Notes under the pieces: model-generated
Seen by the model: the letters and a program-made list of their open reading frames with translations, nothing else
What the model was told of the DNA's origin: nothing
Databases searched by the model: none
In this document: positions 1-64,000 of the stretch, in pieces
Numbering within the stretch: position 1 is the stretch's first letter
Layout: each line of letters starts with the position of its first letter
Program-made: the position numbers and the translations under genes
DNA from: Sphaerolaimus hirsutus
Taxonomy: Eukaryota > Nematoda > Chromadorea > Monhysterida > Sphaerolaimidae
Assembly: GCA_964036195.1 (NCBI GenBank)
Contig: OZ038457.1
Location: forward strand, 22,905,147-22,969,146
Reading direction: 5' to 3'
Length of the DNA: 64,000 bases

Positions 1-1528
1 ATAACTTCGGCGGCAGAAATACAGACACACACAAACGGGGCCGAATTTCCACGCGGGTAGTATAAAAACCGAAAATGTGGAAAACCCGACCCGCGCGACA
101 CTGGAGGCCAACCGGTTTGTGACCTGTTACTTCGGCGGCGCGCGCAAAACAATCGCGCCTGAAAAGATGGCCTAAAAAAATGGCCGCGCGGCGATTTGAG
201 ATTTGCGAGCGGCGTTGTCGACGGGATTTTGGGGAAGTTTGATGGTGAAATGGTCAGATTGAACACCCCCCCCCCACCGCCCAAAATACAACAGCAGGGA
301 AGCATTGCAAAATTGCACAAATAAATGCCAATCCCAGAACCTTTACAGTGTGACGTCAAGTGTCAAATGTCATGTAAAATGTCAATCAAAAGAAAAGGAA
401 AAGGATTTTATTACTGAAATTTTGACACTTGCATAACTATTTACAAATTTTAATGACATTTTACATTACATTTGACACAACACTTAAACACTTAACACTG
501 GGAGCACACGAAGACCTGTAAAAGACACATAAAATGTCAAAATGTCATGTAAAATGCTCTGTGAAGTGACTTTTTAAGCCCTGAACCTTATCTTCTATTT
601 TTTATTGGACATTTTACATGGCTTTTGACACCGTGCATTTTACAGGTTGTGTTACCTGAGACAATTCACACCAAATGAGCTTTCAATGGCTGATCAAACC
701 AGGCGTCACACCACAACCACCCCCAACCAAACACATTTGCCACATTTCAACATTTTCAGCTGGGGCGGTGCAGAGGGAAGGTATATAAGTATACGGGCAC
801 TTATGTATCGCAGCCAATACAATAGTCAAGGCGCAGTCTACACTACTGTATTGTTTAGATTCGTTGAACCTAAATACTGGGCATTCAGTTCCAGATAATC
901 GAAGTGTGTGGATTGGGGGGGGGGGAGTTACGACACCAGACACTCCCCGCAGCCTACAAACAGTCACGAATGCAACAAAGAATGCTAATTTTCTGCGTCG
1001 CTAACACGTGATCTCTATGCTAGGGCTAAATCACGTGTTTATGCGTAAAGAGTGAATTGTGAAGGGTGGCATTTATAAAAAATGCTAAATTTATATAATA
1101 TTTGAATAATCGAGATACTTTATGCTGCGCAGCCATTCACAACGTCAGTAGTTTACCACCATTTGGCATACAGTAGTTTTCAAATAAAATTTTAAAAATC
1201 GTTTGCCATTTTACATGACCTTAGACACTTTGCATAATATAAAACATTTTCCAGGACATTTACAGGGTCTGGGACTGGCACTAGAATATATAAAATGAGT
1301 ATACCTCGGAGATTTATATCAAAACAGTGGAACGGCGGTTACGGCTCAATTGAAACCGAAACCATAGGCCGGCCGCTCAGCCAACAAAATTGAAACAAAT
1401 CAATATTAAATCCTGCAACTTCGACCTGGCGACTAAATAAATACATATCCGGCGCTCACGTGTTCAAACTTTAAACCCCATTCGTATTTACCTAGTTCGC
1501 ACGAGACCAATACAAAGTATAGGGTATA
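1..1528. other. Intergenic: CpG-dense block, then AT-rich MITE debris
   Basis: The first 260 bases are rich in CpG (GGCGGCGCGCGC, CCGCGCGGCG) and could be the edge of a CpG island or promoter. No open frame with good splice signals is visible there. From about 330 to 680 and 1200 to 1285 the DNA consists of short palindromic repeats of the TGTAAAATGTCA type. These end in a GGGTCTGGGACTGGC-like terminus, the same family as the elements at 14.95 and 17.6 kb. I see no gene. Confidence 0.5.
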
Positions 1529-1536
1529 CCCGGGAC

Positions 1537-2773
1537 TAGGGATGGCCGAAAAAGGTTTTTTTTCAACGACAGGGTTTTTTAATAAAAAAACCGTTTTTCC
1601 AAAAACAGGGTTTTATTTTAAAATAAAACAGTTTTGTTTTCAAAAGCTCCCAGATATGGCCATGAGTCAACATATACAGGTAAATCAGACAGGTGACAGT
1701 ACTTTGTGATGTTATATATAGCCATAGAATGGTTGTAGTGTTATGGGATAGCATTTTAAGTGATGATTTCTGTCAGAAATATCTGTTTTATGTCGACTTA
1801 TTACGGATATCGCGTTTTGTCAAACATTTGTGACTTCAAATGAAGTTGGGTATGGAAAAGTGCCTCAATAAGGATAAAAGAGCACGCTAACACATTGGCA
1901 GTGGTGTTTCACACTGCACAAGTATGTGGGGGCACATTGGCTGTATATTATATACCACACTAGTACATCGTGGCTCATTATGAGACATAGCACAAACAAA
2001 TGGAAGCTTTTACACTAAAAATACCTCAAAACCAATGAAAGCCACCACAAATGGTAAAGTACATGTGAAATTGCGTACTTGCGCGCAAAAAAATTGCAAA
2101 ATACCTACCGTATTTCTCCGATCAAAGCACCCCCCCCCCGTTCAAAGCTCCCGGGGTGCTATGCTGTGTAAAATGTTCCGTGTAAAGCACCCGGGTGCTT
2201 TACTTCTCATCCGAAAAAAACTTGATGATTATCTCCTCTCCTAGCATAAAAATATTGCGGAAAAGATATGAGGAAAGATCACAAAACCATCTGTTGCATA
2301 AGAATTTGTTGGCATGGTGCGCAGCGTTCTTTTGCACACATGCCTATTTAATTGCATGCTGCGGCTACATCAAATGCGTCTGGTGTAATTCACCAGAGCA
2401 ACTTAAAGTGGGAAAGGTCGTGGGAATATTACATTTGCATATGATTATTGATATATAAATTAGGTATAAAAAAGTTGATCAGTCAGTATCATTCATTCAT
2501 AACCTTCAGTATCTATTGGTATCGAAAAAAACATAGTATAGCACCCCGTGATTTGTATTGCACCAGGGTGCTATAAATGGCACTTGAAAAGTAGTCTGAA
2601 AAGTGCTCCAATTTTGTAAAGCACCCGGGTTGCTTTGATTGGAGAAATACGGTAGTGCTTAGTGCTAAAAATTTTGGTCAAGGTTTTTTAAAAAAACGGT
2701 TTCGATGGTCGGATTAAAAAAAAGACGTTTTTTATTTAAAAAAATCTTTGAAAAAAAACCCTGGCCATCCCTA
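1537..2773. mobile_element. hAT-like non-autonomous element, TAGGGATGG family (with nested MITE)
   Basis: The ends are inverted (TAGGGATGGCC at the left, GGCCATCCCTA at the right). The element is flanked by a perfect 8-bp target-site duplication, CCCGGGAC, at 1529-1536 and 2774-2781; 8 bp is typical of hAT transposons. Just inside each end are long A/T runs. The interior carries the block TTGCGTACTTGCGCGC at 2071-2086, which is shared with other elements in the window. There is no transposase frame. A second element (2106-2654) has inserted into it. Confidence 0.9.
2106..2654. mobile_element. Nested MITE with ACCGTATTTCTCC ends, TA target
   Basis: It begins TACCGTATTTCTCCGATCAA and ends in the inverted copy TTGATTGGAGAAATACGGTA. 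The TA at each end is the likely target-site duplication. It lies inside the hAT-like element at 1537-2773, so it is the younger insertion. The interior repeats AAAGCACCCGGGTGCTTT palindromes. The terminal motif is a variant of the ACCGTATTTCCTCGAAATA family found elsewhere in the window. Confidence 0.75.
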
Positions 2774-3011
2774 CCCGGGACCGCACAGTAATTTTTTACT
2801 AATTTTTTACTAATTTAATAATTTTTCGTTTTTTTGGAATCAGTTTTATTTGATCAACGATGACGTCATGACGGTGTGTTTCGTTCGGAAAATGGATAGC
2901 GCGCGGTCCGTGTAGTATATAAATTTTATTATCCCGACTTCCAACACGTTTTTTTTCTCGCGATTGGATTCATTGTGTCTAAAGCGATGCTAAGCAGGTG
3001 GTAGTCGCAAG

Positions 3012-3242
3012 TAGTGATGTAAAAAGCGCCAGGATTTTAGCGCCATGGCGCTTTTCAAAGTCCAGCGCCAAGCGCCAATGGCGCCACAACAAAATAGCGC
3101 CAAGCGCCAAAAGCGCCATGGCGCCTTTCCAGACCAGGGCGGCAAGCGCCAATGGCGCCAGGAGGCTATGGCGCCAAGCGCCAATGGCGCCAGCGCCAAA
3201 ATATTTTTCCAGCGCCAGCGTCATGGCGCTTTTACATCACTA
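3012..3242. mobile_element. hAT-like MITE made of GCGCCATGGCGC repeats
   Basis: The element runs from TAGTGATG to CATCACTA and is flanked by the exact 8-bp duplication GTCGCAAG (3004-3011 and 3243-3250). Almost the whole body consists of the self-complementary unit AGCGCCATGGCGCT and variants, so a single strand could fold extensively. Relatives lie at 3592-3869 and 33418-33463. There is no coding capacity; long frames through it are artefacts of the repeat. Confidence 0.88.
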
Positions 3243-3591
3243 GTCGCAAGTCCTGTAAAGTGTAAAGTAAAGTGTCAAATGTAAAGTCAAATGCAAAGTG
3301 AAGTGTCAATCGTCATGCAAACTGTCAAATGTAAAGTAAGGTGTTGAGTAAAGTGTTAAATGTAAAGTCAAATGAAAGTTAAGTGTCAATTGTCATGCAA
3401 AGTGTAAAGTCAAATGTAAAGTAAAGTGTCAGTTGTTTATCCAAATATAATATTTTTTATCCAAATCTGATGTTTTTGTACTAAACCCTTTTTTCCACAT
3501 AAGATTTGGATACAAAAACACAAGATTTGGATACAAAAACACAAGATTTGGGTTTATTTTTTTTGAATACACAATTGACATGACATTTGAC

Positions 3592-3869
3592 CAGTGATTT
3601 AAAAGTGCCATGGCGCTGGCGCTAGCGCCAAAGCAAAAAGCGCCATGGCGCTTTTGGCACTTGGCGCCTTTTTTCCGTGGGGCTATTGGCGCTTGGCGCT
3701 GGGGTTTGGAAAAGCGCCATTGCGCTTGGCGTTATTTTTGTGTGGCGCCAGGAACAAAACGTCTGGCGCTGGCGCTTGGCGCCATGGCGCTTCTGGCGCT
3801 TGGCGCTGAGGGTCGAAAAAGCGCCATGGCGCTTTTGGCGCCAAATTCCAGGCGCTTTTCACATCACTA
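3592..3869. mobile_element. hAT-like MITE made of GCGCCATGGCGC repeats, second copy
   Basis: It runs from CAGTGATT to CATCACTA with the exact 8-bp duplication CATTTGAC at 3584-3591 and 3870-3877. It is the same family as 3012-3242, with a different number of GGCGCTTGGCGC units. It inserted into older TGTAAAGTGTCAAATG repeat DNA (3245-3430 and 3880-3980). Confidence 0.88.
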
Positions 3870-5390
3870 CATTTGACACTTTACATGACAGTTGACACTT
3901 TACTCTACATTTGATTGTTTGCATGACAATTGACTTTGAATTTGATCTTACATTTGACACTTTACTGGGCTTGGGACTGCCCCCGACAGCACATTGCACA
4001 TTGAACTGAAATTCCCAAACTGATAAACCTGTGCCGAGCAGATAAGTTTACCATACATAATGAATAATTTTTGATCTTGATAATGTTTTGGAAGTGTCGG
4101 TTGTCAATTAGTGTGACAGCAGGACTACTCGAAGAACGTCTTGTACCAATTACATTTCGCACCACTTCTGTCAAATACTGTATTTCTTCTAATAGAAGTA
4201 CGGGTCTCCAATAGGAGGACGTTTCCAATAGAAGGGCAGGTAGAAAAGTTAACGTTCACTAACACACCATCGAAAATGGGAAAAATCATTTTAAAAAATT
4301 TCGAACACGTTTGAGTTTACCGGAATGAATGAATTCAGGACGCGGTTAATATTAGTTGACAGACTCCCCATTTTGATAAACTCAAATTTATGAGTTGCCC
4401 AAATTTCGGTGTTTAGTGTACTGTCACTGTGCGGAGCCAATGAATCGAGTGGTCTGACAAACGTGTCAAAAGCTAAAGGCTTCTCCATTTTTGCCACATC
4501 GGCACTACGTTTTTAATTCTAAATGCATCCTTCACAAAATGCTTTTGTCACCTCACTTCGACTAGATGTATTTTTTTGTGACAGTACTTTTGTCCTGCGA
4601 CCAGAAAATACAATAAAATAAAATAAAATAATAAAGACCTTAAACGACGGCTACCGAACACCGAACGAACATCAGTATGTAAACAGAAAAAAGCTCCAGT
4701 AATATGGAAAAATTGACATGTACGTTGTTTCCAACTAGCGAGCATAAAATCAACAAAGATGTCCAATATTTATTTATAAATAAATACTAGTGGGGACCTA
4801 ATGAAAAACGACGAGCCCTCGAAAAGAGTAAAATTTCCCGCGATAATATTTAGATTGCAGGTAGAATTTTCCGAGAGTCAATTCAAAATTAATGTAAACA
4901 CGGGGGGGGCGAATTTCTGCCCAAATGAAATGAATGTGAACAGAACAGGGCGCACATTCGGAATGCGAATACTTTCTGCATATTCATATTCCTAGATGCT
5001 GCGGCCTTTCAGACTCGAGGGACTGGGTCATTTTTCAGCTGGTTCCAATAAAAGAATAGGAAATAAAGTGATATTTTCGCGAGCATTGGCTCATGTAAAA
5101 TGATAAATGTGTCGAATTTAGATTGCATGGAGAGGGGGGGGGGCCGCAACGGAAGCGACGGCATAATGGCATGTGGATTGTGGAAGCGTCTAAAGTTCAT
5201 GCATTCGATATCGAGCGCGGTGATCAATTTGCAACTTTGCACTACTCACATACAGTCTCGTGTGGAGTTTCGGAGGCGTCAATGTTGTAACAAAAGACGC
5301 CACACACAACACAACACAACACAACAACACACACACAACACACACCACACACAATAAAACCAATTCAAAACCATCAACCCAACCACTCAC
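3870..5390. other. Intergenic or intronic, no gene seen; CA-rich microsatellite at its end
   Basis: This is AT-rich DNA with remnants of TGTAAAGTGTCAAATG repeats up to about 3985. From 5300 to 5354 there is a low-complexity ACACA/ACAAC run. It lies just beyond the splice donor of the exon at 5391-5545, so it is probably intronic sequence of that gene. I see no convincing exon on either strand. Confidence 0.45.
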
Positions 5391-8300
5391 CACTCATCAT
5401 ATCTCCGTGCACGTCGGGCGGCAGCGAGTTCTCGTCGCAGTAACGGCACTGCAGGATGGTGGGCGTGCTGCCGTCCGACTTCGACCTGGACGCGTCCATG
5501 CCAGCCTGGAGGGGGTCGCCGCCGCCGCCCCAGTCGGCCAACATGCTGCGAGGGAAGGGGGGAGGTGGATTGGGTTGGGCGGTTGAGACTGTTCGGACTG
5601 TGGAGCGACCTAATTTGGCATGACGTTTTGCATCTTGCACGACATTTTACATTTTACACGGGCTGGAGACGGCACCGGTAAATACGAAAAAAAATTTGTA
5701 CCGTATTTGTTCTAATAGATAGATCTCATAGATCGCCGTACCGTAGTACCTCCAATAGTAGGTGCCCTTCTATTGGATGTACGCAGTTTTTTAGAAGGTG
5801 CCCTTCTATTGGAGGTACGCCGTTTTATTAGAAGGAATATGGTACGAAGTATACAAGTATAATGATGTCATATCCGCAATCGTGATCGGGCAGCCACATC
5901 CGGCAGCTCAACCCCTCCCCATAGTTGTTAGTACGTATTTACTTTGACTCGATAAATACGTATACTCGAGTACAGAGTAAATACGTTTACGTTTCCTCTG
6001 AAAAAAGTTCCTGTACTCGCTTTTACGTATACTTTTTCAATGTACTCGAGTACAGAAAACGTATTTCAGATAGTCTTTAATGGAGATTTATTGACGGCAT
6101 ATAAGGGAAAAAGAAGAGAATACGCAAAAATACTCGAAATCGTCAAAAATGGATATTTAAGTACATATATAGACAAAAACTGCTTAAAATCGGCAAAAAG
6201 TTATAAAAATTGGTGGTATTGGGCGAAAATTGTGGTGGTTTTTGTAAAAAATACTCACATTTACGTTTTCCAGAGGAAAAAGTACGTTTACTCGAGTAAA
6301 AGTAAAAAAAAAAATTACTTTACGTTTTCTGTACTCAGGGGGTGAGTAAAAATAAATACTTTTCGTTTACGTATACTTTGAAAAAAGTTCGGTACTTTTA
6401 ACAACTCTGCCCCTCCCATCCCACAAAACCAGGCTCACCTAATAGCGCTGGGTCTATCCAACCTGCCCAAGGTGTTCACCAAATGCATGGTGCTGCTCGC
6501 CCTGCACCAAGTACCGTGCGTCGTGTCCATGGTGCGCGCGCCCAAGCCCCCAGCCGAGCAGACGGGTCTGGCGCCGCCGCCCCCTGAACTGCTGCCCCCG
6601 CTGGTCGAATAGCCCGATGGTAGGGGGTACATCTAAGGGGGGGTTGGGGTTGGGGTAGAGATCGAGCAGGGCTGGTTGTTGGGGTTGCACTGAATGTCGG
6701 TGAGACTGTTGTGCGGGTGCCACTATCAGGAACTGTAGAAAGCAAAATGTCACACAAGGTGTCGAACGTTATGTGAAATGCTATGGTCAATGGCTAGTTT
6801 TCTTATCTTTTCAGTCAAATCAATCAGTGAACGATAAAAACGCAACTGGTGGCAGTCCAGACCCTGTAAAATGTCCTGGAAAATGGCTAACGTAAATACG
6901 TTAAAAAGTCACGTTACGGCCATTTTCCAGGACATTTTACACGAGTTTTAACACTTTGCATGACATTTAGCGTTCTACAGGGCAACGGTTCTTACACGGG
7001 CTGGCAACTAGGCTGCTAAACTTCAAGTATCCGATCCAAATAAAACACCCACCCCCCCCCCCCCCCAAAAAAAAAGAAGAAAAAACGTACCCCCTCAGCG
7101 ACCCGTCTCCTCCTCCTACCGTGTTTGCCGCAATAAACGTACTGCACAAAGGCGATGGCCAGAGCGAACACGCTGGCAGCAAGCACCAAGCCCACCAAGA
7201 GAACCACCGACTCGTCCAAGGGCCCCAAGCCCAAGCCCAGGCCCAGCGAGGTCGGCCGCGCCGCGTCCGACGACTGAATGACCGTTTTGGCCTTGGGATT
7301 TGGGCGCGCGGCGTTTGGGGGAGGTGTGGAAGTGCCCACTGTTACGGGGGGCGAAAGGAGTAAGGGGTTTAGGTCGCCTGGAAAGGGGGGGTGTGATTGG
7401 CTTTTCTAACAGTAATTTTTATTTTTTTGTTTCCCGTCTACCATAAAAAAAAGTTTTGACGCCCTAGTCGGGGTAGATTTCGCACGTGTTGAAATGGATT
7501 TTCTGCACAGAGTTTTCAGCGCGTCGCATTTGCGCAGCAGAAAGAAAAGCGAAAAAATTTTGGCGAAATACGTTTTATGGGTTGGCGTATTCGCTGGCGC
7601 GATTTCAGCCGCTGGCTTAACAAGCCTCAACTTTTATACTCCACACTCCTCCCCTTCAACATCCACATCACATAAAATACACAAAAACATTTAAATATCT
7701 CAACCCCCCAACCAAAGTTCTCAAATCGACCCCTGCGGTGGGTCTGATTTGCGGTGGGCAAGCCGAGCTGGTCGGCGCCGCTGGTGGACGCGCTCGACGG
7801 GCCCGGCGCACCATTACCTTCGCTCGATGGCACCTGCATTAGGATGCATTGCATAGGTATTACCGTATTTGCTCGAATAATTCCCTCATTATTATTCTTT
7901 TAATCGTGGAATTATTTTTCGTCAGATCATTTTGAGGAGGGGTGTCAATTCAAGCGCGGAATTATTCAAAGAGGGATTATTATTTCGTTTTCCCATTCCT
8001 TCTTTCCCGTTGGTTTAGGTGTCAGTAAAAGCTAGCTACGGAAAACGTGCCAGAGGCGTCCCGCGCACTGTAAAACACTGGTATTACCTCGAAATACCCC
8101 CATGGGGGAATATTACCTCGAATTTTATATTACCTCGAAATACCCCCATAGGGGAATATTACCTCGAATTTTATATTACCTCGAAATACCCCCATTTATT
8201 AAATTTGTGGGGGATTTATTCGCGGGGGCGGGTTTATTCGAGGGGGGTTTATTCGAGGGGGTTTATTCGCGGGAGGGCTTATTTGAAGGGGATTATTATT

Positions 8301-10044
8301 TCGTCAGAAATTTTCTTAAGGATGGTAGTATTTCAATAGTAGGCATTTTCGTACCCAAAACGGGTTATAAATGTGTCCAAACAGGATTACATATAGCATT
8401 GAAAAAATCTCTGGGAGATTTATATTTAAAAAATCTCAGAAAATATAAGATTTTCTGAGATTTATATTTTTTTCCATGATTTTCCAGAGAGATTTACCTA
8501 ATTATATTTTCTTCGGATTGAGAAAATCTCTCGCGAAAATCTCTCTATATTTGCCCATTTTCACCTTCAAATTCACTAGTTCATGTGCTTTTATGCCAAT
8601 TTTCATCTATTTTCAAATATATATATGTGCTTATATGCACATCTTTGGCTATTTTCCCCCTATTTTTATTCTTTTTCTCCCTTTTTTCTGTTCTATCGCA
8701 TGAAAGAGCCAAAAGTCCTATCTGAAATACATTTTCTGTACTCAAGTACTTTCAAAAAGTATACATAACAGAGAGTACTGGTACTTTTTTCAGAGGAATT
8801 TGAAATGTATTTACATAGTACTCTTTACGTATATGTACTCTATGTGTACAAGTATATGTATTTTTGAGTAAACATGTTTTAACGACTATAGAGTTGACTG
8901 CATGCTTCGGATAAATATGAATATACTGACCAAATTTTGGTGAATAAAGTTACTGTGAATAAATTTTGGTGGATAAATTCTGTGGGGATCATCACACGTG
9001 AATGTAATGAATTCTATTCTGAGGAAAAATGTACCTTAAATCATATTTTTGTTGATTATTCAGATAGTAAAATGGTAGTACAAAGCGTGCTGTCAGTAGA
9101 CAATATGCTGTGATCACTTGAAATTGTGAATGAAAAGGTTAAACAACACAGTGTGTGCTTAATATTTATCTACTCTCAATGGTTCAAACAGCTTGAAATA
9201 TTGACTGAATCATACTTTAAGATTTTCTGAGATTTTTTAACTGCAAGAGATTTTCTCAGAGATTTAATTATATTTTCTAAAATGACCCGAGAGACTTAAT
9301 TATATATTTTTTCTTGAGAGATTTTCTGAGATAATATTTTCTCAAAATTCGTCGTTTTTTCAATGCTAATTACATTGCATATACTCCGGTTACTTTACAC
9401 CTTGCGCGCGTGGTTCCCGCTGGAAGTGCGCCAATGATAGTTAACGCATGCGAGTTTCATAAAAAGATGACACAATCGATTCTTGTTATAATGTTGTTCA
9501 TTAACATATTCACATCGATGAATTTTTTTCATTTTTTTTACCTAAATCGCATGATTTAATAATCATTGGCACGCTTCCAACATGAGACATAAATCAGTGC
9601 GAGGGCAGAGTATCATGTCCGCCGAGTATACATGATGTATTTACATCATTCCAGAGGGGGGTATTTCGAGGGGGGTTTATTATTTCCCCAGCCTATTTTG
9701 AGGGTGAGGGGGGGTTAATTCGAGCGGGGTTAATTCAAGGGGGGATAATTCGAGGTAATACGGTACCTATGCATGATATAAAATGTCACACAAATTAGGT
9801 AGTCAAATATCGCATAAAATGTGAAATGCCATGTATTTACAACTTTTTCGGTCATATACCTAACATTTACGTGACATTCGATCATTTTTGTCCGACCTTT
9901 CGCATCTTACAAGGTGCGGGACTGGCCGCTGTCATACAAAAACAAAAAAACCCGTCATAAACATACATCGTAATGTGTTGCGTCGGTGCGGCCGGGCGGC
10001 TCTGAGGGCACGCCGAACGTAAAAACCATGCCGTCGGTGCGCAG
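5391..10044 (-). CDS. Partial gene, single-pass membrane protein (unrecognised)
   Basis: I read exons at about 10044-9967 (weak), 7833-7731, 7338-7091, 6632-6439 and 5545-5391. Phases agree across the four later exons, and their acceptors are good (for example AATGCAG and CCCCCTTAG). Donors include GTACGT, GTGAGC and GTGAGT, while GTCGAT at 7731 is weak. The exon at 7338-7091 encodes a Pro/Ser-rich stretch, then a hydrophobic segment (VVLLVGLVLAASVFALAIAF), then KHGRRRRR. This is the pattern of a type I membrane protein with a cytosolic basic stop-transfer signal. The tail is Gly/Ser-rich (SGGSSSGGGG) and contains CRYCDE. Exon 5391-5545 ends in phase 1, so the 3' part lies further left or outside the window. 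Upstream exons were not found. I do not recognise the family; an adhesion molecule or receptor is possible but unproven. Confidence 0.6.
5920..6409. mobile_element. hAT-like MITE, CAGAGTTGTTAAAA family (copy 1)
   Basis: It starts CATAGTTG and ends CAACTCTG, with the exact 8-bp duplication CCCCTCCC at 5912-5919 and 6410-6417. The arms consist of GTTTACGT / CTCGAGTAC units that pair between the ends. It sits in the intron between the exons at 5391-5545 and 6439-6632, only about 30 bases from the splice donor of the latter. Confidence 0.9.
6850..6990. repeat. TGTAAAATGTC short palindromic repeat remnant
   Basis: GCAGTCCAGACCCTGTAAAA at about 6853 begins a member of the family whose ends read GGCAGTCCCAGACCCTGTAAA. 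It is followed by ACATTTTACACGAG and related inverted units. It lies in the intron between the exons at 6439-6632 and 7091-7338. The boundaries are not sharp. Confidence 0.4.
7861..9765. mobile_element. Large composite MITE with ACCGTATTTGCTCGAATAA ends
   Basis: It begins TACCGTATTTGCTCGAATAA and ends in the inverse GATAATTCGAGGTAATACGGTA. The interior has directly repeated units of about 50 bp (TATTACCTCGAATTTTATAT at 8110-8190). It also contains a decayed hAT-like end near 8870 and a nested element at 9380-9630. It fills most of the intron upstream of the exon at 7731-7833. No coding frame is credible. Confidence 0.6.
9380..9630. mobile_element. Short interspersed element, TATACTCCGGTTACTTTACA family
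   Basis: This is a block of about 250 bp that starts TATACTCCGGTTACTTTACA and ends GCCGAGTATA. The same block occurs at 37616-37865 and 49006-49255 in different surroundings, which shows it is a mobile repeat. The outer bases TATACTC/GAGTATA form a short inverted repeat. The interior includes GTTCCCGCTGGAAGTG and CACATCGATGAATTTTTT. No class can be assigned. Confidence 0.65.
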
Positions 10045-10429
10045 TCGATATCATCTAATTATCATTGTCGCAATTATTTATCAGCGATTGAATTACATTT
10101 TGGTAGATATGCTGCCACTATAAATTGAGATATTATTTATACATATTTATCATTATTACATACACGTTAAGGGCGGAATTTAATTGAAGGGCGGATGTTT
10201 TCTGGATACATGATTTATAAAATTATGTAGTGTGGTATAATTTCAGATAAATAAATAATCAACCACGATCAGGTGCCACTGTCAGACTCCGTAAAAAATC
10301 AAATCTGTGTCAAACCTATGTCAAATCATGATAAACGCCTAAATTTATTTTGGCGTTACTGGTCGTTTGACATTTTACATGAATTTGAAACTTTGCATGA
10401 CAATTGACATTTCAGTGTTTGGGAGGACC

Positions 10430-11060
10430 GTGTGAGGGTGCACATGTAAAACCACTACACATGTAGCCCTGCTGCACATGTAAATCTACCAACCGCACAT
10501 GTATGCCCGTTACACATCTATGGGGTATACATGCGTAGTGGGTGGGTAGATCACGTGTTGCTGCTGTGCAGTATGTGTGGGAGGTAGCGGTGCCTTTTGA
10601 AGCAATGTGGGTGATGCCATGCAGATTACATCACATTGTCAGGTTGGCACATTGTCAATCATTGCTCAATTGAGAAGTGCTAGTGTGAATCATTTCATCG
10701 CACAAATGTACAATCGCAATGTGACTTCACAATGTGTTGACGTACAATTGTCCAGTGACACACTTTTTGAAAGTGACATTGCAAGTGTACATTAGTGTGC
10801 TCAAGTGACTGCAATTGTGAAGTTGTTTTTGGCACACTAATAAACACTCACACTTACACTTCACTATCAATTTTCACAAGTGAGCAACAATTGACAATGT
10901 GACAATGTGAGGTGTTGTCAAAATTGCTTCAAAAGGCAGCACTACCAGCCCCCACACACTGCATGGTGTCAAGACATGATCTACCCACCCACTAGACATT
11001 TATCAGGTATACATGTGCAGTGGGCCAATTTACATGTGCAGCGGGCTTACATGTGTACCA
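10430..11060. mobile_element. Foldback MITE with long inverted arms
   Basis: The left arm (GTAGCGGTGCCTTTTGAAGC, near 10580) is the reverse complement of the right arm (GCTTCAAAAGGCAGCACTAC, near 10929). The inner sequences CACATTGTCAATCATTGCTC and GAGCAACAATTGACAATGTG also pair, as do the outer GGTAGATCACGTG and ATGATCTACC segments. The ends are rich in ACATGTA units. The boundaries are approximate and no target duplication was found. Confidence 0.7.
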
Positions 11061-11440
11061 AGCTCAGTGTTTGTGAGTGGCCCTGAGTGGCCCAGAAAAC
11101 GAGTGCTTTACAAATGTTCACACATCAGCCAACTTAAACAGTCAAACTTCATCTGTCAACACAAAGTATCGCGTCAAGTGTGCTGAAGTGACCGCAATTG
11201 TGGCATATTTTTTGGCACACTAATGTACACTCACACCTATACATGTGCAGTGGGCCCATTTACATGTGCAGCGGGTTTACATGTGTACTAAGCCCGGCAT
11301 TTGTGAGTGGCCCGGCAAACGCGTGCTTTATAAAAGTTCACACATCAAGCCAACTTAAACAGTCAAACTTTATCTGTCAACAGAAGTATCGTGTACATGT
11401 GTCCTTGATTGAGATGCTTGTTGATTTGACTGCTCGTTAA
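11034..11440 (+). repeat. Tandem duplication of a unit of about 230 bp
   Basis: The segment at 11034-11200 is repeated at about 11268-11410. The pairs include GTTTGTGAGTGGCCC with ATTTGTGAGTGGCCC and ACTTAAACAGTCAAACTTCA with ACTTAAACAGTCAAACTTTA. The copies are diverged by several percent. It lies between the foldback element and the decayed frame at 11440-12065. Confidence 0.6.
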
Positions 11441-12065
11441 ATAAAGTAAATGGCTCATATTCGGGACCAAAATCGTCTCAACGGTCATCAAATATAATAA
11501 TTTTGACCCAATTTTTGAAAATTCCTGACTGTAAACCTGAAAATCAAAACAATTCAACGTTCTTAGAAAAAATCGCCTGCTACGCTAATGACGGCAATAT
11601 AAAATCTACGTTCAAACCGGCAAAGAAAAAACTGGATCCATCTGAATATCGCTGACTTCTAAAAATGTATAACGATTTGAAGGCAATTTTTGACTATCCC
11701 TTAACTCAGCAATTAGAATTTTTAGATTTCGAAAAACGACATTTAAGCGTTTCGCAGCCAAAATCCACCGATATGTTGCAACATAAATAATTCCAGCTAA
11801 GCGCCAATTCCAAACTAGACGTGATTTCTTTCGAGTATCAAAAATAAATCCACACTTTCAAATCAATATTGGGCTAAACCTGTATGCATTTTTACGCAGA
11901 TATTTACGCGGCTATGCTTTTGCACGCTGCGCAAACACGCGGCGGAATTGATATTTCAGAAAATTTAGCATTGGCCGGGCGAAAAATTCTAACAATGCGG
12001 CAAAATGTCAAGAGTTCGATTATCAAATGGGCAACCTTGGTAAATGGAAATGTGTGTCGATAGTT
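11440..12065 (+). pseudogene. Possible decayed coding frame, unrecognised
   Basis: One plus-strand frame reads as plausible protein for about 200 codons, with only about five internal stops. Sample stretches are LKMYNDLKAIFDYPL, QQLEFLDFEKRHLSV and YADIYAAMLLHAAQTRGGI. In such AT-rich DNA a random frame should contain well over ten stops. No start, splice pattern or family is recognisable. It could be an old transposon protein or gene fragment, or simply a chance low-stop region. Confidence 0.3.
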
Positions 12066-13864
12066 TTGTCGCCGCGAGTCGACTTTTTTATTTATCGCAA
12101 TAATGTCAAATCGGGCGGAAAGAATAACACGGCGTCGTTTGTTTCATACAAATGGTCATTTTGTCGTTTTTTTTCAACGGAAAAGTGACCCATTTTCGGT
12201 CGAAAATTCGTATTCAAAGTCAATTGTTTTTATAAAAAATTCAAGTTTTGCACACCATTATCACACAATTTCGATCTGGGAAAATTCTTGTGATGTAATC
12301 AGTCAATCGACAGGCAATAAATTACCTAGCAATAAATTCACATGTTCGATGCGTGTTGTCAAGAACAGATAGACTCCATAACATAAAAAAATAAATATTG
12401 AAAAAAGAAGATATTTTAAGAAAATATGCAAGGCGATGAAAGAGACGTTTTCAATAACATAAAAAGCAAAGCAGTCTCCCTAAAAAGAGCCTGGGAACTT
12501 TTTATCACCTAAAAGTTGTGACGTTTTTAGGCGGGAACAATTCAAACACCACATTCAATTTCAGGAATTCATACTGACATCAATCCATGAATCTTTTGTA
12601 TACTGTAAAAAAATACAAGTAAGGAAGTTGAGTTGAAGTGCTTCAATTCCTCTATCAATAAGTGCGAAGACATGGCAAAAAAGTGGCGGTAAAGTTACAA
12701 GTGGAAGGACAAGTGTCAAGTAAACTTATGTGAGAAGGGAATCTATTACTGAACTGTAACTATTTCCTGTAACTTGAGGTTCCACCGACTTTCCTTGTCA
12801 CTCGTCCACTTGCGAAATTGGCACCATGTTTGGAACAAACTTATTTTTCAGTTCCCGAAATTTAAGCCGCAGTAAACTTGTGTGGGTGGTGCCGATGATG
12901 ATTTATTAGTTTCGCAAATTTCGGCCGCAAACTAAATAGTGCGCTTGGGGCAATTAAATATAAGAAAAGCGACAACTCAAAAAGCCAGTAATGATAATTA
13001 CTGGTTCTTTCAAATCTGAAAAAATCTAACTGCAAGCTGCCGTTTACTCCTGGTCCTGAAACACATTCTGAAACAAAAAAAACTCTGCACGTTGGGGAAA
13101 AAGATTGGTATCTGAAATTGTCACCGAGAAAATTATCTTTGAGTGTATACCAAAATATATATTACACGGGGGGCATGCAGCAAACCCGAGTGCATGTGAA
13201 TGCAAAAAAAAACATGTAAAATAGGGTGAGCGAAATCGACATACCCATCGAAATACAATACAATACGCGAAAAGGTGACGTGTTTCAGAACACAACACAC
13301 TCGCATTGCAATCTAAGCAGGCCATCGAATTGGTACACTAACACACTTTCACATGTAATACATGACCACGTTTCACGGCGAAATTTCATAAATAATGCAG
13401 AGTATTCCATATTTTCACTGCCCCACGCGGGAAGTAATATAGGTACACATTTGGAATTGTCATAGGTTTCTGGTTTATAATAATGAAATGTAGGTGTGGC
13501 GATTTTGTTTATACATTCCTGTATGAGCAGCATGTAAACTGGCCAGGGAATCTGCTGAATATTACATAGCTAAGTATTTAGAATGTCATGTTCCAAGTAT
13601 AGATAACAGTGTTCGAGGGGTTGGCAGGCACAAGTAAACTACTGAGCCACTTAACTGTGATTTTTACACTCGTTTGCACTTATTCGAGGGGGAGGGGAGG
13701 GGGTGTTATTCAAGGGGTAATTATTCGAGGGGGGCTATTATTTCGTGGAATATTCAGGAAGATGTATGATAAATATATTGTCTGAATGGGGTTAAATTAG
13801 TTGATCAAACGTGTAAGCCGGAATAAAATCCCGTAATTCATGCAATGAAATCAATGCTAGTGTG
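12066..13864. other. Intergenic, no gene seen
   Basis: This is AT-rich, mostly unique-looking DNA. At 12620-12810 there are weak inverted repeats of AAGTGG / CCACTTG character. A short G-rich TTCGAGGGGG run at 13685-13745 belongs to the ACCGTATTT MITE family. No exon with coding bias is visible. Confidence 0.4.
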
Positions 13865-14383
13865 CAGAGTTGTTAAAAGTACTAAATTTTATAAAGTAAA
13901 CGTAAACGCAAAGTATTTTTCTTATACCTACCCCTGAGTACAGAAAACGTAAAGTAATTTTTAATACTTTTACATGTGTAAAACGTGAGTAAAATACTTT
14001 TTTTTCCAGAGAAAACGTAAAAACGAGATTTTCTATGAGGAAAACGTAAAAACGGGCATTTTTTCTCACAGAAAATGTAAATGCGAGTATTTTTGTCACA
14101 GGAAAAGTCTGAATTTGTTTAATTTTTACTCCGGTATGCATCAAAGATGTGTTTTTCTCTCTTGATAAGTATTTGTTATGAAAATGTCTTATGTTTGTCA
14201 CTTTCTGTTTGGCAAAATTACATTTACTGTCCCAAAATGCGTTTTCTGTACTCGCGTACTATCAAAGAGTACGCGAGTAAGTGAGTACCGGTATTCTTTC
14301 CCGTGGAAACGTAAACGTATTTACGCAGTCCTCGAGTACGTACATATTTTTCGAGTAAACGTAAATACGTTTTAACAACTATG
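13865..14383. mobile_element. hAT-like MITE, CAGAGTTGTTAAAA family (copy 2)
   Basis: It starts CAGAGTTGTTAAAAGTACTA and ends TTTTAACAACTATG, with the exact 8-bp duplication CTAGTGTG at 13857-13864 and 14384-14391. The arms contain GTAAACGTAAA and its complement, plus GAAAACGTAAA units. It lies inside older repeat DNA of the ACCGTATTT family (about 13680-14590). Confidence 0.92.
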
Positions 14384-14954
14384 CTAGTGTGTATTGATCA
14401 CTAAATCACTCTTCTAATGAACATATACATAAATACATATGTACGTTCTACATGTAAAATTACATTATACATGGACGTATTTCCCACCCATCAGAGGGGC
14501 GGCGTTTTTCGAGGGGGTAGTTTTTCATCACTCAGCTACTTATTCAAGGGGGAGTTTTTCGAGGAGGCTTATTCAAAAATTTACGGTAGGTAAATAATTC
14601 TAAAGACAATTCCTATTTGGCACTACTTAGACCATACTTTGGCAGTTTTCACCAAATTTAGGATTTTCACTTACACGTGCTGTATTCTATTTTTACCTTT
14701 TCTAACCATTTATTCACTTATTTGTTTAGAGATCCCCATTCAATCTATGAAATCTGGTGGCAGTTCAAAAGTAAATAAATTTCACCCGTAAACAAAAATA
14801 TTGCCATTTTAATTTTTATATTTCTATAAATACATAATAAAATATGTAATTAAATAAATACATGAATACCATAAAGCCACAAATAGTTACCCGCCCCCGA
14901 GCCCGAATAGTCACCCAAAGAGCAAAGTGAGGAAAAATAACCGATCCATCTGGG

Positions 14955-15142
14955 GGCAGTCCCAAGCCCTGTAAAGTGTAAAGTAAATTGTCAAATGTAA
15001 AGTCAAATGCAAAGTAAAGTGTCAATCAAAACAAAAAAGAAAAGATTTTATTACTGAACTTAGCATGACAATTGACAGTTTACTTTGCCTTTGACTTTAC
15101 ATTTGACACTTCACTTTACACTTTACAGGGCTTGGGACTGCC
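14955..15142. mobile_element. Palindromic MITE, GGCAGTCCCAAGCCCTGTAAA family
   Basis: The left end GGCAGTCCCAAGCCCTGTAAA is the inverse of the right end TTTACAGGGCTTGGGACTGCC. Within it GTGTAAAGTAAATTGTCAAA pairs with the inverse sequence after a short AT spacer. Many decayed relatives occur in the window, for example at 330-680, 1200-1285, 3245-3430, 10270-10420, 19890-19985, 28660-28820, 30290-30470, 32420-32560 and 50810-51000. Confidence 0.75.
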
Positions 15143-17159
15143 ACCAGGAATAGTTCCCTTATTTATGGGCGGGGTTAGAACAGAATGTTTTATGTACAGC
15201 GACAGGTCATATAATGTGCACCAACATATTTACGTGCCACGCGTATATTATGTACTTGGCTGGTAGATAGTATGTTGACAGATTGGCACTGAACAGCTTA
15301 CTGCCAGTAAATTAAGAATTTGGCAGGCTCTTAACTCAAATTTGAATGGCAGCTGAGTTTACTGGAATTAGTAGGAGTTCGTCAACTAAAAGTAGACGCA
15401 GAGACAGAAAAAAACTCAAGCTAGGGTTCACTCATTATTCAAATTTCGTTTGTTAACTAGTTCATTAACTTCATAACAATGGATTGATAAAAATGTGGTT
15501 GACAATTCGTATAATAAATCCCCGCCCTAGAATAGTCCCCTCAAAATAATACCTCCTGGTCAGGGGGACTAATCGAGGATTTACAGTACATAAATATATT
15601 TACGCACCTAAATATGTACATATTCTGCAGTGTTCTAAATTTAACTACAGCCAATCTGTAGCAATTTGGGGGGACAGCGCAAAATACAATAAAACTATTT
15701 AATGCAGTAAAATTTTATGGCTTCCTTCGGATGATCATGTGTAAAAAAGACTAATATGCCAGCCAAAAAATGCACGAACGCCCACCTATGAGTGTAAAGT
15801 GACCCAAAAACATTATTCATGATATGAAAAATTAAAATAGTACATTTTTATAAGAAATATGACGAAATTTCAGTAAAATTGAGAACTACGAAGATATTTG
15901 GAAAATACTAAAAAAATCAGCATGCAATAACACATAAATGGACCACACCTCAAAACAGAGAACTATAAAGCAGCACGCTTTAAAATGACTCCAGTAACAG
16001 TTTTACACTGAAATTGCAGTAAACACTGCACTAATATTTCGATGGGGCCCGGTCCCGATCCCGATATGCTGCTAACACAAATATTCCGTTCCTGCGGATT
16101 TTACCTGGCTGTGTTCAGTGTTTACAAATGGGATAAAAAGTATTTAGTTTAGGTCGACTATATACACTCGCACACATCCACACAACATTGTAGACACCCA
16201 CATAAAGTATTTACGGTCTACCAAATATTCGATCGGTGAAAATTGATCGAAAATCGATGAAAATTTCGCTAGAAATATTAAAATGACCTACGCACAACTT
16301 CGGACCGACTATTTAGCATACGTTAAAATACGCCGGATAAATAAATATTAAAATCCTACTCCAATGCAAACAAAGAGAACTTTGAAAAATACGGGAAGTG
16401 CGTCTATGTAACTAGTATTTTACTTTATATTTCACCACGATAACATGTGAGTTAGAAAATTTGCAGGAAGTACAAAAGCCGCGGACTGACCTTTGGGGGT
16501 GAAATGGGCACGAAATATGGGAAAATCAATGCGAAATAACCTTGAAGTGCTGGGGATATGATCATCTAAGGATAATAGGTGTGTGGCGCAATGCAGAGTT
16601 GATGTTGGGTATTTACGTTTACTCTGAAATACGCGTAAAACAGAGTACACAGTAAATACCCTCGGGTTGGGTACAATACTTTATACAATACAATACCCCG
16701 TACCAGTGCCCATCTGTACGCGTATTGTTGCAGTAGTACTGGGTACTTTTGAGTATTGAAGAAAATTCAATCAAGCGTGCAAAAAAAACAAAAAAAGAGA
16801 CGATCTATGCCTGCATTCATACGTACTTTTACCTACTCAGCATGTATTTTTGTCTTAGAATGCGAGCATCGACAAAAACGCATGGACACCAGTTTACAGC
16901 TGAAATTTCGGTAACTGAAGAACCAGCTTCGAGTTGACTGTAATAAAGTGTCCGTCAGCTACTGTTGACTGAGATCGTGAATGGTTCATTCTAGCAAACT
17001 CAAATGTGCCAAAAAACAAATTTCTCAGTTTGCCAAATACGGCCGCAGAATCACAATAAAAAACGCCACAAAAGCCGACAATCAATCAAAACTACAACTT
17101 TGACAAGGTGACAAGACGGGCGAAAAATTCGCCCCGCCCAGTACTCGAATAAAGGACAT
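15143..17159. other. Intergenic, no gene seen
   Basis: This is AT-rich DNA without biased open frames. A (C/T)ACGTTTACTC stretch at 16610-16740 resembles ends of the CAGAGTTGTT hAT-like family but has no clear boundaries. Nothing else is assignable. Confidence 0.4.
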
Positions 17160-17400
17160 TTCAAACATAAGCGGCCGCGGCCGCAGTTGTGAAGTGCGAC
17201 GGCGGCGGCACTTGAATCAAAAATGGCGCGCCGCCGCCGCGGCGGGTCAAATCGCAATTTTTGGCCGCCCCCAACCTTGGGGCGGGGCGTGAAGTGCGGC
17301 CGGGCGACAATGCGCTGATCGGCCGCTGATTGCCGCCGCGCGGCGCACAGGTGCGCGCTGCTATTTGAGACTGGGGACTGGTGGGACGCGTTCGGACATT
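17160..17400. promoter_or_regulatory. CpG-dense island, possible promoter
   Basis: This stretch is far richer in CpG than its surroundings (GCGGCCGCGGCCGC, GGCGCGCCGCCGCCGCGGCGG, CCGCCGCGCGGCGC). Such an island usually marks a promoter in genomes with mosaic methylation. A long minus-strand open frame through it is explained by the absence of A/T-rich stop codons. It could serve the membrane-protein gene to the left (minus strand), but no exon links them. Confidence 0.45.
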
Positions 17401-17608
17401 CCGGTGACTTTTTTTCGGATTGGCAGATTGGAGGATGCTATTTTGTGAGGTTTGAAGGGTATTTGGATTTAAGGACATATTTTGAAGCGGCTTTTTTATT
17501 TCATGAGACTGATAGTGGATTGATTCAATCAATTATGCGGTAAGAATGAACAAAAGTCAAAAGTGATGAAATTGTGTCTAGAAGCAGCACAGACATGCAA
17601 CATACAGA

Positions 17609-17750
17609 TGCCAATCCCAGACCTAGTAAAATGCCCTGTAAAATATCAAATGACATGTAAAATGACTAAGTCATGCAAAATGACCTGTAAAATGACAACG
17701 TTTGACAGTTTGCTTTACAGCTGACATTTTATAGGGTCTGGGACTGCTCC
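17609..17750. mobile_element. Palindromic MITE, CAGTCCCAGACC family (small copy)
   Basis: It runs from GCCAATCCCAGACCTAGTAAA to TTTATAGGGTCTGGGACTGC, inverted relative to each other, with AAATGACATGTAAAATGAC in between. It is the same family as 14955-15142. Confidence 0.65.
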
Positions 17751-18933
17751 CAGGTGTATACATCACAGAGAAGAATGTAAGCAACCAATAACTATTATTG
17801 ATAGGACAATGATGTGACATGACCAAAATTGAACTTCACTGCATTCCTCAAGAATTTCTGGCAAGAAGTTGTGAAGGGGCCCAGCGACACTTCTGGTTCC
17901 AAGATGCAAAAAAATGTCTAGACACAATTAATAAATAGATAAGTGTGGTTGCCAACTCAAAGAGAATATCACAGAGTTTTGTCATATAAAATTGAGTATT
18001 TTACCACAGATCATTTTACCACAGATCATTTTACCACAAATATTATAATGAAATGCCTCTTATACAAAGTCAGCTGATTAGAAAATTTGTGTGGATATCA
18101 ATTAAAATATTTTATCCCAATCATTGGATTAAGTACAGAAGACGAAAATCACAAGTTACTAGAAATATAAATATCGAACCCTAATTATTCAGTCTGGCCA
18201 GATCTAAATCATTTAGAAAAAAGTTCAGTGTAAAATAGTTGACAGAAAATAGATGATTACATTTTCACATAGAAGAGGCAAAGAAATTCCACAAGAGTGA
18301 AGTGTCTATTTCATTATCACGAGAACACTAATTTTTGTATATTGCAGTATTGAGAAGAAAGGGACACTGAATGGAGAGAGGCAAAATATCAGTTTGAAAA
18401 CCATAAAAAAAATATCCTATTGGAGCTAAAAAATCAGCTTGCGTACCTAATTGCAATATACACATTTCACAAAACATTGAGGCATAAGAATTTGTCAGCA
18501 CAAACATAGGTAAATACATGTTATATTATGTGCAATATTTTTGTTTCCGCAAACAATCAAACACACAAAAGCACTTGACAATTTACATACCTATGTATTT
18601 ACCTGCACACATTTTCCGGTCAGTTTGTGAGCACAGCCAATTCCCACCTAAAACATCTGTAAACAGACACGTAGAAATGTGTTTTAGTGAAGTTTTATTA
18701 TTTCATTATTTTGTAAGTTTTTCAGACGATTTTTGGCTTCTTCCAATAAAGATTTTATTAATAATGTTGTAAATATTCGTGACATCATAGGCAACATTAG
18801 CGTTATGCAATTATAGAGCATTCTTTTCGATTTTTTTTTCTGATTTGTGGCTGGAATGTTTTTTGGATGCAACACGTTCAAAAGTGCTAAATTATTCAAC
18901 ATACCCTCAACGATTCATTTTGGCACAAGGTTG
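17751..18933. other. Intergenic, no gene seen
   Basis: This is AT-rich DNA. Short direct repeats TTTTACCACAGATCA occur at about 18000-18030. No exon-like frame and no mobile-element ends were recognised. Confidence 0.4.
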
Positions 18934-19450
18934 CAGATTTGTTTAAATTACTGAAATTGTTGAAAGTAGATGTATATGTAAAATACTGTTTTTACTCACC
19001 CTTGAGTACAGAAAATGTAAAATGCATTGAGTACATGTGAGTAAAACTTTTTTACAGCAAAGAAAGAGTACGTTTTCCTCGGGAATGTAAAAGTGAATAC
19101 TTCTCTACCTAGAATATGTAAAAGTGGGTACTTTTTTCATTAAAAATGTAAAATGTTCTACTTTTTACTGTGTGTGAGCGATTTTTACACTGGAAGACAT
19201 AACAGATGTCACTTTTAGTTATCATTTAGTATTTTTATAGGAAAACAATATAAATTCTTCAAGATTTCTTTTTTTATCAACAAAAATTGCGATTGTGAAA
19301 CTTCTGAAATACATATTCCGTACATGGGTACTTTTCAAAAGTACGCGTACCGGTACTTTTTCAAACAGTATACCTATATACCTAAATGTCTACCCAGTAC
19401 TCGAGTATATGTATTTTTCGAGTAAATGTAAATACACTTAAACAACTGTG
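18934..19450. mobile_element. hAT-like MITE, CAGAGTTGTT family (copy 3, diverged)
   Basis: It begins CAGATTTGTTTAA and ends TTAAACAACTGTG. The flanks CAAGGTTG (18926-18933) and CAAAGTTG (19451-19458) match at 7 of 8 positions. The arms carry GTACTTTT / AAAAGTAC and GTAAATGTAAAT units as in the other copies. Divergence suggests an older insertion. Confidence 0.75.
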
Positions 19451-20096
19451 CAAAGTTGGCCGTTCTTTCGCATGAATCAATGAAGTGTGACAACATTGTC
19501 GCTACATGCGCTGGAAATTTAGTTCGGCAGTTCGTGTTCCTGAAACAGGATGACAAACACGCGGAAATCATGGATACTTTTTTGGAAAGTCAAAACTTTC
19601 TGTGAGAAAGAAACAACAACAACAACAGAAACTCAGTGCGTTTTTGACGGCAGCGCTAAAAATTTTTTAGAAATCGAGTTTTTAAAGTGTCGCGTAATGG
19701 CCCTGCGCACGCTGTTTTTCACACGAATGCTCATTTTCCATAAATGAGCTTTGAGTTTTCCACAATTGAGTCATTTTTAAGCTCTGTCAACTGTAGTTGA
19801 AGGCCACCTCAAATGCGTTCTAAGCTGAATTGTGAGTTTTCGAAATCTCATGTGAAAACTAGTGTGCGCAGGCACAATGTGACAGATGTCATGCAGGGTC
19901 AAATAATAAAAATTATATTACTGAACTTTTGCCATTTTACATGACACTTCAATCTTTACAGGGTGCGGGCGGGACTGCCCCCATGGTCGTTCTGTTTCGA
20001 GGATTGCATGTCGGATGCACACCACGCAGCATGTAGCAAAATTCACAATAAAATACACGCAAAACTTCACTCACGAACTCATACACACACATTAGC

Positions 20097-20824
20097 GGCC
20101 CACACACTAGTTGACACATGTGTCAACTGGTCTGTGTCAACCAGAGTTGGAAAAACGTATTTACGTTTACCCGAAATACCCGGTTATTTGGGTATTTATA
20201 TTTACGTTTACGTTTACGTTTTCCAAAAATACCATTACGTTTTGTTACGTTTTCCTGGCACAATTACCCGGGTACCAGAGAAAACGTAAAAATCGTATGG
20301 AAAATGCACAAAAACAGTGCATTTTTGAACGTTTTTCTTATACAATAAGTACAATTTATATTTTTGGCCAATTAGCTGCTTAATTGTTTGATAAATAACA
20401 TAGGTAAGCAAAAATGTGATCGTATTCGCAGAGAAATGCTTGAAATAGGAAAAACAAAGGTGTTTTTCAATGCATCTGATCACGGGTTGTGCACTTCAAA
20501 TAAATTTTTACGTTTACGTTTTTTTTACGTTTACCCATGTATTTTTAAAGTATTTTACGTTTTCAGTATTAATACTCATAATTTAGAGAAGGTATTTACG
20601 TTTACGTTTACGTTTTCCAAAAATACCAGTATTTGTACAACTCTGGTGTCAACTCAGATTTCGGCTTAACGTGTCGCACGGCTATCTTTCTATGCACTTG
20701 CTGTAATAGGTATATATTTTTCAACATCGTCACATGTGCATTCAGAGATGGCCATTCGACACGTGAAACCGAATTGAGTTGACACAGACCAGTTGACACA
20801 CGCGTGTCAACTAGTGTGCGGGCC
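20097..20824. mobile_element. GTTGACA-family MITE interrupted by a hAT-like insertion
   Basis: The outer ends read GGCCCACACACTAGTTGACA and TGTCAACTAGTGTGCGGGCC in inverted orientation. TGTCAACTGGTCTGTGTCAA and TTGACACAGACCAGTTGACA pair further inside. The left arm is followed directly by the insertion at 20142-20645. Relatives are at about 24611-24810 and 40826-41049, with shorter traces elsewhere. Confidence 0.8.
20142..20645. mobile_element. hAT-like MITE, CAGAGTTG family (copy 4), nested
   Basis: It starts CAGAGTTGG and ends CAACTCTG, flanked by the exact 8-bp duplication GTGTCAAC (20134-20141 and 20646-20653). It is inserted in the GTTGACA-family MITE at 20097-20824, so it is the younger of the two. 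The arms are TTTACGTTTACGTTT repeats. Confidence 0.92.
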
Positions 20825-21154
20825 GCCATTATGTTCGCAACTTCAGTTCACCCAACTTTTACTTCACACGTAAAAGCATGCAGGCAGCAAGCGGCACAGT
20901 ACTCATTCACAATCACAAGGCATTCACAGCCGGCCGCGCGACAGTTTGCATTCAATGCAGTCCGTTCGACGAATATCTGCGAGTGGGCTGGCTGAATTTC
21001 GATTTTTGACAATGTCCCCCCCACTGGCAGCCGGCGCGCGTCCAGAACGCATTAGCGCATGAAAAGTGACATAATCGACGTTCGTCGCGGCACTTAGTCG
21101 AGGGTGCGCACTTGTGCAGTGGTGGGGTAAATAAATTTTTTTTATCAGACCGCG

Positions 21155-21600
21155 TTTACACTGTGACGACAAAAATGCGATATTTCAGCCATTTTTGTGC
21201 GATACATGAAACATTTTTCATGTGAAGCCTCAATTGATCATGACTTGATCAGCCCCACTGCCTAAGACAAACATAAAATTTTATACATTGCATGTTTGTG
21301 CACACTAGATCACACTTTTTGTTGTTGTTGGAGGCTGTTGCTGATTTGTTAAATGGGCGTTGTCGGTGGCCTCGTTAAAGAGGCTGGCGACAACAAATCA
21401 GTGACAACCTCCAACAACAAGAAAAAAGTGTGATCTAGTGTGCACAAACATGCAATGTATAAAATTTTATGTTTGTCTTAGGCAGTGGGGCTGATCAAGT
21501 CATGATTGATTGAGGCTTCACACATGTAAAATATTTCATATACATCAACAAAAATGGCTGAAAAATTGCTTTTTTTGTCGTCCGTCATCACAGTGTAAAA
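21155..21600. mobile_element. Foldback element, near-perfect long palindrome
   Basis: The arms TTTACACTGTGACGACAAAA and its inverse near 21575-21600 enclose a nearly perfect inverted repeat. GATCAGCCCCACTGCCTAAG and ACATTGCATGTTTGTGCACA on the left pair with their complements on the right, around a small loop near 21350-21375. The high arm identity suggests recent mobility or gene conversion. No frame or target duplication was identified. Confidence 0.8.
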
Positions 21601-21900
21601 GGCTCCTTAAATGTTTTTTTAAAAAAGTAAATAATTTTTGGGAGATTTTTTTCAATCTGAACCCCCCCCCCCGGAAATCATAATTAGAAAATAAAAGGAG
21701 TCAGGCTGTTTTTGTCTGAGTTTCTCATTATTTGTGACTTCAAGAATTTGAATGCATCTTATACTGACACAGTGTAAATCTTTAATGTTTTTTTTTTAAA
21801 GTGAAAAGTACTTAAATGGTTTCTCAGGTAATGATTTTCTTTACTTCTCTATACCCAAAGAACGTGAAATATGGAATACTTTTCACTTTTCATTTACATA

Positions 21901-22125
21901 TACCGTATTTCCTCGCAATACCCCCCCTCAAAATGGGCACTATGTATTTGTGGTCCAGGAAATGCATAATGTGTTATGTTAGAACATCGTTAAACCATCT
22001 ACATCCTTATATAATGCTGTCAAAACTTATAAATGGTGGTTATTGTTGCATTTTTTAAGTTTTTCTCTCAAAATTTCCACTCTGAAAAAATAAACCCCCT
22101 GGGGGTATTTCGAGGAAATACAGTA
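21901..22125. mobile_element. MITE with ACCGTATTTCCTCG ends (copy A)
   Basis: It begins TACCGTATTTCCTCGCAATA followed by a C run, and ends in a G run followed by TATTTCGAGGAAATACAGTA. This is a terminal inverted repeat with a TA at each edge. It is one of several copies in the window. Confidence 0.75.
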
Positions 22126-22479
22126 CTGTTAAAACGTTCTTACTTCAACAAGTTATGTAAAATGTAAAATTCTCGGTGAACATTCACATGACATGAACAT
22201 TCACATGACTCGATTCACATGACACAACCAAGCTGTCCAACATTCACAATGCAAAAGACTAAATAATGACAAGCACAAATAAACCCCCAAAAAAGGCGTC
22301 ACTCCCAACCAGAACAGAACCACACGCCTGGCGCCAAGAAAGTGAAATTGCGAGATTTTGACATGCGAACAGGGAAGCGTCAGTGCGCGAGTGGCCAATG
22401 GCCGATTTACGTGCAGAACGACACCGACAGACCAACTGAGATCGGGGCAAATCTTTAGAAATACTCGTTGATTTGTATG

Positions 22480-22888
22480 TACCGTATTTCCTCGAAATAC
22501 CCCCCGGGGGTGATTGTTTCAGAGTGAGAATTTGGGGGGGGGGTTAAACGAGGGGGGCTTATTATTTCATCAGTAAATTTCTGAACTCCCAGTACTAATT
22601 TGTTGTTTGTAACACACGCAGACATCGCAAAACGCAACAATAAGCACCATGTATAAGAGTCTATAGACTTACATAAGTATGTAGACGGTATAAAACAGGT
22701 GTTAACGTAACACGGTCATTGTTTTTAACGTCTGTTCTGCATTGCCCAGATCACAAACCTTATCTTTTGTCGTTTACGTTCCCTTTATACTCAAAATGGG
22801 ATGGGGGGTATTTCGAGGGGGGCTAATAAATTCATAGAGCCAATTTTTTTTTTTTTTGGGGGGGGGGGTATTTCGAGAAAATACGGTA
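22480..22888. mobile_element. MITE with ACCGTATTTCCTCG ends (copy B)
   Basis: It begins TACCGTATTTCCTCGAAATA plus C run and ends G run plus TATTTCGAGAAAATACGGTA. A second internal end-like sequence (GGGGGGTATTTCGAGGGGGG at about 22804) suggests a nested or rearranged copy. Confidence 0.7.
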
Positions 22889-24610
22889 TATCGCGGATGG
22901 ATGGTGCATTATTGCAGCGACGTGAATTGTAACTTGTGGCACGAAAAAAAGCCCCACGTCGAAATGGCTCGTAAAAGTGCACAATGTTGCTATTGTTCAT
23001 TGCGGTTAATTCCTTCAGTCCGTAAGTTTTATGAAACGATATGCTTTAGAAGCACACGCGTAGTGCATAATGCGTTCAACTTTCAACGAGAACGAAACAT
23101 GAATATTTTCTCCCATATGCGAAATTTTACGTGAAAATCATTGAAGTTGCTACATAAAAAAATTCAAAAGAATGTACTCTAAATTTCAACGGTGTACTCG
23201 CTACGACATCATCAACTGTGAGCAAACTAAGTTCCCTTGTTATGAACATTTTCGAATGAAAAAATCTTGGTTTAAAAAACACTGAGCAATGTTATGTAAC
23301 CTGTACCTAAAGTAAATATTAAAAATGCATCTATAGCTATTTCAAATGATAAAATTTTCCAGAATGATAAATTGGCAAGTGTGAAAGATATACTTTGAAT
23401 AATTCTAATGGAATTCTAGCGACTGACAATAAATGTTTTAAAAATACTTGGCCCATACTAAACATTTCTCCGACATCCACTGGGTGCAAATTTTGTTAAC
23501 AAGCGCAAAACAAAATAAACCTAAAAAACAGATCTTGAGAGGCAATGTAACAATATATATCCAATCCACACACATTTTGATTAAGATTTATTACATAGAA
23601 AAATTCATAAATGAGAAAAAATCAATTTTAAAATCAAAATGCGATGGTGGACGCAGTTGGGGTTGATTGAACTTAATAAAATTGAAATAAATATTCTATA
23701 GTGACTTGACACGATGAACGCGCAGTTTTGGTATCACGTTGGCACCATGCCAAAAATTACTAACGCGTGCGACTCTTGTAAATAATTGGAATTTCATCGC
23801 TGTTACAATGCAAACGTTAAACCCTTTGACAGCGATGATTTTTTTAGTTTACAAAAGCCGCACGCTTTAATTATCGTTGGCACACTTCCAACGTGAACCG
23901 AGCACGCGAGGTCTACAGTTACTGGAGTATAGTTAAGTTCGCACAACTTCTCCGACGATGGAAATGCTTTTTACCGTCTCACCGACAATTCAAAAAGTTT
24001 TTGTATTGCCTCCACAAATGTGAAAATGAGCAGAAGAAAACATCATGTCCAAATGTGTTCACAAAGCACAAGGAAAACCGAGGGTCCAGTTCACGAAAAA
24101 AAATTGTAATTGTATTTTTTCAAATATTCACAGATCTGTAAATATTTGCTACAGGTATGCATCTAAACGTTTGTATTCGAAAACATAGAAAAATCCGTGT
24201 TTCTCATAATTGGAACTGGGCCCAGCGTTTCCGCAGCGAGGAGACGTGAAACATTGGACATAGAATCGACCCGACACCAAATAGAAAATTCCCACAAAAC
24301 TCCAAAGTAACTCAAATAAATTACGGTACCCAAATCGCTTAAAAACTGCGGCTAGAATTCTGTTAAATTCAATAGATTTCATAAAATGTTTCAATTTTCT
24401 CCGAGCAAAAATCTAACCGCAAAAGATCCAAAAATGCGATCCCGACAGCCCCAAATTTTTCATAGCAACTGTTTTAAACGAGTGCACGCGAACCCTCAAA
24501 AAGTTCGCCACATATAAAAACACTTAAATTGATCTAGTGTGATAAAATTGGCTCTTTTTGACAATTCCACGCACTTGATTTTTCTCTTTTACAATCACAA
24601 TGCGAACCTA
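22889..24610. other. Intergenic, no gene seen
   Basis: This is AT-rich DNA 3' of the large minus-strand gene. No exon-like frame was found on either strand and no clear mobile-element ends. Confidence 0.4.
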
Positions 24611-24810
24611 TGGCGCGCTACATACATTGGATGTCAACTGGTGACTAAGTCAATTCAGAGTTTAGTTGACAGGCCGCGAAATTTTTTTCAAGTGTCGAAA
24701 AGTAATCAATCATTTGAACATCGTTCTGCAACAAATCAACTAAAATCTGAATGGAAACTAGTCGGCCCAGTTGACACCCGACATAATTGTCAACTAGTGC
24801 GTTTAGGGCC
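24611..24810. mobile_element. GTTGACA-family MITE abutting the stop codon of the CBM48 gene
   Basis: GGATGTCAACTGGTGACTAA on the left is mirrored by TGACACCCGACATAATTGTC and TCAACTAGTGCGTTTAGGGCC on the right. The right terminus GGCC ends at 24810, which is also the last base of the TAG stop (24812-24810, minus strand). The element therefore supplies the start of the 3' untranslated region. Confidence 0.6.
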
Positions 24811-27800
24811 TATTCAACGACACGCCAATTGTTATCCGAGCCCCAGTCATTCGCGCAGCGGTCGTACTGATCGCTGGTGCGCCACTCGCCGTCCACGTAG
24901 AAGCGGAACTCGTACCTGCGGGCGGGAAATGACCGCTTTTTGAGACATAAGTTTTGTCGCGCACGCGTCGATGAGTAAAATGAGTTAAAATAGATAGGGC
25001 GGCGACATTTTACGGACTATGCAACTGGTCGATGTCGATGATGTGATATACGGAAAAATGCTCGAAAAAATGTGCCAGGTAAAAAATGCGAACGTACCGG
25101 CCGCGAGGCAAGTCGATCCAGACGCCGTGCTTGCCGTGCGGGTGCATGGTGCACATCATGGCGCACTCCCAGTTGGTGAACGACCCGGTCAGGTACACCT
25201 GCGCCATAGACACGTTTATATACGCAGTTACACGTGTATATGCACACAAACAAGTTTACTATCAGTATACTCTGGTAAACTAAATCTGGTATACACATAA
25301 GTTGACTTTGGATGGGATTTGAGTACGCTGGTATTATGTTTTCGTTAACTACAGTTGACGGAGAGTAAATATAACACATTCCAGTCAACTGAAATGTGTT
25401 CAAGGCTGATTAACGAGTTGACAAATTTTTTAAACTTCATTGCTAAACTTGTCTGTGCAGCGACAATGCAACGGCATAACTGTCACATCAAAAGCAAACC
25501 TGTCTCGAATGCGGCGCGTCCAGTTCAAACCAAACCCGCTGCACGCTATCTTCCACTTTGTCGTCGCTTTCCCTGCGAAATATAATAAAATTAATTTTTA
25601 ATAAAAAAGGCTCGGCGCCAAAAATTGCGACAGCAAAAGAACGCCGGAAAAACGGACAACATGCTCAAAGTCCATTTATTTCTGTCCACATAGGGTTCCT
25701 TGCGAATCAGGAAAGCGTCGCCCTGCGAAAGTTGCCGGTGCACGCGACCCTTGAAATCGTTCAGCTCGCGAACCCTGCAATGGGATGTAAAATCGGATGG
25801 AATGAAAACTGGATGGTAATAATCATTATTGGTTAAGTCGGATGGCGTTTGGACGATATATCGTAACGAATATCGACTATTTTTTCATATCGGATATCGA
25901 TATCGATATCGATGATTTTGGAAAATATCGAATTATCGATTACAAGGGCTATTCTTTACTACGATCCTTATCGAAAATTTATGAATTATGTACCTCCACG
26001 AATAAAACCCCCCTCAAAAGTAACTGGCAAAATAACAAAGCCCCGGTGGCATTTCGAGGACATACGGTACAACAAACTGCCCCCCCAATCACTCACATAT
26101 GCTCCAGTTCCAATATGCGCTCATGTTTCGCGTCGCACTCGCCCTGCAACCAGTTGATGTGGTTGTCCTTGTCGCCGCAGGTCGCGTGCGCCCTGTGGAG
26201 CTCCGGCTCCAACTGCGCCTTGCGCTCGTTCGCCAGCCACAGCTGCTCTTCCAGCTGTTTGACGTACGTTTGAGCGTCCTCGCTCGCTGGCTCGGGGGAG
26301 AGTCTGGGGGGGGGTTGTTTGAGGGTAATTACGTCGCATAATTAAGCCCCTTATAATGACCAGAGCACAACCGACACTGCGCTCTATAAGAAAGGCGCGG
26401 TGTTCGATTCCCGCCTGTAGCAGTGCAAATTTTGCATTCTTTGTTATGTTTGAATTCCCAGGGCTACACACACGCGCTTTCAAGGTGTTGGTCTTCAGAA
26501 AGTTGAACAGCCGGTAAAGCATTGTTTTTTTCGTTTATATCCTCATCACCTATCCGTTTCATAACGACAAAATGTCGTTAAGCGAAAACAAAAACACGAC
26601 AAACTGGTTTTCCAATTCGAGAATCCTTTGGTGCTTGGCGTCGCACTCGCCCTGGAGCCAGTTGATGTGGTTGTCTTTGTCGCCGCAAGCGCCGCGCAGA
26701 CCGTCCACCTGCAGCCAAAGTGCATTGTGGCCTGTGGGCTGGCAGAAGTGATGGAAAATCCCCGGAAAAAGAGCGCCAGACCCTCGAATGGCGCCATTCT
26801 ATCACTAATTGGCAGTAAAATTCTTAAATAAAATGAAGGTGTTTGCACACGAGCGACGCCGACCACGTAAAAAAAATATTTTAAAAAACATTTTCAACCA
26901 AAATCCACTAACCTCTCCCTCCAGGAGCGCCTTTCTCTCATTAGCAGCCCACAACTCCTCCTCCAGCTTGTGCACCTTGTGCTGCAGCTCGCCGGAGTGC
27001 TTCTGCTCCTTGTCGAGCTTGGACGAGAGCTCTTTGCACTGCGCTTCCAGCTCGAACTTGCGCTGAGCCGAGCGACGCAGCTCCCCGGACAGCTCGTCCG
27101 CCTGAGTGGGGGAGGGGGAGTTTTTTGGGTCGCTGGCTGGTGGGGGTTTTGTAGGGGGGGGGGGGGGTTGACAGTACTAAGACCTATTTACTTATAAAAT
27201 ATCAGTGTGATGGAAAAATGCGAGAAAATGGGTTTACATGTGCATCGGCACAGGGCCATTCAGAACAGCCCACTGCGTTAATTACCAAATGCAAGTGTAG
27301 GTCTTGCCAGTGTAAATAAATACTCGAGCTTCTAAAGTAAATATATAGGTATTCCTCGAGCGCAAAACACACAACAAAGTTGACACCACCTGCACACTAG
27401 CGCGGCGCTCCACGTCCTCGCTGGTGCCGTTCTTGCCGCTGTTGCTGTGGTGCAGCTGCTGCTCCACGTGCCGCAGACGCGAGTGCGCCTCGCCGCAGCT
27501 GCGCAGTTCACACAACTGTCGCTAGGACACTTCAAATATTGTAGATTTATCACTCAGGTGGCAAACGTTCCATTAAATTTTCCCACTTTACTCTCGTTTA
27601 GTTTCGAGTTTTTCTCCAAAAATCCCCAATCCCGGCAACCAAACAAAAAATGCAAAAAAACGTAAAATCGCGAACCGGGCATTGGCCTCATCGAGCTCCT
27701 TCTGGACGTGTGCCAACTGGCCGGCCAGATCATCCAAGGCAGCTTGCTTGGCATTCACGTCAGCCTCCAACTCGCCCACTCTGAGACGCGAGCGAAGATT

Positions 27801-30800
27801 GTTCGGTGATAGGGTGGGGAACGGTACGGATTTGCGGTAAACGGTACGGTAAATACCAAAATTTGCGGTATGGTATGATAAATAGACGAATTTTCGGTAC
27901 GGTACGATGGATTCTGCCAGTATGAAAGAAGGTTCTACTTAAATGTAAGCTACCTCCATTGGCTGCCGTCGGCGCGCTTATTGGCCTCGCCCAAGTCGGA
28001 TTCCAGTTGTGAAGTTCTGAAAAAGGGCACACGATGGAGATAAATATGTATTGGTTTGTAAAGACGTAAACATTTACCTTTCGCGAAGGCGTCCAATCTC
28101 GTCCACTACATTGTGCAGCTGGTCGAGCCTGAAAAGTCTTTCAACAATTAATGACCAGCAAATATTACACACAAAAACAGTTGACGTTTTCAGTTGACGG
28201 CTCAATAAAACGGCAAACAAAAACCGTCAACTGACCTGTCCTTCATCTCCTGGTTGGCGTTCTTCTGGTGCGCCAGCTCGGCCTTGAGCTGCGCTTTGCG
28301 CTGCGACAGCGTATTGACGCGCGCGCGCAGTTCGTCGCCGTTGCCCGCGCCGTTCTCGCCCGGCGGTGGCGCAGCGCTGCAAACGACCCATTGAAATGGA
28401 GTCAATTAGAAACGTGGTATTTACATGCTGCATTGTGTTCAAACGGGATCCCGATCCCGAATCCCGAAAAATTTCGGGGTTTTGCAGTCCCGAACCCGAA
28501 CCCCCAATCCCGATCCCGGTTCCGAAAAGTCAGTCCCGTTTTAACCCTAATGTACACGACAATAGCAGTAGCGGGGGGGGGGGGGGCTATTATTTAATGT
28601 CTCGAAAACGGATAATCAGCGGTGCTATTTGAAAAAATGAAATGCCGGGAACGGTTATTCGAATATCCTAACTGCCTGTAAAATGTCCTGCAAAGTGTTA
28701 AATGTCATGTGAACTGTCAAATTTAATTGTTTGACATTTTTATCACATTTTACATTAATTGACTTTTTGCATAACATTTTACATTTTTCAGGCAGTTTAC
28801 AACCTCTGGGAGTGAGCCCCGTGAGAACCCCCCTAAACAACAACCACAAACCTCTCCTGTTGCACAGCGACCGCCTGCACCATGGGCTCCTCAACCACGG
28901 CTTGTTCGTCAGTGTGTTTGTCCTGTTCCAACTTGGCTTGCAGCTGGTCGACCAGGTGCTCGGCTGCGGAGAGGGCAATCTCCCTGCCCTCGGCCTCTGC
29001 GCGCGCCCTGTCCAACTCCCGCTGGACATCGTCGCACCTGTGCAAGATTTTCAAGGTGTCCAGGGGGTCTCCAGTTAGGGGAGTGGGGGTGGGTAAAGAT
29101 GAGCCCCATGAACGCTACCAGATATCTATCGCAAGCGGCGCTCATCAGCTATCTATACCCAGGCAAAAGTTGTGGTTACTACTCTCCGTTGTACGATTCC
29201 GCAATAATCTTCACTCAAAGTTGCAAACTTATCATCGATCACTCTAAATTGACAATTTTTGTAAGTTTTCTGCCTGCAAAATCGCCATTCGTTATGCCTT
29301 TTAAGCGCTACACAAACTATTGCCTATTTTCAGCAATACTATATCTCCAGAGGAGCGATCTCCTATATTCTGCTGTACCTTGACCCACGAAAATGTTTTC
29401 AAATAAAATCACATAAATATAGTTACCGCGCATTAGCTTCGTTGGTGGCGTCGTTGGCGCGCTGCAGCTGCCCGTTCAAGTCGTCGATGATCCCGTTCTT
29501 GGTGCCCATCTCGGACTCCAGCTCGCCGACCCTTGAAAACAGGTCAGTGATTGGTTAGTTGAATGAGCAGACAGTGTAGCAAGTCTAAGTCAATGCCCTT
29601 CACACACTAGTTGACAAATGTCAACTGACACCAAATGTCAACTGGTTCCCATTCAAAGCTTGCTATTCAAAGCTTGCTGACGAGTAACGCTTCGCATTCT
29701 AACGTTTCTAACGAGTAACGTTTTCTCGTCACTTGCCAGTTGTCTTTTAAATTTTTTTTACTTTTAATCCTACTTATCACTTAAAAAATCACTTTTCGTT
29801 TAAATTTTCACTTCTCAGTTCTAAATTTTTTATTTTTACTTCGCAGCATTCAAAATTGGCACCAGTTCAAGCGCACCTCCACTGTGCGTCGTTGGCGCAC
29901 TTTTGGACGTCTGCCAGCCGGATGTTCAGGTCGTCGATGGCGCTCTGCTTGCCGTCGCATTCCGACGTCAGCTCGCCCAACCTGATAATGTCGTGATAAT
30001 TTCGGGTGGTGATGGACAAACATGTTTTTAAACCGTTTTTTTCCTTAAAAAATCGTCTAAAGGTAAGGTCACTTGACTAAATTGATAATCAAAAATTCAG
30101 TTGCCGTTTTTTACTGGTTTAGATGTTGTTTTTAAACTGAAGTCATCCCCAATTGTGACTAACCGCCATTGGGCATCGTCGGCGCGCTTGGTGGCCTCGG
30201 CCACTGCACCCTCCAGCTCTGGCACCCTGCAAACACAACGCAAGTGTGATATATGATTAAAAACACCACAAATGCATGCATGTGGTAGTCCCGCACTCTG
30301 TGAAGTGTCATTTAAAATGTAAAATTTCACGCACAATGTCATACAAAGTTGATCGAATGTCCTGTCAAATGTTAAAAGTTAAAAGATAAAATCATTCATT
30401 TTTTTAAAATTTTGATTGACACTTTACATGACATTTGACAATTGACGCGGCACTTTTACAGGGTTCATGACTACAACACGGGGCACCCAAAGTGACCTCT
30501 GCGCGGCGCCATCAGCCTGTCCGGCGGCGTTTTTCAGCTTCTCGTTTTCCAGTAGCAGCTCGGCCACCTGGCTTTGGGCCGCTTCCAGCTCCAGCGCCAT
30601 CTTGTAGCGGTGCTGATCCTCGCGCCCGCGCAGACGGTCGTTGCTGCGTTTTTGGGGTGCCGTTGGATGGTTGCCAAATGGCAAGAAAGGTGTCTTCGAT
30701 GTTTCAAGTAAGTCAAGTGGACAGGTGATGAGAAAATGTGACAAGTAGTATGTGGTTGAAAGTGACAAGTAAACTTGCAGGCTTACAGCAGTTTTCTAAG

Positions 30801-33800
30801 CAACAAGTATTTTTTTGTCATTCCAAGTTGACTTGTCATTTGACTCAGCACTTTGATTGACCGATCACTTACCACCACTTTTATTGCCACTTATCCACTG
30901 GCTGAATAGAGACAGCAGGGATGTCGGCCCGCGGCGGACAAAATGGAGCCCCCCCCCCCAGAATCATTAGACATTTATTTCTATTCGGATCCCAACTAAT
31001 CTAGTTTCTCAAAACGCTCGCGGCTGGCTTGCAAAAAAGTACAAGTTGACTTCCCACATCGAAAAATTCAAGTTGACTTCCCAAATCGAAAAATCCAAGT
31101 CGACTTCCCACACCAAAAAAAAACTGTCAAAAAACGGACCTCTCCTTAACCTTGCGCAGCATTTGCTCCAGCTGTCTAATCTTGATGTCCTTGTCATCGA
31201 GCATGATCTTTTGGCTCGCAGCGTCCTGTTCCGAATGCTCCGAGGAGTTTCGCTCCACGGGCATTGGCTCCGCAGCCATTGGTTCCGCGGGGGGCGGAGC
31301 CTAAAAAATAGGTGCCGAGGGTTTACAAATGGGGATGGTAAATACGACTAAAGGCTAGTTTCAGCTACTTATTTGCCGTATATCGGGCGAAGTAGCCCCC
31401 AGGGGGTTTATTTTGTCGCGACAAGTTGGGGACGGGGGTAATTTGACATGTTTTTCGTCAGACTTGAAAGTTAAATTTATTGTGTTAACGTATTCGTATA
31501 TTAGAACTTTTCAGAAGCCTGACTTTCATTGTTGGCCGATTCATTGTATAAGGGCGGTTAATTCGAGTATAAACGACATCCATTCATGCAAAGGCCAATC
31601 CCCCGTGGATGAAACGAAACACTCACATTGGGACTGACAGATTCTGGCGGCGGGGCGGCACCCAGCTGCGTCTGCAGCACGCGCATCAGCTCCTTCTCGT
31701 CGCCTGCGCAATGCCAATTGTTGTAGTTGGTTGAACTGACTACAAAATGTTCAATCAACTGCTACACGATGATACAATTTTCAGGGATCGAGTTAAAACG
31801 ACCCGACAGTCTTCTCGGGTAGCCCGACGGGCAGGGGTATCTTGAATATCGACCCTCTCTGAGTGGTTGGATAGCAAATCGCTCCTTCAGAGGGATAGAT
31901 AGCTGAAAAATTTTCTGGGGGGGGGGTTTGGGGGGGTTGTGGTGGTTCGATATATAGGCTTTTTCTGCGCATAGAAGGAAGAAAAGGAAGAAAAATCGCT
32001 AAAAGTAGCTGTAAAATAGCTTAAAAATGGTATACAGGAGCATTTAGAACTAAAAATAGCTGAAAATAAGCAAATAGGAACCAGAACTATGATTTTGGAA
32101 GTTAAAATCTATACAACGATATGAAAAATAGCGATTTTGAGCTAAAATTGGGGTATAGTTTCTCAAAAATCGCTCCAGATAGGTAGATTTAAGGGTTTAA
32201 GGGGTACTAGCCCAAAATTGTGCCTCCGGGATAGATAGATAGCTGAGCGGCCTCCGGGATAGATAGATAGCTGAGCGGCCTCCGGGATAGATAGATAGCT
32301 GGGCGGGTTTGGGGGGGGGGTAACCCCCCCCCCCCATTCGAGACCCCTGCCGACCGGAAAAGGATGTACCAAAAAAAGCGGGTGCGCGGAAAAGCATCGA
32401 TCCAGTAAATTTCGGGCCGGCCCTGGAAGCCACTCCCAGACCCCGTAAAATGTCATGAAAAATGCAAAACGAAGGGTAATTACAAAATAAATTTCGAAAC
32501 TTTACAGGGCACTTTATACACGACATTTGACACTATACATGAAATTGACATTTTCCAGGGTCCGATCAGAACACAGACCTGGGACGAGCGACTGCACGCC
32601 GGGCAGGCCCATGCCGGCGAGCATCTTGTAGACGAGCTCGACGCTGTCGCGGAACTGCTTCGTGGCCGCCTGGTACCTGTCGTAGGACTTGACGTCGCGC
32701 CACGCGTTGTCCACCGGGTAGACTGCGGCGAGTTTCGGGTGCGATTATTTACGTTGTGCTGATTTGGGTCAGAAAAGTGTCCAGGTTTTGTTCATGGACC
32801 CCCCTCTAGGGACATACACTCGGCGGACCGCAAGGTGTGCGCCCAAAATTACTTATGTCTTTGTCAACAATGAGCGAGTGCGATACGTATTTATGTATAC
32901 ACGTTCTTAAAAATATTTAAAAAAGAACAAAGGCGGAGTCGAGCACATCCAACCAATGTTAAGTGTCTAAAATCATTTTTTGAAAGAATTTTAATTATTA
33001 TTAATGATGTGATGGAGTTTCATTCAGAAATTTGCATAGCATGCGGTCCGCGGAGCATAGTAAAAGTGAAAATACAACAGCCCTCCCCCAACGAACAGAA
33101 AGAAACATAATAACGGCTAGCCGCGTTCCATCCGCCGGACGGCGGGAAAAGTTTCGTCGCGCCGCTATCGACGCTGCAAAAAAGAGATCACATCAAAACA
33201 AAGCCTCATAATGACAACAACACTGGCACCATGCCAACTAGACAACCAACTCGACAGCGACCCTCCTCCTGTCGTTGTCGTAGAACCACAGGCCGGAGGC
33301 GCCGGGCAGGGCCGACCTGATGGTGGCTAGGTTGATGGACCCGTCGCTGCCGATCGGGCAGTGCACCGGTTCGGTTGTGATCGTCAAAGTGTCTGTGTTG
33401 TGATTTTGGGTGGTGGGTAGTGATGGAAATAGCGCCAAGCGCCATGGCGCTTTCCGATCACTAGTGGTGGGCATTTTTGCATGTGCAAAATGGACTTTGG
33501 AGAATTACAGCCGTGTTTTTGAGAGTTGGTTACAGGGAGATTGTGTTCGAACTTCGAAGACCTGTTCGGAGTTTCATAAATTTCTTTCCTTTTCGGTGAT
33601 TGGTAAGGAATGGCGCTGCGCGCACTGTTTTACTGCCGATAAAATAAAAATTTGGTAAACTCATAAACCAACTTTTAATGACATTTAAATTTACAGAATG
33701 TCGGTGTTCGTTAAGTACACTTCTCGGGGAGTAAAAATAACCCATTCAAGCAAATTCAAGTGAGTTCAATGCTGATATATGAGTTTACCAAATTTTCAAA

Positions 33801-34432
33801 ATTTCATTGACAAAAAACTGTGTGCAGCGACAGTGTGCGTCCAGTAGACCAGCCAATAGGCGCGGCAAGCCGTACGGCTTTGAAGTAAAACTTTTGCCGT
33901 ACGTTTTGCCACCCTGATCGCCAGAAGAATGGGTCGAGTCGATAAAATCACGTCAAAGGCAACGTCAAATTTGGCCCACATAAATTTAGTTGACATCAAA
34001 ATTAGTGTCAACTAAATTTAGGTTAACTTGTGATTTAACCTTTCCCATGTGATCGAGCATAATCGATTTTAACCAGTGACACCGTTTTCGTTGTTTCTGT
34101 TGTGTGATGCTTTTGAGAAATTTCTAGTTGACATACAGTTGACACGAATTTGCAATGTCAACTAGTGATTGAGCGCGAAGCAAAACTAAACCAACCAGCA
34201 TGATGCTCGGTATTGTGACTTGCATCCATGAATCCACTTTCTTCCATGTCGCCTTTCTCGTCAACTATCTGCTCAAAATCGTAGAAATCTTTCGTTAAAC
34301 AGTCGCTTGACTCAGTGCACCGGTTTTCGCTCGAGTCGAGACTCAGCCCGGCGCAATTTTTCAAATTTTCTTCAGATTTTGGGGGGCTATCGCAATTTTG
34401 GTCGGCTGGCAACCGGCAGCCGATTTCCGTGC
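24810..34432 (-). CDS. TDP-43-NTD-like / coiled-coil / CBM48 protein (23 exons, 5' end missing)
   Basis: Exons on the minus strand: 34432-34196, 33392-33251, 33173-33097, 32722-32579, 31703-31627, 31300-31140, 30643-30497, 30226-30164, 29981-29877, 29531-29427, 29037-28852, 28376-28236, 28128-28078, 28016-27954, 27780-27676, 27498-27390, 27101-26913, 26708-26605, 26303-26097, 25774-25661, 25572-25500, 25198-25098, 24915-24810. All have AG acceptors and GT donors. Every phase agrees, and together they give 934 residues plus a TAG stop. Residues 1-78 are acidic. About 80-165 resemble the TDP-43 N-terminal domain, about 255-830 are coiled coil, and about 850-930 are a CBM48 domain. The initiator Met is not in the first exon listed, which begins in phase 1, so at least one more 5' exon is needed. 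The predicted role is an oligomerising, glycogen-binding scaffold in the cytosol; that is inference from the domains. Confidence 0.85.
24816..25535 (-). other. Coding segment for a CBM48 (AMPK-beta-type) glycogen-binding domain
   Basis: Exons 25572-25500, 25198-25098 and 24915-24810 encode WFELDAP, VYLTGSFTNWE, GVWIDLPRG and YEFRFYVDGEW, ending with DNNWRVVE. AMPK beta has the same order (VSGSFNNW, LDLPEG, YKFFVDGQW, NN). The two tryptophans that stack on glucose in AMPK beta are both present (NW and DGEW). The lysine of YKFFVDG is Arg here. The domain closes the protein, as in many CBM48 scaffolds. Carbohydrate binding is likely; ligand preference cannot be told. Confidence 0.88.
26355..26440 (+). 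repeat. Possible tRNA-derived remnant (B-box-like)
   Basis: GCGCGGTGTTCGATTCCCGCC at about 26396-26416 matches a Pol III B box and can form a T-arm-like stem. A weak A-box-like GACCAGAGCACAACCG lies about 40 bases upstream. A full cloverleaf does not form well by eye, so this looks like a decayed tRNA or tRNA-derived SINE head in an intron of the CBM48 gene. Confidence 0.3.
28437..28555. mobile_element. Short ATCCCG-repeat element remnant
   Basis: TTCAAACGGGATCCCGATCCCG at the left and TTCCGAAAAGTCAGTCCCGTTTTAACCCTAA at the right match the ends of the hAT-like elements at 56663 and 60173. The interior is mostly deleted. It lies in an intron of the CBM48 gene. Confidence 0.6.
31832..32349. 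mobile_element. hAT-like MITE, CAGGGGT family with ATAGATAGC repeats
   Basis: It starts CAGGGGTATCTTGAA and ends TTCGAGACCCCTG. The flanks CCGACGGG (31824-31831) and CCGACCGG (32350-32357) match at 7 of 8 positions. Inside are three tandem copies of CTCCGGGATAGATAGATAGC at 32223-32303. It lies in the intron between the exons at 31627-31703 and 32579-32722. A second copy in opposite orientation lies at 54211-54716. Confidence 0.82.
32690..33392 (-). other. Coding segment for a TDP-43 N-terminal-domain-like fold
   Basis: Three exons (33392-33251, 33173-33097 and the start of 32722-32579) encode this domain. The pattern is a charged strand TEPVHCPI, GSDGSINLATIRSALPGASG, LWFYDN, then LFPPSGGWN and YYVSFFYPVDN. 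The TDP-43 N-terminal domain as I know it has the same order: PIEIPTEDDG, LLSTVTAQFPGACGL, LHAPDAGWGN and VVNYPKDN. In TDP-43 this DIX-like domain self-associates head to tail. The match is by eye; the GxW and YPxDN positions make it more than compositional. Two of the donors used (GTTGGT, GTTCGT) are weak. Confidence 0.7.
33418..33463. mobile_element. Minimal 46-bp hAT-like MITE (GCGCCATGGCGC)
   Basis: TAGTGATGGAAATAGCGCC at the left and GGCGCTTTCCGATCACTA at the right enclose almost no loop. GTGGTGGG is duplicated exactly at 33410-33417 and 33464-33471. It is the smallest member of the family at 3012 and 3592, and it lies just upstream of the acceptor for the TDP-43-like exon. Confidence 0.8.
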
Positions 34433-36388
34433 CTGCAATTTTTTTAAATTAAAATGATTTCGAACGGCAGATGAAATAGGCGAAAGATAACAAGCTGAAT
34501 CCATTGTTCTTGAATAACCCCACCCCCCCCCCCCCCCAAAAAAAAGAAGATATTTTCAGTAAACGTTTACCGGGGAATTTTTAAAGGGTCAAGGTTTCTC
34601 AACAAAATTTTTGTTAGGACCCAATTTTGCGAGATGTTTGCAGCATTCTAAACACTTGAAACACAGTTCCACCACTGGAGTTCCGAATGAGCCAGTCCAA
34701 GTGTTAAGCTCATTGTTCTTTGCGAATTACGCGTAAATATGTTCTTGCATATATTTACCATATCGGATGGGGGACTATTCAAGGGAAGGGGTTTCCAGGG
34801 CAAACGGTAAACGACTTTTCAATGTAAACGCCAAATAACTATAGTGACTTTTCAAGGTCATGAAACAAACTCTTGGGTGAATACCCAAAACGTTTCACAT
34901 AACATAAGTGAACATATGCAAAAATGAAAAAAAGAGTATTTCTAAAAACTATAAATACAAAACTTCCTACCGAACCACTTCCGCAGCATTACTCAATCCT
35001 CAAAATGAAAAGCGAAAGGTTTCGAAGGGTGGCCTAAATCCAGGGGAAACTAATGAGGCACTCAAATGTGTCAACAACCTAGCGCCTACGTAAGTTAGAA
35101 CATTTTGCATATGCAAAACTAAATGTGCAAATTGAAATTGTGCCTTTCTTTAAGACCATCACCTTTCAACAAACATAACACCACGTGTTATCCGCAGTTA
35201 TTATTTTGCACATCGAGTTTCGGATTACGCAGATAAAAAACTTTGCGGCCACATTAAAGTGCCTAAATAACCTTAACATGTCATTAACAAAATCTGGATG
35301 CAGTGTTTTTGTGTTTACCTTAGCGCTATGTGTCAAAGAAGTGCGAATGGGTTTGTTTTACAAATACTAGCAAAGAAACGAGGTTGGGTTTTAATTATTC
35401 GTGACAAGCGTCCTACTGAATAAATACATGTTTACTGGGTAATTTCAGCTGATTGTCTTGATAAGAGTTCGGCGCAAATTGTCTCCTTGACAAAAAAATA
35501 TATACAAAACGTGGAAAAACATCTGGCGGCTAGGCGCGGTGGCCGTTTTTTCAAAACCGTTTTTCAAAAGTTGTTTTTAAAAAGCGCAAGCTTTGAATGT
35601 GTTATTTTAAAATTGTCAGTATTGATTGACTAGTTATTTGACATCTTCTTGCACACAAGCATGCATTTTCTCATACTACTTGAAATTTTAAATTTTCAAG
35701 ATTTTTTAAAGATTTTGTTCTCGCAAGCGCGCAATTTAAAACACAACCTACTATTGGTGGTCGTTATCAGCCAGGTTGTTTGGAATTTTTGGTAAAAAGC
35801 TTTCATTTTTATTGCTGGGTGTAGGGTCTTTTCAAATCGCAGCACCTGATCAGATTTTTTAAGATTGCTAGCAACATTTTTGGTAAAACGTAAAATGCAA
35901 AAAAATGCATTGTATTTTTCCATCCGACTGCTGAACACGGGAGCTTTGCATTGTTTTTTCCCTGCCATTTTTGTGTCTATTTTACCACAAGCACATAATA
36001 ATAATCCCTGATAAGGCATTGTAGTGTTAGTATAAAATCGAGCTTTGTGCTTCCAAATGCCACTGAAGTGTACAGTATAACTATCAATACATTCCTCTGA
36101 GGCTCAATTATGAACTTTTTCATGCTCCATTTTATCATTAAAGTCACAAACATGCTGAGGATGTCTGCCGAAAAATCCATTTTTATGCCAACTTTTACTT
36201 GTTGTATACAGCTTTTTTGAAGATTGATTTCAAATGAAGTTAATCATGGAATAGTACTTATATATAAGGTTATAAGAGAAGGTTGCATTGAGTGTGCCAC
36301 CATTGAGTTTGCCACCATGAAAACTAGGTATTGCACATCTGAATCTTGAAGTCAGGAACATTCAACAAAAAGCGATATATGTAACAAT
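34433..36388. other. Upstream region of the CBM48 gene, no exon found
   Basis: A polypyrimidine tract and AG acceptor lie directly at 34433 onward, so this is intronic DNA 5' of the first recognised exon. From about 35540 the sequence resembles the interior of the TAGGGATGG hAT-like family (ATGGAATAGTACTTATATA near 36248). I could not find the missing first coding exon. Confidence 0.4.
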
Positions 36389-36909
36389 TAGGGTTGGAAA
36401 AAAATCATTTTTTTTTTAAACGCCTTGATTTTTTTTTTAAACGCCTTGATTTTTTTTAAATCAATTTTTTTAAACTAAAATCAGATTTCTTTTAAAATCG
36501 CACAAAATGGGGGTATACAGAAAAATATATGTATGTTAAGTGTCAGACAATGTATTGTTATGTCTATTGTGGTCATATTATGACTGTGGAGTCATGGAAT
36601 AGCATTATAAGCAGTGATTTCTTTCAAAAATATCCATTTTAAGTTGACTTATCACATATATCGCCTTTTGTCTAACATTCTTGACTTCAAGTGAAGTTCA
36701 GCATGGAACAGTGCTTAAATAAGGTTGTAAGAGAAGGCTCATACATTGGCAGAGATGTTACACACTGTAGAAGTATGTGGGAGCACATTGGTTTGATATT
36801 ATATACACCACTAGCATATCACAGCTTATTATTACATTGTAACATGAATAAATGGAAGATTTTACACTAAAAATGCCCCAAAACCCATGAAACACCACAA
36901 ATGGTAATA

Positions 36910-37464
36910 CAGGGGTGGGCATCTTCAGTTACAGTTGGGAAAATGCAATAGATTGAGCTACAGTTGAGCTATCAGAATGAACTTTTAACACAATGGAGTA
37001 GACTCCATAGGACACCTATTCTGAAGTTTGCAAACCAAACGGCCACATTTTGGGTGAGTTGTGGAACACACGGTTTTTAGTGTAATTTTGTGACTTGGCG
37101 TCACCCATAGGATAAATCGAGGGTGGCATTTGAGGGGGGGGGGCATCGGTCGTTGGTGTTGTCCCATTCTGTCGTACATCGGCCGATTTTGATGCCCTTT
37201 GAGTATGTTGTGGTCGCGCCTACTACCAAATTCTTTTTTTACTCGAATAGTCCCCCAGTCCCGAGATAAGGGGGGTGAAGTCACAAAATTACACTAAAAA
37301 CTGTGTGTTCCACAACTCCTCCAAACTGTGGCCGTTTGGGTTGCAAACTTCAGCATAGGTGTCCTATGGAGTCTACTCTATTGTGTTAAAATTTCATTGT
37401 GATAGCTCAACTGTAGCTCAAGCTATCGCGTTTTTCCAGCGGTAACTGAAGATGCCCACCCCTG
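36910..37464. mobile_element. Foldback element with CAGGGGTGGGCATC ends, TA target
   Basis: The left arm CAGGGGTGGGCATCTTCAGTTAC is the inverse of the right end GTAACTGAAGATGCCCACCCCTG. Long inner arms also pair (GACTCCATAGGACACCTATT with its complement; CCACAACTC with GAGTTGTGG). TA flanks both ends. The equivalent uninterrupted site is preserved in the related element near 2052-2065 (AATGGTAAAGTACATG), which supports a TA target. Confidence 0.85.
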
Positions 37465-37615
37465 TATGTATGAGAAATTGCACGCTTGCGTGCAAAAAAA
37501 ATGCAAAATACCTAGTGCAAGTCTACCAGAAATTTTGCCTTTTGATTTTTTTAAATAAAAATCAGTTTCCACCCTTTGATTTTTTTATTAAAATCAGATT
37601 TTTAAAAAAATCAGT

Positions 37616-37865
37616 TATACTCCGGTTACTTTACACCCTGCACGCGTTGTTCCCGCTGGAAGTGTGCCAACGAAGGTTAACGCGTCCGAGTTTCATAAAA
37701 AGATGAAAAAATTGATTGTTGTTATAATGTTATTCATTAACATATTCACATCGATGAATTTTTTTCACATTTTTACGGAAATCGCATGATTTAATAATCA
37801 TTGGCACGCTTCCAACACGATACATAAATCAGTGCGAGGGCAGAGTATCACGTACGCCGAGTATA
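37616..37865. mobile_element. Short interspersed element, TATACTCCGGTTACTTTACA family (copy 2)
   Basis: It is nearly identical to 9380-9630 and 49006-49255 and begins TATACTCCGGTTACTT and ends GCCGAGTATA. It is nested in the hAT-like element at 36389-37888. Confidence 0.7.
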
Positions 37866-37896
37866 AAAAAAATTAACTGCCAACCCTAGTAACAAT

Positions 37897-39013
37897 TCAA
37901 CATAAACATGATTTTTGGGCAGAAATTACCTTTTGTTATGATGTCCAATGGCTCCACAGCCATCCTATGTCTATATGTAACATCACAAAGTATTGCCACT
38001 TGTCTGATATACCTGTATATTTTAACCCCCAAGCATATTTGAGAGCTTTCAAAAACCAACATTTTATTAAAACAGGGGTTGTTAAAAAAAGTTCCTTTCC
38101 ATCCCTAATTATAAACTACGGCCTATTATTACACCATAACATGCAGAAATGGAAGATTCATCGCTAAAAATACAAACAAAGCATATGAAAAAGACCCCCA
38201 ATGATAATCGCATGTGACATTGCACGCAAAAAATTGCAAAACATCTAATGAATAAGTACTGAAAATTTATGCTGCTGTTTAAAGCCACTTTCAATGTTGG
38301 TTTAAAAAACATTTGTTTTAAAAACATTGGTCATCCCATCCCTATTTGCTGCTGAAAGATGTGATACCAGAAACGCTGACAGCTGAGGGAATAACAGAAG
38401 TGCGCACAGAACCGCAAATGTCCACTGCAGCATACACTTGACTTTTATGACTGCAAGAATGGCGACTGATTTCGAGACGGAACCACAAGTTAGTGTGGCG
38501 ACATTTTGCATCATAAAAAATGAGTCCACTGGCGACGCGATATTCGAAAAGTTGACTTGATTATTACTCCGTTAAAGAACACAGTTTTCGAATGTCATCT
38601 CTATCGTAAAATGCGATCTTCAACACAATTTTTGTGATGTGAATGGATGAACGCGAAAAAAAATTGTCTGCCATTTTTAAACGATCTGACACATGAGTGT
38701 CAAAAACAATTACATCTCTATTTAGCCCCCGCAACAGATAGACATAGGTAATAAAGGCAAAAAAGCCCACTGAAAAACCACATATTTATATGTCGAGATT
38801 TTGAATATCCACATTTTGAATATCTGCAGAATTATCACCAGATGCCAGCCCCGCACCCTGTCAAGCTCGATGCAAAAAGCAAAAAGCGATAAAAAATGTA
38901 AAAATGTCAGGTGATGTGCGTAATATTCCAAAAAACATCACTTTGCACTTGACATTTCACAGTTTCCAGGACACATTAACAGGCGGCGCGCACTTTACAA
39001 GTCATCTTATCAT
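37897..39013. other. Intergenic, older hAT-like repeat and unassigned DNA
   Basis: The part up to about 38345 contains more TAGGGATGG-type sequence (TTTCCATCCCTAATTATAAA at 38095 and TTGGTCATCCCATCCCTA at about 38327). This suggests that 36389-37888 landed in an older copy. A decayed TGTAAAATGTC repeat lies at 38845-38990. No gene was seen. Confidence 0.4.
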
Positions 39014-39551
39014 CAGAGTTGTTAAAAGTACTAAACTGTTTTCAAAGTAAACGTAAACGTAAATATTTTATTTTTACTCAACCCTGACTATAGAAAACGT
39101 TTTAAAAATTTTTGAAATACTTTTACACTACGTAAAACGTGAGTAAAATACTTTTTTATAGAGAAAACGTAAAACTGAGATTTTTTCTCGCAGAAAACAT
39201 AAAAATGAGTATTTTTCACATATAAAATGTCAAAGTGATTTTTTTCTTACAGAAAACGTAAAAATCAGAAATTTTGTCAATTTTTACTCTAGAATACATC
39301 AAAAATGTGTTGTTGTTTTTTTCTCCCATTTACTATTTATTAGAAAAATGTCTTATTTTTGTCACGTTCTGTCTGTCAAAATGTCACTTTCTATGTCCCG
39401 CTTAAATACGTTTTCGGTACTCGCGTACATTCAAAAAGTACGCGAGTAAGTGCGTACCGGTATTTTTTTCGGGAGGAAACGTAAACGTATTTACGCAGTA
39501 CTCGAGTATCCGTATTTATTGAGTAAACGTAAATACGTTTTAACAACTATG
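39014..39551. mobile_element. hAT-like MITE, CAGAGTTGTTAAAA family (copy 5)
   Basis: It starts CAGAGTTGTTAAAAGTACTA and ends TTTTAACAACTATG. The flanks CTTATCAT (39006-39013) and CTTATCAC (39552-39559) match at 7 of 8 positions. It is closely similar to 13865-14383 through most of its length. Confidence 0.85.
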
Positions 39552-39589
39552 CTTATCACCACCTCAAAAGGGCCACCGGGCCACCAACT

Positions 39590-39780
39590 GAACATCAGTC
39601 ATTCAGCGAAACGGCTAACCTTCCCTGCAGTATCCAAAGGCGCGCACCAGCTGCGCCCAGACAATAAGTCCGCTAATTTTGGCCGCGCGCGCGCTTCCTG
39701 CAGCGAAGCGTCAGCAAAAGTTTTCGGGAAAATGCCGCCGTCGCTGCAGGGCACGTGAATTCTGCGTGCGTCGGGTTTTT
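39590..39780. promoter_or_regulatory. CpG-dense block, candidate promoter
   Basis: CpG-rich DNA (GGCCGCGCGCGCGC, GCCGCCGTCGCTGCAGG) lies about 5 kb upstream of the first recognised exon of the minus-strand CBM48 gene. A minus-strand open frame at about 39755-39622 ends at AAG followed by GTTAGC, a usable donor. Its phase (0) does not match the phase-1 acceptor at 34432, so at most it could be part of an untranslated first exon. Regulatory role is inference. Confidence 0.35.
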
Positions 39781-40825
39781 GGATTGAGTTTTCGGGTTTT
39801 GAATGTTGAACATCGGGTTCAGTTAGTCGCTTTGGGCGATTTATTGGTGTTAGGGGGGTTGGGAAATCAGTTGCATGGATTTGCTTTTTGAAGGCGCCAG
39901 GAAAAGTTTTGATTGGAGCACTTTTGCTTCGATTTTTGATTGCAAGGGACTTTAATTTTATCTAAAAACTGCGAGCTTCAATGTGAATGTTGACTGAACA
40001 GGGACCACCCGAAACGTTTTATCAATTGATAAAATGCGGCCCCTGTGTACTGAGCCGTAACGCCAAGCATCGCCCCCCACCCTTGGCGCTCTGCCAACTT
40101 TATCAACAATTAACAAAATAAATTAACCGCTATACCCGCGCTTACAAACCGTGCCGCGGCCGAAACGTCAAATAAATCTTGTTAGACGTAAAAAATTATC
40201 CGGGACTCGTTTGGAAGGTCGGAAAGATCTTTTATCCGGGTTTCGATCGAAAAGCCAAAACCCCACCACCAGCACCTGCGAAAAACGACAGATTTTTTTG
40301 CCACGACAAGTTTTCAATTTGCGTTCAACAGCGAGGGGGTGAGAGAAAAACTGAGCGAGTGTGGTATCGATTTTCGCAGTCATGCAGGGAGGTAAAGAAT
40401 GTGCCGCTTGGCGACGCGATGTGCGCATGAATAACGGCGCAACGCATGCGCTCACGCCACCGACTGATACAAAAAAAAATATTTTATTTTTTTGAAAAGT
40501 GGAATTTGAAAGGCGGAGTCTAGAGAATCTAGCATTCGCAAGATGCGCTTAAAACTGTATAAGGAAAAAAAAGAAAGGCGGGGCCGAAGTTTTTCAACTT
40601 TCCAAACGAAAAGCGGCAAGAAAAAATAATGGAAATGAGTGTCGTGAAAGCAAAAAATATATCTGCTGCTTGCAAAAAAGAGGGACTGCGCAACAGGTAC
40701 CGATTTCAAAGGTAGACAAGTGACAAAATTAAATTCGATCATATCCTTAACCTATGAGTTTATTTGCCACTTGACGCTAACTATAACTTACGGCAACAGA
40801 AACCACCAAAATTTGTGGTAGGCAA
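39781..40825. other. Intergenic, no gene seen
   Basis: GC content is moderate with scattered CpG up to about 40450, then the sequence becomes AT-rich. No exon with a splice context was recognised. Confidence 0.35.
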
Positions 40826-41049
40826 CTTTGGCGCCACACACGCTGGATGTCAACTGAATTGATGTCAACTAAATTTTCGTGAATTACATGATTTCAACTG
40901 TCCTATCTGATAGAGCATTATTAATTTTACACCATGACACTTAATTTCCATTCTTTCTGTTAAGTGTGATGCTTTTTAAATTGTTTTTGTATTATTTAGT
41001 TGACATTGAGTTGACGCGAATTTGCGATGTCAACTAGCGTGTGTGGGCC
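40826..41049. mobile_element. GTTGACA-family MITE
   Basis: The left end GGCGCCACACACGCTGGATGTC is mirrored by GATGTCAACTAGCGTGTGTGGGCCC at the right. TGTCAACT units are repeated in both arms. It is the same family as 20097-20824 and 24611-24810. Confidence 0.7.
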
Positions 41050-41959
41050 CTTTAGAAGCCAAATAACACTTCCAAACTCGTCCCTCAATTTCATTCAGTA
41101 CCATGTTTAAACGGATGACACAAAAAGGGCCTAAAATGAATTTCGCCCCTGGGCGGGCGGCCTTTCACTCAAAATCCAGCCGTAAACATTTCGGGGCGTG
41201 ATTGATTACCTTCTAGAAAAGACTCCAAAATTTTGTATTTATTCTAGATTTCACTCAGCTGGGGCTTGGGAGCTAAACCCAGATAAATGGGCGCCATACA
41301 TATGAAATTCACATGTGTGAGATATTTTACAATTTGTCGCATTTTAAATGCAGAGCAAAGATTATCATTGTGATAATCGTGAAGTTTCGTGAAGTATCAG
41401 TTGTAAATGGCCGCGTAATATTTTATTTCGGTTGTATATCTAGATTTGTGATCCATTTTGATTAATTAAACAGGGCGGCATTTAAATTTGTCAATGGTAG
41501 AGATTGAAAAGATAAATACCCACTGTGTCAAAGCGCAAAACTGTACTTACTGCCAACCAATTCACATAAAAGAGGATCCTAGGTAAACCCGCTATTTTCT
41601 AGAACAACTTTGAGATCTCATAAATCAGCCTTGAATGTACCTAGTTCAGTTAGTTTACAAGAATAAGTTTTTTTAAATTTCCATCAACTGTAGTTGACAC
41701 TGACAGACACCTTATTCTGGTAAATAGCATTGAACTCTTAAGTGTGTTCAAATTTGATTTATGAGTTTTTGAAATTCCTGTTGAAGTATAGGCACAAGTG
41801 TTAGATTGCTATCCATCCACACTTTTTCCATAAGTTAATACAGCAAGTTGAATAACCATAACTAGGCTATGTATTCCGGTTTCTATTTGTTTTGTAAAAA
41901 GAGCCCCAGTAAAAGTACACTGACAATGAACAGCCAAAGGGAAATATGTGAAGAACACA

Positions 41960-43107
41960 GTACACCTCTGATCACCCACACGTAGACACTTGATAAATTT
42001 CGATTAAAGAATGTGCTGCGGGCGAACTGTAGCTCGATGGCCAACTTCGGCACATATAAAAGTAAGCCCCAACATTTGTTTAAAAGTTCATATAGGTGAC
42101 CCCCCGTGAAATCAGCTGTGGGCCGAGTAAACGACCCACAGTTTTTTTTATACAACTTTGGGGTGATCACTCACACGTGGACACGACTCATAACTGACTG
42201 AAATCATGTCTTTCAAGGCCGTTTTTCGGCATAAAATACAGAACAGGCTCATGGCGAAGTGCCAAATGCCACTTCAATGGCATTTTTACCATTTAAAATG
42301 AGATAATGACGTTTTCATTTTGTACTGCTTTGTAACGCGGAACGCACCCGACCAGAATTTTTATCGGATAACTTTCTAACGCTGCAAAATGTGATCAGGA
42401 AAAACACTTCCACATGAAAGAGGACGGTTAAGGCATTTTGACAAAACTTACTGCGATAAAATACACCCGCCCACATTTAAGAACACGCGATGCGAAATTT
42501 AAAACACCTCGCTATATTATCCTCACTACTAATTTTCTTCCCGGTTCAAAATTTAGTGACTCCTTAAAATTTCACCTCACGTTTTCTCAAATGTGGGAGG
42601 GGGTGTATTTCCGCGCAGTAAGTTTAAAAACAATGTCTTCAGCTTCCTCTTTCATGTGGAACTGTTCTTCCTGATCACATTTTGCAGCGTTAGAAAGTTC
42701 TCCGATAAAAATTCTGGTCGGGTGCATTCCTCAGTACAAAGCAGTACAAAATGAAAATGTCATTATCTCATTTTCATGGTAAAAATGCCGTTGAAGTGGC
42801 GTTTGGCACTTCGCCATGAGCCTGTTCTGTATTTCATGCCGAAAAACGGCCTTGAAAGACATGATTTCAGTCAGTTATGAGTCGTGTCCACGTGTGAGTG
42901 ATCACCCCAAAGTTGTATAAAAAAAACTGTGGGCCGTTTACTCAGCCCACAGCTGATTTCACGGGGTTCACCTATATGAACTTTTTAACAAATGTTGGGG
43001 CTTACTTTTGTATGTGCCGAAGTTGGCCGACGAGCTACAGCTCGCCCGCTGCACATTCTTTTATCAAAATTTACCAAGTGTCTACGTGCGGGTGATCAGA
43101 GGTGTAC
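41960..43107. mobile_element. Large foldback element of 1.15 kb
   Basis: The arms run from GTACACCTCTGATCACCCAC inward to about 42480, and their inverse runs from about 42585 to 43107, leaving about 100 bases of loop. Paired blocks include GTTCATATAGGTGACCC, CCACGTGTGAGTGATCACCCC, GAACAGGCTCATGGCGAAGTG and CTAACGCTGCAAAATGTGATC. Arms are nearly identical along about 500 bp. No transposase frame is present and no target duplication was found. Confidence 0.88.
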
Positions 43108-43533
43108 TTAATTGTTTGACAAACATTTCACAATAGTATCAGTTCAAAATATTCAATTGGAAGGGTGCTTATTTCCAAAAATTTGCATCATCAATCATCT
43201 GTACAAAGTTTCAGTTGATGTCTCAACCATTTCTTTTTCAAATATTTATGATCATCTAAAAATACTGCAACTTTAAGGCATTATGAAGCATAAACAGCTC
43301 AAGTGCAAACTTTTTAATGCAAATACTGTGGACATAAAAGCATCTGTCAGCTTTGCTATGACACACAGTAAGTCAGATAAAAAGTTCCATCATTTTTACT
43401 AAGTGGACAAGCAAAGTATCAAAGTAAATAATCTGGCAAATAGATAAATATTTGTTCAATGCTCAATGGCACTACACAGACCAGTTGACAATGACATCGG
43501 GTGTCAACTGGGCTGACTGACTTCGATTCTACA
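43108..43533. other. Intergenic, no gene seen
   Basis: AT-rich DNA with a short GTTGACA-family remnant at about 43478-43515 (CCAGTTGACAATGACATCGG). Confidence 0.4.
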
Positions 43534-44105
43534 TACCATATTTCCTCGAAATACCCCCCCCTCAAAATGGCTACCATGAATTTATTAGCCCCCCCCCCCC
43601 CGAATGAGTATACAGAGAACGTACATGACAAAATTGCGGGCAGTGCAAAACACACGTTAAAAACAATGAATTGTTACGTTAGAACAGTGTCAATAAGACT
43701 CTTATATAGAGCGGTTATTGTCGCATTTTTCTACGTCTGCGTATAGTCATCGGACTTGATGCCCTGCCGTCGATACTTATGTCTTTGTCAAGCAATGGAG
43801 CAATGTTAAACTTATGTTAGAATTTCCAAACAAGTTCCGCAACCTCCGGGAATGCAGTGCATAGTAGGCTTCTTTTTGACGTTCTTTCGTTCAAATTTTG
43901 ACATAAGTTCCCCATTGCTGCTCTGCTGGATGAAGACATAAGTATGTGCAAGGGCAGGGCATCAAGTCCGACCACTATACGTTACAGACGGCAATTTAGT
44001 ACCGGAATTTCAAAAAATTTCTGGCGAAATAATAAGCCCCCCCCCCCCTCAAAATTCTCACTCTGAAACAATCACCCCCGGGGGGTATTTCGAGGAAATA
44101 CGGTA
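43534..44105. mobile_element. MITE with ACCGTATTTCCTCG ends (copy C)
   Basis: TACCATATTTCCTCGAAATA plus C run at the left, and G run plus TATTTCGAGGAAATACGGTA at the right, with TA at both edges. The interior differs from the short copies. Confidence 0.75.
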
Positions 44106-44458
44106 GTTGTGTGCGTAGAGGAACGATGTTCAAATGCACAAAGTAAACCAATATCGATTTCTTTTCGACACTTGAAAATTGTCCTGCGACCCGGCAACTA
44201 AAATCTGAATTGACATGGAAATCAATTGACAGTTAGTGTACGTAGCGCCAATAATGTCGAACATCTCTTTAATTCGTATGGATGGCAGACAAAAATAAAT
44301 ATTCGCTCATTTAGAGTATGTTTATTTTCATACACAGCAGAACCTAATGATAACAATTAGCAACAATGATAAGGTATTTATAGTTCTACAAACAGTACAC
44401 AACAGCGAACATAAACTGAACGGTTAGAAACAAAATTATTTAAATACCTAGTTTGAAC

Positions 44459-44836
44459 TACCGTATTTCCTCGAAATACCCCCCCTCTCGAGACCACTAT
44501 GAAACAATCACCCCCCCTCGAAATACCCCCCCAGATTGAGTGTAAAGAGAACGTACATGACAAATACTGCAGTTTGTGTTCTGCGTAGTGCAGAACACAC
44601 GTTAAAACGATGTCGGAATCACGTTAGAACAGTGGTTATACCATCTAGGCACTACTATTAGTCTACAGGAGTCTTTACATGTCAGTTATTGATGCATTTT
44701 TCTACCCCAGCGCACATCACAAACAACGATTTTGTACTAGGATTTCAAAAAAGTTCTTGTGAAATAATAACCCCCCCCCCTCTCGGGACCACTATGAAAC
44801 AATCACCCCCGGGGGGTATTTCGAGGAAATACGGTA
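44459..44836. mobile_element. MITE with ACCGTATTTCCTCG ends (copy D)
   Basis: TACCGTATTTCCTCGAAATA plus C run at the left, and G run plus TATTTCGAGGAAATACGGTA at the right, with TA at both edges. A GGCGCC-containing element of the TAGTGA/TCACTA type (about 44835-44968) starts directly at its right border. Confidence 0.75.
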
Positions 44837-44968
44837 GTGAAAAAAATGGCGCCAAAGCAGTGAAATATGTAATGATGAAAATAAAAAATATGTGGCGCCG
44901 TTTTTTTGGAAAGCGCCATGGCAAATTGGTGATTACCATTTAATTTTTCTGGCACGTTTCCATCACTA

Positions 44969-46616
44969 GTGAAAATTGAACAGATTATCATTCAGAGGCT
45001 TCCTTCTTAGTGACAAATAAAAAAGTTGACAAATAGAAAGCTGGGCAGATGCTTACATGTATATATTTCTTTAGCAGTTGATCGAAATAAATAGCCTAGT
45101 TTTTATGTATTTTATAAACTCCACCAATTACTCCATGGGCATCTGAAACTTTACTGATCTATTGAACAAATCGGAAAGTGTGGAATATCGGTATTTGACA
45201 AAGCGCAGGCAGGAATAACTTACCATAACTTACCAGTTGAGTAGAAAAATCAGAGAAACCATGAAAACAGCCGGATGCAAATCAAAATTACAACGAAAGG
45301 ATGTATGGAACTGCTTTACAACATTGCCGCAATCACATTTTTTCATTATTAAAATTCACGTCCATTTGATCAATTCCATATTCAGAGCGTAAAGATCAAA
45401 AGCGCCGACAGGAAATCTTTTTTCAATCGAGCGGAAATAAATATGAAAATGGCAAAATTGTCAAATATTTTTGTGTAAAAATGGAAATACACAACCACAA
45501 TTAAATTCCATATACCTTTGTAAACAGGTGGTACACGGGTCGTCTGTATATCATTAGCGTTCCAAAAATCTTTGTGAGATTTATATTTTTAAAATATCAG
45601 AAATACTTTTTGTATTTTCAAAAAAATCTAGAGAAATTTAAGTATAAATATTTTCTTTTTGAGTGATATTTAAAAATATAAAAAACTCTCAAAAGTACAA
45701 GTTATTTTTCTCCAGGTTTTTCGAGAGACATTTTATTCTACTCTGTTTGTGAAATTTTCGTTTGAGATTATACTTTATCATATTTTCAAAAAATTACCAT
45801 CTTTCGAACACTAATTCTAATGTAACTTAAATATCTACCAGGAACATTAAACTGGCTATTTAAAAGTGCGACAACAGCTGACCGGGTTTTTATAAATGAG
45901 CCATTTCACTCATAAGTCAGCTGCGGATGGCAACACCCACACACGACGCACTAAATTCTGCCTTCCTAAATATTTAAGTTTGGTTCAATATGTTCAGCGG
46001 AATTATTATGTAAATGGATATTATGACACTCGGGGAACTTTGTACGTATGTACCTACATATTACGTATTTATTTGACAGAAATTAACTAAACGCACTAAA
46101 AACAGATATTCGCCAGAAGGAGAAAATATCAACATTAATGGATGTAAAACTTTACAGAAGGTAGACACAATTCACCCTGGGATAGCGAAAGTGCGAGTAA
46201 ATAGAAAAAACAAGGTACAAAGATACAGATCTACCGTAATTCCTTGAATAAATCCCAACGGAATTTAGTTATGAAATTGGGGAGTTGTTCAGGACAGAAG
46301 CTGTTCGATGGGAAGAGTCAATTTTTCAGAATTGTTCGAGGGGAAGAGCCAGAATTTTAAGCAAAATTTGTGATTAATTGACTGCATAAATGTGGTACCG
46401 TAAATTTTACTAAACCAAGTAGAGATAAAATTTATAAGTGAATGGAACCAATACTAGCAAAAAAATAACCTGCAAAAAACCAAGCACCCCCATGGGGGGG
46501 GGGTTGATTAGGGAGGTATTTTTCATAACGCCGACAACAGGGGGAGTTATTCAAGGGGACAGACTTACAGCAAAATCAATCTCGCCGAATCACAACAATT
46601 TCCACATGAAAACAAC
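44969..46616. other. Intergenic, no gene seen
   Basis: This is AT-rich DNA 3' of the SRA gene. A fragment of the ACCGTA(A/T)TT MITE family begins at about 46234 (TACCGTAATTCCTTGAATAA). No exon was recognised. Confidence 0.4.
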
Positions 46617-46730
46617 TTATTCATTCTTCACCTTGGGCGGTCGGCCGCGTCTCTTGACTGCCGCCTTCGTACCCGACCCGGTGTCGCTGTGCGATTCCAG
46701 CTTCATGTTCGGCGTGGACACGGACAACGC
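46617..46730 (-). other. Terminal exon encoding an AT-hook
   Basis: Good acceptor (GAATTCAG) and in-phase join to the exon at 47243-47094. The exon ends ...[16 protein letters not shown] and TAA. RGRP with flanking basic residues is the minor-groove AT-hook core. Its position at the very end of the protein is where UHRF1 would carry a RING. Confidence 0.85.
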
Positions 46731-49700
46731 CTGAATTCAAATGTGATTCAATGTGATGGTAAATATGATCAATATGAGGCCCAACAGAAACTTGAGATGG
46801 AGAAATGAAGGATACTCGCACACGTTCATAAATAAGGAGATTTCAAAAGGAAACATTGGAGAAATTTGTCTGCAAAGTTATTCTAAACTATTTTGTAAGT
46901 ATTTTTTATATTAAAGTACTTATTCATGAAAGCCAAGCTAAAACTTCGCACGGGTCGTTTTTAGGGGGCTGGTCTTTACTTTACAGCCTGCGATATAAAT
47001 TCGAGTGCCACAGTTTTTGGTGATACACGTTTAGCGTAAAGTGTGTTTGCAAATATTGCTGTTATGCGTAAACTTGAGCAACTTTTAACACACATTTTTC
47101 CCCACGGGTGCATCCGTTATGGAGTCATTTCCGCCTGGGGCCACGTCCAATTTAACGCTTTTGCGCGCCGGCCCGCGTTTCACTGGTTTTCGCTTTTTGA
47201 TATGCTCTATGTCCAGTAGTTCAACTTCGACGAAGACTGGCGTCTGAAGTGAAATATTTGAATAGGAAATAAATGTAACACGAAGACAACACATCGGAAA
47301 AGTCTTGTTCTAAAAAGACAACTTCAGAATAATTTGTCTTTATTTTCATAAACGTCACTTTTCGTTGACTGTCGTTTTTCACTGTTGCTGCACACTTGTA
47401 AACTAGTTCACTGATAACATTGTAAAAATTCAGTAAACTCATAAATAAGTCTTATACTGAAGGAATTATTTTCACTCTCTCTCAATTGTAATAAACGAAC
47501 ACCTATTTCCAGCAAACTGAAATGCCATTCAAGTGTATTTATGAGTTAACTGAATTTTTTGTTTACTGGTAGTAAACTAGTGTGTGCAGCACCAATAACA
47601 CTTTTCTAGCTAAATACCATGTTGTGACGACACTGGAAGTTTGAAAAAGTTGTTCAGGGGCCAGTTCCGCAAGTGTAAAAGTTAAGAGTAAAAACATAAG
47701 AGTTGAGTTAGATGACAAATGACAAGTTATGAGAAAATCTAAGAGTTAAGAGTTGATTAAAACGACAAATGATTTGACTCAACTCTTAATTTTTAACTTT
47801 ACTCTTAACTTATCATTTATCATTTTACTCAAATCTTAACCCTTCACTCTTAACTTTTCCACTTGCGGAACCGGCACCAGGTTAACGGGAAATAAAAATA
47901 GCTATCATAAAAATAGCTTTGATTAAGACGCCATTATTCAAAGTGATCACTATTATTTACTAAGGGAGTCTAACTGTCTAATCGTAGTCGTAATTTCAGC
48001 GATTAGGCAACGTTAGTAAGAAACAATCGTAAAATGTGAATAATTTCATTCCAACTAAATAGCCCATTCGGGAGCAAACAAATTGTTATGCCCAGATTTA
48101 ACCAAACGCGATTTAAATTTAACGCGTAACCGTACATCTTTTGTAGAGCACTTATAATACAAAGGCATATAAAAAATGGTAAATGATTCCGCAAGCGGTG
48201 AAGAAAAATGATAACTGCAAGTAAACTGCTGCCACATCAGGTTCGGCACCAACTTTATTTTTTATACTTATCCACGTACGGAATTAACATAGGTATGAAG
48301 TTGAATTGAACCGAGTGGCACTTGGTCTCGTAAATAAATTACCTGTCGCACCGTCTCAAAATCCACTTTAGGGTATTCGGCTGCGATTTTCGCCTTTTTC
48401 GTCGCTTTGTCAATGCCCGCGCCCTCAGAATCACGCTTCCGCTTGCGAGCAGCACGAGCGGATTCCTGGGGAGAAAATTACTTGTTGACAGAAACAAACA
48501 GGGCCGTATCCAGGGGGGGGGGCGGGGGGGGCTGCAGCCCCCCCCCCCTCCCGGGGCGAGACCAGAAAGTGACCGGAAAATGCGACTTTTTCAACGTCAG
48601 CGTAAAAAATTTTGCGCGCAAGCGCGCATTCTTCACCATACATAAAGGTATTATCATCGGATTTGCTCCATGTGGCCGCAAATCGTTGTAAATACACTCA
48701 ATGTTGTGCTTTTTGCTGTTTTGTATGTATATTTACATACATATACAGCGTTCCATGGCGCTGACGCCAACGCCAATAGCGCCATGGCGTGGCGCCTACT
48801 AATGGCGCCAGCGCCATAGCGCCATTCCGCCACTATTTAGCTACAATTTTAGGGGGGGGGGGGCTCAGCCCCCCCCCCCCTCGCCGGCCTCCGTAAACAA
48901 GCAGCCCCCCCCCGCTCAAAAATCCTGGATACGTCCCTGGAAACAAATGACAAAAATTCACGTTCAATGAATCTGTCTCGCTAGAAAAACTGTTGTAAAG
49001 ATAGGTATGCTCCGGTTACTTTACACCCTGCACGCGTGGTTCCCGCTGGAAGTGTGCCAATGATGGTTAGCGCGTGCGAGTTTCATAAAAAGATGACAAA
49101 ATTGATTGTTGTTATAATGTTATTCATTAACATTTTCACATCGATGAATTTTTTACATCTTTTTACGGAAATCGCATGTCTTAACAATCATTGGCACGCT
49201 TCCAACACGAGACATAAATCAGCGCGACGGCAGAGTATCATGTACGCAGAGTATACCCAGTTTTTTTCAGCCCATCAGTGTGGAGAACTATTCAAACGGG
49301 CCGAGATTTTTTTCTCACAGGCCGGTAGAGGGGAGTTATTCGAGAGGTAACTAATCTAGGCTTCACGGTAACTACACTCTATCAGAAAACTAAAAACCTG
49401 CACAATTTCCAACAACTAAACTATTTACCAACTCACATTTTGCGATTCACTTTCCTCACTATTCTGCTCAAGCGCAGAGTTATCTTTGTCATCAGCGACA
49501 GCCTCTTCAAGTACCTGCTGCTCATGGCTGACTGCGGGCAGGTCCGGTTCAAGTGGCGCTGGCACCTGTGACAAAGAAATGTGCTTTGGTAGGGAGATTT
49601 GATGGTTTTAGACTGTTTTACTTGGCTGAGATTGATTGGGTTGACAACAACCGCATTTATATTTGCGTGACTTACGCGCTCCTGAAATGAAATTCCGGTA

Positions 49701-52700
49701 GCCTGGGATGGGCATATTTATTATGCACTTTCGACAAGAAAGTCACTATTTTACTGGTGGACTTTGAACTTACGACACGAAAACGTGATTTTATGAAATA
49801 TGTAACAAAGTATCGGAAACAACGTGGACTATAACGTGAATGTTTTCTAAAACGTGCAAAACGATGTGTGCACGCCAAATCCACGTTCAAACCGATTGTT
49901 ATGGATTTGGCGCTTATGCACTTTTGGGATGAAACTATTCGATTAAAAAGAACACAGAACCAAAAACAAACATATTCGTCATGCCACGGCGCAGGCGGCT
50001 GGTCGGTCAGTCTCTTAAAATAGAAACGGTACACCATGAAGCCGCTCAGCCCGCGCTCAAAATCATACTTTAATAGTTCATAAAGTCCTGCGCAAAAATA
50101 CCGCAATTTTAAAAGAAAATAGAAACACGAATAGTTAAAAATCAACACCAAACTAGGATGTCAAATTGTTTTACGGAAAACGGAAAGTTTAAAATCCTCC
50201 CTCAGAAACGTTGACACCTTCACCAAAACCGACCATCGTATCTAAACCCCCTTGGGGGTGCTAAATCTTGCTTCCTGCACTTGTAACCTCTGATAACCCT
50301 CACAGGCCGTTTAGTGTCCGCATTCAGGCTCAGTGCCAAATTCCGTCCAATGAGGGCCTGAGATCAATTCTACTAGTGCTAAAAATTATTAAAAAAACAT
50401 CTTAGAAGTGAGAAGTAAGAAGCTATTTAAGTCAATCTAGAAGTGAAAAGAGAAATGAAAAATAACAGGCATTAAAAGTTTTATATTTTTAAGCTTTTCA
50501 TTGTCACTTGCCATTTGTTTTGTAACATTTCTTGTAACTTCCACTTCTAAATGAATTTTTACGTCTCTACTAGCGGAACTGGCACCTGGTCGTGTGTCTG
50601 GGGCCCGGTGCGCAGGTTCTTGGGGTTGGAGGGGGTGCCCTTGAGGGAGCGGCCGCCGCTGCCGGTCATGGTGAACACGTCGCCGTGGTCGATGTCGTCC
50701 TCGTAGCCCCCGTTCAGCACCACCGCGTAGGCGCCCTGGGGGGGGGGGGGGTTAGTGGGTCGAGTTATAGATCTATCATGACGTCTAAATTGTTGGCGTT
50801 AGCGCCCATGTCCCACTCCCAGGCATGTAAGATGTGAAATGCAAATTGACAAGTCATGTGAAATTCCCATAAAAATGACAAATTTGACTTTTTTAAACTA
50901 AGTCGTTTGGCATTTTACAGGAAGTTTTATATTTTACAGGACGATTTTGACACCATGCATGACATTTGACATTTTACTGGATACGTCCTTGAGTAAAAGT
51001 TAAGAGCAAAAGTCGAGTGAAATATGAACTGTACCAAGAATTTGAAACTTGACGTCACTTTACACGGAAAGCACTAGGGATGGCAAGCGCTTTTTTTCAA
51101 GCGCTTTTTTTTTTAAAAAACGCCGCTTTTTTTTAAAAAAAAGCGCAAGGGTCCCAGCGCGTTTTTTTAAAAAAAAGCGCTGGCAAAAATTTTAGTACTC
51201 ATGCACTAGGTATTTTCATTTTGCAAATTTTTTTGCGCGCAAGCGCATAATGTCACATGCAAATTGCCAAATTGGTGGTTGTTTTCATTGGTTTTGTACC
51301 ATTTTAGTGGCATTGCTCCTATTCCTGCATGGTATTATGTAATAAAAAGTTGAGGAGATATGTCAGTGTAGTAAATAATATCCAGCCAATGTGCTTCCAC
51401 TCTTCTACAGTGTGAAACATCACTGTCATGTATTAGCCATTTTTTATAGCCAAATTTAAGCACTATTCCATGCCTAACTTCACGTGCAGTCAAGAAACAT
51501 TCAAATAGGGCGATATACATAATTATTCGACATAAAATTGAAATTTTTTTGGCAGAAAGCAGCACTTATAATGCTATCAGATGATTACATAGCCATTGTA
51601 TGGTTATATATCATCACAAGTACTGTCACTTGTCTGATATACCTGCATATATTGACTCAGGACCATATTTGGGAGCTTTTAAGGTAACGTCGTGACAATT
51701 TTTTAAAAAAAGCGAAAAAAGCGCGTTTTTTTAAAAAAAAGCGCGTTTTTTAAAAAAAAGCGGGTCCGTTAAAAAAAAGCGCTTTTTTTCCATCCCTAGA
51801 AAGCACTCACAAGACTATATTTCCAAACAAATAGAGGAAAATAGATTTTCAATTAAAAAAAAATTACCTCGTCGCTGGTGGAGATGCCGGCGCAGGTCTC
51901 GTACTGCATGCCCGCCCAGCGCATCTCCTCGTAGCAGTAGAACAGGAAACCCACTGGCACGCCTGCGAGAAAATCGCCATTCGTTCACCATTTCCGAAAA
52001 AAATCAACGCCACATTCCCCTTCTTAAGTGTCATATTTAGACACAAATTTGGAACCATTAGAAACATTCTTCCGAAAATCTGTATCAAACGGAAGATTTG
52101 GAACTTTACGATTGCACGGCAGCCCACTGGACACGCATTGCTTGCAGAAAATTGACTTAAATTTTTTTTATCGATATCAACTTATCGGGGTTATCGACAT
52201 TTAAAAGTAAACACCTCATTTACATTCAGCCCACCAAAAACCCACCCGGAATGTGTCCAAAAATCTTCTGCCTGCCCTTCACGGGCCTGGCAAACCGAAA
52301 GTAATGCGTATCAGTCATGATGGGCTTGTTGTAGGCCCAGATGTCGTCCAACTCGGTGCCGTCGGAGAAGCGGTAGGGCGTGTGCGCAGACGGCACCCAC
52401 GTGCGGTCGCCTGAGCGGCGAGGTGAGAGAATGTGGTTATATATAGTGGTCTAGGGGTGATTTGATGTTTTTCTAAGGTTTTCCTCCCTTTTCTGCCTTT
52501 TATACATTGACAGCCCCCCAGTAAAAATGAATTTTTACAGATATTTGTCTGCCTCAGGGATTTAGTAGGGGGGGGGGGGGTTGGGGGGGGGGGTTACCCC
52601 CCAAATCCGCCAGCTATCTATCTATCCCAGAGGCCCGCTCAGCTAACTATTTACCCCATAGGCAATTTTTTGGCTATCTATCCCCAAAATCCTCTGATTT

Positions 52701-55700
52701 TTAAGAAATTTTGGCCCAATTATCGCTCAAAATCGCTAATTTTCGTACCTTTTTATAGTTTTTCACCTTCAAAATTCTAATTCACGTTCCTTATTGCCTA
52801 TTTTTAGCGAATTTTTGTACTATATGTACTTTTAGACCTATTTCAAGCTGTTTTTCACCTACTTTTAGCGATTTTCCCCCTTTTTCCGTCTATACCTTGG
52901 AAAAGCATATATATTGAACCCCCGCCAACCCACCCCCCCCAAAACCTTTTTTCCAGCTATCTATCCATCCGGAGGAGCGATTTACACTCTACATAACCCC
53001 CCGCCAGGGTCCAAATCTACTAAACCCCTGGTCTGCCTGGAAGAGCGATTGGCTTACTATACAACCCCAGGGTGTCAAAATCTTGGAGACCCCCTACCCT
53101 ACTAGTCAGACTCAGGATTGGGATACGCCCTTCAAACCGGATAAAATTGCGGCCCATAAAACTGAAAAAATTTTACCACTAGATTTTCCGGAGACTCGTT
53201 TCGTTCGCAGTTGGCCATCCTCAGTTTCCAGTTCATCGAGGCCGGAGTAGCTGACTGCTTCCTGCGATTTTTTCGGGATTTTAAATCGTCAATTTGTTTT
53301 GGTCGTTGAGTGAAACTGCCGCTGAGTGAAACTTCTAGAGGGAAAATATATAGTAAGGCAACTTCTCTCATGATTTTCGCGTGAAATTAAACAACTAAAA
53401 GGTAAATTATAACATTATAATTGATTGAACACGACTGCGGTGGTATATTGTCGAACAGAATGGCGCACCGCACACTGAAATTTTCGGTTCAGCGTTCGAA
53501 CGTTTTTGCACGCTGAACTACAAACGCTGAAATCAAAATCTAAAGAACACGACGTTTTTGAAGCGTAAAAAAATCGGAATTTGTAATATTTCGCGCAATT
53601 TGCATGCGAGCCGTACTTTTTACACATCGAAAACGTTCTGTTCTTTAGATTTTGATTTCAGCGTTTGTAGTTCAGCGTGCAAAAACGTTCGAACGCTGAA
53701 CGCAAAATGTCAGTGTGCGGTGCGGCAATATGCTCGGTGGGCGCGACGTCAAAAAAAAACATTTCAAATTAAGCCTTGACAAGTCAGGGAACTTAATTTA
53801 TAGTTTATTTTGATTTCTAATATTACTTATAATCATAAATCTCTAATATATTTCTTTATTTTGTTATTTGATAACTTCACTTGACAAATCACTAGCGAGA
53901 GTAAAATACCCAGTCACACAGAGTACTTAGTAAAAAACACCCTCCAAAAACGGACCCTGCCCTGCAGTCGGGCAGAAAGGCGGCGCTCATAGGGCACAAA
54001 ATCGCACTGGCCCCCGCCCTCCTCCCGCTGCAGAACTTGTCGGGCCAATCGGCGGGCTCGCTGCTGCGCCAGTCGCTCCGCCTTTTCTGCATCGTGTTCC
54101 CGTTGCTGCACTTGCTTGCGCGCTTTTAACTGGGTGTTCTGAAATGGGGGGTCTTTTTGGGGTGGGAAATAATTGCGAGTGACCTTGTGAGGATTGGGCA
54201 CTGCCGGGGGCAGGGGTCTCGAATGGGGGGGGGGGTTGGGGGCGGGTTACCCCCCCCCAAACCGCCCAGCTATCTATCTATCCCGGAGGCCGCTCAGCTA
54301 TCTATCTATCCCGGAGGCAAAATTTTGGGCTACTACCCCCTAAACCCCCCCCAAAAATCGCCCAGCTATCTACCTATCTGGAGCGATTTTTCAGAAACTT
54401 TACCCTAATTTTCGCTCAAAATCGCTATTTTTCATACCTATATATAGATTTTCACCTCCAAAATCACTGGTTCATGCGTCTAACTGCCTATTTTCAGCTA
54501 TTTTAAGTACTATATGCTCTTGTATACCCATTTTGAGCTATTTTACACCTACTTTTAGCGATTTTTCTCCATTTTCTTCCTTCTATGCCCCGAAAAAGCC
54601 TATATATCGAACCACCACAACCCCCCCCCAGAAAATTTTTCAGCTATCTATCCCTCCGGAGGAGCGATTTGCTATCTATCCAACCACTCGGAGGGTCAAA
54701 ATTCAAGATACCCCTGGCCGGGGGTGTAGTAGATGAGGCGGCAAGTTATTAGCCGTTTTGTGTGAATCTCTCGCACTAATGTTTCACACAACATTTTGTA
54801 GGGTGGCAGATGGTACGGCCTTGCGGTAAACCGTACGGTACGGTAAATTTACTATTCTGCGGTAAACGGTACGGTATGGTAAATCTTCGAATTTGCGGTA
54901 AACGGTACGGTACGGTAAATCTGTAAAGTGCGGTACGCGGTACAGTACGGTACATTTCCGATTGTCAGAACTGTATCAGTGCCGGGCCTCAGAGAACTTT
55001 TACTTCATAAATTGACACCACATTCAGTGACACAATTTGATAAATGGACTTAAGAACACAATAACAGTATGATGACATAAAATTCCATTACCCACAATGT
55101 AGGGGTTCAATATATAGGTTTATTCAAGGTGTAGAAGGAAGAAAATGAAGAAAAATTACTAAGTGGGTGAAAAATTGCTAAAAGTAAGTGAAATTTACAC
55201 CTTAAGAGCGTGTTGAAGCACATGGCTTGATTTTATAAACACATTATACTAATGTTAATCATGACTTATAGCAATGAAATGAAAGGGCTTCAAATCAGGA
55301 AAACAGTGCTGTGAAATTTGCGCGCTTGCGCGCAAAAAAATTCAAAACACCGCGTTAATTGTCATCAATAAATTGGCATATTTAATGTCAATCTGTGTAA
55401 AATTTACCGCATTTTCTGCGGTAAATGAGTGCGGTACGCGGTACGGTACGGTAAATTTTAGAAAATGCGGTACGCGGTACGGTACGGTAAATTTCTAAAA
55501 GTGCGGTAAACGGTACGGTACGGTAAATTTCCCAAAAATGCGGTACGGTACGGTAAATTCTGCCACCCTAACATTTTGCGCACTCAAAATGGTTATTTTG
55601 TGTTACTTTTACTTTCACCTTCTAATATAATTATACTAATTCTTGTACAAAATTACATTTTGTCCATTTTTGAATCTATTTCTATAAATATTGTTACCTA

Positions 55701-56024
55701 TTTTACAACACCTCGCGAACGTCCCCCCAAAGATACGTTTTTTTGCAGCATCCATCCGCAGGACGAGAGATTTACGATTTTTCTGAACACCCGCGAAAGT
55801 CAAAATTTAAATTCCCAAAGTAGAAACCCCCGACGACACTGCTAAGGGATTGGCGAGACGAACGTAGATATACCAAATTTGGAGCAGTGCCAAAAGCGAC
55901 TGAGGGTGTTTTTACGCCAGGAAAAAGGACTAACCACTTTATTGAAATCGTCCAGCAGTCCAAGATCGCGGAAAAAGTCATTCTGTCTTTTGACGTTTTC
56001 CGCCCTAATCGCATCGTAGTCCAT
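46617..56024 (-). CDS. SRA/YDG-domain protein with AT-hook (UHRF1-related SRA, no RING)
   Basis: Minus-strand exons: 56024-55935 (ATG), 54138-53952 or 53956, 52410-52246, 51962-51868, 50735-50586, 50357-50234, 50087-49972, 49565-49437, 48465-48343, 47243-47094, 46730-46617 (TAA). Phases agree except at the end of exon 2. There the better donor (53956, GTCCGT) is phase 0, and only a weak donor at 53952 (GTTTTT) fits exon 3; with it the protein is 480 residues. The N-terminus ([17 protein letters not shown]) and exon 2 are helical and charged. Residues about 125-310 form an SRA domain. Then come an acidic stretch, two basic nuclear-localisation-like clusters ([20 protein letters not shown]) and a final AT-hook, KRRGRPPK. 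No RING, PHD, tandem Tudor or ubiquitin-like domain is encoded. A nuclear protein that reads modified CpG is likely; function otherwise unknown. Confidence 0.88.
48499..48939. mobile_element. hAT-like MITE with G/C-run subterminal repeats (copy 1)
   Basis: It starts CAGGGCCGTATCCAGG and ends CCTGGATACGTCCCTG, with the exact 8-bp duplication GAAACAAA at 48491-48498 and 48940-48947. G and C runs follow each end. The interior holds TTTTGCGCGCAAGCGCGCA (48611-48629) and a GCGCCATGGCG block. It lies 26 bases upstream of the acceptor end of the exon at 48465-48343. Confidence 0.92.
49006..49255. mobile_element. Short interspersed element, TATACTCCGGTTACTTTACA family (copy 3)
   Basis: It matches 9380-9630 and 37616-37865 from TATGCTCCGGTTACTTTACA to GCAGAGTATA. 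It lies in the SRA gene intron between the exons at 48465 and 49437. Confidence 0.7.
49972..52310 (-). other. Coding segment for the SRA (YDG) domain
   Basis: Five exons give the SRA order known from UHRF1. These are [81 protein letters not shown] and PAPWH. The flipped-base pocket motif NDGAY of UHRF1 is DEGAY here. The NKR finger is replaced by a longer loop, [12 protein letters not shown]. About 20 residues that UHRF1 carries before the PVRVIR strand are missing. Confidence 0.92.
51075..51798. mobile_element. hAT-like element, TAGGGATGG family (copy 2, inverted)
   Basis: It starts TAGGGATGGCAAGCGC and ends TTTTTTTCCATCCCTA, with the exact 8-bp duplication GAAAGCAC at 51067-51074 and 51799-51806. 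Arms are AAAAAAGCGC units. The interior is the reverse complement of that at 1537-2773 (TTCATTGGTTTTGTACC region) and carries TTTTTTGCGCGCAAGCGCA (51231-51249). It lies in an SRA gene intron. Confidence 0.92.
52560..53060. repeat. CTATCTATCC-rich element
   Basis: A relative of the CAGGGGT hAT-like family without clear ends: G and C runs at the left, CAGCTATCTATCTATCCC and TATCTATCCATCCGGAGG units, and AATCGCT repeats. It lies in the intron before the exon at 52410. Confidence 0.55.
54211..54716. mobile_element. hAT-like MITE, CAGGGGT family (copy 2)
   Basis: It starts CAGGGGTCTCGAATGG and ends TTCAAGATACCCCTG, with the exact 8-bp duplication GCCGGGGG at 54203-54210 and 54717-54724. It is the same family as 31832-32349 in reverse orientation, with CTATCTATCTATCCCGGAGG repeats. 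It lies in intron 1 of the SRA gene. Confidence 0.92.
54799..55570. mobile_element. hAT-like MITE with ACGGTA repeats
   Basis: It starts TAGGGTGGCAGA and ends TCTGCCACCCTA, with the exact 8-bp duplication ACATTTTG at 54791-54798 and 55571-55578. Each arm is a series of GCGGTAAACGGTACGGTA units. The centre holds TTTGCGCGCTTGCGCGCAAA (55317-55336). It lies in intron 1 of the SRA gene. A decayed relative lies at about 27810-27925. Confidence 0.93.
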
Positions 56025-56410
56025 TTTGCCACCCACAGACGATCGTGGAAAAAAGTTCAAACTTTAGAGAAGTTTTTAGAGTTTTTATTTTTGAACTTTT
56101 AAAGTCGCCGCGCTTTTGGCAAAGAAAATAAATTTCGAAATGTTGGTAAGATGGATATGAAAAAAACTTTTGGATATTTGGGCGTGAAAGCGGTGGGCGT
56201 CTGTACGGCCGGTTATCAGAATTACATTGATTCTTTAGGGCGCATACCAAAACTGCTTCATTTATCTGAATTTCCGATTGAGGTGATCGTCACAAAATTA
56301 AGTTTAACTACCGCTGTTCACTTTCTGTATGCATAAAACAACTCTATGATTGTATCCAACATTGATTTATGTTTGAAAAAATAAAAAGACACCTGTTTCG
56401 TGTTGGCACG
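56025..56410. promoter_or_regulatory. Shared upstream region of the SRA gene and ALG6 (divergent)
   Basis: The two start codons face away from each other, separated by 386 bp, so promoters of both genes must lie here or in the 5' parts of the genes. No TATA box stands out. CGCCGCGC at about 56107 and ACGGCCGG at about 56205 are the only GC-rich spots. Co-regulation is inference. Confidence 0.55.
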
Positions 56411-59400
56411 ATGTCAAGTGGGATATCAGATTATTCCCTGAGTTTCATCGCGATTATTTTCGCACTGACTACCCGATGGGCATGTTCACTTGGGCCATAT
56501 TCCGGTATATCCAATTTGTTGGCAACTTGCCCACTCAAATTCTTGCGAAATTGTCGATTTATTTTTTGGTCAGGTGCTGGCAAAGTTCCAATGTTCGGCG
56601 ATTTCGAGGCACAGCGACATTGGATGGAGATTACGTATCATCTGCCCGTCGATGACTGGTATTAAGGGTTCAGACGGGATCCCGATCCCGGATCCCGTGA
56701 AATTCCTGGATTTACCAGTCCCGATCCCGAAACCCCGATCCCGAAATCTCAAAAATACCAATCCCGATCCCGAAAGTTTTCAAATTCCGATCCCGATCCC
56801 GAGAAACTCCCAAGTCCGGGATCCCGATCCCGGAAAAATAAGTGGAAATTATAAAAAAAGTGAAATAATGACGTTTTTGCATGCAAAAAAAGTGGATGCA
56901 AACCCCCAGCGTCAATTTTATGCCACTTTTCTGGCATCCAACAGTGTTTTGAGACCTTTATGAACAACTGTGAATGCCAGAAACATGGCCAAAATCTCTT
57001 TCCCTAGAACCCAATCCCGATCCCGGAAAAATGCCTATCCCAATCCCGATCCCGTGACCCCAATCCCGGCCAATCCCGATCCCGATCCCGAAATCTCAAA
57101 AAAACAATCCCGATCCCGAAACCCCAATCCCGATCCCGATCCCGAAATCTCAAAAAGTGAATCCCGATCCCGAAAAGTCAATCCCGTTTGAACCCTACTG
57201 GTATTGTCGATTTTTCTTCTTCCATGTGTATTTTGGCATGTTGCCAGCAATTTTTTTTGTCAATTTCCAGGTATCGAAACACAACTGAGAATGACCTTCA
57301 GTACTGGGGCTTGGATTACCCGCCACTGACAGCTTACCACAGCTTTTTGATGGGTGCAATGTGAGCTATTTCAAAGGTTTCACATAATTAAACCTGTTTA
57401 CCTATTCTGTGTGTTTTTTTCAGCGCGAACAGATTTAATGAAACATGGGTCTCGTTGGGTGACTCCAGGGGTGCAGAAAGTCCACAGCTGAAAATTTTTA
57501 TGCGCACTACGGTGTTTGTCTGCGATCTACTATTCCTGCCCGCGTTAATGTATTTCTGCAGCAAAATTAAAGGGCCGCATAAGTGCCATTGGGTTGGTGG
57601 GCGGAGTTTTGTTTGGATGATTTTACAAGTTTTCTTATGATGTTACTTTTTCAGACACTTCTGGCTTTCACCATGATGCAGTACCCTGGTTTTATTCTCA
57701 TTGATCATGGACATTTTCAGTTAGTTCATCAATTTGTCGCAATTGTCAAACCATATTCGGTGCCAATTGGGGAGTTCCATTCTAAAAGTTCACAAGCGCC
57801 AAATCCAGAAAAATCGAGTTAAGCGTGGATTTGACCTCCACCTATAGTTTTTCACATTTTAGAAAAAAAATCAGCGTTATTGTCCATTTCGTTCCCGAGA
57901 TACAGTGGTACCGTTTTTCAGAAAAATCACAATTTTCACATCGAAAGTGCACATATCCATCTCAGATCCCCTATGAAAAAGAGGACTTTCATTTCGTGAT
58001 GTGATTCGTTTTATCCTACGATGCACCGTTAAGAAGTTATTAACCATTTAATTTCAAATGTTCAGATTTGTTCCCAACTTTGGGTGACTTACAAAATCTC
58101 ACATAACTCCCTAAATATTTCCCGGCCAACAAAATTTGTCATTACAAAAATCGTAGAGAAATGTCGGATCTATCTGAAAAGTGCGGGGAAAGCGTCGTCC
58201 CCCAAACATACCGTCGTCGGGCCAGCGTCAAACTTAAAAATGCGATTTTGAAAAATCGAAAAACTTGGATATATGCATTTTTAGAATTTTTTGTGTTTTA
58301 ATTTTCAAATTCTCAAACTTTAACTTTTATTAATTTTAATTCAAATTTTATTAAAATCAAATCATTCAACTGTGCTCATTAATTTGCAGTTTTGTTAAAT
58401 TTCAGTTTTCCCACGAAGTCACGGTGAAAACTAGTGTGTGTAGGCACATTGACCCCAAATACACGACCACTTTTTGCAGGTACAATAATGTCTCACTGGG
58501 TTTTTTTGCGTGGGCTATGATTTTTCTTTTAACAAACAGGGACCACCTGTCATGCTTCTTTTTTGTGTCCGCGCTCAACTACAAGCAAATGGAATTGTAC
58601 CATGCGCTACCATTCTTCTGTTACATGTTGGGCACCTGCTTGAATAGGAGTTCAATTTTCTCCAAGTTAGTGTACATTTTGAAAATTCCTTTTCGTTAAA
58701 AGCATATAACGCTGGCCATAATTGTTCTGTTTTTAGAAAACATTAGGGATGCCACTTGATTTTTGAGTCTGAATCTGAGTCTCAGATATTTTCAAAAAAG
58801 TAAATTCTTATCCTCCACTAGATCCGTAGCAAGGGCGTACGCAGGAGGGGGGGGGGGCGGGGGGGCGGCCGCCCCCCCCCTGTTCCCGGGCCGGCCATAA
58901 AAAATTTGCTAAGAATGGCACTTTTGTAAAGCGATTTTGTAGGTACTTTGAAAATTTTTTGGGCGCAAGCGCGCAAACCACAACCTGTTGTTTAATGTAT
59001 AAGTTCAGGAGTCTAACCAGCATTATAAAAGTTCCCAACGTGGTCATAGTAACTATATATAGGTCTTAATAGATACCTATATAGTATACGTTGGCGCCAG
59101 CGCCAACGCCAATACTGCCATGGCGCTGGCGCCTACAAATGGCGCCAGCGCCATGGCTCCATTCCTTTACTATAGGGCCAAATTTTAGGGGGGGGGCGCC
59201 GCCCCCCCCCCCGTTCGCCGGGCTCCGTATACAATCCGCCCCCCCCCCGCTCAAAAATCCTGCGTACGTCCCTGATCCGTAGTGAAACATCACTCAATGT
59301 AGGGATGGAAAACCTTTCTCCACACGATTCCATTCTTATAATGACTGTCTGCAACTATCCTAATCAGAGTCGTTTTAATTTTTTGCTTAAAATATCACCT

Positions 59401-62400
59401 TGACACTCAGAATTTCGAGGCTGTGCGGCATCGCTTTCGTCACAGCGGCGCAGTTTGTAATTCTTTGGGCACCATTTTTGACCAATTTTACAGATGCCAA
59501 AAATGTGCTTCAACGGGTTTTTCCCGTAGCCAGGGGTATTTTCGAGGTGATATTGTGTTTTCTATTGCTTAAGCGGCGAATTATTTTGAAATTAATTTCA
59601 CAGGATAAGGTTGCCAATTTTTGGTGTGCCAGCAGCGTGGCCTACAAATGGCACCGACATCATTCTAGGGAGGAACTTTTCGTGTTGTGGTTTGTGGAGG
59701 CATTTTTTTAAAATTTCTATAGAATTATTGCGTATGTTTTGAAAATTTTGCGTTTGAAAATTTTCAAGCTGGTTTTCAAATATAAAAATTAATATCTCCT
59801 GTGGGCATACGTATGCTGGAAAAAAGTTTTACATTGGGGTAGGGTGGGGACGATATGATGTGCTTTTCGATATCGAAACTCGGTATTCGATATCGATACG
59901 ATATGGATCCTCGATATCGATATTTCGATGTTTTCCCCTTGGTTTCGAAGTTTACAGAGAAATTCCGTTTTGAAGTGAAACTCCAATCTCATGCTATTTC
60001 GCAGCTCTACACTGATTATATAATCATACAAGACATTCAATAAATTTGAAATTTTTATCGTTATCCTCTCTGAAGTGATATCGAAGAAAATTATCAAAAT
60101 TTGATTTAAAAAAAAACGAAATAAATTTAAAAAAAACCTTTAAAATATATTTTAAGTAACCCTAATAACCATTAGGGTTCAAACGGGATCCCGATCCCGA
60201 TCCCGGATCCCGTGAAATTCCGGGATTTACCAGTCCCGATCCCGATCCCGATCCCGAAACCCCAATCCCGATCGCGATCCCGAAATCTCAAAAATACCAA
60301 TCCCGATCCCGAAAATTTTCAAATCCCGATCCCGAGAAACTCCCAAGTCCGGGATCCCGATCCCGGAAAAATTAGTGGAAATTATAAAAAGTGAAATAAT
60401 GACGTTTTTGCATGCAAAAAAAGTGGATGCAAACCCCCAGCGTCAATTTTATGCCACTTTTCTGGCATCCAACAGTGTTTTGAGACCTTTATGAACAACT
60501 GTGAATGCCAGAAAAATGGCCGAAATCTCTATCCCTAGAACCCAATCCCGATCCCGGAAAAATGCCTATCCCAATCCCGATCCCGATCCCGTGACCCCAA
60601 TCCCGGCCAATCCCGATCCCGATCCCGATCCCGAAATCTCAAAAAACCAATCCCGATCCCGATCCCGAAACCCCAATCCCGATCCCGATCCCGAAATCTC
60701 AAAAAGTGAATCCCGATCCCGATCCCGATCCCGAAAAGTCAATTCCGTTTGAACCCTAATAACCATACCGATTCCATTGCAGTCTATCTACGGTTTTATT
60801 AGCGTCAATGCCTTCCTGCGTGATGTTGTTGTTACGGCCGTCCAAACAGCAAATGAAACTGTCCCTTGTTGTAGTCTCCATGGCTTTCTACCTGTTTTCG
60901 TTCCAGGTTCACGAGAAGTCCATTTTGCTTGTGGTCATGTGAGTGTGGGTTGGGAAATACTAAATTGGTGTCAACACTTTATATTGATTGATTATATTGA
61001 CTTTTTTATTGGTAGTAGCCGGAGTTTTTTAAAGCGCTAAAAACAAGGTATAACAAGTCAGTTTTCAAAAAAAAAACCTTGTATTTATTTTCATCCGTAA
61101 TTTTCCCGTTTTATTATGACATTCCTATTTCAATAGCCAGTCCATTGACTTTGTTGCAACTGTTATTTTCACCTGCAGGCCTGCGCTGTTCCTACTGCAG
61201 GAGCACTTCGAGCTGACCGGCTCCCTCATGTTCGTCTCCGTGCTCAGGTAGTGCCTGGCATTGTGGATACTCTAGATTTGTTTTGTTTTAGTTTCTCCTA
61301 AAATCCTAAAGTTTTTGTTTTTGTCCTTAAAAAGCTTGTTTTTTTTTTTTGCCAAAAACGTTTTTTCTTCTAAACGGTACTGTTTTTCTATCCCTAGATT
61401 GAACCACCCTATCTACATGTCCCCCTTTCAGCCTGCAGCCGCTGTGTTGCAAAGACGGCACTCAAGTGGCTTACTTTGTACTGGCGACCGCTTTCTACGT
61501 TTGGTGTGCGCATTTGCGAGCTGTAGGCTCCGCCCACTCAACGCACACGACGAATACTGGCAGTGTCTTGAAGGTTCGTCAACTGCGGCGACTGTGCACG
61601 CGCTGTTTTTTTATGTAAATATAAATGAGGCGTCTACATTTAAGAGTCGACAAGTACACAAAATGTGATTTTGAGTAAATCGCATTTTAAGTTTCCGATC
61701 CAATTCCAGGCCCGTGGTGCATGTCCAATTTGGCTCTCTCATGCTTTTCATAAAATTCCATATGTTGACAATAAAGTGTCAAATTTTCAGCCCCTGCTCT
61801 CAACGTATATGTGAAAAATGGGATGTCCATAAAATTCCATTCGGTCAGAGCAAAACTGTTTCGGGGAGGGAAATGGACTTGTCGCCTTGCACGCGAGAAC
61901 ATTTTTGTTCCCGGGGAAGCCGAGGCTGCCTTATGGGAAAATTATGGACTTGGCGCCTTTTAGAAATCGGTTTCCATAGTGGACTTATCACATTTCTTGC
62001 GTTTTTTTCCCATAAAAAAAGGAAGCGGAGGATGGACTTGTCGACTTCTTGCCCAAACTTTTTGCATTTTTCCCCAAAAATGTCAAATTTGGCACTTTGC
62101 CGTATGGGCATGTGAGGTCAACAAATTTATGGAAAATGATGAAAAATGTGCAGAAGTAGCCCCAGATGACGTTTCCGGGCCTAACTCGAAATTTTCATAT
62201 TTTGGACTTGTCGACTTTTAGAATCCACTCCTCAAATCTATCATGGACTTGGAAAAAATGCTTTCAAAATAAAAATCTCTCTTCTCGAATAAGCCCTCTC
62301 CTGGAAATAAATACCACCAAAGTCAGCGTGTTGGCGAAAAAAATTATAACTCCTGGGGTATTTCGAGAAAATACGGTATTATATATGAAGACTATCCTCG

Positions 62401-62613
62401 CAGCGGCTCGCATTCGATGGCACTGGTTTGTTGGCGATTATTTTCCCCATTTTTACAAATATTGTCACACCGCCCGCAAGATACCCCGATCTGTTTCCGG
62501 TGATAAATTCCGTTGTTTGTTGTGCTTTTTTCTTGATAGTTTATTGTGTTTACCTGTGGCTGCAGATGCGAAATTTTGCCGACGCTGTACCGCAAAAAGT
62601 GAAGAAAAGTTGA
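56411..62613 (+). CDS. ALG6: ALG6: dolichyl-P-Glc:Man9GlcNAc2-PP-Dol alpha-1,3-glucosyltransferase
   Basis: This ER membrane enzyme adds the first glucose to the lipid-linked oligosaccharide used for N-glycosylation, with dolichyl-phosphate glucose as donor. Exons: 56411-56504, 56574-56658, 57271-57360, 57424-57628, 57655-57719, 58480-58665, 59411-59546, 59604-59689, 60783-60938, 61179-61247, 61432-61573, 62404-62613. All phases agree and give 507 residues, the length of human ALG6. Family motifs in order: [28 protein letters not shown] (the Asp proposed as catalytic base in yeast Alg6 lies here), [81 protein letters not shown] and [12 protein letters not shown]. The last exon adds YPDLFPV and two membrane stretches, ending VPQKVKKS. 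Many hydrophobic segments fit the polytopic GT-C fold. Nothing essential seems broken. Confidence 0.97.
56663..57196. mobile_element. hAT-like MITE with ATCCCG repeats at the ALG6 exon 2 donor (copy 1)
   Basis: It begins TAAGGGTTCAGACGGGATCC and ends AATCCCGTTTGAACCCT. The 8-bp duplication ACTGGTAT (56655-56662 and 57197-57204) is exact and spans the exon 2/intron junction of ALG6 (ACTG exon, GTAT intron). Arms consist of (GATCCC)n. The core (GTGGATGCAAACCCCCAGCG) is shared with copy 2 at 60173. Confidence 0.92.
58830..59274. mobile_element. hAT-like MITE with G/C-run subterminal repeats (copy 2)
   Basis: It starts CAAGGGCGTACGCAGG and ends CCTGCGTACGTCCCTG, with the exact 8-bp duplication ATCCGTAG at 58822-58829 and 59275-59282. 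The interior has GGGCGCAAGCGCGCAAA (58961-58977) and a GCGCCAGCGCCATGG block, as in the copy at 48499. It lies in the ALG6 intron between the exons at 58480 and 59411. Confidence 0.92.
60173..60758. mobile_element. hAT-like MITE with ATCCCG repeats (copy 2)
   Basis: It starts TAGGGTTCAAACGGGATCCC and ends GTTTGAACCCTA, with the exact 8-bp duplication ATAACCAT at 60165-60172 and 60759-60766. It is nearly identical to 56663-57196 in the core but has more GATCCC units. It lies in the ALG6 intron directly upstream of the exon at 60783, ending 24 bases before that exon. Confidence 0.93.
61690..62400. repeat. Last ALG6 intron: ATGGACTTGTCGAC-type repeats and MITE end
   Basis: The motif TGGACTTGTCGCCTT / GGACTTGTCGACTT recurs about six times between 61870 and 62250 at irregular spacing. 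At about 62351-62379 there is one end of the ACCGTATTT MITE family (GGGGTATTTCGAGAAAATACGGTA). No coding sense was found. Confidence 0.45.
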
Positions 62614-62980
62614 TCGCTGTTCAAGTTTACTCCATTGAATACGTTGTGCAATGAAATTGATTTTCTGGAATCGAACTTGCTGTTGTAACGCTATGCTTCA
62701 TTAGAAAGCGCTGATATTTACATTATCACTTGTCTCTGCCATTGTGTCCGCCGTCACAACGGCGCTACACAAACTGGTGTCAACTGGTTCCTACGTCAAT
62801 TCAGATTTCAGTTGACGGGTTTCAAGACTATTTTCAAGTGCACATGCGGCAATATGAATTAAATTATATGTGAACACAGTTCCACGACCGATCAGCATTC
62901 AACTAGTGTCTGTATAGTGCACTTTTTTTTAATTTACCTTCTGTCTCGTCCACGATCTCATTGTCTTGCCCGGCCACAAG
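62614..62980. other. Intergenic between ALG6 and the next plus-strand gene
   Basis: It contains a GTTGACA-family MITE remnant at about 62765-62915 (GGTGTCAACTGGTTCCTACG, TTCAACTAGTGTCTGTATAG). No AATAAA was seen directly downstream of the ALG6 stop. Confidence 0.4.
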
Positions 62981-63140
62981 ATGGACGACGACCCATTCGG
63001 ATCAGACTCTGACAACAGTTCTGAACCTCATACGCAACCGACAGGCGGTGAACTTGCACCTGGCACTGTGCCAAACGATGTGCTACAACCTGCCGACCTG
63101 CTTGAGGAGGTTGATTTCGATCTCGCTGGACCTGAACAGG
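62981..63140 (+). CDS. Probable first coding exon of an unrecognised acidic protein
   Basis: ATG at 62981 (context CACAAGATGG) opens a frame with an acidic start, MDDDPFGSDSDNSSEP. It runs to PADLLEEVDFDLAGPEQ, with a GTGATG donor after 63140 (phase 1). The frame remains open beyond the donor into low-complexity repeats, so the exon end is uncertain. Another plus-strand frame over the same bases has a hydrophobic run (VMCVMLAMICCALFICV) but no good start. I do not recognise the family. The remaining exons would lie to the right of the window. Confidence 0.4.
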
Positions 63141-63224
63141 GTGATGTGCGTGATGTTGGCGATGATATGCTGCGCGCTGTTCATTTGTGTTGGTTCTCAG
63201 TTTTGTGTAGGGTGTCAAAAAAAT

Positions 63225-63430
63225 TTTTTTACGGAAAACGGAAAGGTAAACATTTTTCACTTTATGGAAAACGGAAAGGTAAAAAAAAATTTCTGCTGGA
63301 AAACGGAAAGGTAAAAAATTTTCACTCAGCGGAAAACGGAAAGGTAAGAAAAAATCCGCCGGAAAACGGAAAAATGAAATGCCGGAAAACGGAAAGCAAA
63401 ATTTTCACAGAAATGGAAAAAATAAAGTGA
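63225..63430 (+). repeat. GGAAAACGGAAAGGTAAAAA tandem repeat
   Basis: Units of roughly 25-30 bases containing GGAAAACGGAAAGGTAAAAA are repeated at least six times with variable A/T spacers. A second block of the same unit runs from about 63865 to the end of the window at 64000, perhaps as the arms of one transposon. Long open frames here are artefacts. Confidence 0.7.
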
Positions 63431-64000
63431 AATTTGCACGGTAATAGACAAATTTGCAGAAGGAAACCTGCATGCAGGTTTGCCTGTTTGGCTTTGATTG
63501 TGGTAGCTGTACATTCTGCAACTATGGATCATGCCAGTAACTTCACTTGTAGTTCAAGCTTAACTGAACCAACAAAAAATCATCAAAAGGTAGCAAAAAT
63601 ACACTACAACAACAATAAGAATTTAGCAAAAGTGAACTTTGATGTAACTGAACAGTAAAAAGTATACTCAGCGGACTGCAAAGTATGTGTCCAAAATTAC
63701 TTTGTGTTTTTTACAGATTTGGATACAGATAAAAATTATGAATGACAGAAGAACCTGGTAGTTAAAAACACCATAGTGTAAAAAGTTGATAACATATTGG
63801 AAAAACAATGGAAAAATGCCAGAAAACTTAAAATTGAGCTAGAAAATGGAAAAATAGCCTGGTAAAATGGAAACGGAAAGGTAAAAATTTTCAGCCGGAA
63901 AACGGAAAAATGGGCCGGAAAAACGGAAACGGAAAGGTAAAAAAATTTCAGCTGCCGGAAAACGGAAAACGGAAAGGTAAAAAATTTTCGGCTGCCGGAA
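63431..64000. other. Region after the first exon; no second exon recognised
   Basis: The sequence between the two GGAAAACGG repeat blocks is AT-rich with no coding bias. If the blocks are terminal repeats of one element, this is its interior. Confidence 0.4.

What the first reader, a model, noticed from the sequence alone, without database searches (positions are those of the whole stretch)
24810..34432. A protein joining a TDP-43-like N-terminal domain, a coiled coil and a C-terminal glycogen-binding domain
Seen: 23 exons whose phases all agree encode, in order, an acidic tail, a region with the strand pattern and key motifs of the TDP-43 N-terminal domain (GSDG, PGASGL, PPSGGW, YPVDN), about 575 residues of coiled coil, and a CBM48 domain with both glucose-stacking tryptophans. 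Known: the TDP-43 domain self-assembles; CBM48 domains in AMPK beta and in plant PTST proteins bind glucans, and PTST proteins also pair a coiled coil with CBM48. Inference: this could be an animal scaffold that multimerises on glycogen. I know of no described protein with this architecture.
Basis: partly seen in the sequence, partly recalled or inferred. Interest (0 to 1): 0.88.

Follow-up and report, generated by a model that had tools for sequence, protein, structure and literature searches.

The report
TDP-43-type domain on glycogen-binding coiled coil
A eukaryotic gene appears to encode one long protein that joins a self-assembly domain known from TDP-43 to a coiled coil and a glycogen-binding domain, which suggests an undescribed kind of glycogen scaffold.

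Summary
On the minus strand, 34432-24810, 23 exons joined by 22 GT-AG introns give a 934-residue open frame. Pfam finds TDP-43_N (56.2 bits, cut-off 27.1) and AMPK1_CBM (63.7 bits, cut-off 26.8). Exon 2 alone and exon 23 alone, unspliced, already pass these cut-offs; 0 of 10 shuffled or reversed controls match anything. No RRM or AMPKBI match appears, so it is neither a TDP-43 orthologue nor an AMPK beta subunit. The middle shows heptad periodicity in about four stretches. Two internal copies differ at 10 codons silently and 1 by amino acid, of 26.

Function is inferred. Three of four glucan-contact residues of AMPK beta are identical; the fourth is K to R. But two acidic residues that TDP-43 needs to polymerise (E17, E21) are H and G here, so TDP-43-style polymerisation cannot be assumed. 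The start codon was not found. Homologue, own-genome and fold searches could not be made, so spread is untested. Eight text searches on this point listed no paper naming the architecture. Best reading: a PTST-like multivalent glycogen tether, a new variant of a known kind.

The parts
34196..34432 (-). Exon 1: residues 1-79, acidic segment (20 D/E, 6 K/R in the first 80 residues); acceptor at its 5' side, start codon not found; Met62 and Met68 are internal candidates
33251..33392 (-). Exon 2: first half of TDP-43_N (alone 39.3 bits, cut-off 27.1)
33097..33173 (-). Exon 3: second half of TDP-43_N (PPSGGW); its donor is the least certain choice
32579..32722 (-). Exon 4: YPVDN end of TDP-43_N, then a segment with no Pfam match
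31627..31703 (-). Exon 5: start of Pro-rich linker
31140..31300 (-). Exon 6: Pro-rich linker into coiled coil
30497..30643 (-). Exon 7: coiled coil, 49 codons (7 heptads)
30164..30226 (-). Exon 8: coiled coil, 21 codons (3 heptads)
29877..29981 (-). Exon 9: coiled coil, 35 codons (5 heptads); similar to exons 10 and 15
29427..29531 (-). Exon 10: coiled coil, 35 codons; similar to exons 9 and 15
28852..29037 (-). Exon 11: coiled coil into linker
28236..28376 (-). Exon 12: Pro/Gly-rich linker, then coiled coil
28078..28128 (-). Exon 13: coiled coil
27954..28016 (-). Exon 14: coiled coil, 21 codons
27676..27780 (-). Exon 15: coiled coil, 35 codons; similar to exons 9 and 10
27390..27498 (-). Exon 16 (corrected acceptor): coiled coil into a Ser/Asn/Gly-rich break
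26913..27101 (-). Exon 17: coiled coil, 63 codons (9 heptads)
26605..26708 (-). Exon 18: CGDKDNHINWLQGECDAKHQRILELE repeat, copy 1
26097..26303 (-). Exon 19: corresponds to the end of exon 17 plus exon 18 in one exon (repeat copy 2)
25661..25774 (-). Exon 20: end of coiled coil
25500..25572 (-). Exon 21: segment leading into the CBM48 domain
25098..25198 (-). Exon 22: CBM48, GSFTNW (position of AMPK beta1 W100)
24810..24915 (-). Exon 23: CBM48, RFYVDGEW (K126 to R, W133 kept) and GSDNN (T148 to S, N150 kept), stop codon

Best explanation
One gene encodes a protein of about 870-930 residues or more. Shown by sequence: a TDP-43-type N-terminal domain, a segmented coiled-coil-like middle built partly by duplication, and a C-terminal AMPK-beta-type CBM48. 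Inferred: the coiled coil makes the protein a dimer or higher oligomer, so that the CBM48 domains grip glycogen with avidity at one end, while the TDP-43-type domains at the other end link molecules to each other, or to a partner with the same domain. The protein would thus tether or cross-link glycogen particles and recruit partners to them, as PTST does for starch in plants.
For: Pfam matches well above curated cut-offs, reached by exon 2 alone and exon 23 alone, with 0 of 10 controls matching. PDB sequence matches to TDP-43 NTD (E=0.00081) and AMPK beta1 (E=1.3e-8). Glucan contacts W100, W133 and N150 kept and K126 to R; these four are named as critical in PMC4032982 (passages). Heptad periodicity at or above the 97th percentile of 300 shuffles in 22 of 65 windows, 20 of them starting between residues 295 and 785. 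Constraint on the closest internal copies: 10 silent against 1 replacement codon in 26. PTST precedent: coiled coil plus CBM48, with W217/W255 (aligned with W100/W133) together needed for starch binding (PMC4339375, passages).
Against: E17 and E21 of the TDP-43 tail interface are H and G here and Q34 is A (alignment); E17A/E21A abolishes TDP-43 NTD oligomerisation and E17R disrupts self-assembly (PMC5830921, passages). The effect of K126R is unknown. No transcript, structure model or orthologue alignment was available. Coiled-coil oligomer state was not predicted, and 16 of the 36 windows between 295 and 785 fall below the 97th percentile. One older pair of internal copies shows dN above dS.
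Confidence: 0.5

Rival explanations
1. The protein is a glycogen-bound coiled-coil adaptor, but the TDP-43-type domain does not polymerise. It serves as a one-to-one docking module for a partner (possibly TDP-43 itself or another protein with a similar fold).
For: Tail-interface acids E17 and E21 are lost while fold motifs (PGASGL, PPSGGW, YPVDN) and the family score are kept.
Against: E14 is kept and an RRR run lies near the head positions, so a modified head-to-tail contact is possible; the alignment in beta4 is ambiguous.
Confidence: 0.27
2. A structural coiled-coil protein (cytoskeletal or Golgi type) whose CBM48 has lost glucan binding and works as a protein-binding beta-sandwich.
For: Most of the length is coiled-coil-like, with sub-threshold similarity to crescentin, tropomyosin and ATG16 models; K126 is replaced.
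Against: Both stacking tryptophans and N150 are retained; the piece scores better against AMPK1_CBM (63.7 bits) than against generic CBM_48 (25.9 bits).
Confidence: 0.13
3. Two neighbouring genes read as one: a TDP-43_N gene and a coiled-coil/CBM48 gene.
For: No transcript evidence; AATAAA motifs lie in introns 5, 6 and 9; the introns after exons 1 and 4 are the longest (803 and 875 bases).
Against: No in-frame stop and no gap over 875 bases between exons 1 and 23; frames continue through exons 4-7 with GT-AG sites, though I chose those sites; the exons are G+C-rich throughout (0.49-0.71).
Confidence: 0.07

Closest known systems
TDP-43 (TARDBP), N-terminal domain PF18694
   Same: The N-terminal fold module: 24 identical of 70 aligned residues to the solved chain 5mrg (alignment, count); the domain sits near the protein's N-terminus
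   Different: No RRM found by Pfam (up to E=1); a coiled coil and CBM48 follow instead; tail-interface E17, E21 and Q34 are replaced
AMPK beta subunit, CBM (PF16561)
   Same: The CBM48 module: 21 identical of 64 aligned residues to the beta-1 chain of 6c9f (alignment, count), glucan-contact residues mostly kept
   Different: No AMPKBI (alpha/gamma-binding) domain found by Pfam; the CBM is at the extreme C-terminus
PTST (plants)
   Same: Coiled coil followed by a C-terminal CBM48 with both tryptophans (PMC4339375, passages)
   Different: PTST is plastidial and, as described there, has two recognisable domains only, so no TDP-43-type domain; here the coiled-coil-like part is much longer (recalled); PTST sequences were not compared
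Bacterial CBM48 proteins (L001, 101 aa; L002, 494 aa)
   Same: CBM48 at about 35% identity
   Different: No long coiled coil or TDP-43_N by eye; general family relatives only

Membership tests
TDP-43 (TARDBP) orthologue | TDP-43_N domain | tested here: met
   56.2 bits, cut-off 27.1
TDP-43 (TARDBP) orthologue | Two RRM domains | tested here: not met
   No RRM match up to E=1 in the assembled protein
TDP-43-type NTD polymer former | Acidic tail E14/E17/E21 | tested here: not met
   E14 kept; E17 to H, E21 to G (alignment; roles from PMC5491494, passages)
TDP-43-type NTD polymer former | Basic head R52/R55 | tested here: inconclusive
   RRR run nearby, but the alignment there is ambiguous
AMPK beta subunit | AMPK1_CBM domain | tested here: met
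   63.7 bits, cut-off 26.8
AMPK beta subunit | C-terminal AMPKBI domain | tested here: not met
   No such match up to E=1; the protein ends with the CBM
CBM48 glucan binder | W100, K126, W133, N150 equivalents | tested here: met
   W, R, W, N: three identical, one conservative (residues named in PMC4032982, passages); binding itself not tested
PTST-type protein | Coiled coil plus C-terminal CBM48 | tested here: met
   the coiled coil by periodicity only
PTST-type protein | Plastid targeting and starch-synthase docking | not testable with these tools
   N-terminus unresolved; no partner data

The most novel reading that the evidence does not exclude
An undescribed family of animal proteins in which a DIX-like TDP-43-type domain polymerises head to tail and thereby builds a multivalent lattice on glycogen, making the TDP-43 domain a mobile assembly module used outside RNA biology.
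Probability: 0.25. Interest if true: 0.82.

Novelty: new variant of a known kind. Interest (0 to 1): 0.62.

Why it matters
As far as I know (recalled), the TDP-43 N-terminal domain is studied almost only in TDP-43, an RNA-binding protein linked to ALS. A second architectural context would help show which of its residues serve the fold and which serve polymerisation, and would offer a natural comparison set. A PTST-like coiled-coil/CBM48 protein outside plants would also give a candidate for how glycogen particles are organised or tethered.

Tried and rejected
Coiled-coil-type Pfam scores rose with it (crescentin 21.8 to 33.0, tropomyosin 19.2 to 27.2, ATG16 23.2 to 28.1 bits; all below their cut-offs), but the protein also lacks the first 61 residues, so the comparison is not clean.

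A shorter form of exon 3 (ending before RYYVSF) scored 53.4 bits for TDP-43_N to profile position 71 in an 84-residue piece, against 56.2 to position 74 for the longer form in a 94-residue piece. I kept the longer form, but the margin is small and the pieces differ in length.

A search for a first exon with a start codon gave many weak candidates (best 25 printed) and no clear one.

The PDB sequence search with the middle part alone gave no match at E 0.01. A scan of genome contigs with the CBM matched 35 stretches and confirmed 3 loci: L001 and L002 read as bacterial CBM48 proteins; L003 lies in a frame that reads like an aldehyde dehydrogenase (my reading of the translation) and is rejected as a relative.

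No tRNA and no Rfam family at gathering score were found in the window.
Full report
What is there. In the final model all 22 introns are GT-AG and the joined frame is open for 934 codons to a stop. Because I chose the splice sites to make the frames meet, phase agreement is weak evidence alone; the independent evidence is what the exons encode.

The two end domains. Given as pieces, Pfam reports TDP-43_N (PF18694) at 3.3e-15, 56.2 bits against a cut-off of 27.1, covering profile positions 9-74 of 74, and AMPK1_CBM (PF16561) at 1.9e-17, 63.7 bits against 26.8. In the assembled draft they score 50.7 and 58.6 bits, and in the corrected model without its first 61 residues 50.8 and 58.7. Exon 2 alone, read straight from the genome, reaches 39.3 bits for TDP-43_N; exon 23 alone reaches 29.3 bits for AMPK1_CBM; exon 22 alone (17.6 bits, below the cut-off) covers the profile stretch just before exon 23's. 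Of 10 shuffled or reversed versions, 0 matched any family up to E=10 (the tool notes that its filters drop most matches above about 0.1). By sequence, solved TDP-43 N-terminal domains match at E=0.00081 at best and AMPK beta1 at E=1.3e-8. Identities are 24 of 70 and 21 of 64 aligned residues.

The middle. Between the domains lie a Pro-rich linker and then stretches with 3.5-residue hydrophobic periodicity. Of 65 overlapping 42-residue windows along the draft, 22 are at or above the 97th percentile of 300 shuffles; 20 of these start between residues 295 and 785 (20 of 36 windows there), and two lie outside the coiled-coil part (29-70 and 127-168). The strong windows fall into about four stretches, with breaks near 450-500 (Pro/Gly-rich), 605-645 (Ser/Asn/Gly-rich) and 715-755 (Pro-containing). 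No dedicated coiled-coil predictor was run. Several exons are whole numbers of heptads (21, 35, 49, 63 codons), others are not (17, 47, 62). Internal copies exist: exons 9, 10 and 15 resemble each other, and exon 19 corresponds to the end of exon 17 plus exon 18. In the best pair, of 26 codons 10 differ silently and 1 by amino acid (dS could not be computed, dN 0.06). Over the longer 53-codon pair 16 change silently and 14 with replacement (dN 0.21, dS 2.7). Three more diverged pairs gave dN, dS of 0.53, 1.40; 0.43, 2.28; and 0.65, 0.42, the last being against constraint. The closest pair supports a translated, selected frame.

What it is not. No RRM and no AMPKBI domain was found in the assembled protein up to E=1, so it is neither a TDP-43 orthologue nor an AMPK beta subunit.

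How it could work. Glucan end: W100, K126, W133 and N150 of AMPK beta1 are named as critical (PMC4032982, passages). W100G and K126Q abolish, and W133L weakens, glycogen binding by the isolated CBM (PMC6274970, passages). From the printed alignment the window protein has W, R, W and N at these places; the residue numbering put on that alignment is recalled and fits the spacing of the named residues. Binding is therefore likely but not shown. Assembly end: TDP-43 NTD forms head-to-tail chains through tail residues E14, E17, E21 and Q34 and head residues N45, R52, R55 and N76, with S48 in the contact; E17A/E21A or R52A/R55A abolish oligomerisation (PMC5491494, passages). S48E, Y4R and E17R also disrupt it (PMC5830921, passages). 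Here E14 is kept, but E17 is H, E21 is G and Q34 is A; an RRR run lies near the head but the beta4 alignment is ambiguous. TDP-43-style polymerisation is thus possible but not to be assumed. The coiled coil would probably give oligomers in any case (inference). The nearest working analogue is PTST, where a coiled coil binds granule-bound starch synthase and the CBM48, through its two tryptophans, meets starch (PMC4339375, passages).

What is known. Eight of the ten text searches bore on novelty. None of the papers held both TDP-43 and CBM48 (0 papers), or 'TDP-43 N-terminal domain' with 'glycogen-binding domain' and 'coiled coil' (0 papers), or set phrases for a TDP-43-like N-terminal domain elsewhere (0 papers). 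Searches for the Pfam and InterPro names (33 papers, 20 listed, 13 listed), for CBM48 with coiled coils and animals (4 papers, 3 listed, 2 listed) and for CBM48 with Drosophila (16 papers, 15 listed) gave listings in which no title or abstract start named such a protein. Of these listed papers I opened only PMC4339375 (passages). The library lacks most subscription papers, and protein databases could not be searched, so unnamed database entries with this architecture may well exist.

Limits. 

Noticed in passing
window 50583-50738 (-), 51868-51969 (-): Exon-like pieces of an SRA domain: SAD_SRA 36.0 bits, cut-off 30.7, for the first; the second gave only a sub-threshold match (13.3 bits, joined there to another piece). 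Probably a UHRF-type gene upstream on the same strand; that name is recalled, not tested.
   Followed up: partly
window 32197-32320: Short tandem repeat (units around gatagatagctgagcggcctccgg), seen by eye, inside the intron between exons 4 and 5.
   Followed up: no
window 3024-3230, 3689-3843, 59090-59167: Low-complexity stretches that stay open in several frames on both strands and read as short WRQ-, GAMA- or LALA-like repeats.
   Followed up: no
L001 4953-5258 (+): A 101-aa bacterial protein consisting of little more than one CBM48-like domain, in a Syntrophaceae metagenome-assembled genome.
   Followed up: no
L002 4542-6026 (+): A 494-aa bacterial protein that appears to carry several CBM48-like repeats in tandem (repeats seen by eye).
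   Followed up: no
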